From Rhizobiaceae bacterium (GTDB lineage Bacteria > Pseudomonadota > Alphaproteobacteria > Rhizobiales > Rhizobiaceae): a DNA stretch of 60,574 bases. Positions 1 to 60,574 of this stretch are shown one piece after another. The stretch is taken from contig JARGOX010000003.1 of NCBI GenBank assembly GCA_029233925.1, forward strand, positions 318,470 through 379,043. The letters run 5' to 3'. The notes beneath the pieces are model-generated. The model was not told where the DNA came from and searched no databases. It saw only the letters and a list, made by a program, of their open reading frames with translations. Each line of letters begins with the position of its first letter. The stretch's first letter is position 1. The position numbers and the translations under genes are program-made.

Positions 1-116
1 GGATCTCGGCTTTTCACGACGCTCGATTTATCCGAAAACCGGTTCCCACTTTTCGGATCTCGGCTTTTCACGACGCTCGATTTATCCGAAAACCGGTTCC
101 CACTTTTCGGATCTCG
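1..116. repeat. Two tandem 54-bp repeats with a rhizobial-type palindrome
   Basis: Positions 1-54 and 55-108 are identical, and the first eight bases recur at 109-116. Each unit carries an imperfect palindrome with arms CCGAAAA and TTTTCGG (32-56 and 86-110) around a CCGGTT core. Palindromes of this kind are widespread between genes in Hyphomicrobiales genomes. The array lies just downstream of the stop codon of the minus-strand UspA gene, so it could act as a transcript end or mRNA-stabilising hairpin. The array may extend beyond the left edge. Confidence 0.85.
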
Positions 117-118
117 CG

Positions 119-949
119 TTAGTGCGCCAGCAGAACCGGAAGTTTTGTGCGCGACAGCAAATCGCGCGTTGTGCCACCCAGCAGCCATTCGCGAAAACGC
201 GTATGTCCATATGCGCCCATGACAATAATGTCTGCATCCTTGTCCATGGCGGATTGCAATAAGACATCAGCCACTTCCCGGCCGGCGCTTGGAATCTGAT
301 CCACCGTTACCTTCAAATCATGGCGGCTGAGGAATGTCGCCATGTCATCACCGGGGTTGGCCCCTGAACCGCTGCCGTCCGGGTCAACTAGAACGACGTG
401 CACCTCTTCTGCTTCCGCGAGAATTGGCAGGCTTCGATGAATGGCCCTGGCCGCTTCAGGTTCCGAGTTCCAGGCCATGACAATGCGTTTGAAGGGTTTC
501 ACAGGCTTGTCGCCCGCTCCCAGAACCAAAACCGGTTGCCCGGACTGAAAGATGATACCGTTGAAGGCCTCTGTAACATATTCATGCTCCGGAATCCTGC
601 CATGGGGAAACACTGTGAGATCGCAATAAAGCGCGTGCCGCGACATTACCCGGGTGATCATGCCTCTGTCGACGCATTCAACCAGAATGGAAGCCGACAA
701 TTGCGCCTTGCTGACCAGGGCTTCTACTTCGACTGCGCGTTTGTTTGCATCGCGCACTGCCTGATCATGGATATCGGCCAGATAGTAATCGGGCAAACCG
801 CCATAGGTTGCCGTCGGTATGGATTTCATGACGCCAAAGACCACCAGATCAAGGTGCGCGCCAATGTCGCTTGCCCATTGAATGGTTGGCTTGATGTTGT
901 CGATGGGTTCATCGGCTGAGTGGACAGCGAGGAGCGTTTTGATGGCCAT
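119..949 (-). CDS. Tandem-domain universal stress protein (UspA family)
   Basis: Encodes about 276 residues with two UspA domains in tandem. The C-terminal domain carries the nucleotide-binding signature G-x2-G-x9-G-(S/T), read as GAYGHTRFREWLLGGTT, so this copy probably binds ATP. The start chosen is the ATG of MAIKTLL, preceded by AAGGAT; a longer frame begins nine codons upstream without a ribosome site. USPs are cytoplasmic stress proteins, often induced by oxygen limitation. An FNR/FixK-type box at 1028-1041 lies about 80 bp upstream with a TAATCT -10-like element at 1001-1006, consistent with FixK control. A second UspA gene lies at 2434-3276. Confidence 0.93.
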   Translation of the reverse strand: MAIKTLLAVHSADEPIDNIKPTIQWASDIGAHLDLVVFGVMKSIPTATYGGLPDYYLADIHDQAVRDANKRAVEVEALVSKAQLSASILVECVDRGMITRVMSRHALYCDLTVFPHGRIPEHEYVTEAFNGIIFQSGQPVLVLGAGDKPVKPFKRIVMAWNSEPEAARAIHRSLPILAEAEEVHVVLVDPDGSGSGANPGDDMATFLSRHDLKVTVDQIPSAGREVADVLLQSAMDKDADIIVMGAYGHTRFREWLLGGTTRDLLSRTKLPVLLAH

Positions 950-1027
950 GGGGATATCCTTCAATCTGACAGACAAGCAGGCACTTCACCTGCCAAGACC
1001 AGATTACACAAGACACGATTAAAGCGT

Positions 1028-1041
1028 TTGCGCCAAATCAA
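1028..1041 (-). promoter_or_regulatory. FNR/FixK-type box upstream of the first UspA gene
   Basis: On the minus strand it reads TTGAT-TTGG-CGCAA, a good match to TTGAT-N4-ATCAA. Its centre lies about 40 bp before a plausible start point near 993, the position expected for class II activation. Regulator assignment is inference from the fixK gene in the same island. Confidence 0.6.
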
Positions 1042-1114
1042 TTGCTCACCAATTTGACGGCATGGGCTGGACCATTCGCTAAAACTTCAAAAATTCGACC
1101 ATGACTGGCGCGAA

Positions 1115-1128
1115 TTGATGGATATCAA
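1115..1128 (+). promoter_or_regulatory. Perfect FNR/FixK box upstream of the M50 protease gene
   Basis: TTGAT-GGAT-ATCAA matches the FNR/FixK consensus without a mismatch. A TATCCT -10-like element at 1153-1158 would give transcription from about 1165, with the box centred near -42. That start point supports the ATG at 1196 over the upstream one at 1160. Confidence 0.75.
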
Positions 1129-1195
1129 AGAGTGCATCTGAAAAGCCGCCAATATCCTTATGCGTACATTCCTGTTCTATCCTTGGGAAAATACA

Positions 1196-2374
1196 ATGTT
1201 CAAAAATGCAGTCAACTTGTTCGAAATATTCGGTTTCAAGATAAGGATCGATCCAAGTTGGCTGTTGATTGCTGCCTTGATCGTCTGGAGCCTTTCAACC
1301 GCCTATTTTCCTGAGGAGCTGCCCGGCTATTCGCGATATGATTATATCGCCCTGGCCGTGGTCGCCATGTTCGGGCTTTTTGCATCACTGATACTGCATG
1401 AACTCGCGCACTCTCTTGTTGCGCGACAATTTGGATTGGCAGTGGGTGGCATCACGCTTTTTGTCTTCGGCGGCGTGGCGGAACTCGAACATGAACCACG
1501 CAGCCCCAAATCGGAATTTTGCATTGCCATCGCCGGCCCCCTGATGAGCTTTGCCCTTTCGGCCTTGGCGTTTTTCCTGCTGTCTGTTCTCAAACGTGAA
1601 GGTGCTTCCAATTCGCTTGACGCCGTGCTGGCCTATTTGGGCCTGATCAATCTGGTTCTCGCCATTTTCAATCTGGTTCCTGCCTTCCCGCTTGATGGGG
1701 GACGCGTGCTGCGCGCTATCCTCTGGCACTTCAAGAATGACCTCCTTTGGGCAACGCGGATCGCCAGTGGTTTCGGCACGGCATTTGGCCTGTTGCTGAT
1801 TATTTCGGGCGTCTTTTCGCTGTTCACGGCAAATTCCTTCAACGGTCTGTGGCAAATCCTGATTGGCTTTTTCATCATCAATGCCTCAAGGGGCAGCTAT
1901 CAGCAACTGACCATCAAAACCGCGCTCAAGAACCAGACCGTCCGCACATTGATGACCAGGTCACCGAAGACGGCGGATGTCAACGAAGACCTGCAAACGC
2001 TGGTGGACAACACCATGCTGGCATCGAATGTCAGTTTCGTACCGGTCACCGAAGGCGACCATCTGCTGGGTTATGTCGATGCATCTCTGGTGCAAAGGAT
2101 AGACCGGGAAAACTGGGAGACGACTCATCTTGGTGATATTCTGGTCAGCTCCAGCCCTGAAAACACGGTTTCTCCCGACATGCCGATGGATACCTTGTTC
2201 CAGAAAATGGCCCGGAGTGGACAGCGAAAAATGCTTGTCGGTGACAACGGCAAATTGGAGGGCGTTATCTCGCTGGCTGATCTGATGTCCTATCTGGCCA
2301 TCAGGCAGGGTCTTGGCCTGTCTTCAGATTGGCATTCGGATCATCCGCACCAGGGCGTCGGTCATCCTGGCTGA
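1196..2374 (+). CDS. Site-2 protease (M50) with two CBS domains
   Basis: Encodes about 392 residues. The N-terminal half is a multi-helix membrane domain with the zinc motif HELAH at residues 68-72 and the downstream PLDGGRVLRA motif that supplies the third zinc ligand. The C-terminal part (about 255-375) holds two CBS domains, which in related proteases sense nucleotides or energy state. S2P enzymes cut transmembrane regulators or leftover signal peptides inside the inner membrane. Start: the ATG of MFKNAVNLF, preceded by GGGA and lying downstream of the predicted promoter. Genes of this M50-CBS type often accompany UspA and FixK genes. The substrate is unknown. Confidence 0.9.
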   Translation: MFKNAVNLFEIFGFKIRIDPSWLLIAALIVWSLSTAYFPEELPGYSRYDYIALAVVAMFGLFASLILHELAHSLVARQFGLAVGGITLFVFGGVAELEHEPRSPKSEFCIAIAGPLMSFALSALAFFLLSVLKREGASNSLDAVLAYLGLINLVLAIFNLVPAFPLDGGRVLRAILWHFKNDLLWATRIASGFGTAFGLLLIISGVFSLFTANSFNGLWQILIGFFIINASRGSYQQLTIKTALKNQTVRTLMTRSPKTADVNEDLQTLVDNTMLASNVSFVPVTEGDHLLGYVDASLVQRIDRENWETTHLGDILVSSSPENTVSPDMPMDTLFQKMARSGQRKMLVGDNGKLEGVISLADLMSYLAIRQGLGLSSDWHSDHPHQGVGHPG

Positions 2375-2395
2375 CCGCCCTGAAACGCCTGAGCA

Positions 2396-2421
2396 GCGGA
2401 AAGCCGGCTCAGGCTTTCCGC
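2396..2421. terminator. Strong hairpin between convergent protease and UspA genes
   Basis: Perfect 10-bp arms GCGGAAAGCC / GGCTTTCCGC around a 6-nt loop, between the ends of two converging genes. There is no T-tract on either side, so it may block or protect RNA ends rather than act as a classical intrinsic terminator. Confidence 0.6.
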
Positions 2422-2433
2422 AACAAACCCGGT

Positions 2434-3276
2434 TCAATGGGAAAAGAGAATGGGGAGTGTCATCTGTTCCAGCAGATGGGCCGTTGTCGCACCGATGACG
2501 AAATCATAGAACCGCGAATGACCGAAGGCTCCGGAAACGATCATGTCGGCGCCGCTTTCAAATGCCTCATTCAAAAGCGCATCACCGATTGCCACATCGC
2601 TATTGCGCCAATGTGAAACGGTCGCTTTGACACCATGTCGGTCGAGATTGGCGGCAGCCTGATTGGCTGAAAAAGATAGGGAATCAGCATTCTTGTCCGA
2701 ATAGGCGACCCACATGACAATTGCTTCACCGCCATCCTGAACGAAAGGTACGGCATTGTGCAGCGCACGGGAAGCTTCCCGCGTCGCGCTCCAGGCAATC
2801 ATTGCCTTGTGACCAAAACTGTCGAATTCCCCTACAGTGGGGATAACCAGGACCGGCAATCCCGACCCCAGGATGACATCACGCAGCAAATCCGTGTGCA
2901 CGTCCCTTTCGAAATCCTGATCCGCCTGCGACATGACAATCAGGTCCGCACAAAGTGCATGTTCGACAAAACGCGCTCCTGCCTGATCCGCAACGGCATC
3001 AACCAGCCGCCATTCGCCGATGAGGTTCTCTTTTCCGGTCTCTTTCAGAAAAATATCATGAATCGCGTCCACCTGAAGGGACTGTGCATGATTGAATGCC
3101 TGAATGATTTCCGGCGTCAGTTGCATGGCAATGCCCGGATGGACATGCATGGCCTGTTTGGCGTGTAAAGCAATCAGATGGGCATCAAATTTTCTGGCAA
3201 GTTTGCAGGCCGCTTTTGTCAGGCGTTCAGCTGTTGCCTCGTTGGTCAGACACACAAGTATGGTCTTATAGGACAT
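2434..3276 (-). CDS. Tandem-domain universal stress protein (UspA family)
   Basis: Encodes about 280 residues with two UspA domains. The C-terminal domain has G-x2-G-x9-G in GAFGHSRFYDFVIGATT, so ATP binding is likely. The start is the ATG of MSYKTILVC, preceded by a perfect AAGGAG; the frame continues upstream for 57 codons but that extension has no ribosome site and no family resemblance. It is a divergent paralogue of the UspA protein at 119-949, and the two flank the M50 protease gene. A possible FixK-type box lies at 3407-3420, rather far upstream. Confidence 0.92.
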   Translation of the reverse strand: MSYKTILVCLTNEATAERLTKAACKLARKFDAHLIALHAKQAMHVHPGIAMQLTPEIIQAFNHAQSLQVDAIHDIFLKETGKENLIGEWRLVDAVADQAGARFVEHALCADLIVMSQADQDFERDVHTDLLRDVILGSGLPVLVIPTVGEFDSFGHKAMIAWSATREASRALHNAVPFVQDGGEAIVMWVAYSDKNADSLSFSANQAAANLDRHGVKATVSHWRNSDVAIGDALLNEAFESGADMIVSGAFGHSRFYDFVIGATTAHLLEQMTLPILFSH

Positions 3277-3406
3277 CGTTTCATCTCCTTGCAGCGGAAC
3301 TTTGGTAGGGTAATCAGCTATATCTACCGGCAAACGCGCCAATACAGCGGCGCATCCCGACTTTACGCCCGCCCTGCTTGTTTTCCTGTTTTGCCAATCT
3401 GGTTCT

Positions 3407-3420
3407 TTGAAACCTGGCAA
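3407..3420 (-). promoter_or_regulatory. Weak FixK-type box upstream of the second UspA gene
   Basis: TTGAA-ACCT-GGCAA keeps the TTG-N8-CAA frame of a FixK box, but the inner bases are imperfect and it lies about 130 bp from the start codon. Treat as tentative. Confidence 0.35.
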
Positions 3421-3513
3421 GGATTTCAAACGGCTTCTTGAATGCATTCTTCAAGATGCTGCCAGTGAAATCATCAAACTACGGTCAATCTCCCTTGGCG
3501 GGGATTGAAAGGC

Positions 3514-3951
3514 TCAGACAGCCAGCACATCAGCAAAATGCGCTGGCAGTTCGACCGGTGCCGTACCGACAAGATCCTTTGCGATTTCCGCTGTAACATC
3601 GGCTTTCAACTGATCGGGAAGCTGTTTGCGCAATCGGCCAAGCATGGCAGGCGGTGCACAAAGGATCAGGCGCTCAAACAGATTCTTGCGCCGCGCTTGC
3701 AAAAGCTCCTCCATGATATCTTTCGCCAGAACATCCGCGGGTTCATGATGTCCGGCATGGACCTCCATCTTGTGACGCGCCGAGCCATGTGTGGTAAATG
3801 ATCTGCCAGGCTGATCGGCAAAATCCGCCTCCAGCGGAGCTGTCCAGCTTCTGTCCTCTACCGGTTCGAGGCCACGACCGGGTCCCGTGTTTTCAAAAAT
3901 GCGCCCACCGGAACCATCGGCAATCAATATCCACGTTTTGATCGGTTTCAT
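3514..3951 (-). CDS. Host-attachment / bacterial eRF1-like family protein
   Basis: Encodes about 145 residues resembling the family annotated as 'protein required for attachment to host cells', a bacterial relative of the eRF1 middle domain. Visible marks are the N-terminal strand KTWILIADGSGGRIFE, a basic/acidic central stretch with HKMEVHAGHHEP, and a C-terminal DLVGTAPVELPAHFADVL. The start is the ATG of MKPIKTW, with AGAAGGTGG nine bases upstream. No signal peptide or membrane helix is visible, so it is probably cytoplasmic. A symmetrical FixK-type box (4008-4021) sits 57 bp upstream, tying it to the low-oxygen island. The biochemical role of the family is unclear. Confidence 0.75.
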   Translation of the reverse strand: MKPIKTWILIADGSGGRIFENTGPGRGLEPVEDRSWTAPLEADFADQPGRSFTTHGSARHKMEVHAGHHEPADVLAKDIMEELLQARRKNLFERLILCAPPAMLGRLRKQLPDQLKADVTAEIAKDLVGTAPVELPAHFADVLAV

Positions 3952-4007
3952 TTTCAACCACCTTCTGTTCAAATACTTCCTTATGAACCAATAGCCGGTC
4001 CATTGAA

Positions 4008-4021
4008 TTGACTCTTGTCAA
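4008..4021 (-). promoter_or_regulatory. Symmetrical FixK-type box upstream of the host-attachment-like gene
   Basis: TTGAC-N4-GTCAA is a perfect inverted repeat with the FNR/FixK half-site TTGA and 4-bp spacing. Its centre lies about 63 bp before the start codon at 3951, which would allow transcription from about 3973. Confidence 0.6.
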
Positions 4022-4105
4022 TCCAGCCGGTGATCGGACCGGCTCTGTCAATCCAGCCATTGATCGGATCGGCTCTGACAAATCAGCCGGTGATCGAGCC
4101 AATCC
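4019..4105. repeat. 30-bp tandem repeat, three imperfect copies
   Basis: Copies begin at 4019, 4049 and 4079 and share CAATCCAGCC, TGATCGGA and CGGCTCTG. The third is partial and runs into the 3' end of the VIT-family gene (stop at 4083-4085), so the array may have grown by duplication of that gene's tail. The first copy overlaps the FixK-type box by a few bases. Confidence 0.75.
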
Positions 4106-4838
4106 AAAGACCTGCGACATAGGCAATGGTTGCCGCCAGCGAGCCGATGAGAAATGTTTCCAGACCGGATCGCCACCATGACGTCAGGGACCAGCGGCTT
4201 TTCAGCGTGCCGATGGCAAAAAACGTAATGCCCGTTGCTATGATCGACAGGCGAAAGGAATCCGGAAGGGTAAGAAGAAAAGGCAGCAGCGGAATCATGC
4301 CGCACACAAGAAATGCACCAAAGGTGGCAAAGGCTGCGGGGATGGGTTTGGGAACAGCAGGAGAAACACCGTATTCATCCACCAGCATCATATTGACCCA
4401 GGTCGTCTCGTCTGCAGTGACGGAATCAACCGCGTCTTCCAGCACCTGCCCGCGAAAACCCTTGAGCTCCAGAATCTGCCTTATTTCTTCACGCTCTCCA
4501 TCCGGCACGTCACGAATATGGCGTCGTTCAATCTCCCGCAGGCGTTTGAGGTTATCCAGATCCGCCTTGTTGGCGGAATAATTTCCCGCGGCCATGGAGA
4601 ACCCGTCGGCAAGGACATTGGCAATTCCCAGGGCAATAATGACCGTGCGGGAAAAACCAGCTCCTTCAACGCCGGCCACAATGGCAAAGGTCGTTACAGC
4701 GCCGTCGATTCCGCCATAGACGAAATCCCGAAAATAGCTGGGTGTCGCCGGATGAACGATCCTTTTGTGGATTTCCTCTTTTGTGTGACTGTGTTCCAAT
4801 GTCCCAAACGCTCGCGCTTCAATTCTGGTGGTTATCAT
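4083..4838 (-). CDS. VIT1/CCC1-family membrane transporter (iron/manganese)
   Basis: Encodes about 251 residues of the VIT1/CCC1 family, which moves Fe2+ or Mn2+. An early helix holds YGGIDGAVTTFAIVAG, followed by a second helix with DGFSMAAGNY. Next comes a charged cytoplasmic segment (about 90-160) rich in Glu and Arg, as in the metal-binding domain of the family, and then three C-terminal helices. No strong ribosome site precedes the ATG and the true start is uncertain. It is divergent from the exchanger gene across an 84-bp gap. In bacteria such proteins are thought to detoxify or export metals, which would suit a redox-shift response. Confidence 0.85.
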   Translation of the reverse strand: MITTRIEARAFGTLEHSHTKEEIHKRIVHPATPSYFRDFVYGGIDGAVTTFAIVAGVEGAGFSRTVIIALGIANVLADGFSMAAGNYSANKADLDNLKRLREIERRHIRDVPDGEREEIRQILELKGFRGQVLEDAVDSVTADETTWVNMMLVDEYGVSPAVPKPIPAAFATFGAFLVCGMIPLLPFLLTLPDSFRLSIIATGITFFAIGTLKSRWSLTSWWRSGLETFLIGSLAATIAYVAGLWIGSITG

Positions 4839-4861
4839 TGCCCAATTGGCCGGTTGATATT

Positions 4862-4875
4862 TTGCGCCAGATCAA
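4862..4875 (+). promoter_or_regulatory. FNR/FixK-type box in the VIT / exchanger divergent region
   Basis: TTGCG-CCAG-ATCAA shares TTGCGCCA-ATCAA with the box at 1028-1041. Centred about 54 bp before the exchanger start it is well placed for class II activation of that gene; it is too close to the annotated VIT start to serve it in the same way. Confidence 0.55.
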
Positions 4876-4922
4876 CAAACGAAAGGAATTTCAATCAGGA
4901 TTGAAGTTCCGCTCAGGTGCGC

Positions 4923-5975
4923 ATGATGTATGAACTGCTGTTATCCCTGCCGCTGGCCATCAATCTTGCACTCTTCGCCCTATTGGCCTCAGGCATCTGG
5001 TATTGTGGTTTTCATCTGACTTTGCTTGCCGATGAACTGTCTGATCGCCTCAACCTGGCCAAATCGACAGTCGGACTGGTTTTTCTGGCGCTGGCAACAT
5101 CACTTCCTGAAGTTGCAACGACGCTCACCGGGGCCATTGCTGACGATGCCGATCTGGTTTTGAACAACCTCTTCGGCGGTATCGCGCTGCAAACAGCCAT
5201 TCTGGCATTTGCGGATTTTTGGGCCAGAGGCGCCATAACAAACTACCCCAGAAAAGCCGATCATGCACTTGAAGCAATATTGCTGATTGCTCTTCTGGCA
5301 ATCGTTCAGGCGGCCTTTGTGCTGCATGAGCCCATAACCATCCTGAATGTCGGACTGGGTAGCCTGGTCATCGGCCTGGCCTATATGGCCACATTGCTGT
5401 TGCTGCGTCACTACAGCGAAAACAATGACTGGGTGCCTGTTGATTTGCCGTCCAAGAGCGACGTATCGCCAATGAAAGTCACCAGGGCAAGTTTGAGCAA
5501 AGCGTCGACACAACGCCTCGTTCTGCTTGGCATTCTGGCCTGTTGTGCAATTTTGATCCTGGGCACCGCTCTGGTCGTATCAGCGGAAGTACTCTCGGCA
5601 AAAACCGGTCTCGGATCGAGTTTTATCGGTGTCACACTGGTTGCACTGGCCACATCGCTGCCCGAACTGAGCACAACCATTACGGCTGTCCGAATGGGTG
5701 CCTATACAATGGCAATCTCGAATATTTTCGGCAGCAACCTGATCATGCTTGTGCTCCTCCTGCCTGCAGACGCGCTCTACCTCAAAGGCCCGATCCTGCG
5801 TGAAGACAGCGCTTCAGCGCAACTGGCCATCGCTCTTGGCATGCTTTTGACCACCATATATCTGGTTGGTCTGATCATTCGGCGAAAACCACGGATCGGC
5901 CATCTGGGTATCGATTCCGCCGTGGTGCTGGTCGCCTATTTGGCAGGTCTGTTTGTATTCTACATCGTCAAGTAA
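4923..5975 (+). CDS. Sodium/calcium exchanger family membrane protein (CaCA)
   Basis: Encodes about 350 residues with roughly ten membrane segments in two homologous halves. Each half carries an alpha-repeat: LALATSLPEVATTLTGAI near residue 60 and LVALATSLPELSTTITAV near residue 240. The Glu in each SLPE motif is an ion ligand in CaCA exchangers. Such proteins exchange Ca2+ or another cation against H+ or Na+ across the inner membrane. Starts are possible at GTG 4917, ATG 4923 or ATG 4926; 4923 is chosen for its spacing from AGG. A FixK-type box lies upstream. Confidence 0.88.
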   Translation: MMYELLLSLPLAINLALFALLASGIWYCGFHLTLLADELSDRLNLAKSTVGLVFLALATSLPEVATTLTGAIADDADLVLNNLFGGIALQTAILAFADFWARGAITNYPRKADHALEAILLIALLAIVQAAFVLHEPITILNVGLGSLVIGLAYMATLLLLRHYSENNDWVPVDLPSKSDVSPMKVTRASLSKASTQRLVLLGILACCAILILGTALVVSAEVLSAKTGLGSSFIGVTLVALATSLPELSTTITAVRMGAYTMAISNIFGSNLIMLVLLLPADALYLKGPILREDSASAQLAIALGMLLTTIYLVGLIIRRKPRIGHLGIDSAVVLVAYLAGLFVFYIVK

Positions 5976-6153
5976 ACGCGACAAGCAAGCCCATCGGCAT
6001 CCATATTTTCATTCCATTGGACACAGGTTGGCAACCTCGGATTGCTCGTCCATAGCGCGCACGACACGCCCTTTTAAGTGAAAACTAGAAAATAACACCC
6101 GTCCTCAGACGTTGTCGACAAAATCCAGTGTAACCGAGTTGCATGGTATTGCA

Positions 6154-6167
6154 TTGCCGTGCATCAA
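6154..6167 (+). promoter_or_regulatory. FNR/FixK-type box upstream of the hybrid kinase gene
   Basis: TTGCC-GTGC-ATCAA has one perfect half-site and the right spacing. It lies 43 bp before the preferred start codon, leaving a very short leader if it works as a class II site, so support is moderate. It would close a feedback loop from FixK to its own sensor. Confidence 0.45.
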
Positions 6168-6209
6168 TCAAAACAAGCATCACTCGGAACGAGGTACAAT
6201 GGCAAGCTG

Positions 6210-7751
6210 ATGAATGACGCGACCAAAAAAGCCACCAAGCTTGAAGCGCTGCTGGACGCGGCTGTTGATTCAATCATCACGATTGACCGCAATGCCATCA
6301 TTCAATCAGTCAACAAATCTGCCGAGGAACTGTTCGGATATCAGGTGGATGAATTTGTCGGTCGCAACGTCAAGTTTCTTATGCCTGAGCCCTGGTCTTC
6401 ACAACATGATACCTATCTCCAGCAATATCAAGAAACAGGCATCAAACGCATTATCGGCATGGGCCGCGAAGTTGAAGGCAAACGCAAGGATGGCACAACC
6501 TTTCCCATGCACCTGTCGGTCAGTGAGTTCTGGGTTGATGACGAGGTATTCTACAGCGGGATCATCCATAATATGTCCGCGCGCAAGGATGCCGAGCGCG
6601 CGCTTGAGCGCTCTCAGAGACTGGATGCGGTCGGCCAGCTCACCGGCGGCATCGCCCATGATTTCAACAATCTGCTGACAGTCATAACCGGCAATCTGGA
6701 ATTGCTGGAAATGCAGATTGATGCCTCTGCCCAACTGGAACTCTTGCACGAAGCGCAGGCGGCTGCCGAATTGGGCGCCAATTTGACCGAGCAGCTTCTG
6801 GCTTTTGCACGGCGCAGCGTTCTGCAGCCCGAAATTGTCGATATCAATGGCTTGATCCGCAAATTGTCAACCCTGTTGGAGCGGACCCTGGGCGGCCATA
6901 TCAGCTTCGGCATGTCCCTGGCTGCCGATCTTTGGGATTCGCGTGTTGATCCCGGGCAGATCGAAAGCGCCCTGTTGAACCTTGCCGTCAATTCGCGCGA
7001 TGCCATGCAGTCTAATGGAAGCCTGGTGATTGAAACCAGCAATATCATTATCGATCAACAATTTTCTGCCGATGAGGTCGATGTGGATCCTGGTGAATAT
7101 ATTCGTATTTCCGTATCGGATACCGGCACGGGCATGAGCGAAGACGTCGTGCAGAAAGTCTTTGAACCGTTCTTTACCACCAAACAGGCAGGACACGGCA
7201 CCGGGCTTGGTCTCTCGATGGTTTACGGCTTTGCCAAGCAATCCGGCGGAAATGTGACCGTTTACTCCGAAACGGGCATTGGCACGACGGTCAGTATCTA
7301 CCTTCCCCGCCATGTGGGAGAAGCCGAGCGGTCAATGTTGGAAGCAGACTCTACAAAGACCGAAACCCAACAGGGGAATGGAGAACTGCTGCTGGTTGTT
7401 GAAGACGATTCGCGTGTCCGTCGGCTGGCCCTAGAACGCCTGAAAGTGCTGAATTATCGGACAATTGCGGCCAAGAACGGCACGGAAGCACTGGAACTGC
7501 TGGATACCACGCCTGGTATTGATCTCGTGTTCACCGATCTGGTCATGCCCGGAGGTGTTTCGGGTTACGATGTTGCCGACCATGTCCACCAGCAATATCC
7601 GCACATTGGTGTGCTGCTGACTTCCGGATACGCTGAGGACCTCATCCATTCCGACAAATTGTCGGAGCACTCGATCCGTCTTCTGCGCAAACCATACAGG
7701 CAAGCGGAACTGGCCAAATTGCTCCGAGAAGCGCTGGAAACGGGGCGTTAG
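6210..7751 (+). CDS. fixL: FixL-like hybrid histidine kinase, soluble, with C-terminal receiver
   Basis: Encodes about 513 residues. Domains: a PAS domain (10-125), H-box GGIAHDFNN with phospho-acceptor His150, an ATPase domain with NLAVNSRDAM, DTGTGM and GTGLGLSMVYG, and a receiver (about 390-510) with phospho-acceptor Asp443. The PAS domain is very close to oxygen-sensing FixL. His66 in QHDTYL matches the haem ligand His200 of Bradyrhizobium FixL and Arg86, twenty residues later, matches Arg220; Arg206 is Gln72 here. No membrane helix is seen. The start overlaps a small upstream frame as TGATG. A divergent regulator (7758-8504) and FixK follow, as in the hFixL-FxkR-FixK cascade of Rhizobium etli. 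Confidence 0.9.
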   Translation: MNDATKKATKLEALLDAAVDSIITIDRNAIIQSVNKSAEELFGYQVDEFVGRNVKFLMPEPWSSQHDTYLQQYQETGIKRIIGMGREVEGKRKDGTTFPMHLSVSEFWVDDEVFYSGIIHNMSARKDAERALERSQRLDAVGQLTGGIAHDFNNLLTVITGNLELLEMQIDASAQLELLHEAQAAAELGANLTEQLLAFARRSVLQPEIVDINGLIRKLSTLLERTLGGHISFGMSLAADLWDSRVDPGQIESALLNLAVNSRDAMQSNGSLVIETSNIIIDQQFSADEVDVDPGEYIRISVSDTGTGMSEDVVQKVFEPFFTTKQAGHGTGLGLSMVYGFAKQSGGNVTVYSETGIGTTVSIYLPRHVGEAERSMLEADSTKTETQQGNGELLLVVEDDSRVRRLALERLKVLNYRTIAAKNGTEALELLDTTPGIDLVFTDLVMPGGVSGYDVADHVHQQYPHIGVLLTSGYAEDLIHSDKLSEHSIRLLRKPYRQAELAKLLREALETGR

Positions 7752-7757
7752 AGATTT

Positions 7758-8504
7758 CTAGGAAATGGTGACATCCGTCGCCAGCATATAGCCAACACCA
7801 CGTACGGTTTTGACGATACTCGGGTTGGTCGGATCCGGCTCTATTTTCTTTCGCAACCGCGCGACCTGATTATCGATTGCACGATCGAAGGGTGTCCATT
7901 CACTGCCATGCATCCTATCCATGATATGATCGCGTGACAGAACCCTTTTTGGACTCTCCAGAAATATCGTCAGCAATTTGAAGTCATTTGCTGTCAGCAC
8001 ATGCGCCACACCGCTGGAATCGGTCAGTTCGAATTTCGATGGATCAGCCATCCAGCCGCTGAAATGAAACACCTTTGTCCCGGGATCATCCCCGATACCT
8101 TGCCCGTTTTCAGCAGGCTGGTTTACAGGACCGGCACTGCGCCTGAGGACGGAACGCACCCGTGCCAGCACTTCACGCACATGAAAAGGTTTGGAAATAT
8201 AGTCATCCGCGCCCATTTCCAGACCGACAACCTTGTCGATGACATCACCCTTGCCCGTCACGATGATGATCGGAATATCACATCTGGCCCTCAGCGCCAC
8301 GGCTATGTTCAGGCCATTATCGGCGCCCAGATTGAGATCCAGCGTGACGAGATCCACATTGTTATGTTCCAGACAGGCGTCAACCGCCTTGGCACTATCA
8401 GCTTCAAGAACCAGGTAATTATCTGTTTCAAGGCATCGTCGCAGCAGCAAACGAACCTTCGGATCGTCGTCCACAACCAATATCGTTTTCGCTTCTTCGG
8501 ACAA
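7758..8504 (-). CDS. fxkR: OmpR/PhoB-family response regulator, FxkR-like
   Basis: Encodes about 248 residues. The receiver holds acidic residues near 12-14, phospho-acceptor Asp56 in DLVTLDLNLG and the ISKPF lysine; a winged-helix DNA-binding domain with ARLRKKIEPDP and VRGVGYML follows. It converges on the hybrid kinase (6-bp gap) and is divergent from fixK. In Rhizobium etli, FxkR is the OmpR-type regulator linking hybrid FixL to fixK, so this arrangement supports the name. Three 10-bp-spaced hexamers before fixK (8618-8643) fit the direct-repeat sites of this family. The name rests on context and domain type, not on an alignment. Confidence 0.85.
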   Translation of the reverse strand: MSEEAKTILVVDDDPKVRLLLRRCLETDNYLVLEADSAKAVDACLEHNNVDLVTLDLNLGADNGLNIAVALRARCDIPIIIVTGKGDVIDKVVGLEMGADDYISKPFHVREVLARVRSVLRRSAGPVNQPAENGQGIGDDPGTKVFHFSGWMADPSKFELTDSSGVAHVLTANDFKLLTIFLESPKRVLSRDHIMDRMHGSEWTPFDRAIDNQVARLRKKIEPDPTNPSIVKTVRGVGYMLATDVTIS

Positions 8505-8617
8505 TCAGAACTCCACGTATCGAAAATCCGCCGACAAAGCCAAAGTGGCCTCAATGAACATACCTTGGATTTATAGGTTATTTGGTTCCTAAAGCAAAAT
8601 CTAATATGCGCCAAATG

Positions 8618-8643
8618 GGTACATTGCGTTACAAAGCGATACA
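8618..8643 (+). promoter_or_regulatory. K-box-like triple direct repeat upstream of fixK
   Basis: Hexamers GGTACA (8618), GTTACA (8628) and GATACA (8638) are spaced exactly 10 bp apart, separated by TTGC and AAGC. As I recall, the FxkR K-box of rhizobia is GTTACA-N4-GTTACA; here there are three units instead of two. The array ends about 75 bp before the fixK start codon. Confidence 0.65.
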
Positions 8644-8718
8644 TTGCCAAGATATGGGCGTTACCATCAGGGGTTTAAATGGCTCTCAGTGTTCAACACC
8701 GGGACAAGGAGCAGTTTT

Positions 8719-9402
8719 ATGTATGTTACATCGCCAGTGAGCTTTTTTGAGAATTCCCAAGCCGTTTGCGCTCGATTCATCAATGAAGGCAATGCCGGGC
8801 ATTCACACATAAGCCATGTGCCAACCGGCCATCGCCTGTTTTGCGACGGAGATGACGCAAACTATATCTATGAAATCATGGAGGGGGTTGTGCGCACCTC
8901 CAAATTATTATCCGATGGACGCCGCCAGGTGCTCTCATTTGGCTATCCAGGTGATATAGCCGGTTTGAGCCATGATCACTTTTACCACAGTGACTGCGAA
9001 GCGCTCAGTAGCGTCACCCTGCGCCTTCATCACAAGAATGCGTTCAATGTTTCCTTCGAGAACGAGCCCGACTTCAACAATGAATTGTTGAAATATGCAG
9101 CTGCCGAAGTCAACAATATGCAGGAGCATTTCATCATGCTCGGCAGAAAATCCGCCACGGAAAAAGTCGCTTCATTCCTGATCACTTTGATGGACCGCGT
9201 CGGTCAGAAGGATGAATGCAATACCTGTTTCGAACTGCCCATGTGTCGGTCCGACATCGCGGATTTCCTTGGACTCACGATCGAAACCATTAGTCGCACA
9301 TTGACCAAATTGCGCGCCGAAGGTGTTATCGAACTGCCGAAAAAGCAACAAGTGCTTGTTTGCAAGCCATCGGCCCTCAGGGCAATGGCAGAACGCAACT
9401 AA
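8719..9402 (+). CDS. fixK: FixK-type Crp/Fnr transcription regulator
   Basis: Encodes about 227 residues: a cyclic-nucleotide-binding-type beta barrel (about 30-115), a dimerisation helix, and a Crp-type HTH (175-200). The recognition helix TIETISRTLTKLR keeps Glu189, Ser192 and Arg193, the E-x2-S-R pattern of FNR and FixK that reads TTGA. It lacks the N-terminal cysteine cluster of FNR, so it probably does not sense oxygen through an iron-sulfur centre. Cysteines at 167, 170 and 176 lie beside the HTH and might be redox sensitive. The start is the ATG after AAGGAG. A DksA-like gene follows 21 bp downstream. Confidence 0.88.
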   Translation: MYVTSPVSFFENSQAVCARFINEGNAGHSHISHVPTGHRLFCDGDDANYIYEIMEGVVRTSKLLSDGRRQVLSFGYPGDIAGLSHDHFYHSDCEALSSVTLRLHHKNAFNVSFENEPDFNNELLKYAAAEVNNMQEHFIMLGRKSATEKVASFLITLMDRVGQKDECNTCFELPMCRSDIADFLGLTIETISRTLTKLRAEGVIELPKKQQVLVCKPSALRAMAERN

Positions 9403-9423
9403 CCAATACATTTGGAGAATCCG

Positions 9424-9741
9424 ATGACCGATTATGAAATCTACCGCAAACGCATGGAAACTCGACGCGCAGAACTTGTGGCGCGGCTGACGAAAATCGA
9501 GGACCTGCTGGATGATCCGGTCGACCCCGACGTCGAAGAACGTGCGACTGAAAGAGAATCGGACGAAGTCTTCGAACGCCAGGGGCTGGCAGGACAGGAA
9601 GAGATTCAGGCCATCGACGCTGCGCTCAAACGGATGGAAAACAAGGTCTATGGTGTCTGTCTATCCTGTGGTGAGACCATTTCCGATGAGCGGCTTGATG
9701 CAGTGCCCTATGCAACGCTTTGCAGAAAATGCATGAAGTAA
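9424..9741 (+). CDS. DksA/TraR-family zinc-finger protein
   Basis: Encodes about 105 residues: a long charged helical hairpin (about 1-75) and a C-terminal C4 zinc finger with CLSCGETI and LCRKC. Proteins of this family bind the secondary channel of RNA polymerase and change promoter choice, often with ppGpp; short forms such as this resemble TraR-like or YbiI-like members. The start is the ATG following TGGAGA. It lies 21 bp after fixK on the same strand and is probably cotranscribed, which would couple the low-oxygen response to general stress control of transcription. Confidence 0.87.
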   Translation: MTDYEIYRKRMETRRAELVARLTKIEDLLDDPVDPDVEERATERESDEVFERQGLAGQEEIQAIDAALKRMENKVYGVCLSCGETISDERLDAVPYATLCRKCMK

Positions 9742-9790
9742 GTCTGCTGACAGGCCCAATCTAGTCTGTGTTGCATCACACCTTTTGAAG

Positions 9791-9812
9791 CGGATGGGCC
9801 GGTGTCCATCCG
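9791..9812. terminator. Hairpin between the DksA-like and aldo/keto reductase genes
   Basis: Perfect 7-bp arms CGGATGG / CCATCCG with an 8-nt loop between two convergent genes. No clear T-tract follows on either strand. Confidence 0.45.
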
Positions 9813-9816
9813 AAAC

Positions 9817-10860
9817 TCAACTGGGCAATGGATTGTCACGATAGATTGTCTGAATATCCGCCAGGACTTCCTCGCTCAACACAAGATCCCTGGATGAAAT
9901 ATTGTTTTTGAGCTGTTCCATTGATGTTGCACCGATAATCACACTCATCATGAACGGTCGCGTCAGGCAGAACGCCAGCGCCATTTGCGCCAGATCAAGC
10001 CCATGTTTGCGGGCAACATCACGGTAAAGGGAAATTACCCGTTCGGCCTGTGGTCCATAGCGACCGTAGAGTGTCGGCTGAACGCATCTGCGCGATTCTT
10101 CAGGAATGTCGCCGTCAAGGTATTTACCAGAGAGCCCTCCTGCCGCGAGCGGCGAATAGGCCATCAGCCCAATCTTTTCAAGCACGCTGATCTCTGCCAT
10201 ATCCAGATCATAGATGCGGCAGGTAAGATTGTATTCATTTTGAATAGAGACAACACGGGGCAGATCATGTTTCCGGCTGATATCGAGAAATTTCATGGTC
10301 CCCCAGGCCGTTTCGTTGGAAAGGCCGAATGCCCGCAATTTCCCCTCGTCGCGCAGCCGTGACACCTCCCCGAGAATATCGGCAACTTCCTGATCCATAT
10401 CGCCCGGTTTCAGGTTGTTCGGATCAAATTTCCAATATTGCCGGAAATGGTAGGAACCGCGATTTGGCCAATGCAACTGGTAAAGATCGACAATATCCGT
10501 TTGCAAACGCTTCAGGGATCCCTCCAGCGCTTCGCGCAAAATGGCGCCGGTGACACGATCACCATTGCGGATATCCTTGTTGCCTTCACCAGACAATTTG
10601 GTGGCGACAATCAGTTTGTCCCGATCGGGCCTGTCCTTGAGCCAGGTTCCAATCAATTCTTCCGTTCGGCCCGTGGTTTCCGGCAGACGTGGCGTTGTCG
10701 GATACATTTCAGCCGTATCGATAAAATTGATACCTTCGCCAATGGCATAGTCCAGCTGTTCATGGGCCTCTGCTTCGTCATTCTGAGAACCCCAGGTCAT
10801 GGTGCCCAGGCAGATCTCGCTCACCATCATGTCTGTTTGGCCAAGTCTGTTGTATTTCAT
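9817..10860 (-). CDS. Aldo/keto reductase (Tas-like)
   Basis: Encodes about 347 residues of the NADP(H)-dependent aldo/keto reductase family, nearest in layout to Tas-type reductases. Seen: N-terminal LGLGT-like strand SEICLGTMTWG, the catalytic Asp-Tyr in FIDTAEMYP, a VDLYQLHWPNRG strand carrying the catalytic His, and a C-terminal VIIGATSMEQLKNNI that binds the cofactor phosphate. Start: the ATG of MKYNRLG, seven bases after GGGAG. It is cytoplasmic and reduces an aldehyde or ketone of unknown identity. It stands alone, convergent with the FixK/DksA operon. Confidence 0.9.
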   Translation of the reverse strand: MKYNRLGQTDMMVSEICLGTMTWGSQNDEAEAHEQLDYAIGEGINFIDTAEMYPTTPRLPETTGRTEELIGTWLKDRPDRDKLIVATKLSGEGNKDIRNGDRVTGAILREALEGSLKRLQTDIVDLYQLHWPNRGSYHFRQYWKFDPNNLKPGDMDQEVADILGEVSRLRDEGKLRAFGLSNETAWGTMKFLDISRKHDLPRVVSIQNEYNLTCRIYDLDMAEISVLEKIGLMAYSPLAAGGLSGKYLDGDIPEESRRCVQPTLYGRYGPQAERVISLYRDVARKHGLDLAQMALAFCLTRPFMMSVIIGATSMEQLKNNISSRDLVLSEEVLADIQTIYRDNPLPS

Positions 10861-11078
10861 CAATAATCTCCCTTGGCCAAAGTCACCTCTGGCCGGTTGT
10901 CAATCGGAGCATTTGCTCAAGCGTGTGAAGTGGCCATCCGAACGGACAGCACATGAAAACGAGAGATATAGAACATTCCCCTCGATTTGCAAAAGACAGA
11001 TGTAATTGACTGCGTCGGGGCCACAGGGTCAACGCGTTTTATTGCGCCTTGGGTTTAGACCCGAATACGACATGTGCT

Positions 11079-11987
11079 CTATCCCTTATCTCCACCCGCG
11101 AGCTGTCCCTCCCGGATGAACCGCTGCGAGAAAAGGAAAATGACAAGCACAGGCAGGACGATGAGGATTGCCGCCAGGATAGCCTCCGGCCTTCGTATGG
11201 GAATGCCGGTCGCGGCGGAAAAGCTCAAAGCCCTTGCCCCGCTGATCAGGGATGTCAGACCAACCGGCAGGTTATGAAGTTTATCATCGGTCAACAGCAC
11301 GAATGCCAGAAAATAATTGGACCAGTTCGCGACAAAACTGAAAAAGGCAATCAGCGCTATGGCCGGTTTGGCCAGCGGCAAGGCAACCCTGTAGAAAACC
11401 TGCCAGGCGTTGGCGCCGTCCACCCGCGCCGAATTCAATATTTCTTTGGGAAGGGCTGTCGCAAAATAGATAAAGGCCAGATAGACGCCAAATGGAAAGA
11501 ACCCGGTCGCCAGGATCAGGGAAACACGTGTGTTGTTCAGTCCGATCAGGTGCATCTCGAGAAAGATTGGCAGGACAATGGCCGCATTCGGCGTGATCAT
11601 GGCAACCAGAGTGGCCAGCAGGATGATCCGTCGGCCCGGGAAGTTCTCAGTTGCCAATATATAGCCCGCTGGCAAAGCTGCAATGAGTGACAGCCCCACA
11701 CCAAAAACGGAATAAATCAGGGAATTGAACGCCCAGGTCCAAAGGTGCGTACCCTCATATTGCGTCAGATTGGACCAGCTTTGGGCCACGTTCCTCCAGG
11801 TGCCCCAGGAAAATGGCGCCGCCGTGAACAAGGATGAATCCGTGTGACTGGCGGCCAGAAACAACCACAAGAGGGGCAGGCCAAAAAAGCACAGGGCAAA
11901 AAGCACGATTGCCCCGACACACAAATGCCAAAACCTCAATTTGGACCACAATGGTCTACGCTGTGGTGCTGAGCCTGCATGGGTCAT
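11079..11987 (-). CDS. CUT1 ABC importer permease (MalG-like)
   Basis: Encodes about 302 residues with six predicted membrane helices. The coupling-helix (EAA) motif reads EILNSARVDGANAWQVF, followed by LPLAKPAIALIAFFSF. The start ATG shares a base with the stop of the preceding permease gene (TGATG), so translation is probably coupled. It is the last gene of a five-gene operon running from the dehydratase at 15353-16495. Together with the permease at 11987-12919 it forms the inner-membrane channel of a carbohydrate or sugar-acid importer. Confidence 0.92.
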   Translation of the reverse strand: MTHAGSAPQRRPLWSKLRFWHLCVGAIVLFALCFFGLPLLWLFLAASHTDSSLFTAAPFSWGTWRNVAQSWSNLTQYEGTHLWTWAFNSLIYSVFGVGLSLIAALPAGYILATENFPGRRIILLATLVAMITPNAAIVLPIFLEMHLIGLNNTRVSLILATGFFPFGVYLAFIYFATALPKEILNSARVDGANAWQVFYRVALPLAKPAIALIAFFSFVANWSNYFLAFVLLTDDKLHNLPVGLTSLISGARALSFSAATGIPIRRPEAILAAILIVLPVLVIFLFSQRFIREGQLAGGDKG

Positions 11988-12919
11988 CAGTCTATCCTGT
12001 AGAATTTGGTGGCCAGCACGATCCACAGCGCGATTGAAACGGAAAGCATCAGGATCATGGTCGACAGCGCGGCGGACACGCCGAAATCGCCAAGCGCAAA
12101 AGCATATTGATAGGCGAGCTGATTGAGCGACCAGTCGTTGCGGGCCAGTTGCGGCCCTGCAAGACCGAGCAATTGCGGTTCAACAAACAATTGCAGACCG
12201 TTGGCCAGCGACAAAACGGCCATAAGCGCGACAGTCCGCCATATCATTGGTATCTTGATGCGCCAAGCCAGCCCGACAGGGCGACAACCGTCGATGCGCG
12301 CCGCCTCCATGACTTCCCCCGGCAGGGCCGTCAGGGCACCGTGCATAACCACAATCCACCCGCCCGCATAGGCAAAAAAGGCCATCAGGGTAAAAACACC
12401 GGCAAGGCCGATGGAATCGATGACCTGAAACCGGTTTTCCCAGCCGACAAGGCTGAACACGAAACTGAACGGACTGACCTGGGGATCAAGGATAAACAGC
12501 CAGAGCACAACAATGGCGGCCGAGGTCACAGCGCCGGGCAGAAAATATACGGTGCGCACAGTCGTGCCCAGCCAACGGGGCATGACATCGATAATGGAGG
12601 CAAGAACCACGACACCAACAACCATCAGGCTTACCCACATGAAGACATAGGTGCCAACATTGAGCAGACTTTGCCCCAGCCTGAAATCATCCAGAGCCAA
12701 ATGGTAATTGGACAACCCGGCAAAAGCACCTGAAATCGTATCAAAGAAACTCAAGCCGATCGCATAGCAGACCGGAAACACGCCAAACATCACAAGCAGC
12801 GCCAGATAGGGCAGCAGGAACAGATAGGCTGTCTTTGTCTTTCGCCGGTTCATCAACCGGGCTGCGCGAGCACGGCGCTGATCGGCAAGTTTATCAATCT
12901 CGCGCAACGGTTCTCTCAT
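11987..12919 (-). CDS. CUT1 ABC importer permease (MalF/UgpA-like)
   Basis: Encodes about 310 residues: a basic N-terminal tail, then six or more membrane helices. The EAA motif is EVMEAARIDGCRPVG followed by IKIPMIWRTVALMA. The start chosen is the ATG of MREPLREID; an earlier in-frame ATG at 12955 lies inside the hairpin at 12938-12967 and is less likely. It pairs with the permease at 11079-11987, and both would be driven by the ATPase at 14286-15356. Confidence 0.92.
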   Translation of the reverse strand: MREPLREIDKLADQRRARAARLMNRRKTKTAYLFLLPYLALLVMFGVFPVCYAIGLSFFDTISGAFAGLSNYHLALDDFRLGQSLLNVGTYVFMWVSLMVVGVVVLASIIDVMPRWLGTTVRTVYFLPGAVTSAAIVVLWLFILDPQVSPFSFVFSLVGWENRFQVIDSIGLAGVFTLMAFFAYAGGWIVVMHGALTALPGEVMEAARIDGCRPVGLAWRIKIPMIWRTVALMAVLSLANGLQLFVEPQLLGLAGPQLARNDWSLNQLAYQYAFALGDFGVSAALSTMILMLSVSIALWIVLATKFYRID

Positions 12920-12937
12920 GGTTTTTTCCAGCAATGA

Positions 12938-12967
12938 CAATGCACCGGTTGGCATTCCGGTGCATTG
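12938..12967 (-). other. Intra-operon hairpin between binding protein and permease
   Basis: Perfect 11-bp arms CAATGCACCGG / CCGGTGCATTG around an 8-nt loop, directly after the binding-protein stop codon. Such structures protect the upstream mRNA or reduce read-through, giving more binding protein than permease, as in malE-malF. Confidence 0.75.
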
Positions 12968-12979
12968 TCTTGTTGTCGT

Positions 12980-14272
12980 CTATTCGCTGACGATCTTGTA
13001 GCCGGCAACGCGTGCCGTATTGGCAATTTCACGCTCCAGCTCCGGCAGGGTTTCCTCAAGTGTCCGCCCCGAGGCAATTGCCGGTGAAACGATCTTGCCG
13101 ATCACCGAGGGCATGTCGAAGCGGCGTGCACCGTATTTGGAATCGGCATATCCGGCAGAGGTCTCCATGGCTGCAAAAAGCTGATCATCCGCATAATAGA
13201 CATCATCGGCCAGTTTTTGTCCCCAAAGCACGGTCACGGGCGCATAGGGCGGGAATGTGACAGCATCCTTCTGGTTGGCTTCACTGGTTGTCAGCCATTC
13301 GAGCATTTTTATAGCTGCGTCAGCATTCTGTGTCTTGTTGTAAACGCCAAATCCGCCGCCGCCAAAGCTCCATGTGACCGGTGCTGGATCATCTGCCCAG
13401 CGCGGTGGCAGTGCACCGGCAATTTCCCCGGCCGGAATTTCATAGCTTGGCTTGAGAATGAATTCGCCGAACCATGTTGGCCCCACATAGAGCAGCAGCT
13501 TTCCGTCCTTTGCCTGTTTGACAAATTCCGCGTCAAAAGGACCGGCTTTGATCAAACTGCCATTGGCCGCCATCCGGTCGATCATGCCCGCAGCACGCAG
13601 ACAGTTTTCGGAACCCAGATCGACCAGCAGAGTGTCGTCCTGGCCATCCACCGGCGTTGCCATGTCACAGCCTGCAGCCATGATCATGCCATAGAGACCA
13701 TAGGGATCGGTCGCGGAACCGAGGAAATATCCCGGGTGGTTGGCCGCCAGATCGGCGCCCAGAGCTTCAAATGCCTCCCAGGTCTGTGGCAACGCATAGC
13801 CGAAGGCCGCCATCTGAGGTTTGTCATACCAGGTCAAATTGTGCGCCAGATCGCTGCGCAGACAAACCAGCTTGCCATTGACGATACAGGGCGCATTTGC
13901 ATTTGGGTAGAAGTCAGCCAAAAGGCTGGCATCCACCCGGCCTTCCAGTTCCATCAGATAATTCGTGCGCCGTGTTGCCAACATCGCCGAATTCGGTGCA
14001 TCGGATATGAAAACGAGGTCCGGAATACTGCTGCCTGCCCGCAATGCCAGTTGCAGTTTGGTCACGGTTTCCTCAGGCGCGACCGTGACGATATCAAGGT
14101 CGATATCCGCCATCAAGGCATCATAGGCCTTATAGGAGTTGACACGAAGTGTGTCTCCCCAGACCGTCAGTTTCGTTTGCGCGACTGATGAGGCGGTGGC
14201 CGCTGCCATTATGGATAGCGCAACAATGCCCTGTACGATCATGCCCGAAGGCGAAGTCCCTTTTTTCAACAT
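12980..14272 (-). CDS. CUT1 periplasmic solute-binding protein
   Basis: Encodes about 430 residues. The N terminus has a lysine-rich start, a hydrophobic stretch and a signal-peptidase site near ASSVAQ, so the protein is exported. The rest resembles family 1 (MalE-type) binding proteins, with AAIKMLEWLTTSEANQ near the C terminus. The start is the ATG preceded by GGGAGG. It lies between the ATPase gene and a hairpin leading to the permeases. The ligand is unknown; the acid-sugar dehydratase in the operon suggests a sugar acid or its parent sugar. Confidence 0.9.
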   Translation of the reverse strand: MLKKGTSPSGMIVQGIVALSIMAAATASSVAQTKLTVWGDTLRVNSYKAYDALMADIDLDIVTVAPEETVTKLQLALRAGSSIPDLVFISDAPNSAMLATRRTNYLMELEGRVDASLLADFYPNANAPCIVNGKLVCLRSDLAHNLTWYDKPQMAAFGYALPQTWEAFEALGADLAANHPGYFLGSATDPYGLYGMIMAAGCDMATPVDGQDDTLLVDLGSENCLRAAGMIDRMAANGSLIKAGPFDAEFVKQAKDGKLLLYVGPTWFGEFILKPSYEIPAGEIAGALPPRWADDPAPVTWSFGGGGFGVYNKTQNADAAIKMLEWLTTSEANQKDAVTFPPYAPVTVLWGQKLADDVYYADDQLFAAMETSAGYADSKYGARRFDMPSVIGKIVSPAIASGRTLEETLPELEREIANTARVAGYKIVSE

Positions 14273-14285
14273 TTTTTCCTCCCTT

Positions 14286-15356
14286 TTAATTCAATTCAAC
14301 AGGTGTGGTCAGTTCCCGCCGCATGATGGTGCGGCCATCAGCTGCAAACAGATGCATGTCCGCAAACCTTGATGACAGAACAACCGGGTCACCACTTTTC
14401 AGGTCTGTGTTTCCGATAATCTGGGCGACAAGCTGGTGGCCCTGGCCGGTTTCAAAATAGCCGTAACTGATATTCCCCAACCGTTCGACGGCCCGGGTCT
14501 GCGCCACAAGACTGGCCGCATTGTCAGCCGTAACATTGCTGCCGGTTGCCACCTGCAGATGTTCCGGGCGCACGCCGACAAAGGCGGTTTCACCGGGCAT
14601 GTTTCCAACCGCACCCCAGACGGAACGGTCCAGTACATTCATGCGTGGTGAACCGACAAATTCGGCAACAAACCGGTTGGCCGGGCGATGATAAAGATCA
14701 AGCGGACGTCCGACCTGCTGCACCATACCGCCATCCAGCGCCACAATGCGATCAGCAAGCGTCATGGCTTCCACCTGATCATGGGTGACATAGACCATGG
14801 TCGCTTCGAGTTCACGATGCAGCCGGTCAATTTCCAGCCGCATCTGCACACGCAGTGCTGCATCGAGATTCGACAGGGGTTCATCAAAAAGGAAAACCTT
14901 CGGATGGCGCACGATGGCACGACCGATGGCGACGCGCTGGCGCTGACCGCCTGAAAGCTGTGCGGGCGAACGCTCGAGCAAATCATCCAGTTGCAGGATG
15001 CGGGCGGCCTCTTCGACACGCGTGCGTATTTCTGCTTTGCTGAATCGTGAGAGTTGAAGATTGAATGCCATGTTTGAATAGACGTCCATATGCGGGTAGA
15101 GCGCATAAGACTGAAACACCATGGCGATGCCGCGTTCCGAAGGTTCAGCGAATGTGACATCCCTGCCTTCAATGCTGACCTGGCCGGATGTGGCTTCTTC
15201 CAGCCCAGCGATGATGCGCAGAAGCGTCGACTTGCCCGAGCCTGAAGGACCGACAAAAACCACAAGTTCTCCGGCTTCGATTTCAAGGTTGATGTCACGC
15301 AACACCTCAACGGATCCAAATGATTTCCCGACATTTTCCAGGCGCACCATGCTCAT
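14286..15356 (-). CDS. ABC importer ATPase (MalK/UgpC type)
   Basis: Encodes about 356 residues. Walker A is GPSGSGKST, the signature LSGGQRQRVAIGRA, Walker B VFLFDEP and the switch YVTHDQ. A C-terminal OB-fold regulatory part (about 240-356) is as in MalK/UgpC. The start overlaps the dehydratase stop as ATGA, so translation is coupled. It supplies energy to the two CUT1 permeases downstream. Confidence 0.94.
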   Translation of the reverse strand: MSMVRLENVGKSFGSVEVLRDINLEIEAGELVVFVGPSGSGKSTLLRIIAGLEEATSGQVSIEGRDVTFAEPSERGIAMVFQSYALYPHMDVYSNMAFNLQLSRFSKAEIRTRVEEAARILQLDDLLERSPAQLSGGQRQRVAIGRAIVRHPKVFLFDEPLSNLDAALRVQMRLEIDRLHRELEATMVYVTHDQVEAMTLADRIVALDGGMVQQVGRPLDLYHRPANRFVAEFVGSPRMNVLDRSVWGAVGNMPGETAFVGVRPEHLQVATGSNVTADNAASLVAQTRAVERLGNISYGYFETGQGHQLVAQIIGNTDLKSGDPVVLSSRFADMHLFAADGRTIMRRELTTPVELN

Positions 15357-16495
15357 GAACGGCGGTCCTCGCGCACACCGTCCGCGTCAACGTCAATGCG
15401 TGTCAGCGCGGTTCGATCAATCACATCCCAGTCAAAGGCGTAGCCCAGACCCGGTTTCGTGCGGACATTCAGATCGCCGTCAATGATCGACAATTCCCCG
15501 AGATCCCGCAGACCGCGAATCTGCTCTTCGTTGATGACCAGTTGCTCGTAATAATCATTGTTGACGAAGGCAGCGCATAATTGGGCGTTTTCACGCCCCA
15601 TACCGTGCACCTGTGCACGCATGCCGAAGGATTCGGCCAGATGCGCTATCTTCATCGAGCCGGTAATGCCGCCTTTGAAAGCGGCAGAAATACGCACCAT
15701 GTCGAGTGCCCCGGCTTCAATCCAGGTTGCTGCATTCCAATGGGCACCATCCGAGGTTTCAGCGGCAAGGATGGGGATATCCAGCTTTTCGCGCAGCCGG
15801 GCATAATGGCCTATATTGTGTTCGCGCATGGGCTCCTCATACCAAAGGAACCCCTCGCCCTCGAGCGCCTTGCCCAGGGCCAGCGCATCGACATAGTCGA
15901 ACCCAGCTGAGCCATCATACATCAGGTCTGCATCGAGACCGGTCCATTGCCGCAGATGTCTGGCCAGTTCACGGTCGGCTTTCACATCGCCCCAGGCATG
16001 CAGCTTGAAAGCCCTGAAACCCACATCCATGCACAGCTTGATGTGACGCTCGTAATCCTTGAGGGTGTCCCAGGTGACTGTGGAAGCATAGGCTGGGATC
16101 CGTGTTGCATTGCCGCCAATCATCTGGTGTATCGGCATGTTTGCGGCAAGCGATTTGACATCCCAGCACAGCAGGTCGATGGCCCCGGTGGTATGAACGG
16201 CGAATTCCTCGATACGGTCGGTCTCCCACATCAGATGCCAGAGCCGCTCGGTCATTTGCGGGTCCTCACCGACAAATCGCCCGAAACGACGGCGCACGCT
16301 GTCCGCAATGCCGTCGCCCTTGCCCAACTCCGTTGCGCCGAACCATTGGGTGTCCGTGTGCATGCGGATCACCGCCTTTCGCGGCGCCATTCCCGGCGGC
16401 GAGTCACTGGCTGTTGAAGGCAATCCCGCGCGCCAGGAAAACGGCGGCATGGGTTCATGCTCAACGACCCAGCAGGTGAAACCGGTAATTTTCAT
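15353..16495 (-). CDS. Enolase-superfamily sugar-acid dehydratase (mandelate racemase subgroup)
   Basis: Encodes about 380 residues. Metal ligands are in LMYDGSAGFD, WYEEPM and AAETSD. The first catalytic motif is KLH instead of the usual KxK, and the His-Asp dyad is represented by LDMVRI and QVHGMG. These are marks of the mandelate-racemase subgroup, whose members mostly dehydrate sugar acids to 2-keto-3-deoxy acids. The start is the ATG of MKITGF, preceded by GGAGGAC. It heads the CUT1 operon and is divergent from the GntR gene. The exact acid sugar cannot be told from sequence. Confidence 0.85.
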   Translation of the reverse strand: MKITGFTCWVVEHEPMPPFSWRAGLPSTASDSPPGMAPRKAVIRMHTDTQWFGATELGKGDGIADSVRRRFGRFVGEDPQMTERLWHLMWETDRIEEFAVHTTGAIDLLCWDVKSLAANMPIHQMIGGNATRIPAYASTVTWDTLKDYERHIKLCMDVGFRAFKLHAWGDVKADRELARHLRQWTGLDADLMYDGSAGFDYVDALALGKALEGEGFLWYEEPMREHNIGHYARLREKLDIPILAAETSDGAHWNAATWIEAGALDMVRISAAFKGGITGSMKIAHLAESFGMRAQVHGMGRENAQLCAAFVNNDYYEQLVINEEQIRGLRDLGELSIIDGDLNVRTKPGLGYAFDWDVIDRTALTRIDVDADGVREDRRS

Positions 16496-16534
16496 TCTGT
16501 CCTCCACATATATATTGAAATACGCAAATTTCAC

Positions 16535-16570
16535 TTGCATATGTCAACTATTATTTTAAATATATTTAAA
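16535..16570. promoter_or_regulatory. Divergent promoter region with two palindromes
   Basis: Between the dehydratase and GntR genes lie a near-palindrome TTGCATATGTCAA (16535-16547) and a perfect 16-bp palindrome TTTAAATATATTTAAA (16555-16570). Either could be the operator of the adjacent FCD-type regulator. The strong AT bias differs from the surrounding DNA. Confidence 0.45.
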
Positions 16571-16590
16571 ACCGAGAAAAGGCTAAGCTC

Positions 16591-17247
16591 ATGCAAACGA
16601 ACGGAAGTCGCGGCAACGCGGGATATGCGGCATTCAGAGCGGCCCTGCTCGATGGCCGCTTATCGCCGGGAGCCAATCTCACACAGGCCGAATTATGCGA
16701 CGTGCTTGGCATGTCCCTGTCGCCGCTGAGGGATACGCTCACACTCCTTGAGGCAGATGCGCTTGTGACCGTGCGGCACCGTGCCGGCATTACCGTCGTC
16801 AATCCTGATGTGGCGTTCATACGCCGCAACTTCCGGTTTCGCACGATGATCGAGCGCGAAGCGCTACCGATATTTGCTGAGGTGGTCGAAGCCGATTGGC
16901 TCGCCCAAACGATCACTGCGCATGAAACGGTGCGCGACAAAGTGGCATCTGGTGGAAAAGTGCCAAATCTGGAGCAACAACTCCGCACCCTCGACTGGAA
17001 TTTTCATAGTGCCATTGTTTCAGCCCTGCGTAATACAATGATCACGGAAATACACTACCTGCTGCAGGAAAACCTCAAGCTGGCCCGGGTCCTCAACGAA
17101 GACATTGCCTCTCCCTCAAAGGCAACCGAAGCCCTGGGTGAGCATTGCGCCATTCTGGAGCAGCTATCCAAACGCGACAGCCAGGGGGCACTCGAAGCAC
17201 TGGAGGCCCATTTTCGCGCCGCGATACACCGAGCATTTGGCTGCTGA
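16591..17247 (+). CDS. GntR-family regulator with FCD domain
   Basis: Encodes about 218 residues: a short N-terminal winged helix (about 10-75, with ELCDVLGMSLSPLRDTL as recognition region) and an all-helical FCD effector domain with FRFRTMIEREA and HFRAAIHRAF. FCD regulators bind small carboxylates, usually intermediates of the pathway they control. AAAGG precedes the ATG. It is divergent from the dehydratase/CUT1 operon, its most likely target, and lies upstream of the amino-acid-type transporter on the same strand. Confidence 0.88.
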   Translation: MQTNGSRGNAGYAAFRAALLDGRLSPGANLTQAELCDVLGMSLSPLRDTLTLLEADALVTVRHRAGITVVNPDVAFIRRNFRFRTMIEREALPIFAEVVEADWLAQTITAHETVRDKVASGGKVPNLEQQLRTLDWNFHSAIVSALRNTMITEIHYLLQENLKLARVLNEDIASPSKATEALGEHCAILEQLSKRDSQGALEALEAHFRAAIHRAFGC

Positions 17248-17592
17248 TTGCAGGGTAGGAACCATCGGAGGGCCATCGCTCAAAGTGCGGGTCAGAACAC
17301 CCCACCGCCAAAAGCAGTCAAATCTGCAACCCGCAAGGCTGCCGGAAAAATTCCCGATCATCACAAACCTTTCAGCCTGTGCGAACCGGCAGAATGTCGC
17401 TATGCGCGATAACGCGCAATATCTAGACACCTGCATAAAAGTATAATAGCATATGAACATAAGACCATCTCCGGCAATGAAATTCTGCCCTTGGGAGAGG
17501 GCCACTGATTGCAGGAAATCGAAGCAAGGACCTTGCCGGACCGCGCAACCGGGGAGTGTGAAATCATGCGCATTTGAGGGAGGAGAACTTCA
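17248..17592. other. 345-bp non-coding gap before the amino-acid-type transporter
   Basis: No convincing gene is seen. The gap holds the operator-like element at 17431-17448 and a GC-rich leader, ending with a strong GGGAGGAG ribosome site before the binding-protein gene. Confidence 0.7.
17431..17448. promoter_or_regulatory. TATTATA-N4-TATAATA-type operator, copy A
   Basis: On the minus strand it reads TATTATA-CTTT-TATGCAG; one half-site is perfect. The 18 bases at 17435-17452 are identical to those of copy B (25499-25516, opposite strand), although the flanks differ. It lies about 145 bp before the binding-protein start. Confidence 0.6.
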
Positions 17593-18402
17593 ATGAGGTA
17601 CCAGTTACCGTATGCAATGCTCGCATCTGTCGCAGCGTTGATATTTGCGCTCGTGGCGCTGCCGACCGTCACCATGGCTCAAAGCGTGAACGACATCATA
17701 TCGCGCGGCAAATTGATCGTTGCGATAGACACCACAACACCACCCTATGGATTCCTTGACGAAAAACTCGAGCCAACGGGCTTCGACATCGATGTTGCCA
17801 AAAAAATGGGTGAAGCCCTCGGCGTTCCAGTGGAATTCGTCACCGTGACTTCACCTGGCCGCATCCCGTCCCTGATGACCGGGCAGGTTGACGCCGTGAT
17901 TTCGATATTCTCGATCACCCCGCAAAGGGCCATCCAGGTCGATTATTCAAATCCCTATGCTGGCCAGTCGGCCGTTGTCATCGCGCCCACGGGCACTCAG
18001 ATTGCCAGCCACGAGGATCTCGTGGGCAAAAAGGTTGGCGTGACACGCGGCACCGCGGAAGACGGCATCCTGACGGCTGCATCCGAAAAATTGCCAGGAA
18101 TCGAAATGCTGCGTTTTGATGATTATTCATCACTGCTGCAAGCCATGGTCTCCGGCCAGATCGATGCGATGGGCGGCGGTGACTATGGCGAGATTTATCT
18201 GAAAAAGGCCCAGGGCGGCGATGCCTTCGAGCAGAAATACCCACTCAAGACCTATTATTTTGGCATCGGTGTCGCAAAGGACAACCACAACCTGCGCCAG
18301 TGGATCAACACATGGCTGCTGGGCATGAAAAGCGACGGCAGCCTGGAAGACCTGTCCATGCAATATCGTGGCCAGCCCTTGCCAGCCCTGCCAGTCTTCT
18401 AA
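17593..18402 (+). CDS. Amino-acid-type periplasmic binding protein (family 3)
   Basis: Encodes about 269 residues. A signal peptide ends near TMAQS. The mature part matches family 3 binding proteins: GKLIVAIDTTTPPYGF, GFDIDVAKKMGEALG, DAVISIFSITPQR and KKVGVTRGTAED. Such proteins bind polar amino acids or related compounds in the periplasm. GGGAGGAG lies just upstream. Two permease genes follow, but no ATPase gene, so the importer must borrow one from elsewhere. Confidence 0.92.
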   Translation: MRYQLPYAMLASVAALIFALVALPTVTMAQSVNDIISRGKLIVAIDTTTPPYGFLDEKLEPTGFDIDVAKKMGEALGVPVEFVTVTSPGRIPSLMTGQVDAVISIFSITPQRAIQVDYSNPYAGQSAVVIAPTGTQIASHEDLVGKKVGVTRGTAEDGILTAASEKLPGIEMLRFDDYSSLLQAMVSGQIDAMGGGDYGEIYLKKAQGGDAFEQKYPLKTYYFGIGVAKDNHNLRQWINTWLLGMKSDGSLEDLSMQYRGQPLPALPVF

Positions 18403-18417
18403 GACCGCCGGCAACCC

Positions 18418-18443
18418 ATGCGGGGCTGGAACAGGCCCCGCAT
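18418..18443 (+). other. Intra-operon hairpin between binding protein and permease
   Basis: Perfect 9-bp arms ATGCGGGGC / GCCCCGCAT with an 8-nt loop, followed by a modest T-rich stretch. It sits 16 bp after the binding-protein stop, the same position as hairpins in three other ABC operons here. Confidence 0.75.
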
Positions 18444-18471
18444 ATTCTTTCATCAACCTCTAGGGTCGGCG

Positions 18472-19134
18472 ATGCAAAACCTCCAGTTCGGTCCGGTTTT
18501 TGCCCATAGTGACGCATTCATAGACGGCGTTATCAGCACACTTGTGCTCGCCGCCCTTTCCATTTTTTTCGGCACAATGATCGGCTTGCTTGGCGCCATA
18601 GGCCGCAGCTACGGCCCGCGCATCCTATCCGCGCCCATCGGCGCCTATGTCGAGATCATCCGCAACACGCCTTTGCTCATTCAGCTGTATTTTGTGTTCT
18701 TCACCCTTCCCCTGGTGGGCATAAAGCTGTCCAGCAACTGGGCAGCGATCGTGGCGCTTTCAATCCATCTGGGCGCCTATGCGATCGAGATCATCAGAGC
18801 CGGAATTGATTCCATACCCCAGGGACAGATCGAGGCTGCAAAATCACTGGGGCTGCGCCCCTATCGCATTGTGCGCCACGTCATCGTCGTTCCGGCCCTC
18901 AAGGCCGTCTATCCTTCGCTGACAGCGCAATTCATCCTGCAGATCATGGGCACGTCGATTGTCGGCGCCATTGCCGCCGAGGAACTGACAGCGATTGCCA
19001 ACAATCTCGTCATGCAGACCTTCCGCAGTTTTGAAATCTACATCGTCATCGCCATGATCTATTTTGTGATCGTGCAATCTGCCAGTCTGCTGTTCGCCGG
19101 AATCGGGCGTCTCTTGTTCCAATGGAAGGCGTGA
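18472..19134 (+). CDS. Amino-acid ABC importer permease (HisM/GlnP type)
   Basis: Encodes about 220 residues with five or so membrane helices. The N-terminal DGVISTLVLAALSIFFGT and the IIRNTPLLIQLYF segment are typical of polar-amino-acid permeases. The EAA motif reads IPQGQIEAAKSLGLRPYRI. The start is the ATG of MQNLQFG after AGGGT; an earlier in-frame ATG at 18418 lies within the hairpin. It overlaps closely with the next permease gene (4-bp gap). Confidence 0.92.
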   Translation: MQNLQFGPVFAHSDAFIDGVISTLVLAALSIFFGTMIGLLGAIGRSYGPRILSAPIGAYVEIIRNTPLLIQLYFVFFTLPLVGIKLSSNWAAIVALSIHLGAYAIEIIRAGIDSIPQGQIEAAKSLGLRPYRIVRHVIVVPALKAVYPSLTAQFILQIMGTSIVGAIAAEELTAIANNLVMQTFRSFEIYIVIAMIYFVIVQSASLLFAGIGRLLFQWKA

Positions 19135-19138
19135 GCCG

Positions 19139-19831
19139 ATGAGCCTTCGAGACTTTGGTCCTAACGAGTTCATGTTCCTGATCGCCGCCGCCCGCTGGAC
19201 CATCCTCTTGGCGCTGGTGACCTTTGCCGGCGGTGGCGCAATCGGCATATTCATTGCGGCACTACGCATTGCACCCTCGCGGCCGCTGCGCTGGCTGGCA
19301 ATTGCCTATATCCAGTTTTTCATGGGCACGCCCATCCTGATCCAGCTCTTCATGGCCTATTACGGTTCGTCTCTGCTCGGATTTCGACCGGACCCATGGA
19401 CGGCTGCAGCGGTAACCTTCTGCATCAATGCAGGGGCCTTCTTCGGCGAAATTTTCCGGGGCGCCATAGAAGCGGTTCCGCGCGGTCAGTGGGAATCAGC
19501 AAAATCCCTCGGCCTGGGTTTTTTAAAAACCCTGCGCCTGGTGATTCTTCCACAGGCCCTGCAACTCATGGTGCCGCCAACCGTGGGACTGATGGTTCAG
19601 ATCGTCAAGACAACCTCGGTTGCCTCATTGATCGGTCTGAATGAACTGACGCGTGCGGCCATCAAGGTCAATACGGTCACATTCGAACCCTTCATGGTGT
19701 TCGGTACCGTGGCGATCATCTATTTTGCCCTTTGCTGGCCGCTGTCCCTCTATGCAACCAGACTGGAAAAACGCGGCAATGGCAAAATCCAGGCGAAGGT
19801 CAAGCTGCCCAGGCTGATGCCTGCCTCATAG
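19139..19831 (+). CDS. Amino-acid ABC importer permease (HisQ type)
   Basis: Encodes about 230 residues with several membrane helices. The N-terminal half has FMGTPILIQLFMAYYG, and the EAA motif is VPRGQWESAKSLGLGFLKTL. It forms a heterodimeric channel with the permease at 18472-19134. The gene ends 16 bp before the converging SMP-30 gene, and no ATPase follows. Confidence 0.92.
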   Translation: MSLRDFGPNEFMFLIAAARWTILLALVTFAGGGAIGIFIAALRIAPSRPLRWLAIAYIQFFMGTPILIQLFMAYYGSSLLGFRPDPWTAAAVTFCINAGAFFGEIFRGAIEAVPRGQWESAKSLGLGFLKTLRLVILPQALQLMVPPTVGLMVQIVKTTSVASLIGLNELTRAAIKVNTVTFEPFMVFGTVAIIYFALCWPLSLYATRLEKRGNGKIQAKVKLPRLMPAS

Positions 19832-19847
19832 TACTTTCACCCCTGCC

Positions 19848-20729
19848 CTATCCAGCAAATGGCGGCAATATCAATCCCTTGACCCCGACATCGACCGCGA
19901 ACAATCCACCGGGGTGTTTTTGCCCGACAAAATGCTCCGGCGGCCGGCGCAAAACCGCTGTTGTGACATAAAGAATGTCGAGATCCTTGCCGCCGAATTC
20001 ACAACAGGTCGGCAGATCGGTGGGCATCTCGATCGTTTGCATCAACCGGCCGTCCGGATCGTAGCGACATACCTTGCCGGTCACCGGGATAGTCACCCAA
20101 TAGCACCCTTCCGCATCAACAGTGGCGCCATCGGCAACACCTCCGGTCACAGACATGTCGATGAAGATTCGACGGTTTTCAATCGCCCCCGTGGCCGCGT
20201 CAAAATCATAGGCCCATACGGCCCCCGCATGGCTGTCGGAGAAATACATGATGCGGCTGTCAGGGCTCCAGGCGAGCCCGTTGGAGCAGCCAATCCCCTC
20301 GATCATGCGGTGAACGCTGAGATCTGTGTCCATGCGATAGAGAGCACCGGTAAATGCAATGGGCTGACCCGGTACTTCGAACATGGTGCCAGACCAGAAG
20401 CGCCCCTGGCGATCACATTTACCATCATTGAAGCGGGTATCCTCCAGATGCGCTTCGGGATCGCAGATGGGATCGAAGCGCCCGGTTTCCGGGTCAAAAA
20501 AGTGAAATCCGTCGGCCATGGTGAGCACCAACCCACCGCTTTTGCGAAGCCCAAGGCACCCCAGATATTTCGGGGCCTGCCATGTCTCATCAACACCGGT
20601 TTGCGGATTGTAGCGATGAATGAGCTGGCCCCAAATATCAATCCACCAAAGAACGCCATTTGCGGGATCCCATACGGTTCCTTCGCCCAGTTGCGCACCG
20701 GCATCAACCACACATTTGATATCAACCAT
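19848..20729 (-). CDS. SMP-30/gluconolactonase-family sugar lactonase
   Basis: Encodes about 293 residues forming a six-bladed beta-propeller. The metal-binding residues are seen as LGEGTVWD (Glu), NDGKCDRQGRFW, CSNGLAWSPD (Asn) and VADGATVDAEG (Asp). The family hydrolyses sugar lactones to sugar acids using a divalent metal. No signal peptide is visible, so it is cytoplasmic. Its start overlaps the stop of the CUT2 permease gene by eight bases, making it the last gene of that transport operon. This suggests the imported sugar is oxidised to a lactone. Confidence 0.92.
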   Translation of the reverse strand: MVDIKCVVDAGAQLGEGTVWDPANGVLWWIDIWGQLIHRYNPQTGVDETWQAPKYLGCLGLRKSGGLVLTMADGFHFFDPETGRFDPICDPEAHLEDTRFNDGKCDRQGRFWSGTMFEVPGQPIAFTGALYRMDTDLSVHRMIEGIGCSNGLAWSPDSRIMYFSDSHAGAVWAYDFDAATGAIENRRIFIDMSVTGGVADGATVDAEGCYWVTIPVTGKVCRYDPDGRLMQTIEMPTDLPTCCEFGGKDLDILYVTTAVLRRPPEHFVGQKHPGGLFAVDVGVKGLILPPFAG

Positions 20730-21717
20730 TTTCCGTTCCCTCTTTTATCCGTTTCCTGCGGTTTGAAGCCGAGGCCCACATTTCGGAAAACGTCTCGCTG
20801 CCAATCGAGACCGTCAGCAATATGACCGCCCCATAGACCACCAGAAGCGCACCGCTTGAAAGATTCAGCGCCGGCAGGAGGCCTGTGAGTATGGTCAGCA
20901 CCAAAGCACCTGCAACGGTTCCGATATAGTGGCCACTGCCTCCCAGTATCGGCGCACCACCAATGGCCACGGCGGCCACCGTTGTGAACAGATAGGAATC
21001 GCCCATGCCGAGATAGGCCACACCGGAATAGCCGGTCAGCAGGATACCACCAAGCGCCGCCGTCATGCCCGAAATGACATAGGTCAGGATTGTGGTGCGC
21101 GTCGTAGGCACGCCGGAATAACGCGCAACCGTCACATTGGTGCCCACCGCATAGAGGTGTCGGCCAAAGGCCGATTTCGACAGCAAAAGCCAGGCAAGGA
21201 CTGTCAGGGCCGTCCAGATCAATGCAATCACCGGGATCCCGCTGATGCGCCCGACCGAAAGAAACTTGATCATGTCGGGTGCAGCCGGCGTTGGCGTGCC
21301 GCCGGTGAACACCAGAATCAAGCCCTGCAAGATGACGTTGGCAGCCAGCGTCATGATGATCGGCGGAACACCCAGCAAAGCCACGCCGGCACCGTTGAGC
21401 AATCCGATCAACCCACCACCGGCCAAAAGCAGCGGCACCACCCATATCAAAGGCAGGTCCTGACCGGCGCACAGCAAAGTCATCAGGACCGCCGCCGAAT
21501 TGAGCACCCAGGGTATGGACAGATCAATGCCACCGCCGATGATGACAAAGGTCTGCCCCAGCGCGACAATGCCGACAAAAGAGGCGAGGATGAATGTGGA
21601 TCGCAAATTCGATGCAGACAGGAAACCGGGCGAAAAGAATGCCGTAATCAGGACCAGCAACAGCATGCCGATATAGGCAAGAACAATCAGCCGGTTGCGC
21701 GAAAGGAAGGTGTTCAT
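20722..21717 (-). CDS. CUT2 sugar ABC permease (RbsC-like)
   Basis: Encodes about 331 residues with about ten membrane helices. The family mark GGGIDLSIPWVLNSAAVL is near residue 65, and GGAPILGGSGHYIGT is near residue 260. The final helix LLVVYGAVILLTVSI is present, which matters for comparison with the fused permease at 57508-59553. Start overlaps the preceding gene as ATGA. It pairs with the permease at 21714-22709. Confidence 0.93.
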   Translation of the reverse strand: MNTFLSRNRLIVLAYIGMLLLVLITAFFSPGFLSASNLRSTFILASFVGIVALGQTFVIIGGGIDLSIPWVLNSAAVLMTLLCAGQDLPLIWVVPLLLAGGGLIGLLNGAGVALLGVPPIIMTLAANVILQGLILVFTGGTPTPAAPDMIKFLSVGRISGIPVIALIWTALTVLAWLLLSKSAFGRHLYAVGTNVTVARYSGVPTTRTTILTYVISGMTAALGGILLTGYSGVAYLGMGDSYLFTTVAAVAIGGAPILGGSGHYIGTVAGALVLTILTGLLPALNLSSGALLVVYGAVILLTVSIGSETFSEMWASASNRRKRIKEGTENG

Positions 21718-22709
21718 GAGCCTCGTTTCCGTGCTTTTTGTTCAGCATAGGAACTTGCAAGAACGGCCAGCAGCAAGATGACGCCTGACATGACCGGTTG
21801 CCAGTAACTCGATACCCTGAGGACAAACACCAGGTTGCCGATCAGTGTCAGGATATAGGCGCCGACAATCGTGCCGAACAGATGGCCACGTCCCCCGAAC
21901 AGGCTGACACCACCAATAATCGCCGCAGCAACCGAGGGCAATATGTAGTCGGTGCCAATATTGGGTGAACCACCGCCGATCTGCGTGGTCAGATAGAGCG
22001 AGGCGAGTGCTGCGAAGAATCCCGACAATCCGTAGGTGATGATATTGATCCGGGTGATGGAAACACCGGAGAGGAATGCCGATTTTTCGCTTGAACCCGT
22101 TGCCTTGATGATCGTGCACAGGCGCGTGGCGCGAAACCAGCACCAGAAGACGATAAGCGCCAAAAGGATCCACACCGGTGTGCCCAGGCCCAAAAACTCC
22201 AGATAGCCCGACCCGATCCACCATTCGGGCACTTTGCCGCCATCGGTCGGCAGGATCATGAGCGCGATGCCGTTCAGAATGGACCAGCCGGCCAGGGTTA
22301 CCAGGAATGGCTGCAGCCGCAGAACCGAAATCAGCAAACCTGTGAGAGCGCCGATCCCGAAACCAATGGCCAGAATGATGCCTGACCAGAGCAGGATATT
22401 TGCCGGATCGTCACCGAACCGGGTGGCCGCAATCACTGTTCCCAGGGAGATCATCCCGCCGATGGAAAGGTCAATGCCACCGCGCAGAAGTACGATTGTC
22501 TGACCGGTTGCCGCAAGCATCAGGGTCATGGCCGCAGCCGTGTTCAGATTGATCTCGTCAATGGTGAAGACGCCCGTCTGCAGCGAGCCGTAAATGGCCA
22601 CGATGACAACGAGCATGGAACAGGCAACCAGGAATGGTGCATGCGCCAACAACCGCGATTGCATGTTCATCGACTGTGCGCTCTGCAATTGTTTGGAAGA
22701 CGAATTCAT
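21714..22709 (-). CDS. CUT2 sugar ABC permease (RbsC-like)
   Basis: Encodes about 331 residues with about ten membrane helices. It contains RGGIDLSIGGMISLGTV and GGVSLFGGRGHLFGT, typical of RbsC/XylH permeases, and a complete last helix VMSGVILLLAVLA. It is about 30 percent similar by eye to its neighbour and would form a heterodimer with it. The N-terminal 25 residues are polar and probably cytoplasmic. Confidence 0.93.
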   Translation of the reverse strand: MNSSSKQLQSAQSMNMQSRLLAHAPFLVACSMLVVIVAIYGSLQTGVFTIDEINLNTAAAMTLMLAATGQTIVLLRGGIDLSIGGMISLGTVIAATRFGDDPANILLWSGIILAIGFGIGALTGLLISVLRLQPFLVTLAGWSILNGIALMILPTDGGKVPEWWIGSGYLEFLGLGTPVWILLALIVFWCWFRATRLCTIIKATGSSEKSAFLSGVSITRINIITYGLSGFFAALASLYLTTQIGGGSPNIGTDYILPSVAAAIIGGVSLFGGRGHLFGTIVGAYILTLIGNLVFVLRVSSYWQPVMSGVILLLAVLASSYAEQKARKRGS

Positions 22710-22712
22710 GAT

Positions 22713-24215
22713 CTAGGCGGCCTCGCTGTCGAATACGGCCGCACGCAGGATTTCCTCTTCGGTGATGTCATCGCCCTCTAGCATCCGCGCAACGCGTCCA
22801 CTGCGCAAAACCATCACACGGTCCGCGACATTGACCAGTTCGGGCAGGTCGCTGGAATAAAAAAGGATCGCATAGCCCTCCGACGCCAGCTGGCGCATCA
22901 ATTGGAAAATCTCTCCCTTGGTGCCGACATCGACGCCACGGGTCGGATCATAAAGCAGCAGCACACGCGCCTGGGTCATCAGCATCTTGCCGAAGATGAC
23001 CTTTTGCTGGTTGCCACCGGACAGGGTTCCGGCGATCTGTTCCGGCGTATCCGCCTTGATACTCAGGGACTTCATGGTCTCCCGGACAAGCTCTGCCTCC
23101 TTGCGCTGGTTGAGCAGCCCTAAATGGCTGAAACGGCGAATCACCGGCAGCGACAGATTTTCGCGGACGCTCTTGGTCAGCAACAATCCCTGGCCGCGCC
23201 GATCCTCCGGCACCAGGGCAATGCCCTCGGAGCCGCTCAATGCCTGACGCGGCGTGTCAAAGCAAACCGGCTTGCCCCACAGCGTTACGCTGCCCAAAGC
23301 CTTGTCTGCACCGAACAGCGATTGAAACATTTCGCGCTGGCCGTGTCCCTGCAGACCGCCCACGCCCAGAACCTCGCCCTCTCGGAGATCAAAATTCACC
23401 CCATTGAGCATTGGCGGGCTGGAAAAATCGCGCACTTGCAAAGCCACCCGATCCGTTGCCGTGTCCATACGCTCCGGATAAAGACGCGCGAGCTGCCGTC
23501 CAATCATCTCGGTGACGATTTGGTCGTCGGAAACTGCGGCGGCATCATGGGTGGCAACCGTCGAACCATTGCGAAACACGCTGACCCGGTCAGCAATGGC
23601 TCGGACCTCACCCATGCGGTGCGAAATGAAAATAACCAGCCTGCCCTCATCGGCAAGCTGCCGCGCAAGAGACAAAAGCCACGTCGCCTCGCTCGCCGGC
23701 AATGCGGATGTAGCCTCATCAAGAATAAGGATGCGCGGATTTTTTGCCAGGCCCTTGGCCACTTCGACGATCTGCCGTTCGGCTAGCGTCAGATTGCGAA
23801 CCTCTCTGGTCGTCGCAATGGAAGGGAAATGATACCGCTCAAACAGCTCCAGTGTTTGCTGCCGCATTTGCGAAACATCGACGGTGCGCAACCAGGTGCG
23901 CGGTTCTCTTCGAAACCAGATGTTCTGCTCAACGCTCAGATCGGGAACAAGCGAGAGTTCCTGAAATACCGCTGCAATGCCGCGCCCCAGGGCTTCATCA
24001 GGATTGACAGGGCGATAGTCCTGGCCGTCGACAAGAATGTCACCGCCATCGTGATTGAGCGCCCCCGACAGGATTTGAATGAACGTGCTTTTGCCGGCAC
24101 CATTCTCGCCGAGCAGCGCGTGAACCTCGCCAAGCCGCGCGCTGAAATCAGCGCCGTCCAGGGCAACAATGCCACCAAACCGTTTGGTCAGTCCCTTGAC
24201 CTGGACAATATCCAT
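22713..24215 (-). CDS. CUT2 sugar ABC ATPase, two-domain (RbsA-like), unusual second site
   Basis: Encodes about 500 residues with two ATPase domains. The first has Walker A GENGAGKST, signature NLTLAERQ and Walker B ILILDEATSAL, as usual for this family. The second has the signature LSGGNQQKV but reads LLLYDPTRGVDVG where RbsA has LILDEPTRG, so the usual Asp-Glu pair is replaced by Tyr-Asp. This second site may be weak or structural. It follows the hairpin at 24232-24256 after the binding-protein gene and drives the two RbsC-like permeases. Confidence 0.92.
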   Translation of the reverse strand: MDIVQVKGLTKRFGGIVALDGADFSARLGEVHALLGENGAGKSTFIQILSGALNHDGGDILVDGQDYRPVNPDEALGRGIAAVFQELSLVPDLSVEQNIWFRREPRTWLRTVDVSQMRQQTLELFERYHFPSIATTREVRNLTLAERQIVEVAKGLAKNPRILILDEATSALPASEATWLLSLARQLADEGRLVIFISHRMGEVRAIADRVSVFRNGSTVATHDAAAVSDDQIVTEMIGRQLARLYPERMDTATDRVALQVRDFSSPPMLNGVNFDLREGEVLGVGGLQGHGQREMFQSLFGADKALGSVTLWGKPVCFDTPRQALSGSEGIALVPEDRRGQGLLLTKSVRENLSLPVIRRFSHLGLLNQRKEAELVRETMKSLSIKADTPEQIAGTLSGGNQQKVIFGKMLMTQARVLLLYDPTRGVDVGTKGEIFQLMRQLASEGYAILFYSSDLPELVNVADRVMVLRSGRVARMLEGDDITEEEILRAAVFDSEAA

Positions 24216-24231
24216 GAAACGCCCCGAATGG

Positions 24232-24256
24232 CCTCCCGGTGCTTTCCACCGGGAGG
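24232..24256 (-). other. Intra-operon hairpin between binding protein and ATPase
   Basis: Perfect 10-bp arms CCTCCCGGTG / CACCGGGAGG with a 5-nt loop, 19 bp after the binding-protein stop codon and 16 bp before the ATPase start. It is a likely mRNA protector or partial terminator. Confidence 0.78.
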
Positions 24257-24275
24257 TTGATTGACTGGATGGGGA

Positions 24276-25334
24276 TCAGTTCGAGCCGGCGGCTTCCGCT
24301 GCCGTGATCTCGACCCAATCAGGCGTGATCGGCAGGGTCAGGCCGGGAGGCTGATCCGGGAAGGCATTTTCACCCACTGCAATTTTCAACATGGTTGCCG
24401 ATGGATAGAGCTCGGATTTGAACGGGTGGGTGGTCACGAAATCGCCTTTGACCACCACCGAGCGCTCTTCCGGCCGCTTTCCGGTGTCGAGGATCTCAAC
24501 AGCAAGCTTGATCGCTTCGGATGACAGATAGGCCGGGTTGGAACCCAATATGCAACGCGCGCCTTCGGTCTGTGCGCAGGTCAGCGCTGCGACATTATAG
24601 GAAAAACCCACAACCGGAACGATTGGACGACCGGCATCTTTCAGCGCCTGAATAGCACCTGACCCGTAGCCCTGGGTCAAAATGCCATCGACCTGAGGAT
24701 TGGCCGCCAACAGGGCTGCCACCCCCGACTGCTCGGGCCCCAGCGCATATTCGCCGTTATAATAGCCGACAACTTCAATATCCGGATAATTGGCCAGCAC
24801 CTTTTCATAGCCGCCCTGCAATTGCGCGGAGATGGGTGCGCCAGCAAGACCCCGATCAACAATGACCTTGCCCTTGCCGTCGATTTCCTTGGCAAGCCAT
24901 TCGGCCATGACGGCCGGGATCATGTCCCAGTCGGATCCCAGCGCGTAGGCACAGGGTGCCGTCACCACCTGGTCAAAACTGATTACCACAATACCTGCGT
25001 CACAGGCTTTCTTGATGGTCGGGTTCAAAGCCGTGTCAGAGGCGGCATCGATCAAAATGGCGTCAGGCTTCTGGCGCATGATATTGTTCAGCGAATTGAT
25101 TTGCGCCTGGACCGCATTTTCAACATTCTCGATCCGAAGATCGACACGGCCTTTCAAAGGACCCTTTGCAACCGAAATCTCGGCGACACGTTCCATCTGC
25201 TGGCGCCAGTCATTGCCGACAAAATTATTCGAAAGATAGATGACATAGGGCTCGCTTTTCGCAAGCGCAGGACTACCCACGCCTGCCAGCGTCGTAGCGG
25301 CCAGAGCCGCGAGCACAAGAGCTTTGAGTTTCAT
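24276..25334 (-). CDS. CUT2 sugar-binding protein (RbsB-like)
   Basis: Encodes about 352 residues. The signal peptide is MKLKALVLAALAATTLAGVG with cleavage near ALAKS. The mature part is a periplasmic binding protein of the LacI/RbsB fold: YVIYLSNNFVGNDWR, INSLNNIMRQKPDAILIDA and VVISFDQVV. The start is the ATG following GGAGGAGG. The sugar is unknown. It is the first gene of the operon that ends in the SMP-30 lactonase. Operator copy B lies about 170 bp upstream. Confidence 0.92.
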   Translation of the reverse strand: MKLKALVLAALAATTLAGVGSPALAKSEPYVIYLSNNFVGNDWRQQMERVAEISVAKGPLKGRVDLRIENVENAVQAQINSLNNIMRQKPDAILIDAASDTALNPTIKKACDAGIVVISFDQVVTAPCAYALGSDWDMIPAVMAEWLAKEIDGKGKVIVDRGLAGAPISAQLQGGYEKVLANYPDIEVVGYYNGEYALGPEQSGVAALLAANPQVDGILTQGYGSGAIQALKDAGRPIVPVVGFSYNVAALTCAQTEGARCILGSNPAYLSSEAIKLAVEILDTGKRPEERSVVVKGDFVTTHPFKSELYPSATMLKIAVGENAFPDQPPGLTLPITPDWVEITAAEAAGSN

Positions 25335-25502
25335 AACCTTTTCCTCCTCCATCCGGCCATGCACCCATTTTCCCTGATGGAAGTGCCGGCCGAAATATTT
25401 GTTGTCGTCACCGTGCGGCACTGTCTTGATACGTGCTTTTCCACAGGGCCACTGCCGACACCAACGCGGTTGATCTCCTCTCCAGCAGGGTAGCTATGAT
25501 GC

Positions 25503-25520
25503 TATTATACTTTTATACGC
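25503..25520. promoter_or_regulatory. TATTATA-N4-TATAATA-type operator, copy B
   Basis: Reads TATTATA-CTTT-TATACGC, with one perfect half-site and four of seven in the other. It sits between the GntR/UTRA gene and the CUT2 operon and shares 18 identical bases with copy A, 8 kb away. Confidence 0.65.
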
Positions 25521-25568
25521 TTGTCCAGCAACAACAGCCGGTTTCTTGGTGGATTGAAGGCGACTCAA

Positions 25569-26339
25569 TCAGGCGAGATTGTTGGGTGCATCATAGGAAA
25601 TGCTGAACAAATCAGCCGGGTGGCGGGCAATCGACAATTCGATGTGGCGCTGATCAGCAGACTGATAGAGCATTTCCACCGTCAGGATGGGGGAGCCCTC
25701 TGCAATCTCCAGATCCGCCGCAAGCGTTTCATCTGCAATCTCGGCGCGCACCGTCACATGCGCCACTTCGAGGCGCACATTCAAACGCTGCTGAACGGAA
25801 CGAAAAATCAGGACATCGGTGAAATCCTTGCGCTTCAGTTGCGCGCCGATGTCCGGAGGAAAATAGGTGGTCACCTGAGCCTTTTTCTGGTCACCAACCG
25901 TCAACACACTGCGCAGGCAATAGCCCTTCTCATCCTTGCCCATGCCAAAATGGCGCGCCATGAGGAGCGAGCTTTCCTTCTCATAGGATTTGATGTCCAG
26001 AACCGCATCCCGGGTATACTCCGCAATATCGGCAAAACTCTTGAAATCCCAGCTCAAATTCAAAGAGGGATTGCGCGCCGCAACAAGGGCGGGTTTTGCG
26101 GAGCGTTTCTTGATCAGGCCATCAGTTTCCAGCTCGCGCAATGCCTGACGCACAGTCATCAGACTGACGCTGAAACGATCCGCGATATCGGCTTCCTTTG
26201 GCAGTTCACTGCCGACGGGATAGCTGCCGGAAACAATGGGATCACGCAGGACATCGGCAAGCTGTCGATACAACGGGCCATTGGCACGAAGCAATGGGCG
26301 CTGCGGCAGAAGATATACATCGGAAGTCTTTTCAATCAT
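25569..26339 (-). CDS. GntR-family regulator with UTRA (HutC-type) domain
   Basis: Encodes about 256 residues. The winged helix covers about 20-90 with ELPKEADIADRFSVSLMTVR as its recognition region. The UTRA effector domain follows (about 105-250), ending IARHPADLFSISY. UTRA domains bind small ligands such as sugar phosphates or carboxylates. It lies between the CUT2 operon and the E1/E2-like operon and is the nearest candidate to read the TATTATA elements before both. No such element precedes its own start. Confidence 0.9.
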   Translation of the reverse strand: MIEKTSDVYLLPQRPLLRANGPLYRQLADVLRDPIVSGSYPVGSELPKEADIADRFSVSLMTVRQALRELETDGLIKKRSAKPALVAARNPSLNLSWDFKSFADIAEYTRDAVLDIKSYEKESSLLMARHFGMGKDEKGYCLRSVLTVGDQKKAQVTTYFPPDIGAQLKRKDFTDVLIFRSVQQRLNVRLEVAHVTVRAEIADETLAADLEIAEGSPILTVEMLYQSADQRHIELSIARHPADLFSISYDAPNNLA

Positions 26340-26497
26340 GAGAATTTCTGGCTTTGTTTCTGAGTAGGCTTTTCTAACACAGAATTACGACCCGGTGAAT
26401 CAAGGATAATGGTTTTACAAACAGCCTGTGCCTCTTGTGATATCCCCAATCAAAGCCGCTAGCCCCGATCTGAAATCCTGCCCAATCGGCAGAAGCT

Positions 26498-27196
26498 TCA
26501 CACGAGCAGACGCAAGGGCGCTTCGATAGCGGCTGTGAAATGCATCAGGAATGCCACGGCATCCTCCTCTTCGATCTGCACCCCGTCAAAGAACAATGTG
26601 CACTCCGCATTCACCCGGCCATGATCAATGGCAAGCCGCATTGCCCGCCCCTGCAGCAGGGGCATGGCAACCATCCGGAGCTTTTGCGCTTCGGCAATTC
26701 TCAGGCTGAGCAATGCCGGCTCCTCAGCCTCATCGCCCGCGCCTTTTTCGACTCGGTTTTGATGAAGCTGCGTCAACGACATGCCTGTCGCATTGGCAAA
26801 TACGCGCTGCCGCCTTGCCTTGGAAAGACCCACTTCAAGCGCCACGCCTTCATGCAGATTCGCGCAGCCCGCAAAAACCTCTGCCCGCGCAAATTCTGCC
26901 GCCCGCAAAGCCAGATCAACCACCTCAAACGTCCCGCCCGCTTCGCACAGGCGCGAAAGCAGTTCGTGCAGAGATTCCATACAGATGGTGGCCGCGACGG
27001 CACATGGTACAACATTTTGCGCGGCAATCTCGCTCCTGGCCGGTTGCGGCACATATGACAGGATATCGGCCGCAACAATGCGCCCTGCCGGTCCGCTGCC
27101 AGACAAAGCCTCCAGCGCAATGCTGCGTTCACCGGCCAGGCGCCGTGCATAGGGAGATGCGATCACACGCCCGGCCTTTGCCACCGACATATCCAT
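26498..27196 (-). CDS. Degenerate E2-like protein: subunit-binding domain without lipoyl domain
   Basis: Encodes about 232 residues. Residues 11-46 form a clear peripheral-subunit-binding domain, VIASPYARRLAGE to PAGRIVAAD. The rest is a shortened acyltransferase-like core. Where an E2 has DHRxxDG near the C terminus this protein reads DGVQIEE (204-210), so the catalytic histidine is gone. There is no lipoyl domain; one is found at the end of the E1 fusion at 28233-30662. The start overlaps the previous stop as TGATG. It could be a scaffold holding E1 and an external E3. The family assignment is good; the function is inferred. Confidence 0.78.
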   Translation of the reverse strand: MDMSVAKAGRVIASPYARRLAGERSIALEALSGSGPAGRIVAADILSYVPQPARSEIAAQNVVPCAVAATICMESLHELLSRLCEAGGTFEVVDLALRAAEFARAEVFAGCANLHEGVALEVGLSKARRQRVFANATGMSLTQLHQNRVEKGAGDEAEEPALLSLRIAEAQKLRMVAMPLLQGRAMRLAIDHGRVNAECTLFFDGVQIEEEDAVAFLMHFTAAIEAPLRLLV

Positions 27197-28209
27197 CACA
27201 GCTTTAACCCATCGGCATTGATACAATTGGTCAGACGTCCCTCTTTGAGATAGGCCACCACCACTTCGACAGACTTCAGCCTGAGATCGCGCATCGCCGC
27301 CGGGCTGTAGAAGGCCGCATGCGGTGTGACGATCAGCCGACCCCTGATCCAGGCTTCCTCGCGCCGCCAGGCCGCCATCAATGGATGGTCCATATCGCTC
27401 GGCTCAACCGGCAGCACATCAAGCCCGGCCCCCGCCACCGAACCTTTGCGCATGGCCTCTTCGAGCGCAGTCAGATCGATGATCGGCCCCCGTGCCGTAT
27501 TGATGAGGATAAGGCCGGGTTTAGCAGCTGCAAATTCCGCTGCACCCAGCATTTGACGGGTTTCATCGGTCAGCGGTGCATGCACAGAGACAACATCGCT
27601 GATGGCCATCAGTTCGGCCACTGAATGAACCCGATCAAAGCCGGTTGAGAGATCAACACCCGACAACAGACAGGGGTCGTAAAACACGACACGCATATCG
27701 AATGCTGCAGCGCGCCGTGCAGCGGCAAGCCCGATACGTCCGAATCCGATGATACCAAATGTTGCCCCCTTGTGACGGCGCATCAACGGCGCTTTGGAAA
27801 AGTGCCATCCCGCCTGCCCCTGGCCTACCAGTTCATTGGCATAGGATGTCGTGCCGCGCGTCAGTGAAAGCATCAGGGCAATGGCGTGATCCGCAACCTC
27901 TGTCGTGCCATAATCAGGGACATTGCAGGCGGGTATATTGCGCGCCGCCCAGCCGGTTGCATTGATATTGTCAAACCCCACGCCGGAGCGAACAGCAATC
28001 CTTGCATTCGGGAACTCGGATGGATCCGCCGCGACATTGAACGCCGGTGAATAGTTGATCACGGCGTCGACCGTGCGGCACATATCCCTATCCAGTGGTG
28101 CAGCACTGTGCGAACCGGGGCGCGCAAGGATAAATTCCACATCCGGGAAAGCTTCGCGTTCGAGATCGGCCTCGTCATCGGCTTGCCAGTTGGCGCAAAG
28201 AATCTTCAT
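27196..28209 (-). CDS. D-2-hydroxyacid dehydrogenase, CtBP-like
   Basis: Encodes about 337 residues of the D-isomer-specific 2-hydroxyacid dehydrogenase family. The NAD-binding motif is FGIIGFGRIGLAAARRA. Catalytic Arg is in LINTARGPIID, Glu in GLDVLPVEP and His in VTPHAAFYSP; the last segment resembles CtBP-type members. The start is the ATG of MKILCAN after GGAGGAG. It lies between the E1 and E2-like genes with close spacing, so it probably acts on a 2-keto or 2-hydroxy acid in the same pathway. Confidence 0.88.
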   Translation of the reverse strand: MKILCANWQADDEADLEREAFPDVEFILARPGSHSAAPLDRDMCRTVDAVINYSPAFNVAADPSEFPNARIAVRSGVGFDNINATGWAARNIPACNVPDYGTTEVADHAIALMLSLTRGTTSYANELVGQGQAGWHFSKAPLMRRHKGATFGIIGFGRIGLAAARRAAAFDMRVVFYDPCLLSGVDLSTGFDRVHSVAELMAISDVVSVHAPLTDETRQMLGAAEFAAAKPGLILINTARGPIIDLTALEEAMRKGSVAGAGLDVLPVEPSDMDHPLMAAWRREEAWIRGRLIVTPHAAFYSPAAMRDLRLKSVEVVVAYLKEGRLTNCINADGLKL

Positions 28210-28232
28210 GGCTCCTCCTCTCCCGATGAGGT

Positions 28233-30662
28233 TCAATTGGATTTTCGGACGACACCGATCCGCCCACCCATCGGCACAATGGCACCAACAGGCTGGTCAA
28301 TGCGGATCACAGTGCCGGTGGCCGGCGCTTCGATTTCCACAATGGCCTTGTCCGTTTCGATCTCCGCGATCAAGTCACCTTCGCTGACCGCGTCGCCCAC
28401 AGCGTGCAGCCATTTCACCAAAGTGCCCTCCGAGACCGTCAGGTCACCGTGCGGCATGGTGATCGCCTCCTCATTTTCGCCAAGTGCAGAGGGTTCATTC
28501 GGCGCATCAGGAGTGGCAGGACCCGGCTTGGCGGCAGCTGTTTGGGACGCCTCGGCAATGGGCCTCGAGGCAGCGGGTGCCGCCGTGATCCCCGGCGCAT
28601 GCCAATGATCGGGAATGGGCGCAATACCGGCCACGACGGACACAGCACCATCGACAACCTGCTGTACACTCACAAGCATCGCTTCCTCAAGAACCGGCGC
28701 AAAGGGGTGCGAGGTCGGCGCGCTGTGCAAACGCCCGACGGGCGCATCCAGATCGTCAAAGGCCAGCTCATTGATTGTCTGCGCAATTTCCCCGCCGATG
28801 CCGCACATCGCCCAGGCTTCATCCACCACAAGCAACCGATGGGTTTTTTTGACGCTATCCACGATGGTTCCGACATCCAGCGGCATGATCGTCCGCAGAT
28901 CGATCACTTCGGCATCCACGCCCCGCTCAAGCAGAGCTTCACTCGCCTGCAACGCCACGCCGACCATCTGCCCGGCGGCCACGATGGTGATATCCGCTCC
29001 CACCCGGGCCAGACGCGCTGACCCGAAGGGAACATAATGTTCGTCGCTCGGCACCTCCCCCTTTGACGCGAAGAGCGCCTTGGGTTCGAGCATGATCACC
29101 GGATCGCTGGCGCGCAACGCCGTCTTCATCAGACCTTTGGCGTCTGCCGGCGTTGCCGGCACACAGACAACAAGACCCGGCATCTGTGCGAAAATCGGAT
29201 GATAGATGCCACTGTGGTGCGGTCCCGAACTGCGCAGCGCACCGGCCCCAGCACGCACCACCATAGGGGCATTCATTGCACCATTGCTCATATAACGCAG
29301 CTTGGCGGCCTGCAGGAATATCTGCCCGGCTGTCTCAAACGCAAAATCGGCAAACATCAAATCCGCCACAGCCCGTGTGCCGGTTGCTGACGCACCCACG
29401 GCAGCAGCCGTGAACCCCTGTTCGGAAATCGGCGTATCGATCATCCGCTCCGCGCCAAATTCATCCCAGAGATTTTTGGTATGGGCAAAACTGCCGCCGC
29501 GCTCGCCGGTTCCCTCCCCCAGATAAATAATATGGGGATTGGCACGCATCTCTTCGGCAATGCCGTCCCGGACAGCCTCAAGCCAGCCCTGAACCCGGGT
29601 CCCACCGGACGCCTGGGGCCTGGTGGCTTCAACAGGATTGATCGGATCCGCAAAAACATGCCGCCGCACGGTTGCCGGATCAGGTTTTGGCGCTTTGCGG
29701 GCAAATTCCAGCGCGTCCTGCACAATCTCGTCGATCCGCGCCTCGATCTTTGCAAGATCGTCAGCCTCGGCAACGCCGAAATCTTCAATCAGCCGTTTGC
29801 GAAACAGGTCGACCGGATCGCGTTTCACCCAGGCGTCAACCTCTTCCTGCGTCCTGTAAGTGCCGACAACCGGGTCGCCCTCATGGTGCCCAACGGTACG
29901 ATAGGTCTTGCACTCCAGAAGTGTCGGCCCCTTGCCGGTGCGCGCCCTCTCGCTCGCCTCTTTCATGGCCAGCCAGACGGCAAACACGTCATTGCCGTCG
30001 ACGGCAATGCCCGGCATGCCATAGGAAGCAGCCTTGCTTGCAATATCCGTGTTGCGTGTCACGGTGCTCAGCGGCGTCGCCGTTGCATAGAGGTTGTTCT
30101 CGCACACAAAAACGGTGGGCGCATTCAGCACCGCGGCAAGATTGAGCCCTTCATGGAACGCTCCATGGTTCGTGGCTCCATCGCCAAAAAAGGCAACACC
30201 AATATCATCACGCCCCCTGCACCGGGCACTCAGACCAATGCCGACGGCATGACCGATGCCGGCCCCGACAATACCATTGGTGCCGAAGAGACCCACGGAC
30301 CTGTCATAGAGGTGCATGGTGCCACCCCGGCCGCCACAGATACCATCGGCCTTGCCGAAGAGCTCCGCCATGACGCGGCGCGGCTCGGAACCCTTGGCCA
30401 GCGCATGTCCATGGCCGCGATGCGTGGAGGTCACCCAGTCGGTGGTGCGCAAATGCGCGCACACACCGACGCCGGTTGCTTCCTGACCAATATAAAGATG
30501 AAGAAATCCGGGTGTTTCACCCTTTCGGGTCGCAACCTGTGCGACACTCTCGAACCGGCGCAGCAGCACCATCTGTTCGAACAGACCGATCAGCACCTCC
30601 CGATCGGGAAGGTTTTTTCGCTCTTGTCCCATCCATGTGCCTGACTTTGCGGAAACAACCAT
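28233..30662 (-). CDS. ThDP-dependent E1 alpha-beta fusion with C-terminal lipoyl domain
   Basis: Encodes about 809 residues in one chain. E1 alpha (about 20-335) has HRGHGHALAKG and the thiamine-diphosphate motif GDGATNHGAFHEGLN to CENN. E1 beta (about 355-680) has YLGEGTGERGG, DTPISEQGF and VVDEAWAMCGIGGE. A Pro/Ala-rich linker leads to a lipoyl domain (735-809) with ETDKA, lipoyl Lys772. E1 enzymes normally come as separate chains and the lipoyl domain belongs to E2. The nearest families are acetoin and branched-chain 2-oxoacid dehydrogenases. Start: ATG after GGGGAGGAAT. Operator copy C lies 68-85 bp upstream. Confidence 0.9.
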   Translation of the reverse strand: MVVSAKSGTWMGQERKNLPDREVLIGLFEQMVLLRRFESVAQVATRKGETPGFLHLYIGQEATGVGVCAHLRTTDWVTSTHRGHGHALAKGSEPRRVMAELFGKADGICGGRGGTMHLYDRSVGLFGTNGIVGAGIGHAVGIGLSARCRGRDDIGVAFFGDGATNHGAFHEGLNLAAVLNAPTVFVCENNLYATATPLSTVTRNTDIASKAASYGMPGIAVDGNDVFAVWLAMKEASERARTGKGPTLLECKTYRTVGHHEGDPVVGTYRTQEEVDAWVKRDPVDLFRKRLIEDFGVAEADDLAKIEARIDEIVQDALEFARKAPKPDPATVRRHVFADPINPVEATRPQASGGTRVQGWLEAVRDGIAEEMRANPHIIYLGEGTGERGGSFAHTKNLWDEFGAERMIDTPISEQGFTAAAVGASATGTRAVADLMFADFAFETAGQIFLQAAKLRYMSNGAMNAPMVVRAGAGALRSSGPHHSGIYHPIFAQMPGLVVCVPATPADAKGLMKTALRASDPVIMLEPKALFASKGEVPSDEHYVPFGSARLARVGADITIVAAGQMVGVALQASEALLERGVDAEVIDLRTIMPLDVGTIVDSVKKTHRLLVVDEAWAMCGIGGEIAQTINELAFDDLDAPVGRLHSAPTSHPFAPVLEEAMLVSVQQVVDGAVSVVAGIAPIPDHWHAPGITAAPAASRPIAEASQTAAAKPGPATPDAPNEPSALGENEEAITMPHGDLTVSEGTLVKWLHAVGDAVSEGDLIAEIETDKAIVEIEAPATGTVIRIDQPVGAIVPMGGRIGVVRKSN

Positions 30663-30729
30663 ATTCCTCCCCCTCAATGGCCCATACGTGCGTTCCCGCG
30701 CCATCTCATAGAGCCATGGCTTACAATAT

Positions 30730-30747
30730 TATTATAATAGCATAATG
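30730..30747. promoter_or_regulatory. TATTATA-N4-TATAATA-type operator, copy C
   Basis: Reads TATTATA-ATAG-CATAATG: a perfect left half and five of seven in the right. It lies in the 134-bp gap before the E1 fusion gene. Confidence 0.62.
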
Positions 30748-30796
30748 TCTAGGGCTTTTGCGCGGAAGACTGAAACCGCACTTCAATCGAACCGTT

Positions 30797-31363
30797 CTAG
30801 AAATTGCGCCCATAACCGGCGCTCCAGCCACCATCGACCGACAATATCTGCCCGGTGGTATAGCTATTGAGCGGATCGCAAAGGAAAAGCAAAGGCGCAA
30901 TCACCTCATCGCGGGTCGCTGCCCGGCCCTGCGGAACGTGGGACAACATGGCCGCATCTCCCGCCTCTTCGGGTTCACCCAACAGGCCGACGCCCAGGGC
31001 GTTCACCAGCACCTTTGGCCCATGCTCCATGGCAAGCACCCGCATAGCTGCCATTGCTGCAGCCATTTGCGTTGAATATTCCGGGTAGCGGCGCATCGGC
31101 ATGGCGGCAATGGCCGACAGGATGAAGACAATCCTGCTGCCCGTGCCCATCGCCTGTGCGACAGAGCGCGCCTTTGAAACCGATGGTTCAAGCTGAATAT
31201 CGGCACAGGGAACGAGCGGAAATGAAACGATCAGCAGATCAGGCACCGCGGCGTCATCAATCACCGACGCACCATTTGCAACAAGTGCTTGTTTTGCGCT
31301 GGCCGTGACCCTGTTGTCCGCACCGGTAAACAGCACTGCCCTGTCATTGAGATCAATCTTCAT
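30797..31363 (-). CDS. Shortened, degenerate SDR-like protein
   Basis: Encodes about 188 residues against about 250 for a normal short-chain dehydrogenase. The C-terminal part is recognisable (GQILSVDGGWSAGYG, MEHGPKVLVNALGVG). The glycine motif is lost (TGADNRVTAS), the NNAG region is missing, and the catalytic YxxxK reads YSTQM (Tyr96, Met100). It starts right after the stop of the next SDR gene, which lacks the catalytic tyrosine instead. The reading frame is intact, so this is a divergent protein rather than a broken gene. Start is ATG 31363 or GTG 31369. Confidence 0.75.
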   Translation of the reverse strand: MKIDLNDRAVLFTGADNRVTASAKQALVANGASVIDDAAVPDLLIVSFPLVPCADIQLEPSVSKARSVAQAMGTGSRIVFILSAIAAMPMRRYPEYSTQMAAAMAAMRVLAMEHGPKVLVNALGVGLLGEPEEAGDAAMLSHVPQGRAATRDEVIAPLLFLCDPLNSYTTGQILSVDGGWSAGYGRNF

Positions 31364-31369
31364 GGCCAC

Positions 31370-32149
31370 CTACATCATATATCCGGCGGTCCAGCCGCCG
31401 TCGACGGCCAGAATCTGGCCGTTCACATACCCCGCACCCGGAGACGCCAGAAACAGCGCGGCTTCGGCTATCTCTTGCGCAGTTCCCGGCCGGTTCAACG
31501 GAATGTGCTGCATGAATTCTTCTGTGCGGGAGGAAAAACTGCCGTCCTCGCTGTAAAATAGCTTTCTGGTCAAATCCGTCATGACGGAACCAGGCGCAAT
31601 GGCATTGGTCAGCACGCCCTGCGATCCCAATTCCAGTGCCATGGATCGCGTCAGATGGATGATACCCGCCTTGGCGGCAACGAAGGGACTTTGCAAACGC
31701 ATGGCAGCAAGTCCAACCACGGATGCAATATTGATCACCCTGCCACCATTGCCGCTGGCCAGCATCGGCGCAAGCGCCGCCCGGCTCATCAGATAGAGGC
31801 CGTCAAGGTCGATGCGGACAATCCGGTTCCACTCATCCAGCGGGAATGCGTCTATATTGACGCGGTGCGCCTGGGTGTTGATACCGGCATTATTGACGAG
31901 AATATCCAGCCTTCCGGCCTCCCGCATGATCTGTAAAACCAAGTTCTCGACAGAATCCGGCTGACTGATGTCGACTGCTAGGGCAATCGCATCGGCAAGG
32001 CCATCGGCGACCTGAATTGCCCCCTGAAGATTGATATCGGCGATGATGACGCGAGCACCATTGTCCGTCAGACGCTCGGCAATCGCGCTGCCAATCGCAC
32101 CTGCCGCGCCGGTAACCAATGCGACCTTGCCTTCCAAATCGCACTGCAT
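31370..32149 (-). CDS. Short-chain dehydrogenase with Tyr-to-Phe active site
   Basis: Encodes about 259 residues with an intact SDR frame: cofactor motif TGAAGAIGSAIA, LVNNAGIN, Ser143 in NIASVVG and the C-terminal GQILAVDGGWTAGYM. The catalytic motif reads FVAAK (Phe156 to Lys160) where an active SDR has YxxxK, and the usual Asn looks like Asp114. Loss of the tyrosine should abolish or strongly change normal dehydrogenase chemistry. The neighbouring short SDR keeps Tyr but loses Lys. AAAGGA precedes the ATG. Operator copy D lies 26-43 bp upstream. Confidence 0.85.
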   Translation of the reverse strand: MQCDLEGKVALVTGAAGAIGSAIAERLTDNGARVIIADINLQGAIQVADGLADAIALAVDISQPDSVENLVLQIMREAGRLDILVNNAGINTQAHRVNIDAFPLDEWNRIVRIDLDGLYLMSRAALAPMLASGNGGRVINIASVVGLAAMRLQSPFVAAKAGIIHLTRSMALELGSQGVLTNAIAPGSVMTDLTRKLFYSEDGSFSSRTEEFMQHIPLNRPGTAQEIAEAALFLASPGAGYVNGQILAVDGGWTAGYMM

Positions 32150-32174
32150 GACCCGTTTCCTTTCGCCTGAATAT

Positions 32175-32192
32175 TATTATACTAATATAATA
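32175..32192. promoter_or_regulatory. TATTATA-N4-TATAATA operator, copy D (perfect palindrome)
   Basis: TATTATA-CTAA-TATAATA has two perfect 7-bp half-sites. It is the best of four such elements and lies just upstream of the SDR pair, where a bound repressor would block transcription. Confidence 0.72.
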
Positions 32193-32292
32193 TGCTGGGC
32201 GAGCTGGCAAGACATCAGGATGAACCTGCAGCCGCGTGGATGCAATCCGGGCAAGGTGGCGATCTGCGAAAGGGTCGAAGCAGGCCTGGCTG

Positions 32293-33294
32293 TCAGATCA
32301 CATCATGCCTGATCAATGCCTTTTGCACTGCCGATGTGCCCGACGACAATTCGCCATACATCGAGGGAACATCTTCCAGACTGATCTGTCTGCAGGTCAG
32401 GCACGCGAGTTTCGGTGCAAGTTCGGCCAGCAGCAAAACCGCTTCCTCAAGCTCATTGTCAAAGGCGGCACATCCAGACAGGCGCAAGCCCCCTTCAACA
32501 ATCCTGTTCATGTCAAAGGTGATATTGCTGCCGTAAAGACCAACGACAACCAGATCGCCACCCCGCTTGACGCTGGACAGTGACGTTTCGAAAGCACCGG
32601 CAGATCCGGTCGTATCGATACAAGCATCGAAGGCATTGTCCTGCAATTCGCCTGCACCGGGGATACCAAGGCCCAGTGCCTTGCAAAAGATTTCCTGTCG
32701 TTCCTGATTGGTGTCAAACAGCGCAATGTTGCGCACACCACGATGCTGCAACAGGATCGCCGTCAGTGCACCAATTGTGCCGGCGCCCATGACAAGCACG
32801 TCCTTTGGCACTGCAGTGCCAAGCCGGTTGACCGCATGAAGCGCCACGGCCAGAGGCTCTGCGAGGACCGCAATGTGGGACGGGACAGATTGATCCGGCA
32901 GACGGATGAGTTGCTGCTCGGCCTGGACCGTCAGAGGCGCGAAACCGCCATCATTGACCTCACCGACAAAGCCCATCTGGCTACACAGATACCCATGACC
33001 CGACCGGCATTTATCGCAGGTCAGACAGGGCATGCGGCTGTCTGCGACCACCCGATCTCCCACTTTCAAAGCAGAAACACCTGCACCAGTCTTCAGCACC
33101 GTCGCGACAAATTCATGCCCCGGGACGGATGGGCTGCGTGATATCCATTGCCCGGTGTGAAAATTATGCAGATCGGACCCGCATATGCCCGCCATTTCAA
33201 CGCGCAACAGAACGTCCCGCTCGTTTAGGATCACCGGCTCGACAACATCTTCGATCCTCAGATCATCGGCGGCATACAGACAGGCAGCCCTCAT
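32293..33294 (-). CDS. Zinc alcohol/polyol dehydrogenase (MDR, idonate/sorbitol-type)
   Basis: Encodes about 333 residues. Catalytic-zinc residues are in GICGSDLH and PGHEF. The structural zinc site is PCLTCDKCRSGHGYLC. The NAD-binding motif is VMGAGTIGALTA. The DLHNFHTGQW segment is close to L-idonate 5-dehydrogenase and sorbitol dehydrogenase. AAGGAAAG precedes the ATG. It oxidises a secondary alcohol of a polyol or sugar acid, substrate unknown. It sits between the histidinol-dehydrogenase-like gene and the SDR pair and could belong with either. Confidence 0.9.
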   Translation of the reverse strand: MRAACLYAADDLRIEDVVEPVILNERDVLLRVEMAGICGSDLHNFHTGQWISRSPSVPGHEFVATVLKTGAGVSALKVGDRVVADSRMPCLTCDKCRSGHGYLCSQMGFVGEVNDGGFAPLTVQAEQQLIRLPDQSVPSHIAVLAEPLAVALHAVNRLGTAVPKDVLVMGAGTIGALTAILLQHRGVRNIALFDTNQERQEIFCKALGLGIPGAGELQDNAFDACIDTTGSAGAFETSLSSVKRGGDLVVVGLYGSNITFDMNRIVEGGLRLSGCAAFDNELEEAVLLLAELAPKLACLTCRQISLEDVPSMYGELSSGTSAVQKALIRHDVI

Positions 33295-33346
33295 GTACTT
33301 TCCTTTGTTTTAAAACACGCAAGACCATAAGGCTTTGCCACTGGTG

Positions 33347-34687
33347 TCAGGACCGGTCCCCACCGGCTTCAAATGCGCGGGTGCGCATGTCGGAGACCGC
33401 ATTGGCATGGGCATCAAATCCCTCATATCGGGCGAATTTGTTGGCGTAGGGCGCCAACAGATCATAGCCCTTTCTGGTGACATAGCCGATGGACACAAGC
33501 TTGATGTAATCGTGCACACCAAGCGGCGAGCGCGTCATTGCCGCCGCATTTGTCGGCAGAACCGCATTGGGACCCAAGGCAAAATTGCCAATGCACACGG
33601 GCGTGTGCTCACCCAGCAGTATTTCACCCGCATTGCGCAGCATGCCCAGATAATCATGAGGGCTGCTGGCATGAACCTGCAGGTGTTCAGGCGCGTATTC
33701 ATTGACGAATGCAATCGCCTGCTCCATGTCCTCGGCCAGAATGACACCACCCCGCGGGCCGCAAAGAACCGTGGACGAAAAGTCGACGCGCTGTTCGCTC
33801 ATTTCCTTCCAATAGCCCGGTATCGCCGCAATTGCGTCTTGTGCGACTTGCCTCGAATTGGTTACCAGATAGGCCGAACTGTCCGGCCCGTGCTCGGATT
33901 CAATCAACAGGTCAAGCGCCGCCACGCGGCCATTGGCCGTCTCATCGGCCAGAATGATCGCTTCGCTGGGACCCGCCGGTGTGCCCGGATCCAGCCTGTC
34001 GGCAAGCAGCCGTTTGGCCGCAACAACCCAGGGGCTGCCTGGCCCGACGATCTTGCGGCAAACAGGCACTGTCTCAGTGCCATAGGCAACTGCCGCAACG
34101 CCCTGCGCACCGCCGCATTTATAGACATTCTCCACCCCTGCAAGGCGCGCCGCGACCAATGTGGCCGCATCGATCTTTCCGTTTGGTCCCGGCGGCGTGA
34201 TGATCACCGGTTTTGGCACACCCGCGACCACAGCCGGGATCGCCGTCATCATGACCACACTGGGGAACGAGCCTTTTCCGCGCGGCACATAACAGGCAAC
34301 GGATTCGATGGGCTCGACCTTTTCGCCCGCAAAAACACCCGGATGCATTTCCTTCATCCACATGCTTTCAGGCATCTGCGCCTGATGAAACCGCCGCACA
34401 TTGTCACTGCAAAATTCAAGAACCTCGATCATCTCGCGATCGACTTCCAGAAAGGCCGCATCAAAATCGGCCTGCGTCGCTGCGATGGCATCGGCGCTCA
34501 CCGGTGAATTGTCAAAAGCCTTGGCAAAACGGGCAAGCGCCACGTCGCCCTCATCCCTGACCGCCTGAATGATGGGTTTGACCTTCTCGATAAAGGGCTC
34601 GATGTCGCTTTCCGCCCGCCGCAAAAGCGAAGCCCGCGTTTCAGCCTTGATCTGCGACAGGTCATGAAAGGATATGGTTTTTGTCAC
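33347..34687 (-). CDS. Histidinol-dehydrogenase paralogue with altered active site
   Basis: Encodes about 446 residues starting at a GTG seven bases after GGAG; the frame extends far upstream but overlaps a permease gene. It keeps the HisD fold, with GPGSPWV, the catalytic Glu334-His335 (APEHLQV), His266 and His427. Compared with E. coli HisD, zinc ligand Gln259 is Glu263, zinc ligand Asp360 is Asn368, and substrate-binding His367 is Ala375. It is therefore unlikely to make histidine. HisD paralogues such as HpsN oxidise 2,3-dihydroxypropane-1-sulfonate. It ends a polyamine-type ABC transporter operon, so it probably acts on the imported alcohol. Confidence 0.87.
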   Translation of the reverse strand: MTKTISFHDLSQIKAETRASLLRRAESDIEPFIEKVKPIIQAVRDEGDVALARFAKAFDNSPVSADAIAATQADFDAAFLEVDREMIEVLEFCSDNVRRFHQAQMPESMWMKEMHPGVFAGEKVEPIESVACYVPRGKGSFPSVVMMTAIPAVVAGVPKPVIITPPGPNGKIDAATLVAARLAGVENVYKCGGAQGVAAVAYGTETVPVCRKIVGPGSPWVVAAKRLLADRLDPGTPAGPSEAIILADETANGRVAALDLLIESEHGPDSSAYLVTNSRQVAQDAIAAIPGYWKEMSEQRVDFSSTVLCGPRGGVILAEDMEQAIAFVNEYAPEHLQVHASSPHDYLGMLRNAGEILLGEHTPVCIGNFALGPNAVLPTNAAAMTRSPLGVHDYIKLVSIGYVTRKGYDLLAPYANKFARYEGFDAHANAVSDMRTRAFEAGGDRS

Positions 34688-34701
34688 GTGTGAACTCCGA
34701 A

Positions 34702-35502
34702 TTATTTGGAACGCAGGAATATTTCCAGGCCGACAAGCCGGTCGAGCAACCAGACCGCAATCAGGGCAATGACGATGTAGATGACCGAAACGGCAGCCAG
34801 GTCGGGTGTGATGATGCTGCGTATCGAATTGTAGATTTGCACCGGTAGCGTCACTGTTCGTGAATCCGTCAGGAACAGGCTGACAAGGAACTCGTTGAAC
34901 GCCAGAATGAACATCAGCATTGACCCGGTAATCACCCCCGGCATCACGGCGGGCAGTGTCACAGTCAAAAAGGCCTGAACCGGCGGTGCGCCGCAATTAT
35001 AGGCCGCATTCTCCAGTTCCGGGTCCAGCGCATTGACCGAGGCGCTGACCGACCAGATCATGAACGGTAGGTTGATGATGCAAAGGGCCATGCCCACCGG
35101 CCAGAGACTTCCCAATATGCGAATTTCACCAAAGAAAATCATCATCGATATGCCCGACACGACCAGCGGAATGGTAAAGGGCAAAAGCAGATAGACCTGT
35201 ATGGATTTCCGGAAGCGGAACCGGTAGCGCACGGTTGCAATGGCCGCCAGAGTACCGACCGGTATGCTGATCAATGTGCAGATGATCGAGACATAAAAGG
35301 TGCGCATCAGGGCGGGCTGAAAATCATCCAGCTGCCACAGTTTCTGATACCAGCGCAGGGAAAACCCCTCCGGTGGAAACTGGATGATTTCTCCCGCGGT
35401 AAAGGATGCGCCGATGACGATCACCGTTGGCAGGCTGAGCGTGATGATGTTGAACCAGATGATGGACCACAGGACGATTTTTTTGGAGCGCGCACCTCTC
35501 AT
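34702..35502 (-). CDS. Polyamine-type ABC permease (PotC-like)
   Basis: Encodes about 266 residues with six membrane helices. The coupling motif is ELENAAYNCGAPPVQAF, followed by LPAVMPGVITGSML. The start overlaps the previous permease stop as ATGA. It forms the channel with the permease at 35499-36446. The ligand need not be a polyamine: this family also moves other small organic solutes. Confidence 0.92.
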   Translation of the reverse strand: MRGARSKKIVLWSIIWFNIITLSLPTVIVIGASFTAGEIIQFPPEGFSLRWYQKLWQLDDFQPALMRTFYVSIICTLISIPVGTLAAIATVRYRFRFRKSIQVYLLLPFTIPLVVSGISMMIFFGEIRILGSLWPVGMALCIINLPFMIWSVSASVNALDPELENAAYNCGAPPVQAFLTVTLPAVMPGVITGSMLMFILAFNEFLVSLFLTDSRTVTLPVQIYNSIRSIITPDLAAVSVIYIVIALIAVWLLDRLVGLEIFLRSK

Positions 35503-36446
35503 CGCGATTGCTCCCGCACGCCCAAAGTCCCGGTGCCGGCCAGATAGAAAATGGCGGCAACGATCACGCTGCCGATCATCACCAGGATCATCGACAATGC
35601 CGCGCCAAGCCCGGCATTGGAGAGCTGGAAAAAGCTGTCATAAATCGCGCTGGCAATGAAATCGGTGGTGCCGCCACCCAGAATTTCCGGCATGGCAAAA
35701 TCCGTCAGTGTCAATGTGAAGACCACCACAAATGCGCCGATCAGGCCAGGCCGCGCCAGCGGCAGCACGATATAGCGGAATGTGGATATCCAGTTCGCAC
35801 CAAGTCCCTCGGACGCCAGTTCGACATCCTCACTGATTGCCGCAACGGCAGGGACAATCAGCAGGATTGCGAAGGGCAACATATATTGGATCAGCCCGAA
35901 GATCACCGACGGATAATTGTAGATCAGGTTGAGTGTGGGTAGACCAAGACCTTCCAGCAGGGAATTGATCAGACCCTGTTTGCCCAGGATGATCAGCCAG
36001 CCATAGGCCCGCACCACCTGGCCGATGAAGAATGGCAAAAACAGTGCAATCAGCAGAAATTTTCGTGTCAGCGCCGAACGGGTGCGCACCAGCATGTAGG
36101 CATAGGGGAATGCCAGAAACACCGTCGTCACGCTGACGATGAGGGCAGCCAGCAGCGTTCGATTCAGAACGCGCATATAGACCGGCCTGTCAGCGATAAC
36201 GGCATAATTGACGAGACTATACTCATCCTTCAGGCGATAGGTGGACAGGTCCAACTCATGAAAACTGTATTCGATCATATAGCCAAGGCCGATGACCAGA
36301 ATGCCGATGAGCAGGACTGCCGGCAGCAACAGCACCCTGCCGACCGAACCCTTGAAGCGGGCCGGCCACAGTGCTGATACAAGACGCTCAACGCCGTCAA
36401 GCAGCGTCCAGCCCAGCCGTGTCCTGATGATTTGATTGCGCTGCAT
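35499..36446 (-). CDS. Polyamine-type ABC permease (PotB-like)
   Basis: Encodes about 315 residues: a basic N-terminal tail and six membrane helices. The coupling motif is DVELASEGLGANWISTF, followed by LPLARPGLIGAFVVVF. GAGG lies just before the ATG. It follows the hairpin at 36574-36600 after the binding-protein gene. Confidence 0.92.
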   Translation of the reverse strand: MQRNQIIRTRLGWTLLDGVERLVSALWPARFKGSVGRVLLLPAVLLIGILVIGLGYMIEYSFHELDLSTYRLKDEYSLVNYAVIADRPVYMRVLNRTLLAALIVSVTTVFLAFPYAYMLVRTRSALTRKFLLIALFLPFFIGQVVRAYGWLIILGKQGLINSLLEGLGLPTLNLIYNYPSVIFGLIQYMLPFAILLIVPAVAAISEDVELASEGLGANWISTFRYIVLPLARPGLIGAFVVVFTLTLTDFAMPEILGGGTTDFIASAIYDSFFQLSNAGLGAALSMILVMIGSVIVAAIFYLAGTGTLGVREQSR

Positions 36447-36573
36447 GAGCCTCGGTGGTTTCCGTATCGATCACAATGTCTGACGCCATCAGGTCATGAA
36501 ACCCATGGCAGGACCTGGTATTCTTGCCCTGATGCCTGCAATCGCATCCCGGGCAGGTCACAGGCAAAAGCTC

Positions 36574-36600
36574 TGCCCTCCGGGAAAAACCCGAAGGGCA
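36574..36600 (-). other. Intra-operon hairpin between binding protein and permease
   Basis: Arms TGCCCT-C-CGGG / CCCG-A-AGGGCA around an A5 loop, with one mismatch. It lies in the 170-bp gap after the binding-protein stop, as in three other ABC operons of the window. Confidence 0.72.
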
Positions 36601-36616
36601 TTGGTACAATAAGGGA

Positions 36617-37708
36617 TCAGCCCTGGAATATTTCGTTGAATTTGGCGAACCAGATTGGCTGGTTTTCAACCAGAACCGGTGAAGGCACCGAAACCAGTTT
36701 CGCGAAATCTTCCGGCGTTGTCGGATAGGACGGATCACCAACGAGGTCAGCCGGTGGCTCGATACCCGGATAGACCGGCGGCAGGCCCAACATCGAACAC
36801 CATTTTTGCTGCGCATCCTTTGTCAGTGCGAAATTGACAAATTCCTTTGCCCAGTGCTCTTCATTGGCCGGCAGACCCTTTGGCACCCAAAGTCCGTCCG
36901 TATCGACCTTGCAGCCCTCTTTGGGAACAGTCCATGCGACATCAATGCCGCTTTCCTTGGCGGCGCGGGCATTCACGGAAATCGTGCAGGCCACGTCAAT
37001 TTCACCCTTCTGGAACCAGGTGGTGAAATCGGCATCTTCACCAAGCAGAGGCTCGTTCTTTTTCAGCTTGCGATAGAATTCATAGCCCGGCTCCATATTG
37101 CCCGGAATATCGGCAAAGGTTCCGCCACCGACGATAACGGAGATCGGGTTGAAACCGATGCCATCGTCATAAAGGGCGATACGGCCCTTGAATTTCGGAT
37201 CAATCAGAACATTCCAGGATGTCGGCGGTCCGTCAGGAAAGGCTTCCGGCCGATAGGCGCAGACATAGACATAGGCATAGGTGTTGACCAGCGGATAGCC
37301 TTCGAGGCCGCTCGGCTTGGCCAGTGGCAGCAAACCTTTCAGATTTGACAAATCGCTCAGGTCAACCGTTGCACCGCGCAAGGCCGAAATGGTGGCATTG
37401 GTGGTCGTGTCCCAGTTGACATGGATTGGCGGAACACGGCCCTGATCAACTGCAGCCCAGATCTTTGGCTTGATCTCATTGTCTTCCGTGAAATCCAGCC
37501 GCACCTTGATGCCGGTGGCTTCCGTGAACGGATCTGCCACACCGGCTTTCAGCGCGTCGCCCCAGGCGCCACCCCAGGCGCGAACGATAATTTCCTTGGG
37601 CTTTTCCTGCGCGCGCAGGACGGATGGTATGGCCAGCAACCCGACGGCCGCAGCGCCGGTTTTCAGCACCGTACGGCGATTGGTTTTGGTGTCCAGAATT
37701 ATTGACAT
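36617..37708 (-). CDS. Polyamine-type periplasmic binding protein (PotD/PotF-like)
   Basis: Encodes about 363 residues. The N terminus has a twin-arginine signal (NRRTVLKTGAAAVGLLAIP) with cleavage after VLRAQ, so it is probably exported folded. The mature part is a PotD/PotF-type binding protein: IIVRAWGGAWGDAL, FTEATGIKVRLDF and WNVLIDPKFKGRIALYDD. GGAGA precedes the ATG. The ligand is unknown. It follows the ATPase gene and precedes the hairpin and permeases. Confidence 0.9.
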   Translation of the reverse strand: MSIILDTKTNRRTVLKTGAAAVGLLAIPSVLRAQEKPKEIIVRAWGGAWGDALKAGVADPFTEATGIKVRLDFTEDNEIKPKIWAAVDQGRVPPIHVNWDTTTNATISALRGATVDLSDLSNLKGLLPLAKPSGLEGYPLVNTYAYVYVCAYRPEAFPDGPPTSWNVLIDPKFKGRIALYDDGIGFNPISVIVGGGTFADIPGNMEPGYEFYRKLKKNEPLLGEDADFTTWFQKGEIDVACTISVNARAAKESGIDVAWTVPKEGCKVDTDGLWVPKGLPANEEHWAKEFVNFALTKDAQQKWCSMLGLPPVYPGIEPPADLVGDPSYPTTPEDFAKLVSVPSPVLVENQPIWFAKFNEIFQG

Positions 37709-37734
37709 GGTTGTGTTCTCCGTTGATGAGGTCT

Positions 37735-38829
37735 TCAGTTGCTTTGTGGGGCTTGAAACGCAAACAGATCCCGCGCATTCCAGCCCAGTCTAACCCGCTC
37801 ATTGGCCGGGTATTCCTTGTGTGAAACCGGATCATGATCGAACAGGTGAAGACGGGCACCGCCCAGGTCTTCGACGTGAACGGTATAAACAATCCGGTCT
37901 CCTTCAAAAATCCGATGTTCGATGGTGCCAAAAACCGAATTGTCGTACACACTGGCGTCTTCAACAATCCTGATCTGCTCGGCGCGAATGGCGCAATCCA
38001 CCCTCGTATTGACTGGCAGAACCTTGTCGTTTGAACGGGCCTGCAGCAGGACATTGCCGGATTTGACGGAGACCACGCCATCGCCCGTTGCGCAAACAGT
38101 GCCCTCAAACAGCGATGTCATGCCGATGAAATTGGCGACAAAGCGGTTTTCAGGATTGCGGTACATGTCGACAGGCGTTCCGTCTTGCTGCACAACACCC
38201 TCATTCATCACGGCAATCCGGTCGCTCATCACAAGCGCCTCGCGCTGGTCATGGGTGACATTGATGGTGGTCACGCCGAGTTCCTGCTGGATACGCCGAA
38301 ATTCCAGTTGCATTTCTTCGCGCAATTTCTTGTCCAGCGCTGAAAGTGGCTCATCCAGCAAAAGCAGATCGGGACTGAAGGACAGGGCGCGGGCGATGGC
38401 CACACGCTGCTGTTGCCCACCGGAAAGTTCATGCGGATAGCGGCCTGCATAATCGCCCAGTTGCACCAGTTGAAGATATTTATCGACAAGCGAAGGGATC
38501 TGAGCCGGCTCAAAGCGGCGCATCTTTAACGGATAGGCAACATTCTGGGCCGCCGTCATATGCGGAAACAGCGCCAGTTTCTGAAACACCATGCCGATGG
38601 AACGCCGATAGGGAGGAATGCTTTCAACCCGATCATTATTGATGCGGATTTCGCCGGCACTGGGCACTTCAAAACCGGCGATCATGCGCAACAGCGTTGT
38701 CTTGCCGCAGCCGCTTGGACCAACAATCGTCAGGAATTCTCCGCGGTTCAAAACCAGGTTCACAGCATTGACCGCAAGCGTGCCGTCAAAGCTCTTTGAA
38801 ACGTCTTTTACCTCAACCATCCGGCTCAT
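37735..38829 (-). CDS. Polyamine-type ABC ATPase (PotA-like)
   Basis: Encodes about 364 residues. Walker A is GPSGCGKTT, the signature LSGGQQQRVAIARA, Walker B LLLLDEPLSALD and the switch NVTHDQ. A C-terminal TOBE domain covers about 280-355. The start taken is the ATG of MSRMVEV; the frame extends 34 codons upstream across the operator at 38904-38915, so that extension is unlikely. It heads the transport operon ending in the HisD paralogue. Confidence 0.93.
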   Translation of the reverse strand: MSRMVEVKDVSKSFDGTLAVNAVNLVLNRGEFLTIVGPSGCGKTTLLRMIAGFEVPSAGEIRINNDRVESIPPYRRSIGMVFQKLALFPHMTAAQNVAYPLKMRRFEPAQIPSLVDKYLQLVQLGDYAGRYPHELSGGQQQRVAIARALSFSPDLLLLDEPLSALDKKLREEMQLEFRRIQQELGVTTINVTHDQREALVMSDRIAVMNEGVVQQDGTPVDMYRNPENRFVANFIGMTSLFEGTVCATGDGVVSVKSGNVLLQARSNDKVLPVNTRVDCAIRAEQIRIVEDASVYDNSVFGTIEHRIFEGDRIVYTVHVEDLGGARLHLFDHDPVSHKEYPANERVRLGWNARDLFAFQAPQSN

Positions 38830-38903
38830 CGAGCTGACCGTCCTTCCTGCACAAAGCGCGATGCCCCGATCAAACTGGCAGTCGCTATTTTGCTTGTCAA
38901 GCT

Positions 38904-38915
38904 CTGTATATACAG
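38904..38915. promoter_or_regulatory. HutC-type operator before the polyamine-type transporter operon
   Basis: CTGTATATACAG is a perfect 12-bp palindrome, 75 bp before the ATPase start. Its core TGTATATACA is the kind of site read by GntR/UTRA (HutC-type) regulators; one is encoded at 39053-39775. The same core occurs at 42048-42057. Confidence 0.68.
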
Positions 38916-39052
38916 GTTTGCGCCGGTGCAAAGGGTCGTTGTGTCAGGCGCCATCCAATTGGCTGAAAAGCACCCTTGCATCCCTGTGCGCATTGCCTGA
39001 TTTGCGCCTGGCAGAGGCACTGGCTTCAAACCTGTGAAAAAGACCATGCAGC

Positions 39053-39775
39053 TCAATTCCTCACATCCGAAGGCCGCAGCCGGACTGCGACGCGGTAGCG
39101 GTCACCGGGATGCGAAAAATAACCGACGGTCACCACTTTTCCGCCCACCCAGGTCCGCCGCCGGATGCGCAGGACCGGTTGATCACCGCCCAATTGCAAT
39201 TGTTCACATTCAAGTTCATCCGGCAGGGTCGCTTCAACCACATGCTCGAGTTCAGAGATCGGGGCAATCGCCTGCAGGTAGTCAAACAGCGATTCTGCCT
39301 CAAAATCCTGATTCAGCAGATCTGGCGCAAAATCCTCCCGGACAAACCGTTGCTCCAGTTGCAACGGCACATCGTTTTCAAAATGCACCAGCACCAGATT
39401 GGCAATCGGCTGGCCCGGCTCCATGACGAAGAGATCCGTATGTGTCTGGTCCAGTGGGATCGTCTGCTTGCTCAAGACCTTGCACGAATAGGCCCCGCCC
39501 CGATCCGCAATAATATCGCGAATGTCACGCACTTCCGATAGGGATGTATTGGGCCCGGCCTTGCTGACAAAAGAGCCGACACCCTGCAGTCTGTATATGA
39601 CCCCGTCACGGGTAAGTTCCCGCAGCGCCCGATTGACGGTCATGCGCGAAACACCCAGCGCCCTGACCAGTTCGTTTTCCGACGGCAATTTCGCACCCGG
39701 AAGAAATGCGCCCGACACGATACCATCGGTAATATGTCGTTTGACGATTTCGTAAAGTGGCGCTGCTTCGTTCAT
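39053..39775 (-). CDS. GntR-family regulator with UTRA (HutC-type) domain
   Basis: Encodes about 240 residues. The winged helix is at about 5-70, with KLPSENELVRALGVSRMTVNRA as its core, and the UTRA domain at about 90-235, with LLNQDFEAESLFDYL and VGYFSHPGDRYRVAVR. The start is the ATG eight bases after GGGA. It sits between two operons that each carry a TGTATATACA palindrome and most likely represses both until an imported ligand or intermediate is present. Confidence 0.9.
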   Translation of the reverse strand: MNEAAPLYEIVKRHITDGIVSGAFLPGAKLPSENELVRALGVSRMTVNRALRELTRDGVIYRLQGVGSFVSKAGPNTSLSEVRDIRDIIADRGGAYSCKVLSKQTIPLDQTHTDLFVMEPGQPIANLVLVHFENDVPLQLEQRFVREDFAPDLLNQDFEAESLFDYLQAIAPISELEHVVEATLPDELECEQLQLGGDQPVLRIRRRTWVGGKVVTVGYFSHPGDRYRVAVRLRPSDVRN

Positions 39776-39859
39776 CAACCATTTCCCATAGAGTTTTTGG
39801 TACTGGACAAGTCAATCATGCCATTCACCCTGCACGCGTTGCCTGCCCATCGTCACCCA

Positions 39860-40633
39860 TCATATGGATGCCAGGTATCCCCCATCCACATAGAGAATCT
39901 GCCCGGTGACATAGGCCGAAGCGTTGCTTGCCAGGAAAACTGCCATGCCGATCAAATCATCGAGCTGACCAAAACGGCCCATCGGAATCTTGTCGAGCAT
40001 GCGCGCCTGCCAATCCTCGTCCTCATAGAAAGCCTCCGTCAGTTCGGTGCGAAAATAGCCCGGACCCATGGCGTTCACACGAATATTGTCCCGCGCCCAT
40101 TCTGCAGACAGCGCCCTTGTCATACCCAATAGTCCGCTCTTGGAAGACGTATAGGGCGTGGCGGTTGGCACACCGACCGCCGATGTCAGCGAGCCGAGAT
40201 TGATCAGGCTTCCTGCGCGCCCGGCAGCCATCAGCGGTTTGGCAAAATTCTGGGCGACAAAAAAAGCGCCCTTCAGGTTGGTATCAATGATCCTGTCCCA
40301 CAATGCCTCGTCGACCTGCGTTGACGGCGCGACATCTTCGATTCCGGCATTATTGACAAGAATATCGGCCAGCAACCCCTGCTCGCTGATCTGTTCGAAC
40401 AGCCTATGGACTGCGGCCACATCCGAGACGTCACATGCGATGATCTGACATCTGCGACCCAGCGCTTCAACGTCATCGCACACATCCTTCAGGGAATCGA
40501 CTGACCGCGAGACTGCAACAATATCGGCGCCTGCCTCGGCCAGCCCCGTGGCCAATGCCCGGCCAATGCCCCGGCTGGCGCCTGTCACCAAAGCCAACCG
40601 GCCAGCAAGACTGAAACGCTCTTCAAAATTCAC
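39860..40633 (-). CDS. Short-chain dehydrogenase/reductase, complete active site
   Basis: Encodes about 257 residues. Cofactor motif TGASRGIGRAL, LVNNAGIED, Ser in LGSLTSAVG, catalytic YTSSK and the C-terminal YVTGQILYVDGGYL are all present, so it should be an active NAD(P)-dependent dehydrogenase. It starts at GTG, seven bases after GGAGGA, 31 bp behind the kinase-like gene, so the two form an operon. The substrate is unknown. Confidence 0.9.
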   Translation of the reverse strand: MNFEERFSLAGRLALVTGASRGIGRALATGLAEAGADIVAVSRSVDSLKDVCDDVEALGRRCQIIACDVSDVAAVHRLFEQISEQGLLADILVNNAGIEDVAPSTQVDEALWDRIIDTNLKGAFFVAQNFAKPLMAAGRAGSLINLGSLTSAVGVPTATPYTSSKSGLLGMTRALSAEWARDNIRVNAMGPGYFRTELTEAFYEDEDWQARMLDKIPMGRFGQLDDLIGMAVFLASNASAYVTGQILYVDGGYLASI

Positions 40634-40664
40634 TCAGCAATCCTCCATAGGTGTCTGAACGCCA

Positions 40665-41987
40665 TCACGATTGGGTGTCCGAACCTTTGCTTACCCTGTC
40701 AAAAAACCTGACAAACATGTCTTCCTCGCCGTTGGTCGGAGCTCCTGCTGCACGCATCGCCTGACAAAAACCGATCAGCGAACTGCTCGGATTATGCGTT
40801 GACCCCGGACCACACAGCAACTTCATCACCAGCGTCGGGCAGGCAAAAAATGCCATTCTTACCGTGGCCTCCCAATCGGGCGTCAGCCAGCCACGCCTGG
40901 CGAGTTCGTCCACCAGCGGCCGCCAGAAGTTGTCCGCCTTGGAAACAAGAAAAGCCTCGCGCAAAGGCGTCAGAGCATAATCGGTTTCGACGCGGATCCG
41001 GCCATTTGCAATGGTCGCCTCTGCAGAAAAAGCGTCGCTGGCGCACTCGGGCTCATACAGCCAGAAAGGATGGGCAAAAATATTGTGAAAACTTGCCTTG
41101 ACCTCGGCCAGCAACGCGGGGATTTCGCGCCCCGCAAAAGCCGGGTCAAACAGGCTCAGGTTGGCATGACCTGAATCGCCATTGTTGTGAAACCATACAT
41201 TGGCATTATGTGCATCGCCATGCGCCGTGACGACAGCGCCCGGAATATGGTTGAGCGGAGACAGCTTCTCGAGGCAGCCGTCAAAGGCATCCTTTATGGT
41301 CAGCGGGTAATCGATCCCGTTGATGGTCCAGGGCAGCATCCAGATATCCTGAAACGGCGCCGAGATGCCCGGCCAGTTCACATGTTCGTGGAGGTAGAAT
41401 TTCTCCACCCGGCCGGCCAGGGTCTGGCCGGACAATTTTCTCGGGTCATCCACCAGACGGTTATAAAAAAGCTGAAAGATTGATTGCTGCCGGGCGGCAT
41501 CGCTCTCTGAGTGTTGCAATGTCTTCAGCGCCACCCCGGAAAACAATTTGTCCGCTTCGACCTGCGCCGATATGGCCTTTTCGAAATCCTCTTGCCGATC
41601 ACCCTTTTCGATATCCGAACACACATCGGAAAAGCGCGGATCGACCATTTGCCTGTAGACCAGCACCTGCCGGCCGGGCCTGTTTTCCTGAAAAAGCGGT
41701 TGCTCGACCGGGTAACCGGCCTCCTTCAGCACGGCAGCATTATAATATTCCGCAACGCCGTCCTCCTCCCCGTCTTCCTGATGGAATTTGAAGAAAAACG
41801 CCTCGCCCGCCGTTGATTGGGCAAAGCCGTTGACTGAATTGAGGCTGTATTGATCGAAATTGATCCGCACATCCGCCACCGGACTGCCGGTGACATCCAA
41901 CAGCAAAGCAGCAATATCAGCCTGGGCCTGCGCAATGCGACCTTCACGAATTGCGGCACGAATGTCTGCCGTCACGTTCTGCGTCAA
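40665..41987 (-). CDS. APH-superfamily kinase-like protein of unknown substrate
   Basis: Encodes about 440 residues starting at TTG, with AAGGAT seven bases upstream. The mark of the aminoglycoside/choline kinase fold is the catalytic loop AHGDAHNANVWF (HGDxHxxN), followed by SLFDPAFAG, which supplies the metal-binding Asp. An N-lobe with AFFFKFHQED is consistent with an ATP-binding lysine. It is longer than typical choline kinases. It heads an operon with an SDR under a HutC-type operator, so a small-molecule kinase role in catabolism is more likely than antibiotic resistance. I do not recognise the exact subfamily. Confidence 0.72.
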   Translation of the reverse strand: MTQNVTADIRAAIREGRIAQAQADIAALLLDVTGSPVADVRINFDQYSLNSVNGFAQSTAGEAFFFKFHQEDGEEDGVAEYYNAAVLKEAGYPVEQPLFQENRPGRQVLVYRQMVDPRFSDVCSDIEKGDRQEDFEKAISAQVEADKLFSGVALKTLQHSESDAARQQSIFQLFYNRLVDDPRKLSGQTLAGRVEKFYLHEHVNWPGISAPFQDIWMLPWTINGIDYPLTIKDAFDGCLEKLSPLNHIPGAVVTAHGDAHNANVWFHNNGDSGHANLSLFDPAFAGREIPALLAEVKASFHNIFAHPFWLYEPECASDAFSAEATIANGRIRVETDYALTPLREAFLVSKADNFWRPLVDELARRGWLTPDWEATVRMAFFACPTLVMKLLCGPGSTHNPSSSLIGFCQAMRAAGAPTNGEEDMFVRFFDRVSKGSDTQS

Positions 41988-42046
41988 TCAATTATCCTTC
42001 CCGCGTCAGGCAACATTCGGCTGCAATGCAGGTCGGACAAAGTCTA

Positions 42047-42058
42047 ATGTATATACAT
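42047..42058. promoter_or_regulatory. HutC-type operator before the kinase/SDR operon
   Basis: ATGTATATACAT is a perfect palindrome with the same TGTATATACA core as the site at 38904-38915. It lies 60 bp before the kinase start codon, placing both operons flanking the GntR gene under one probable regulator. Confidence 0.66.
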
Positions 42059-42155
42059 GTACTGTCAAGATGGGCGGACCCGCCTCAGGCGGATTTGATC
42101 CTATTCACATCGCGCATCAACGTAATCCCTTTAAAATCAAACAGACATCGACAAA

Positions 42156-42181
42156 AATGGGCGCACTCGCGCACGCCCATT
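42156..42181 (-). terminator. Intrinsic terminator of the TRAP operon
   Basis: Read on the minus strand: arms AATGGGCG / CGCCCATT with a 10-nt GC-rich loop, followed by a run of T. It lies 19 bp after the stop codon of the TRAP binding-protein gene. Confidence 0.78.
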
Positions 42182-42199
42182 GATATTTCGGTGCTGATC

Positions 42200-43291
42200 C
42201 TAGCGGTAAGGATAGCCGGCTTTTTCCATGACGCCTGCGTAGTCCTTGAACGCCTGGACGACACGTCCGGAACGCGGGCTTGAGGCAGCGACGCTATCCC
42301 AGAAGGCTTCTGCGTCGCCAACAACCTGCGCCCATTCTTCCGGCGGCAGGGATGTCAGTTCCATTTTTTCACCCGAGACACGCAGGGCGGCTTCGCCACC
42401 CCAGTACCAGACGTTGCGGTAGTAATGGGACTGATCGATTGTCGAGCGGAAGAGCTGCTGCAGATGCGGCGGCACCTTGTCCCAGCTGGCCTGATTGGCG
42501 AAGTAGGAACCACACCAGGCGCCAGTGACGGAGTTTGTCAGCGCATAGTTGCAGATATCAGCCCAGCCCACTTCATAGGCTTCGGTAAAGCCGCACCAGG
42601 CCACGCCGTCCAGTTCGCCGGTCTGCAGGGCAACTTCAACATCATCCCACGGCACGGTGACCGGAATCAGTCCGTATTGCGACAGGAATTTGCCGGCTGT
42701 CGGAACACCGAAGACGCGCTTGCCTTTCATGTCTGCCAATGAGCGGATCGGCTCCTTGGTGAAGATGTGCAATGGATCCCATGCACCGGCAGACAGCCAT
42801 TTGACGTTTTCGACTTCGCCATAGGCCTCTTCCCAGATTTCGTTCAGGCCATAATAGGCAAACAGGGTCGGCATATCGAGACTGAAGCGCGTATTGAACG
42901 GGAAGTAGCCGCCGAAGACCGAGATATCGACCGGTGATGCCATTGTCGCATCATCGGACTGAACGGCATCAATCGTGCCGTTCTGCAGCGCCCGGAAAAG
43001 CTCCGACGTCGGAACCAGCTGGTCAGCATAATAGAGTTCGATTTCCATCTCGCCATTGGCCGCAGCGTTAAACGCTTCAATCTGTGGCTTGATGACATGC
43101 GCGCCCAATGGTGCACCGGAATAGGTCTGCAGACGCCATTTGATGGGCGCGCTCTGGGCAATTGCCGGGGGCGCTGCCAGGACAGAAGCCGCCACGGCAG
43201 CACCGCCGCCCAGGCCTGCCCTTTGCATGAATTTCCGGCGACTTTGCAGGATTTTCTCAGAAGGCGATAATGGTTTTTTGTCAATTGTCAT
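42200..43291 (-). CDS. TRAP transporter binding protein (DctP family)
   Basis: Encodes about 363 residues. A twin-arginine signal (SRRKFMQRAGLGG) is followed by a hydrophobic stretch and cleavage after AIAQS. The mature part is DctP-like, with WRLQTYSGAPLGAHV, FRALQNGTIDAVQ and SLADMKGKRVFGVPTAG. In most DctP proteins the last motif carries an Arg (about KIRVPG) that holds the ligand carboxylate; here the aligned residue appears to be Phe, so the ligand may not be a simple carboxylate. The start is the ATG after GGAGAG. It is the last gene of a DctQ-DctM-DctP operon. Confidence 0.9.
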   Translation of the reverse strand: MTIDKKPLSPSEKILQSRRKFMQRAGLGGGAAVAASVLAAPPAIAQSAPIKWRLQTYSGAPLGAHVIKPQIEAFNAAANGEMEIELYYADQLVPTSELFRALQNGTIDAVQSDDATMASPVDISVFGGYFPFNTRFSLDMPTLFAYYGLNEIWEEAYGEVENVKWLSAGAWDPLHIFTKEPIRSLADMKGKRVFGVPTAGKFLSQYGLIPVTVPWDDVEVALQTGELDGVAWCGFTEAYEVGWADICNYALTNSVTGAWCGSYFANQASWDKVPPHLQQLFRSTIDQSHYYRNVWYWGGEAALRVSGEKMELTSLPPEEWAQVVGDAEAFWDSVAASSPRSGRVVQAFKDYAGVMEKAGYPYR

Positions 43292-43357
43292 TGTTCGTTC
43301 TCTCCACTGTTGGAACGTGTTGTGACCGGTTCCGGCCGTTTTTGGTCCGCGCGGCAA

Positions 43358-44680
43358 TCAATACCCGCGAACAGCTTCAGGCAGCCAAAGTGCAAGCTGC
43401 GGAAAAATCATGACCAGTGCAATGGTCAGCGCCATCATCAGGACAAAGGGCCATATGGATCGATAGATATCGCCCAGCCCTATCTCCTTGGGCGCCATGG
43501 CCCGCATCAGGAACAGATTGTACCCGAAGGGCGGCGTGATATAGGCGATCTGGCAGGTCATCGTGTAGAGCACGCCGAACCAGACCAGATCAAAGCCCAG
43601 GATCTTGACCAGCGGCACATAGAGCGGCGCGACAATGACCAGCATGGCCGTGTCATCCAGAAACATGCCCATCACGATAAAGCTGACCTGCATCATGATG
43701 ATCACCTGCCAGGGCGTCAGTTCCCACCGGCTGATGAACAGCGATTCAATGGCGCGCACCGCACCCAGCCCGTCAAAGACAGCACCGAAGGCCAGTGCAG
43801 CAAGAATCAGCCACAGGAACATGCAGGAGATCGCCAGCGTCTTGCGTGACGTCTCATGGATCATCGTCCAGTTGAGACGCCGCTTGTAGGCGGCGGCCAG
43901 GGTTGCCGATGTCGCACCAACAGCCGAGCTTTCAACCAGGCTGGTGATGCCCATCAGGAACAGACCGGTCATGGAAAAGAAGATCAGGAAGGGAATAATG
44001 CCGGCGCGCAGCAGCTGCATCTTTTCCGCCATCGGCATGTTCAGGTCTTCTTCCGACGCCACCGGCGCCAGCTTCGGATTGATACGAACCCGCATCATCA
44101 CATAGATGACGAACATCGTGGCCATCATCAATCCGGGGACGACCCCGGCGAGCCACAACTGGCTGACCGGCTGGCGGGCAATCATGCCGTAGAGTACCAT
44201 GACGACACTGGGTGGCACGAGAATGCCCAGCGACGATCCGCCTTGAACCACGCCGGTAATCAGCACCTTGTCATAGCCGCGCCGCAACATTTCCGGCAGG
44301 GCAATGGTGGCGCCAATGGCCATGCCTGCGACCGACAATCCATTCATTGCCGAAATGATCACCATCAGGATGATCGTGCCGATCGCCAACCCGCCGCGCA
44401 GGCGTCCGCACCATACGTGCAGCATGCGGTAAAGGTCTTCGGCAATGCCCGATTCCGACAGGATATAGCCCATATAGATGAACAGCGGCAGCGTCAGCAT
44501 CGGGAACCAGTTGAACAGTTTGAAGGTCTGGCTGAACGGCATCTCTATGCCGCCCTGCCCGTAGAGCAACAGGGCCGCTCCCGACGCAACAAATCCGATG
44601 GCTGCAAAGACCCGCTGACCTGTCATCAGCAGGACCATCATCGAGGCAAACATCAACAGAGCGATAAGTTCATAACTCAT
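43358..44680 (-). CDS. TRAP transporter large permease (DctM family)
   Basis: Encodes about 440 residues with about twelve membrane helices. Recognisable parts are FPMLTLPLFIYMGYILSESG, QGGSSLGILVPPSVVMVLYG and FLDDTAMLVIVAPLYVP. DctM carries the sodium-coupled transport path. Start is the ATG of MSYELIALL overlapping the DctQ stop as ATGA; the frame extends further upstream but only over DctQ. It lies between DctQ and DctP. Confidence 0.93.
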   Translation of the reverse strand: MSYELIALLMFASMMVLLMTGQRVFAAIGFVASGAALLLYGQGGIEMPFSQTFKLFNWFPMLTLPLFIYMGYILSESGIAEDLYRMLHVWCGRLRGGLAIGTIILMVIISAMNGLSVAGMAIGATIALPEMLRRGYDKVLITGVVQGGSSLGILVPPSVVMVLYGMIARQPVSQLWLAGVVPGLMMATMFVIYVMMRVRINPKLAPVASEEDLNMPMAEKMQLLRAGIIPFLIFFSMTGLFLMGITSLVESSAVGATSATLAAAYKRRLNWTMIHETSRKTLAISCMFLWLILAALAFGAVFDGLGAVRAIESLFISRWELTPWQVIIMMQVSFIVMGMFLDDTAMLVIVAPLYVPLVKILGFDLVWFGVLYTMTCQIAYITPPFGYNLFLMRAMAPKEIGLGDIYRSIWPFVLMMALTIALVMIFPQLALWLPEAVRGY

Positions 44681-45189
44681 TTCAGGGTGACCCCGCGCAG
44701 CGTCGCAACATATTTGAAAATCAGCGACACGGTCTGCAGAACCATCAGCGCAAGGCATCCAACCATCAGAACCTTGATCGGGATCATCGAGGGATTCCAC
44801 ATCGAGAACCGCCGTTCGCCCGTCTGGATGGCATATTCGAGACTCGAAATTGAACCGATCAACATGACGATGAGGTAAAACAACAAACAGCCCATGGTGA
44901 CAATGTCCATCCGGGCCTTGCCGCGCACGGACAAGCGATCATAAAACAGATCCATGCGCACATGGTCATTGTTCTTGAGCGTCATCGCACCGCCCATGAA
45001 ATAATAGGCAGCCAGCGTGAACTGCGCGGCCTCGATCCCCCAGTGCATGGGAATCTGCACCACGTTGCGGGTAATGGCGTCCAGCAGCAGGATCCCCACC
45101 ATGGCAAAGATCAGATACATGGCAACCCATCCGACATAGTTCGACAATCGGTCGACCACCCGGACATAGGTTTTTATGATATTTGGCAT
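44677..45189 (-). CDS. TRAP transporter small permease (DctQ family)
   Basis: Encodes about 170 residues with four membrane helices. Near helix two it has the DctQ-like stretch DAITRNVVQIPMHWGIEAAQF and further on LKNNDHVRMDLF. It forms the membrane complex with DctM. The start taken is the ATG of MPNIIKTYV, preceded by AAGGAAAT. The regulator gene ends 57 bp upstream, so the two may share a transcript. Confidence 0.9.
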   Translation of the reverse strand: MPNIIKTYVRVVDRLSNYVGWVAMYLIFAMVGILLLDAITRNVVQIPMHWGIEAAQFTLAAYYFMGGAMTLKNNDHVRMDLFYDRLSVRGKARMDIVTMGCLLFYLIVMLIGSISSLEYAIQTGERRFSMWNPSMIPIKVLMVGCLALMVLQTVSLIFKYVATLRGVTLK

Positions 45190-45246
45190 TCTTTCAATTT
45201 CCTTGCACCCTGGCGGCTCAAAGAGCACTCTATGGCAGCCGGAGTT

Positions 45247-46032
45247 CTAACGTAATTCCACTTTCGCCCAATCAAGGGCCGCAGTAAATTCAGCGCCCGG
45301 CGACTGATCACAGACGATGCTATTGATTTCATCGAGTCGACACACCCGATAGGCCGCATTTCGGCCTAATTTTTCTACGTTTGCAAGCACGATGGTGTGA
45401 TTGGCATGATCAATCATCGCCCGCGCCACCTGTGCTTCGTCAAAATCGGAGTCCATGGCGCCCACATCAGCATTGATCGCGGCCACGGTCAGCACGGCGT
45501 GATCCACCTGAAACCGGGCAATCTGGTCAATCACCAGCGGCCCCACGGTTTCGGCATTGTCATGACTGAAGGTCCCGCCGAGCAGGTAGACCGTGATATT
45601 TTTTTCGGATTTCCCCAGCACCTGGGCCACGCGCACGGAATTGGTGATGACGGTCAGGCGATCGATGGCGGCCAAAGCCTGTGCGCAGATCAGCGTCGTC
45701 GATCCGGTGTCGATGAAAATCGTGTCGCCCGGCTCGACGATGGCCGCAAGCTTTTTGGCGATGATCTGCTTGGCTTCGGCATTTTCCGCCATGCGCTCAT
45801 CAAAACTGCCCTCCGCATGCAGCCGCAACCGCCTGGCGCCACCATGAACCTTCTGCAACACACCGGATTCGGCCAATTGCCCCAGATCCCGCCGGATTGT
45901 CTCGACCGAGACATCAAACCGCTGCGCCAGAACCTCGACAGAAACTTCTCCCTGCTGGCCAACGGCTTCCAATATCTGTGAGCGGCGTTGTTTTGGCTTC
46001 AATGTGCCCCGTACCTCTTTTTCTGATCGCAT
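45247..46032 (-). CDS. DeoR-family repressor, GlpR-like
   Basis: Encodes about 261 residues: an N-terminal winged helix (about 15-70, with VLAQRFDVSVETIRRDLGQL) and a sugar-phosphate-sensing domain with DTGSTTLICAQAL, VLGKSEKNITVYLLGG and ALDWAKVELR. The family binds phosphorylated sugars or polyols; GlpR binds glycerol-3-phosphate. The start was placed at ATG 46032, about 12 bases after GGGGG; an ATG six codons upstream is possible. It is divergent from the oxidoreductase/kinase operon and lies before the TRAP genes, so it probably represses both. Confidence 0.88.
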   Translation of the reverse strand: MRSEKEVRGTLKPKQRRSQILEAVGQQGEVSVEVLAQRFDVSVETIRRDLGQLAESGVLQKVHGGARRLRLHAEGSFDERMAENAEAKQIIAKKLAAIVEPGDTIFIDTGSTTLICAQALAAIDRLTVITNSVRVAQVLGKSEKNITVYLLGGTFSHDNAETVGPLVIDQIARFQVDHAVLTVAAINADVGAMDSDFDEAQVARAMIDHANHTIVLANVEKLGRNAAYRVCRLDEINSIVCDQSPGAEFTAALDWAKVELR

Positions 46033-46089
46033 CCTAGCGTGCGCCCCCATGACTGTGTCAACAAAAAAATTGGAAATAACTTGTCCATT

Positions 46090-46130
46090 CGGGCATTATC
46101 TGCAAACTTGTTTGACGGAACGGGCATAAT
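46090..46130. promoter_or_regulatory. Direct repeats in the DeoR / GlpA-like divergent region
   Basis: CGGGCATTAT (46090-46099) and CGGGCATAAT (46121-46130) are direct repeats 31 bp apart, about three helical turns. Such spacing is common for DeoR-family repressors. They lie between the start codons of the repressor and of the oxidoreductase gene. Confidence 0.5.
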
Positions 46131-46201
46131 TTGAAAAAACACAGCATGCCGGATATTGGCTGAATATTGCCACACGCCATTGGCAAAGGATGAAACCATT
46201 C

Positions 46202-47650
46202 ATGCCGCCTGACAGAATCAACGACCGGACATTGTTCGACGCCGTCATCATTGGCGGCGGGGTTATCGGCTGCGCCATTGCCCGTCGGCTGACTCTGGAC
46301 GGCTGGCGCGTCATCCTGTTGGAAAAAGCTCATGACATTCTGGACGGCGCGTCAAAAGGCAACAGCGCCATCCTGCATACCGGTTTCGATGCTCCCCCCG
46401 GTTCGCTCGAGGCGCGCTGCATGGCCGCCGGATATGCCGAATATCTGGAGATTCACAAAAAACTTGGATTGCCTTTGATTCGCTCAGGGGCACTCGTTCT
46501 GGCATGGAGCGATGAGGAAGAGGCGCGTCTGCCCGCTCTCATGGATCAGGCCCGCGAGAACGCGGTGGACAATCTGTCATTGCTCTCGGCTGCCGAAACC
46601 AGAAAACTGGAGCCAGGCCTCTCAACTGCAGTTCGGGCCAGCTTCCGCGTGCCCGGAGAATATCTGATCGATCCCTGGTCGGCACCGCATGCCTATCTCC
46701 TGCAGGCGATTGCCAATAAGGCTGTCCTGCTGCGCGACTGCGAAGTCACAGGTGGGCATTATGACAATGGTCAATGGCGGCTCGACACCAGCCAGGGTGT
46801 CATCGGGGGCAAAATCGTCATCAATGCGACCGGTCTTTACGCAGATATTGTAGATGACCGTTTGCTGGGAAAACACGATTTCACCATCCACCCGCGCAAG
46901 GGTCAGTTCATCGTCTATGACAAGCCGGCTGCAAGTCTTGCCTCCCACATCCTGCTGCCGGTTCCCAGCCCCACCACCAAGGGCATCGTCGTGTGCCGCA
47001 CCGCTTTCGGTAACCTGCTTGTCGGCCCGACAGCCGAAGAACAGGACGACCGCCAGAATGCCGCTCTTGTCCCCGAAACGCTGGCCGCCCTTCGCCAGCG
47101 GGGCGAGGAAATCCTGCCCGGGCTTGCCCATGAGGACGTCACGGCCATCTATGCCGGGTTGCGTCCGGCCAGTGAATTCAAGGACTATCAGATCCATGCC
47201 CGCGCCGGTCAGAACTATGTGACCGTCGGCGGCATTCGCTCGACCGGTCTGAGCTCCGCCCTGGGCGTGGCTCGCCATGTACAGGCGCTTTGCGAGGGCT
47301 TTGATCAGGACAGGCAACCCCTGGCCGATCCGCTCTGGCCGCAGGTCGGCAACCTGGTGGATGATCGCGACGACAAACGTCCGCGTGACTGGCAATGCCC
47401 CGGCAATGACGGCATTATATGCCATTGCGAACTGGTAACCCGGCGCGAAATCGAAGCCGTCCTGTCAGACCCGCTTGCACCGCAGAGCCTGGCAGGCCTG
47501 AAGCGGCGCACCAGGGTGACGATGGGCCGCTGTCAGGGCTTCTATTGTTCCTCCGCACTGGCCAAGCTGACAAAAGGACGACTGAAACATCCCATGGCGG
47601 AAGGCGACAGCGAGGATAAAGCGGGCGTGGATAGGGTGGGAAATGACTGA
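46202..47650 (+). CDS. GlpA-like FAD dehydrogenase with [2Fe-2S] BFD-type domain
   Basis: Encodes about 482 residues. The FAD-binding motif is AVIIGGGVIGCAIARRL near residue 20, then a DAO-type fold as in glycerol-3-phosphate dehydrogenase. The C-terminal part (about 395-465) has cysteines in GIICHCELVTRREIE and GRCQGFYCS, as in [2Fe-2S] BFD-like domains of GlpA. Such enzymes oxidise a polyol phosphate or related secondary alcohol. ATG 46190 is an alternative start. It overlaps the next gene by eight bases. Confidence 0.88.
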   Translation: MPPDRINDRTLFDAVIIGGGVIGCAIARRLTLDGWRVILLEKAHDILDGASKGNSAILHTGFDAPPGSLEARCMAAGYAEYLEIHKKLGLPLIRSGALVLAWSDEEEARLPALMDQARENAVDNLSLLSAAETRKLEPGLSTAVRASFRVPGEYLIDPWSAPHAYLLQAIANKAVLLRDCEVTGGHYDNGQWRLDTSQGVIGGKIVINATGLYADIVDDRLLGKHDFTIHPRKGQFIVYDKPAASLASHILLPVPSPTTKGIVVCRTAFGNLLVGPTAEEQDDRQNAALVPETLAALRQRGEEILPGLAHEDVTAIYAGLRPASEFKDYQIHARAGQNYVTVGGIRSTGLSSALGVARHVQALCEGFDQDRQPLADPLWPQVGNLVDDRDDKRPRDWQCPGNDGIICHCELVTRREIEAVLSDPLAPQSLAGLKRRTRVTMGRCQGFYCSSALAKLTKGRLKHPMAEGDSEDKAGVDRVGND

Positions 47651-48887
47651 CTTGCCCCTTCATGCCGATGTCGTCATTGTGGGCGCAGGCCCCGCTGGTC
47701 TGGCGGCAGCGACGGAACTGCGTGCACGCGGCATTGCCTCGGTCGTGGTCCTCGACCGAGAACCGCAGGCTGGCGGCATACCACGCCATTGCAATCATTT
47801 CCCCTATGGCCTGCGCGAGTTTCGACAGCTGCTGCGCGGCCCGGCCTATGCGGCCCATCTGGTTGAAACGGCCAAGGCGGCTGGCGTTCAAATTCACACA
47901 GAAGTCACGGTGACCAGGCTACTGGAAGGTCCGGCGCTGCAACTCACGACACCCGGCGGAATCCGGGAAATCAGCGCCCGGCATGTGCTGCTGTGCACCG
48001 GCGTGCGGGAAACCTCCCGCGCCGCGCGGCTGATCGGTGGCGTCAAGCCCGGCGGGGTCGTCTCGACGGGTGCCTTGCAAGGCATGGTCTATCTGGACGG
48101 GTTGCGTCCCTTCCGGTGTCCCGTTGTTCTGGGAACAGAACTTGTGTCTTTCTCGGCGCTGATGACCTGCCGGCATATGGGCATTCGCCCCGTGGCAATG
48201 ATCGAGCCGGCAGGCCGCACCACGGCGCGCTGGCCCACTGGCCTGTTCCCCCGCATTCAGGGCATTCCCCTGATGCTCAATACCGAGCTTCTGGCCATCG
48301 AAGGCCGCGACCAGGTCACGGGCATCATGGTGCGCAGTGCTGACGGGAAAACCCGTCGCATCGAGACCGATGGGGTCATCGTCAGCGGCCACTTCCGGCC
48401 GGAAGCCAGCCTGTTGCGCACCAGCCATCTTCGTGTCGACCAAGGCTCCGGCGGCGCCGAAATTGATCAGTTCGGACGCTGTTCGGATCCGGGCTATTTT
48501 GCAGCCGGAAATCTGTTGCGCCCGGTCGAAACCGCCGGGTGGAGCTGGAAGGAGGGTCGCGCCGTTGGCCGCGCCATGGCCCGGAGTCTTGCCGGCCAAC
48601 TGCCGCCACCTGAACCTGCTGCGGTTGTAAAGCCAAGCGGCGACGCACTGAAACTCATCGTTCCGCAACGGATCGTACCCTCCGACACTGACCCCGCTCT
48701 GCCCCGGTTCCAACTGCGGGTAAACCGCGCCGTGAAGGGCCGATTGCTTGTCAGCGCCAAAGGCGCCGTTCTGTTCTCCACAGCGATCAATGCCCTGCCG
48801 GAACGGCGAATCACCCTGCCCCTGACCATCATCCCGGCAGGCGCCAGCGGTCCCATAGACATCAACGTGAAGGAAGACCCGGCATGA
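47643..48887 (+). CDS. FAD/NAD-binding oxidoreductase partner of the GlpA-like enzyme
   Basis: Encodes about 414 residues. FAD motif VVIVGAGPAGLAAATEL, followed by CNHFPYGLREF and a central NAD-binding region, then a second FAD contact DPGYFAAGNLLRP. The family resembles the small-subunit oxidoreductases that pair with GlpA-like and opine-oxidase proteins. The last 80 residues form a beta-rich extension. In Thermotoga-type clusters a separate small DUF1667 protein occupies this place, and no such gene follows here. The gene overlaps both neighbours, so the three are translated together. Confidence 0.83.
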   Translation: MTDLPLHADVVIVGAGPAGLAAATELRARGIASVVVLDREPQAGGIPRHCNHFPYGLREFRQLLRGPAYAAHLVETAKAAGVQIHTEVTVTRLLEGPALQLTTPGGIREISARHVLLCTGVRETSRAARLIGGVKPGGVVSTGALQGMVYLDGLRPFRCPVVLGTELVSFSALMTCRHMGIRPVAMIEPAGRTTARWPTGLFPRIQGIPLMLNTELLAIEGRDQVTGIMVRSADGKTRRIETDGVIVSGHFRPEASLLRTSHLRVDQGSGGAEIDQFGRCSDPGYFAAGNLLRPVETAGWSWKEGRAVGRAMARSLAGQLPPPEPAAVVKPSGDALKLIVPQRIVPSDTDPALPRFQLRVNRAVKGRLLVSAKGAVLFSTAINALPERRITLPLTIIPAGASGPIDINVKEDPA

Positions 48888-50332
48888 AAACGCTGGCCAT
48901 CGATCAGGGCACCACCAGCACCCGCGGCATTCTGGTCGACGAGAACGGGCAGGCCGAACTGCTGTTCAGTGCAGGTCACCGGCAGATTTACCCCAAAAGC
49001 GGCTGGGTCGAACACGACGGGGAAGAATTGATCCGCAATCTGCGCGCCTGTCTGGATGCAGCGAGCGAGGTGAAAGACCTGGGCGCAGTCGGCATTGCCA
49101 ATCAGGGCGAAAGCTGCCTTGCCTGGAATGCAGCGACCGGCGAACCGCTGGGGCCGGTGATCGTCTGGCAGGACGACCGAACCAATGAATGGATCGAGGC
49201 CCTGCGCGGCGATGGCGCCGCCCCATTGGTGCAGGAACGCGCCGGCCTGCCGCTCGACGCCTATTTCTCCGCCAGCAAGCTTGGCTGGATCCTGCGTGAG
49301 ATCCCCGAAGCTGGCGCGCTTGCAGCAAGGGGCCAATTGCGGCTTGGCACCACCGATGCTTTTTTTCGTGACCGCCTGACGGGACGCTTTGAAACCGATG
49401 TCGCCACCGCTTCGCGCACATCGCTGATGAACCTTGCGACCGGCCAATGGGACGCGGATCTGTGTCGCCTGTTCGGTGTTCCGCTTGAGGCTTTGCCTCT
49501 CATCACGCCCAATACCGGTGATCTGGGCACCCTGCGATGCGGCACGCACGCTGTTCCTTTGACCGCCAGCATCGTTGACCAGCAGGCCTCGCTCTACGGC
49601 AATGGCTGCCGACAGGCAGGCGATGCCAAAATGACCTTCGGCACCGGTGCCTTTGCCCTGACGCTGACCGGACCGCATCTGGACCAAGGCGGCGGCGGCG
49701 CGCTCCCGACCGTCGCATGGCAAAAGGCCGGACATCCGACGATCTATGCGCTGGACGGCGGCATTTATGCCGCCTCTTCCGCCATCAACTGGGCACAGAA
49801 TCTCGGCCTGTGCAGCGATCTCTCGCAGATCAGCGCCTTTGAAAGCCCTCCGGCGATTTCACGTGGCCTTGCCTTTGTCCCTGCCCTGGCGGGGCTCGCC
49901 TGCCCCCATTGGGATCGCACAGCGCGCGGCGCATGGATGGGTCTGTCACTGGACACGGCATCCAGCGACATGATGCAGGCGATCCTGGAAGGCATTGCCT
50001 TTCGCATGGCCGAAGTCGTCGAGGCCATGGAAGCCAGACAGCCCCTTAATGGTCCGATTCCCATTGACGGCGGCATGAGCGCCAACGGCTACTTCTGTCA
50101 GTTTCTCGCCAATACCCTCAACCGGGAACTGATCATCTCGGAACAACCCGAACTCACCGCCATCGGCACGGCAGCCCTGGCGGCCGAGGCTGCAGGCCGA
50201 CCTTTCGCGCTGCAGCGCAAGGGCGCGCGCATTGTTCCTGATGAGCACAGCCCGGATTTCAGGCAGATATTTGAAGTTGCGCGTTCTGCGGTTCAGAACT
50301 TCGGCGCAAAAAGACCAGCCGGATCGCCATGA
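48884..50332 (+). CDS. FGGY-family kinase, glycerol-kinase-like
   Basis: Encodes about 482 residues. The ATP loop is AIDQGTTSTRG, followed by VWQDDRT, LMNLATGQWD and the C-terminal ATPase segment PIDGGMSANGYF. It looks like GlpK, but position 75 is Gly where E. coli GlpK has Arg83 (NQGES for NQRET), while the adjacent Glu76 and Tyr127 are kept. Arg83 touches glycerol, so the true substrate may be another triol, tetritol or ketose. The start overlaps the previous stop as ATGA. It completes a three-gene operon under the DeoR-type repressor. Confidence 0.85.
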   Translation: MKTLAIDQGTTSTRGILVDENGQAELLFSAGHRQIYPKSGWVEHDGEELIRNLRACLDAASEVKDLGAVGIANQGESCLAWNAATGEPLGPVIVWQDDRTNEWIEALRGDGAAPLVQERAGLPLDAYFSASKLGWILREIPEAGALAARGQLRLGTTDAFFRDRLTGRFETDVATASRTSLMNLATGQWDADLCRLFGVPLEALPLITPNTGDLGTLRCGTHAVPLTASIVDQQASLYGNGCRQAGDAKMTFGTGAFALTLTGPHLDQGGGGALPTVAWQKAGHPTIYALDGGIYAASSAINWAQNLGLCSDLSQISAFESPPAISRGLAFVPALAGLACPHWDRTARGAWMGLSLDTASSDMMQAILEGIAFRMAEVVEAMEARQPLNGPIPIDGGMSANGYFCQFLANTLNRELIISEQPELTAIGTAALAAEAAGRPFALQRKGARIVPDEHSPDFRQIFEVARSAVQNFGAKRPAGSP

Positions 50333-50481
50333 TCGGCCAGCACCATCTGATTTGCACATAGACCCTCTGGTTCGTTTGGAAGGGTGTTGCCCCTGAACGC
50401 CCTATGGAACCGAACGGGGCGATTGGCCGTTGTTGTGCTGCAACGACACAGCAATGGCATGATCTGCAGGGGAATGGACTG

Positions 50482-51045
50482 ATGTTGGAAATATTAAGCA
50501 CTGCACTGTTTGGAAACTGGGAAAGAGTCCTGCGCATTGTTGTTTCAGCGCTGGTCATGTACCCCATCATCATCCTGTCCATCAGGCTCTCGGGCAAACG
50601 ATCCACCTCACAGATGAATGGATTCGACTGGATTGTAACCGTGGCCCTCGGCTCGATCACAGGATCGGCGATCCTGCTCAAAGATGTGCCGATCGTCGAT
50701 GCGCTGACGGCCTCCTCTGTTCTCCTGCTGATGCAATGGTCCCTGACGAAGGGAACACGTCATTCACAGACCATCGCCGATATTGTCAAATCCGAACCCC
50801 GCATGCTGTTTAGCGAGGGCGAATTTCTGGACCGGGCCTTGTCAGACGAACGGGTTCACAAATCAGAGATCATCGCCGCCATACGCACGGCTGGCTACGC
50901 CTCCCTATCGCAGATCAAATGGGTCATACTGGAGACAGATGCGAAACTCAGCATCATTCCCAAAACGCCGAAATCAACCTCCGACGACACGGCCGTGGAG
51001 AAGGTGGTTGGCTATTCCGTCAGAAACGCTCGGGAAGCTGCTTGA
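50482..51045 (+). CDS. YetF/DUF421 membrane protein
   Basis: Encodes about 187 residues. Two or three N-terminal membrane helices (about 12-80) are followed by a soluble YetF domain. The conserved stretch is SGKRSTSQMNGFDWIVTVALGS, and in the soluble part SEIIAAIRTAGYASLSQIKWVILETD. The function of the family is unknown; some members are stress-linked. The start is the ATG after GGGGAATGG. It stands alone, after the kinase operon and convergent with the mevalonate genes. Confidence 0.85.
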   Translation: MLEILSTALFGNWERVLRIVVSALVMYPIIILSIRLSGKRSTSQMNGFDWIVTVALGSITGSAILLKDVPIVDALTASSVLLLMQWSLTKGTRHSQTIADIVKSEPRMLFSEGEFLDRALSDERVHKSEIIAAIRTAGYASLSQIKWVILETDAKLSIIPKTPKSTSDDTAVEKVVGYSVRNAREAA

Positions 51046-51110
51046 GAAGCGCTGGGACAAACGCGTTTTGCCCATGGGCGTTACCAGTGCAGGACTTTTC
51101 AGCCGACAGA

Positions 51111-51151
51111 CCAAGTGCCTGTCTGCCCAAGTGCCTGTCTGCCCAAGTGCG
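51111..51151. repeat. 16-bp tandem repeat, about two and a half copies
   Basis: CCAAGTGCCTGTCTGC occurs at 51111-51126 and 51127-51142, and its first eight bases recur from 51143. It lies between the convergent YetF and HMG-CoA lyase genes and is probably a simple slippage duplication. Confidence 0.8.
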
Positions 51152-51184
51152 TATCTACAATGACACCGACGGTCGGACGATGCG

Positions 51185-52057
51185 TCAGGCAGCATCTCTC
51201 AAAATGCTTGCGGCAATGGTCTCGGCTGCTTTCAGAGCGGCCAGGTCAATGCCTGTGCGAAGCCCCATCGCCTCCAGCAAGGTAACCACCGCGCCCGTTG
51301 CCACATTGCCACTGGAGCCCGGTGCATAGGGGCAGCCACCCAGGCCGCCGACGGAGGAATCGAAAGTGCGCATTCCCCGCTCAACGCAATGCCGTATCAT
51401 CTCCAGTGCCGTGCCGTGGGTATCGTGAAAATGCCCGGCCAGCAGATCGGCTGACATTGTATCCAGCAGCACATCCAGCAATGCCGCCATGGTCTCGCGG
51501 TTTCCCGCACCGATCGTATCGCCGAGTGAAACCTCGTAACAGCCCATTTGAAGCAGCCTTGCGGCAACATCGCAAACCTGAGCCGGAGCAACAGCTCCCT
51601 CAAAGGGACAGGCGATGACAGCAGACAGATAGCCCCGCACGGGCAGACCCGCTATACGGGCCTGTTCCAGCACCGGCTCAAACCTTTCCAGGCTCTCGTC
51701 AATGGAACAATTGAGATTGGCGCGGCTGAAAGCCTCGGAGGCAGAGGCAAAAATGGCAATTTCGTCCGCCCCGGCTTTCAGCGCATGCTCAAACCCTCTC
51801 AGATTGGGCGTCAACACCGTATAACGTACATCGGGTTTGCGCAGTATGCCCTGCATGACCTGCGCGGCATCCTTGAGCTGCGGCACCCATTTGGGGCTGA
51901 CAAAACTGGTCGTCTCTATTTTTGTGAAGCCCGACTGAGCCAAAGCATTGACCAGCCGGATTTTCTCCTGCGTCGGAACCTCGAGCGACAGGCTCTGCAA
52001 ACCGTCGCGGGGTCCCACTTCAAAAATCATTGCGGCGTCATCTGTCTGTCGGTTCAT
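51185..52057 (-). CDS. mvaB: Hydroxymethylglutaryl-CoA lyase
   Basis: Encodes about 290 residues. The N-terminal metal/substrate motif EVGPRDGLQ, the SFVSPKWVPQL stretch, the HFHDTHGTA metal histidines and the family signature SVGGLGGCPYAPGSSGN, with the active cysteine, are all present. The enzyme splits 3-hydroxy-3-methylglutaryl-CoA into acetyl-CoA and acetoacetate. AAGGTGAAG precedes the ATG. It lies 50 bp after the HMG-CoA reductase gene, which points to mevalonate breakdown rather than leucine catabolism. Confidence 0.93.
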   Translation of the reverse strand: MNRQTDDAAMIFEVGPRDGLQSLSLEVPTQEKIRLVNALAQSGFTKIETTSFVSPKWVPQLKDAAQVMQGILRKPDVRYTVLTPNLRGFEHALKAGADEIAIFASASEAFSRANLNCSIDESLERFEPVLEQARIAGLPVRGYLSAVIACPFEGAVAPAQVCDVAARLLQMGCYEVSLGDTIGAGNRETMAALLDVLLDTMSADLLAGHFHDTHGTALEMIRHCVERGMRTFDSSVGGLGGCPYAPGSSGNVATGAVVTLLEAMGLRTGIDLAALKAAETIAASILRDAA

Positions 52058-52107
52058 GGCAGTTCTTCACCTTGCAGCCGATCGTCAGAACGGGGATCCG
52101 GCCAGGA

Positions 52108-53406
52108 CTACTTGCTTAGCAGTTCGGCAGCCCTGTCGACGGTCACGTCACCTGCCTCCGCAATCTGTTTGGCAATACGGTCCACATCGGCACCGGTTGC
52201 TCCGGCCAGAATGGCTATATTGCGCGCGTGCAGCGCCATATGTCCCTTTTGAATGCCTTCGGTGGAAAGCGCCCGCAACGCAGCCATATTCTGTGCCAGA
52301 CCAACCGCAATGGTCACTTCCGCCAACTCGCTGGCAGAGGTCACATTCATCATGCGCAGTGCGGCCCGTGCTGCCGGATGGGTTTTTGTGGCGCCGCCCA
52401 CAAGGCCCAGAGCCATGGGCATCTCTATGGTTCCGACCAGCGAGCCCGCCCCATTGATTTCCCAGCGGGACAGGGAGGTGTATCGCCCGTCGCGCGCCGC
52501 ATAGGCGTGTGCGCCAGCCTCGATCGCGCGCCAGTCATTGCCGGTGGCAACCACCACCGGATCAATGCCGTTCATGATACCCTTGTTGTGTGTCGCTGCC
52601 CGATAGGGGTCGACAATGGCCAGTGCACAGGCCTGCACGATGCCTTCCGCCACGCGCGCACCATCCAGATCCTTCGTGCTCAGCGCATCCGCAGTAATTT
52701 CGACCCGCGCCCGCGCCAGCCGATGATCGGCCAGATTCGACAGAATGCGAAGGCGTACCTGGCCGCCGCTGATTTCCTCGACACGCGGCGCCAGCATTTC
52801 AGCCATGGAGTTGACCACATTGGCCCCCATGGCATCGCGCACATCGACGAGCAGATGTAGTACGACGAGGGGGCCAATAGGGGTATCTTCAAAGATATGC
52901 ACCTCGATATCCTTGCAACCGCCCCCCAGTCCGATGAGCATCTTGTCGCGGGAATTGGCACGTTCCATCAAATCGTCACGCGCCGAAAGCAGACGCTGTC
53001 TGGCACCATAGGGATCCGTGATATTCAGGATCTGGATCTGGGCCCGCATGATCGGCAATGTCGACGATGTGGTGAAACCACCACAGTCGCGCGCGATCTT
53101 CGCCATATAGGAAGCGGCAGCAACCACCGAGGGCTCTTCCACCGCCATGGGAATGAGGTAGTCGGTCCCGTTGATCACAAAATTTCCGGCAACGCCCAGC
53201 GGCAATTCGAATTTGCCAATGACATTCTCGATCATGCCATTGGCAAGTGAGACCGACAGTGCGTCCTCACCGGCAAGAGCCCGCTCATCTTGCGCATCCA
53301 GCCCTGCTGCCTCGCACACAACGGCGCGCCTTCCGGCAGGTTCGAGTCCGCGAAGATTGGCTATGCGTGAATTGATTTTCTTGACGGTTGACCCGTTTCC
53401 GACCAT
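52108..53406 (-). CDS. mvaA: Hydroxymethylglutaryl-CoA reductase, class II (degradative)
   Basis: Encodes about 432 residues, without the membrane domain of class I enzymes. Seen are the catalytic Glu in [23 protein letters not shown], the lysine in [11 protein letters not shown] and the [10 protein letters not shown] segment with the catalytic His. Class II enzymes usually run oxidatively in mevalonate-degrading bacteria, forming HMG-CoA with NAD+. Start is the ATG after GGGAGG; an earlier in-frame ATG lacks a ribosome site. It is divergent from a MocR-type regulator. With the downstream lyase it converts mevalonate to acetyl-CoA and acetoacetate. No mevalonate transporter is next to it. Confidence 0.93.
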
Positions 53407-53489
53407 GTGCGACCTCCCGATCCTGCTGCCGAAGTTTTGCAAAATTCACGTCCGCGATAAAGGAACAGTTGCGAGATTATTACTGTTAC

Positions 53490-53513
53490 TGTACCCATCA
53501 AAATAGGGGTACA
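53490..53513. promoter_or_regulatory. Inverted repeat in the mvaA / MocR divergent region
   Basis: Perfect 7-bp arms TGTACCC / GGGTACA separated by 10 bp, preceded by a direct repeat TACTGT-TACTGT (53481-53492). It lies 23 bp before the MocR gene and 84 bp before mvaA. Likely operator of the MocR regulator. Confidence 0.62.
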
Positions 53514-53535
53514 TTTCAACAGGCTGGCCTGATCG

Positions 53536-54924
53536 ATGATGAACAAGACTGAAAAAATCGTCCAGGCGATTGCAGCGGATATTGGTGAAGGCATCCTCAT
53601 GCCTGGCCAGCGCATCGCCTCTGTCCGTCAGGCATCCGAGGTCTATGACGTATCAAAGAACACCATCATCGAGGCCTATGAACGCCTTGCTGCCAAGGGT
53701 CTGATTTCCGCCAAGCGCGGATCCGGATATTATGTTTGCGAACGTCGGCTTTCGATCCGGGAGACCAGCATGCCGCCGCCCCGGCATGTATTGGAAGCCG
53801 TGGACAGGATTTCACTGCTGCAATCGCAGTTGAACCAGGATTTTGCCGTCCGCGTCGGCGACGGTCGCCCACCAGCCTCATGGATGGAAGGCGCAATCCC
53901 CAGCCGATTGATCAAGCAATTTTTTCAACCCGATGGCAGCGATCGCAGCGGATATGGCAGCTTTCAGGGCCACACCGAGTTGCGCGAACTGATTGCCGCG
54001 CGCAACAGGTTGCACAACATCAATGCCAGCGCCAATCAGATTGTCACAACCTTCGGCGCCAATCACGGCCTTGATCTGATCATCCGCCGCTATCTGGTTC
54101 CCGGTGACACTGTTCTGGTTGACGATCCGGGCTATTATCCGCTGTTTGCCAAACTGGAACTGGCACAGGTCCGCTTTGTAGGCGTGCGCCGCACAGCCGT
54201 CGGGCCGGATCTTGATGATCTGCAGAAAAAGGCCGAGCAGGAAAACCCTGCATTCTTTTTTACCCAGTCCACCGGCCAGAACCCAACAGGCTCGTCCATC
54301 GATTTGCCAACCGCGCACGGCGTTCTGCAGATCGCCAACAAGACCGGCATGATCGTTGTCGACGATGATCCATTTGTCGACCTGCCGAATGGAGCAGGAA
54401 TACGCCTTGCTTCACTTGACCAGTTCCAGTCGATGATCTTCGTCGGTTCCTTTTCCAAGGTGATATCCGCCAGTTTTCGCTCCGGCTATATCATTGCACC
54501 GGCCAATATCGCCGCTGAGATTGCCGAATCGAAATTGATCACCTCGATCAACAGTTCGCGGTTTTCGGAAATGATGATCGCCGAGATGATCAAGAGCCGA
54601 CGCTACCACAAACACCTGCAGAAACTCGATCGACGTCTGGGCGAAACACAAACAGCCTATATGAGCCGGATCGACCAGTTGGGACTGGAACTCTTCACCC
54701 GCGACACCCACGGCTACTATTCCTATATCATATTGCCACCGGGGGTCTCGGATCTGGAATTTGCCAGGGACGCGGCCCGTGCGGGCATTTTTATTGCACC
54801 CAGCACGCCCTTTGCGGTGCAAAAGGATCCGCATGTCGCAGCCATCAGGATCAATATCACCCGTGCTGATGACACACGGTTCTTCAATTTTATGCGCAAT
54901 TATTTCAAGAACATTCGATCATGA
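53536..54924 (+). CDS. MocR-family regulator (GntR winged helix plus aminotransferase-like domain)
   Basis: Encodes about 462 residues: a GntR-type winged helix (about 5-75, VRQASEVYDVSKNTIIEAYE) and a type I aminotransferase-like domain (about 115-460). The PLP-binding lysine is in GSFSKVISASFRSGY and the PLP-contacting Asp in VVDDDPFVDL. MocR proteins use PLP as effector or sense an amino compound. It is divergent from mvaA/mvaB, the probable target operon, with an inverted repeat between. ATG 53539 is an alternative start. Confidence 0.9.
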   Translation: MMNKTEKIVQAIAADIGEGILMPGQRIASVRQASEVYDVSKNTIIEAYERLAAKGLISAKRGSGYYVCERRLSIRETSMPPPRHVLEAVDRISLLQSQLNQDFAVRVGDGRPPASWMEGAIPSRLIKQFFQPDGSDRSGYGSFQGHTELRELIAARNRLHNINASANQIVTTFGANHGLDLIIRRYLVPGDTVLVDDPGYYPLFAKLELAQVRFVGVRRTAVGPDLDDLQKKAEQENPAFFFTQSTGQNPTGSSIDLPTAHGVLQIANKTGMIVVDDDPFVDLPNGAGIRLASLDQFQSMIFVGSFSKVISASFRSGYIIAPANIAAEIAESKLITSINSSRFSEMMIAEMIKSRRYHKHLQKLDRRLGETQTAYMSRIDQLGLELFTRDTHGYYSYIILPPGVSDLEFARDAARAGIFIAPSTPFAVQKDPHVAAIRINITRADDTRFFNFMRNYFKNIRS

Positions 54925-54930
54925 AGCGCA

Positions 54931-56433
54931 CTAATGAACAGCAGCATACATGATGCTTTCTTCATCGGCGGTTTCAATAGGCAGCTCTTCGACAATACGC
55001 CCCTGTCTTGCCACCAGTATGCGGTCACTGAGCGCCATGATTTCCGGAAGATAGGAAGAAATGACAATCACCGTGGCGCCTGCGTCAGCAAGCTTTTCAA
55101 TGGTTGCATGTATTTCTGAAATGGCGCCGACATCCACACCGCGCGTAGGTTCGTCGAAGATGATGATATCAGGACTTTGCACCAGCGATTTGGCGATCAC
55201 CACCTTTTGCTGATTGCCGCCCGAGAGTTCCACCATGCGCGCCTCGGCGCCGATTGCCTTGACCTGAAGCGCCTTTATCCACTGATCAGCCAATTCTTTG
55301 ACCTGCGCGCGATGAATGACCGTCAGCGGACCGCCATATTTGGCCAGATGACCATTGAAGATATTCTGTCCGATGCCCATCGTGTCAAACATGCCATCCA
55401 GCTTGCGGTCTTCCGTGACATAGGCAATGCCGTATTGCATAGCGGCTGCCGGCACCTTGAAACGTACCGGCTTGCCGTTGATCAATACCCGGCCACCATT
55501 GCGAAAATCGCGCTTCAATATGCCTGCTGCGATCTTCATCATTTCGCTTCGTCCGGCGCCCACCAGTCCGAACAGGCCGGTTATCTGGCCAGAATAGGCC
55601 GTCATGGTTGCTCCGCGCACAATTTTGTCCATGGACAGATTCTGCAGGCTCAATGTGGGCTCTCCCAGCTTTCGCGCCTTGCGCTGAACACGGCCGGGGT
55701 GAATTTCATCTTGCAGGTCCCGGCCCACCATATCGCGAACTATGCTGCTGCGTGAGAATTCAGAGACATGGCCATTGCGCACCAATCTTCCATCACGCAG
55801 CACGGTGATCCTGTCGGCTATGGACAGGGCTTCTTCCAATGCGTGGGTGATAAACACGATGGCGTGGCCTTGCGCTTTCAAATTCCTGACGAGGGTAAAA
55901 AAGTGATATTTTTCCTCCGGTGTCAGCGTCGCTGTCGGCTCGTCGAATATCAGGACATGGGCATTGTGATGGACGGCCCTGGCGATCTCCACCATCTGTT
56001 TTTTTGCAGCCCCAAGCGTTGACACAAGCGCTGTCGGCTCCACAGGAAAACTCAGCCGCTGCAAATGCTGCTGGGCCCTGATATTGACCCCGCGCAAGCG
56101 ATTGAAGAAATTTTCTTCCCCCAGAAAAATATTCTGCGCAACACTCATGGAGGGAACAAGGTTGGTCTCCTGAAAAACCATGGCAATGCCCTTGCCAAGC
56201 GCATCCGCCGGCGATGCAAGCTGCGTGACCTGCCCCTTCAGGATGAGCTCGCCGGAGGTCAGTGGAAACAGCCCGGCAAGAATTTTCATCAAGGTCGATT
56301 TTCCCGCGCCATTCTCGCCCAGCAGGGCATGCACTTCGCCTGGCAGCAGATCAAAATCCACCTGGTCAATGGCAATATTGCCACCGAAACTTTTTGTCGC
56401 CTTGCGAAATTCAACAACCTTCTCAATGCTCAT
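54931..56433 (-). CDS. CUT2 sugar ABC ATPase, two-domain (RbsA/MglA-like)
   Basis: Encodes about 500 residues with two ATPase domains. First: Walker A GENGAGKST, Walker B VLIFDEPTATL. Second: signature LSGGNQQKV and Walker B IIIFDEPTRGVDVG, both intact, unlike the paralogue at 22713-24215. It is the last gene of the operon that includes the permease-propeller fusion. It overlaps the previous gene by 11 bases and converges on the MocR gene. Confidence 0.93.
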   Translation of the reverse strand: MSIEKVVEFRKATKSFGGNIAIDQVDFDLLPGEVHALLGENGAGKSTLMKILAGLFPLTSGELILKGQVTQLASPADALGKGIAMVFQETNLVPSMSVAQNIFLGEENFFNRLRGVNIRAQQHLQRLSFPVEPTALVSTLGAAKKQMVEIARAVHHNAHVLIFDEPTATLTPEEKYHFFTLVRNLKAQGHAIVFITHALEEALSIADRITVLRDGRLVRNGHVSEFSRSSIVRDMVGRDLQDEIHPGRVQRKARKLGEPTLSLQNLSMDKIVRGATMTAYSGQITGLFGLVGAGRSEMMKIAAGILKRDFRNGGRVLINGKPVRFKVPAAAMQYGIAYVTEDRKLDGMFDTMGIGQNIFNGHLAKYGGPLTVIHRAQVKELADQWIKALQVKAIGAEARMVELSGGNQQKVVIAKSLVQSPDIIIFDEPTRGVDVGAISEIHATIEKLADAGATVIVISSYLPEIMALSDRILVARQGRIVEELPIETADEESIMYAAVH

Positions 56434-57511
56434 CGCTAGCACCCGCCCTCATCATCAACAGGGAGCCACTGCCCTTTGAGGCTGCAACGATATGCTCGCC
56501 GAAACGCAATGCGGCACTGATGCCATGCATCTGTCCATCAGCCCGGCTGTGCCAGCTTTCAAGCGGAGCGAAGTCACCATCACACGAGATCACCAGACCG
56601 CAGGAGGACGACGGCGCCCATGGTTTCATGACCCCCATCTGGCGCACTTCCCCTTGCAACAGCGGATAATTGGCCGAACGCGGCCGTCCATAGGTCGGAC
56701 CAACCCATTCATCTTCTTCCAGTTTTGCAAGCATGTTCTGCAGGAAACCCGGTTCACGCAAAATGAATTCATAGATTTGCCGTCGTGGCGCAAAAAGCGA
56801 CACCAGATAGAGCCCGGCACTGTCAACGCTCAATCGTCCGGGATAGGCAGGCAGGTCGGCCAGCAGCATGCGCTTGAAAGCGCCCTGTGGTGACAATGCC
56901 ACCACCCGATGCGCCCAGGCCTCTGCAACAATGAGGCCGCCATCTGCGTCAATCACAAGTCCGGCTGGATAGTGCAGGCCACCGGCCACTGTGCGCACCC
57001 TGGCCTGCGCAGGATTCACGAACAGGATTTCACCATGTGAATTGTGCTCGAATAAATCCCGACGCCAGGCGGAAATGGGGTTCGCGTTGGAACCGATTGC
57101 ACAATAGAGGCCATCATCGGCATCAAAATGCAAAGCCGTCACACAGGCACTGTGTTTTTCCGACAGTGCAATTTGTTGCCACTGGTCGTCGGCGGACCGC
57201 AGCCGCAGACCCTCGCCGAAAAGCGCAATGGCAAGCAATCCCGAGGCCGCAACGGCAAGGGCGGTAATCGGACGGTCAAATGCCTTGATCAGCGTGACTT
57301 CGCCATCTTCGGCGCGCAGGGACAACAGCCTGTTTTCCGATGTGAAAACCAACTCGCCATTCAAAACGGCCAAATCGTCAATATGCGCACCAGTCCAGAC
57401 GATGGACGCGCGATCCAGATGATCATTGGGCCGCAAAGGCCCGTCCATGGTCGGAACATAGAGGCCATGATCCGATTGGTTGGCCTGCCTGCGCCCAAAC
57501 AGTCGCATCAT
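56423..57511 (-). CDS. Beta-propeller protein of the SMP-30/strictosidine-synthase-like group
   Basis: Encodes about 362 residues. Propeller blades are seen as GGLHYPAGLVIDADGGL, VAEAWAHRVVALSPQG and LPAYPGRLSVDSAGLY. It resembles the C-terminal half of the neighbouring fusion protein and may have arisen by duplication. Several canonical positions are changed (PAYPGR where strictosidine-synthase-like proteins have PGYPDN), so lactonase activity is uncertain. No signal peptide is seen. Start overlaps the fusion gene stop as ATGA. Confidence 0.72.
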   Translation of the reverse strand: MMRLFGRRQANQSDHGLYVPTMDGPLRPNDHLDRASIVWTGAHIDDLAVLNGELVFTSENRLLSLRAEDGEVTLIKAFDRPITALAVAASGLLAIALFGEGLRLRSADDQWQQIALSEKHSACVTALHFDADDGLYCAIGSNANPISAWRRDLFEHNSHGEILFVNPAQARVRTVAGGLHYPAGLVIDADGGLIVAEAWAHRVVALSPQGAFKRMLLADLPAYPGRLSVDSAGLYLVSLFAPRRQIYEFILREPGFLQNMLAKLEEDEWVGPTYGRPRSANYPLLQGEVRQMGVMKPWAPSSSCGLVISCDGDFAPLESWHSRADGQMHGISAALRFGEHIVAASKGSGSLLMMRAGASDEH

Positions 57512-59553
57512 GATGACAGCCCCCAATAGGCGGTATTGGCATCCCAATTTTCATCGGCCTCCGCCAGGCGGATCCGGCCAATGCGATTGTTCGTGACGCC
57601 GCCGAGGTAAAGCCATCCCCTGTGTTCCCGCATTGATGTCACAGAGGGCAATTGTTCTCCGGCGGCTTCCCACAGGCTTTGGGTGACCTTGCCATCCGCA
57701 TTGACCTTGATCACGCAGCCCTTGTTGATATTTGGAAATAGCCATTGATCCGCTGGAATACGAACGGCCATGCGCCGACGAAAGGATGGATGTTGCATCG
57801 TCAGATCAAATGCCGGTGTGCGCATGCCCAAAAGCGCAATCCAGTAGCCACCGTCTGATGCGCGATTGATATTGTCCGGATAGCCGGGCAGATTATCGAG
57901 AAAAATCTCGCGGCGGCCTTTGCGCGGACCGGCAAACCAGTATCGGTTGATGCGACACGCCCAGGTTTCAGCAAACAGCAGGGAATCTCCATCGGGACAG
58001 ATGGTGACGCCATTGGGGAAGATCAGGTTCTTCAGCACGGTGCGGGTTTTGCCGCTTTTCGGGTCGTATTCCAGCAGGCGGCCATTGCCCCGGCCCTCGA
58101 GCGCATCAACGGCCCATTCCGTCATTTCATAGCGTTTGGTGGCCTCGGTGAAAAAGATGCGGCCATCGGGCGCAATATCCAGATCGTCCGGCAGGCGAAG
58201 CCGGGAATCGTCAATGATCGAGGTCAGGCTTCTGTCTGTTTCATCGGTCACCTTGCTGACCACACCATCGGGTGAAACCCGGTAGACGCCCATTCCGCCC
58301 ACACAGGTCAGCAGATTTCCGGAGCCATCAAAGGCCAGACCGAGCGGATGGCCACCGATTTGCGCGAAGACCTCGTGCCGGACAAAGTCCGGCGCGAAAA
58401 ACCGCACAATCTCGCCGTGCCGCGTGCCGGTATAAAGATTTCCCTGGCGATCCAGAATCACGTCTTCAGGCCCTTCGACCGTACCCTGACCAATGATCTC
58501 GGCATCGCCCAACAGATCGTTGACGGCAAAGACCGAGCCATCCGTGATGGCCGGCGCCTTGTCGAGCGCCATATAGGTAGGGGAAACATAGACCTTGCCC
58601 AGAATTTTCTGGCGGTTTTTCACCCATTTTGCATCGAAAATAACCGCGATGATGAGAACGAGGGCTGCTCCAATCAAGGCATTGCCAACAGACCCGCGGC
58701 CGCCGCCAAGGGAGACACCGGCCAGCACGACGGCTGTCAGAACCTGCACTTCCAGCCCGATCCCGGTATCCGATCCCGTGCTGCCCAGTCTGGCTGAAAA
58801 AAGGAAGGCCGCCGTTGCAGTCAAAAGCCCCGAACAGATATAGGCAATCGCAACCGTGCGTTTGACATGGATACCCGAATTATGCGCCGATTTCCGCGAT
58901 CCGCCAACGGCCCTTATGTGCCAGCCGATGCGCAACCGCGTCAGCATGATATGCGCGAAAAAAGCGATGACGGCAAAGATCAGGAAGGATACCGGCAGGT
59001 TCATATATTCGCCGAAGCCGATGAAATCCCAAAGCGGGCTTTCGGCAAATCCGCCGACAATGCCGCTGGCCAGTCTGGGAAAGGCGATATCATAGATGGA
59101 CCTGAAAATGACCAGCGTCACCAATGTGGTGATAAAGGCCCGCAGCCCGATATAACCGATCAGGATTCCATTAAGCGCACCGCACAGAAAGCCGGCCAGC
59201 AATGTTGCACCAAAGGCCAGATAGATGGAGACGCCGAGCACATTCATCATGGTCAGCGCAACCAGAACACACAGGGCAAACATCGAACCGATGGAAAGGT
59301 CTATGCCCCCGGACAAAAGGACGATTGTCAGGGCAATGGCCAAGAGCCCGAATTCAGACAATTGTCGACTTTGATCGGACAGGCTTCCGAGGGAAAAGAA
59401 ACCCGGAATGAGGATCGAGATAATGATGACCATGACCAGCAGAACGGCCGCAGGTATGACGCTGTCAATCCAGCTCTTTGTCAACAGTTCGCCCAGAAAG
59501 CGTGCCGAAAAGATCCGGTAACGACGCGGCGTTACCACGGGGATGCGGGTCAT
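57508..59553 (-). CDS. CUT2 permease fused to an SMP-30/strictosidine-synthase-like beta-propeller
   Basis: Encodes about 681 residues. Residues 30-315 are an RbsC-type permease with SGGIDLSIGSMFALCVLV and AGVSLGGGRGSVGNALIGA. Residues about 340-681 are a beta-propeller with NGVTICPDGDSLLFAETWA and LPGYPDNINRASDGGYWIALL. Both other CUT2 permeases in this window have a further membrane helix after the GGGRG segment; here the chain goes from VLIIAVIFDAKWVKNR straight into soluble sequence. If RbsC topology holds, that would put the propeller in the periplasm. The only permease of this operon. Confidence 0.88.
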   Translation of the reverse strand: MTRIPVVTPRRYRIFSARFLGELLTKSWIDSVIPAAVLLVMVIIISILIPGFFSLGSLSDQSRQLSEFGLLAIALTIVLLSGGIDLSIGSMFALCVLVALTMMNVLGVSIYLAFGATLLAGFLCGALNGILIGYIGLRAFITTLVTLVIFRSIYDIAFPRLASGIVGGFAESPLWDFIGFGEYMNLPVSFLIFAVIAFFAHIMLTRLRIGWHIRAVGGSRKSAHNSGIHVKRTVAIAYICSGLLTATAAFLFSARLGSTGSDTGIGLEVQVLTAVVLAGVSLGGGRGSVGNALIGAALVLIIAVIFDAKWVKNRQKILGKVYVSPTYMALDKAPAITDGSVFAVNDLLGDAEIIGQGTVEGPEDVILDRQGNLYTGTRHGEIVRFFAPDFVRHEVFAQIGGHPLGLAFDGSGNLLTCVGGMGVYRVSPDGVVSKVTDETDRSLTSIIDDSRLRLPDDLDIAPDGRIFFTEATKRYEMTEWAVDALEGRGNGRLLEYDPKSGKTRTVLKNLIFPNGVTICPDGDSLLFAETWACRINRYWFAGPRKGRREIFLDNLPGYPDNINRASDGGYWIALLGMRTPAFDLTMQHPSFRRRMAVRIPADQWLFPNINKGCVIKVNADGKVTQSLWEAAGEQLPSVTSMREHRGWLYLGGVTNNRIGRIRLAEADENWDANTAYWGLSS

Positions 59554-59574
59554 GGTCAATGTTCCGGGTCGCCT

Positions 59575-60574
59575 CTACTTGAGCGCGTCCAATGTCCAGC
59601 AATTACGCGGGTTCACATTGGATTTGTCGATCAGGGTGAGCGGATTGAAATAGACCGCCTTGTTGTCGCCAGCCTTGGCGTCGGACTGCAGGAGCCGTGC
59701 GATTTCCGCATTCAGGATATCACCCTGCAGAGGCACATTGTAGCTGATATACAGATCGAACATGCCATTCGAGACATTTTCACAACCGACCGCGTTGCCG
59801 CCGCCGCTGGTCACCAGAAACACCTGATCCTGTTTGCCGGCCTGCTTGATTGCAGAGGCCGTGCCGGTATCCTGATTGTCCCAGATACCGATGGATCCGC
59901 AAAGGTCCGGATGCTGCTGCAAAACGGTGTCCATGATGGAACGCGCCTTTTCGGCATTGTATTCTGTCGCCTGCTGGGAAACGACCTCGATTTCCGGGTG
60001 CTTGTCCAGCACACGATAGATGCCGTCGAGCTGGAACACATCCGATGCGGCTGTCGGCACGCCCGTGTCGATGGCAACCTTGTTGGAGGGTCCCTTGCCT
60101 TCACTGCATTGTGCAACAACCGCATTGGCGGCCTGCTCGCCGATCTCCGTCCAGTCCGCACCGACATAGCTGTCCGTTGTCGTGTTGGATTCCAGATTGA
60201 TCTGCAGGATCTTCACACCCTTGGCCTGAGCCTGCTTCAGCAGACGCGCATAGGATTGAATATCGGGATTGTGGACGACGATGAGATCCGGTGCTTCTCC
60301 GATGAGCGACTGCAGGGCTCTGGTGCCGGCATCGGTGCTCCAGGCAGGATCGCGAATCTCAAAACTGTATCCCAGGCGGTCCGCCTGTTTGCGCATCTGG
60401 GCTGCCCATCCCTCGGTCAGGTCGAAACCCATCGAGAGCGGCAGAAATGCGACGGTCTTGCCGGACAGATCGCTATGAAACTTGGTGCTGCGCGGATTTT
60501 CCAGACCCTTGGTGCCCTGAGCTGTAGAAGACTCGACTTGATCTGACACCGCTGCCTTTCCAGAGGACTGGATT
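59575..60574 (-). CDS. CUT2 sugar-binding protein, 5' end beyond the window (partial)
   Basis: At least 332 residues are visible. A GTG at 60549 could start the frame, but the frame stays open to the window edge and no signal peptide is seen, so the true start lies outside. It is an RbsB-fold protein: VAFLPLSMGFDLTEGWAAQM, IGEAPDLIVVHNP and GIWDNQDTGTASAIKQAGK. The gap to the permease-propeller gene is only 21 bp, without a hairpin, unlike the other ABC operons here. The sugar ligand is unknown. Confidence 0.88.
   Translation of the reverse strand, partial: IQSSGKAAVSDQVESSTAQGTKGLENPRSTKFHSDLSGKTVAFLPLSMGFDLTEGWAAQMRKQADRLGYSFEIRDPAWSTDAGTRALQSLIGEAPDLIVVHNPDIQSYARLLKQAQAKGVKILQINLESNTTTDSYVGADWTEIGEQAANAVVAQCSEGKGPSNKVAIDTGVPTAASDVFQLDGIYRVLDKHPEIEVVSQQATEYNAEKARSIMDTVLQQHPDLCGSIGIWDNQDTGTASAIKQAGKQDQVFLVTSGGGNAVGCENVSNGMFDLYISYNVPLQGDILNAEIARLLQSDAKAGDNKAVYFNPLTLIDKSNVNPRNCWTLDALK

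Follow-up and report, generated by a model that had tools for sequence, protein, structure and literature searches.

RbsC, a permease of the CUT2 type, has ten transmembrane helices, and both of its ends are cytoplasmic. Plant strictosidine synthase, TGW6 and animal APMAP are strictosidine-synthase-like propellers; strictosidine synthase itself forms a C-C bond and does not belong to the metal hydrolases. The metal ligands of the propellers SMP-30, DFPase and PON1 are of the Glu/Asn/Asp type.

These two kinds of protein are joined in a single gene within the stretch of DNA analysed here, 60,574 nucleotides from a Rhizobiaceae bacterium (the window). The family to which this gene belongs resembles the CUT2 permeases (RbsC/AraH-type, PF02653) in its permease domain, and in the window the fused gene shares an operon with a double ATPase and a sugar-type binding protein, as expected of that class. 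It differs from them in carrying a C-terminal propeller of about 340 residues and in pairing one fused with one unfused permease, and the window copy differs further in having nine helices. Unlike plant strictosidine synthase and TGW6, the propeller is fused to a transporter, and in the family it is most likely cytosolic. Compared with the SMP-30/gluconolactonase, DFPase, PON1 and RPA3624 lactonase propellers, it has an aspartate at the position of DFPase N120, and its role as a lactonase is putative. The overall explanation that we consider probable is a conserved fusion with a cytosolic propeller, which in the window clade would serve an importer of mevalonate or its lactone, and of which the window copy has suffered a deletion. 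Literature searches returned no title on a permease-propeller fusion and none on a mevalonate ABC system.

The fused gene and its cassette

The features of the cassette and its surroundings are as follows, in window coordinates.

51185..52057, minus strand: HMG-CoA lyase (NF004283, 411 bits, cut-off 246)
52108..53406, minus strand: degradative HMG-CoA reductase (TIGR00532, 419.5 bits, cut-off 260)
53536..54924, plus strand: MocR-type regulator, divergent from the HMG-CoA reductase gene
54931..56433, minus strand: CUT2 double ATPase of the cassette
56423..57511, minus strand: second propeller, a separate protein of 362 aa whose gene shares 4 nt with the fused gene; it lacks a signal-like stretch and has other residues at the N and D metal-ligand positions
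57508..59553, minus strand: fused gene, CUT2 permease plus strictosidine-synthase-like propeller, 681 aa, in-frame deletion copy (ORF, Pfam, alignment)
57511..58533, minus strand: propeller domain (residues 341-681), with E363, D456 or D457, N514 and D560 as presumed metal ligands (Pfam, alignment, structure matches)
58534..58635, minus strand: basic juxtamembrane stretch and linker (KWVKNRQK..KVYVSPTY), residues 307-340
58636..59553, minus strand: permease domain, residues 1-306, nine hydrophobic helices left (Pfam, hydropathy, AlphaFold)
58636..58692, minus strand: hybrid helix (residues 288-306), in which the beginning of TM9 runs into the end of TM10 (hydropathy, alignment, AlphaFold)
58652..58659, minus strand: deletion junction, marked by the 8-nt word GTTCTCAT, of which the sister species has two copies spaced 72 nt apart (comparison with sister)
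59575..60522, minus strand: periplasmic sugar-type binding protein (Peripla_BP_4), mature part only (Pfam); signal-peptide part on contig C40
60523..60574, no strand assigned: end of an insertion-sequence-like repeated element at the contig end, terminal inverted repeat TGTAGAAG...ACTTGATCTGACA, with the 7-nt repeat GCTCAGG on both flanks

The initial annotation had described an RbsC-type permease and a strictosidine-synthase/SMP-30-like propeller in one frame of 681 residues. The ATG-initiated frame at 57508-59553 (minus strand), which encodes 681 aa, and the Pfam matches confirm this description. Matches to BPD_transp_2 (residues 64-304), SSL_N (341-385), Str_synth (456-542) and SGL (444-576) all exceed their gathering scores, the permease half matching PF02653 with an E value of 2.5e-29 (102.7 bits, cut-off 26.8). 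The best NCBIfam models for the fused permease are those of ribose and arabinose permeases, none of which reaches its cut-off (151 bits versus 398 for the best).

The fusion is found well beyond this genome. When a phylum sample of 398 genomes was searched, all 17 places that scored E under 1e-160, one of them in the window itself, lay in frames of 688-840 aa, and 13 weaker matches sat in frames of 354-520 aa. The permease and all three propeller models (Str_synth, SSL_N and SGL) were present in every one of 55 members scanned. The named records belong to alpha-, beta- and gammaproteobacteria, and the gene lies on chromosomes in some and on plasmids in others. Entries of about 2.1 kb labelled 'SMP-30/gluconolactonase/LRE family protein' on named plasmids of Shinella, Celeribacter, Paraburkholderia, Sulfitobacter, Paracoccus, Salipiger and Pantoea are the same fused gene; their labels name the propeller only, one record says ABC transporter permease and one RbsC, and no function is given. 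As judged from these sequences, the permease-propeller fusion is old and conserved.

The cassette around it is also regular. The order unfused permease, binding protein, fused permease-propeller, second propeller, ATPase was found in nine of ten annotated plasmid regions, the tenth record ending after the second propeller. We compiled 83 named loci, comprising four plasmid regions and 79 loci from a GTDB scan that covered the best 80 of 556 confirmed places and is thus a sample of the nearest relatives. The second propeller was present in 82 of them, and the remaining one (L077) ends before that gene. At the threshold chosen, an unfused partner permease could be identified in 44 of the 83. Over 83 rows, the consensus of the second propeller begins with the conserved motif VPPMDGxLKPN. 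Between the window and its sister species, the second propeller evolves faster than the fused gene (dN/dS 0.24 versus 0.05).

Within the window genome itself, 46 places match the fused protein, nearly all in its permease half, in our judgement a large set of CUT2-type permeases for one genome. They include the fused gene, the second propeller and genes matched in two pieces, and 20 further CUT2 permeases were taken from them for comparison. The genome search gave a single full-length fused match and no second intact fused copy.

Neighbouring mevalonate genes and propeller chemistry

The window cassette is adjoined by the MocR-type regulator and then by the genes for degradative HMG-CoA reductase (HMGR) and HMG-CoA lyase, which form a mevalonate catabolic cluster. 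Of the 84 rows of the family tree, 20 have HMGR in the stretch fetched, and on the tree its presence requires three changes: one in a clade of 13 rows that includes the window, one in a clade of six rows, and one in Alcanivorax. As the rows are related, with 13 in one clade, they do not represent 20 independent events. The tree label 'mev' denotes HMGR in the fetched stretch, and left unlabelled are L093, in whose genome HMGR and the fused gene are 8.3 kb apart, and L056, which has the lyase only. A sample of 394 genomes from the same bacterial family gave a similar association. In 80 of these genomes the propeller and junction were matched at E up to 1e-20, weaker matches being unfused. HMGR was present in 48 of the 394, 17 of which also carried the fused gene, and in 10 of the 17 the two genes lay within 10 kb of each other, where 0.11 would be expected. 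HMGR does not depend on the cassette, since 38 of the 48 HMGR-bearing genomes have no fused gene within 10 kb.

These linkages make it fairly likely that the solute in the window clade is mevalonate or mevalonolactone. Mevalonate lactonises readily, and a lactonase at the exit of an importer would therefore make chemical sense. As far as can be seen, mevalonate cannot serve as the solute throughout the family, because HMGR was not found in 64 of the 84 rows, some of which are short stretches. The neighbours in other clades are CoA transferases, short-chain dehydrogenases and, in Pantoea, a triose/tetrose-type gene set, so that other solutes must also be transported within the family. The same diversity of neighbours would fit a cassette that stands beside the mevalonate genes of the window clade for some other reason, such as co-regulation or transport of a related branched hydroxy acid. 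We regard this as somewhat unlikely, as the link to HMGR arises at three places on the tree, far above chance, and within the 13-row clade the binding proteins share 79-98% identity with the one in the window. The passages of PMC13064465 consulted contain nothing on lactonases or mevalonate uptake.

For the propeller, Foldseek and VIA structure searches, in which the matches listed covered the propeller part alone, returned TGW6 and strictosidine synthase, followed by DFPase, the lactonase RPA3624, Drp35 and PON1. The fused protein's propeller thus matches the fold of solved members. A literature search on RPA3624 found no paper. E363, N514 and D560, which we take to be the motif positions that bind metal in SMP-30 and DFPase, are present in 113, 113 and 111 of 113 sequences respectively, and D457 in 113; these positions were placed by motif and not by residue-level structural alignment. 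The second propeller is homologous to the fused one (hhalign probability 99.7). It has mostly A, Y, N or S at the N position, where asparagine is retained in 17 of 83 sequences, and G, A or S at the D position.

On balance, the conserved motif positions suggest that the fused propeller is likely to be a hydrolase, although its fold would also fit strictosidine synthase, which is not one. The two propellers together might then be an active hydrolase and a degenerate partner, as we infer from their sequences. The initial annotation had proposed a periplasmic ligand-handling or lactonase module attached to the channel; a hydrolase- or lactonase-like module is still the best reading, given the conserved presumed metal ligands, and it is the periplasmic side that does not hold (see below). 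The alternative is a non-enzymatic domain that senses ligand or gates the channel, controlling or reporting influx, with the second propeller as its partner. Such a role would accord with the presence of a second propeller without a metal site in 82 of 83 loci, and with the regulator that adjoins the cassette in the window clade. We nevertheless think it unlikely, because near-invariance of the presumed metal-ligand positions goes beyond purely structural need.

The missing helix and the interrupted binding-protein gene

A hydropathy scan placed nine helices before the propeller, where ten are expected of a CUT2 permease. The other two CUT2 permeases of the window (20722-21717 and 21714-22709) have ten each by the same scan, and the earlier observation that the fused copy has one helix fewer than these two was therefore correct. 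Elsewhere in the genome, 19 of the 20 further CUT2 permeases have two hydrophobic segments after the GG-G motif, against one in the fused copy; the twentieth (L145) is of normal length, with its last segment below the hydropathy threshold.

The position of the loss was located by comparison with fused relatives. At the site where the window protein has 36 residues, all 112 relatives (the 83 named loci and 29 fused proteins from the 394-genome family sample, some assemblies occurring twice under two names, such as L010 = L041) have 60, that is, exactly 24 more. The absence of a helix is therefore specific to the window copy. The nearest relative is a sister species of the same genus (MAG JARGOF010000001.1, locus L041), with about 95% DNA identity. 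It retains the 72 nt, flanked at both ends by the 8-nt word GTTCTCAT, of which the window retains one copy. In the product, the first part of TM9 is fused to the last part of TM10. A loss of this kind is the outcome expected from slippage between short direct repeats. The deletion was found in the window genome only. A survey of relatives had been suggested in the initial annotation, and in ours the tenth helix is present in every relative compared. Thus the missing helix is almost certainly a private deletion of the window copy, and a striking topology in one genome can be the result of a single recent deletion.

An assembly or sequencing artefact in the window genome is improbable. The comparison was made between assembled sequences, which leaves room for such an error. 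However, a repeat of 8 nt is not long enough to be collapsed by a usual assembly, the gap is clean and in frame, and the contig break upstream has a cause of its own in a repeated element.

That element accounts for a second lesion. At 60523-60574, the final 52 nt of the window, the sequence has no match in the sister species. These 50-odd nt recur at 13 other places in the genome, mostly contig ends, with a 14th match of 29 nt. The unfused partner permease and the signal-peptide part of the binding protein are on contig C40; this permease shares 99% identity with its counterpart in the sister. The end of C40 has a similar sequence in the inverse direction (8 and 13 of 26 bases match), the 7-nt word GCTCAGG adjoins the element on both contigs, and the two ends abut on the sister's contig. 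The element interrupts the binding protein at its signal peptide. The break looks like the site of an insertion sequence, assembled here at its ends only, that duplicated 7 nt of its target; rearrangement between copies of the element may instead have produced it.

The cassette in the window therefore carries two lesions, the 72-nt deletion and the interrupted binding-protein gene. Between the window and its sister, the dN/dS of the fused gene is 0.05 over 672 codon pairs (the compared pieces may overlap by a few codons), and the gene was thus under strong constraint until recently. The window copy is probably decaying, as the element end also cuts the binding-protein gene. It is highly likely, from both lesions, that the transporter of the window genome is impaired, a conclusion that interruption of the binding-protein gene raised from probable. 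In the sister, the fused gene is interrupted by a frameshift near codon 52, which may be an error as this MAG has about 7.7-fold coverage, and also shows a 30-nt in-frame gap in the propeller between 7-nt repeats. The fused gene is present in two of the eight genomes of the genus, and we conclude from the sequences at hand that the genus is losing the system.

Orientation of the propeller

To place the propeller we relied on helix counts, loop charge and models. A search by sequence for a solved CUT2 permease structure as a topology template found none (E up to 1; profile at 0.001). AlphaFold models were built from alignments of 55 and 56 rows, chosen from 78 relatives. The initial annotation had called for a structure prediction of the whole chain. 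For an intact Mesorhizobium helmanticense protein (L043, 55 rows) the model has a mean pLDDT of 82.9 and shows ten helices, of which the final pair spans 289-308 and 313-345 and precedes the propeller. In the model of the window protein (mean pLDDT 80.3) the helix breaks at the junction, with pLDDT under 50 at residues 303-308. TM9 and TM10 are both hydrophobic in 55 of 55 relatives. Loops on the side of the N terminus contain on average 22.0 lysines and arginines in the 55 intact proteins, against 2.2 on the opposite side, with the same sign in all 55. The stretch that follows TM10 in intact relatives is also basic (mean 6.65 K+R), and five basic residues follow the hybrid helix of the window copy.

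Ten helices and basic inside loops in the relatives argue that the fused propeller is most likely cytosolic, and sequences and models together make a cytoplasmic location in the family very probable. No signal-like hydrophobic stretch was found in the first 45 residues of any of 81 second propellers (two of 83 rows, shorter than 300 aa, were dropped), which suggests that this protein also stays in the cytosol. Both propellers are thus most likely cytosolic.

The initial annotation had reasoned that the dropped helix would place the propeller in the periplasm. With the tenth helix in 112 of 112 relatives and a charge bias of 22.0 versus 2.2, this did not stand, and a periplasmic propeller as the design of the family was rejected. 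That the loss is functional in the window copy alone, its propeller handling ligand in the periplasm beside the binding protein, is extremely improbable: the copy does have an odd number of helices and an open frame of 681 aa with low dN/dS against its sister, but the helix is retained by every relative, the hybrid helix would have to put the five basic residues that follow it outside, second propellers lack a signal-like stretch (0 of 81), the modelled helix is broken at the junction, unlike that of intact L043, and the binding-protein gene of the same genome is interrupted.

With the propeller in the cytosol, a working scheme can be drawn. A heterodimeric permease, consisting of the fused protein and its unfused partner, would import the solute with the CUT2 ATPase and the binding protein, and the propeller would hang on the cytoplasmic face of this heterodimer. 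There the fused propeller would act as a metal-dependent hydrolase on solute leaving the channel, probably opening a lactone, and the second propeller, which lacks the metal site, would be a structural or regulatory partner. The adjacent degradative HMG-CoA reductase and HMG-CoA lyase would then turn mevalonate into acetoacetate and acetyl-CoA. We tentatively propose, from the sequence comparisons, that the cassette may encode a vectorial transporter-enzyme: an ABC importer of mevalonolactone (and of related lactones elsewhere), with a hydrolase built into the cytoplasmic end of one permease and a pseudo-enzyme propeller as partner. If so, uptake would be coupled to ring opening, the product could not leak back, and the exit of an ABC importer would itself contain an enzyme. 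We know of no other ABC system assigned to mevalonate or its lactone. A gene family that is now labelled by one of its two halves thereby gains a testable substrate.

The partner permeases share a C-terminal feature of their own. A conserved tail, NPR(D/N)E(Q/E)T...GD(I/L), was found in 44 of 44 partner permeases (at about 2416-2460 in L130) and in none of the 20 other CUT2 permeases of the window genome. This tail may dock on a propeller or the ATPase.
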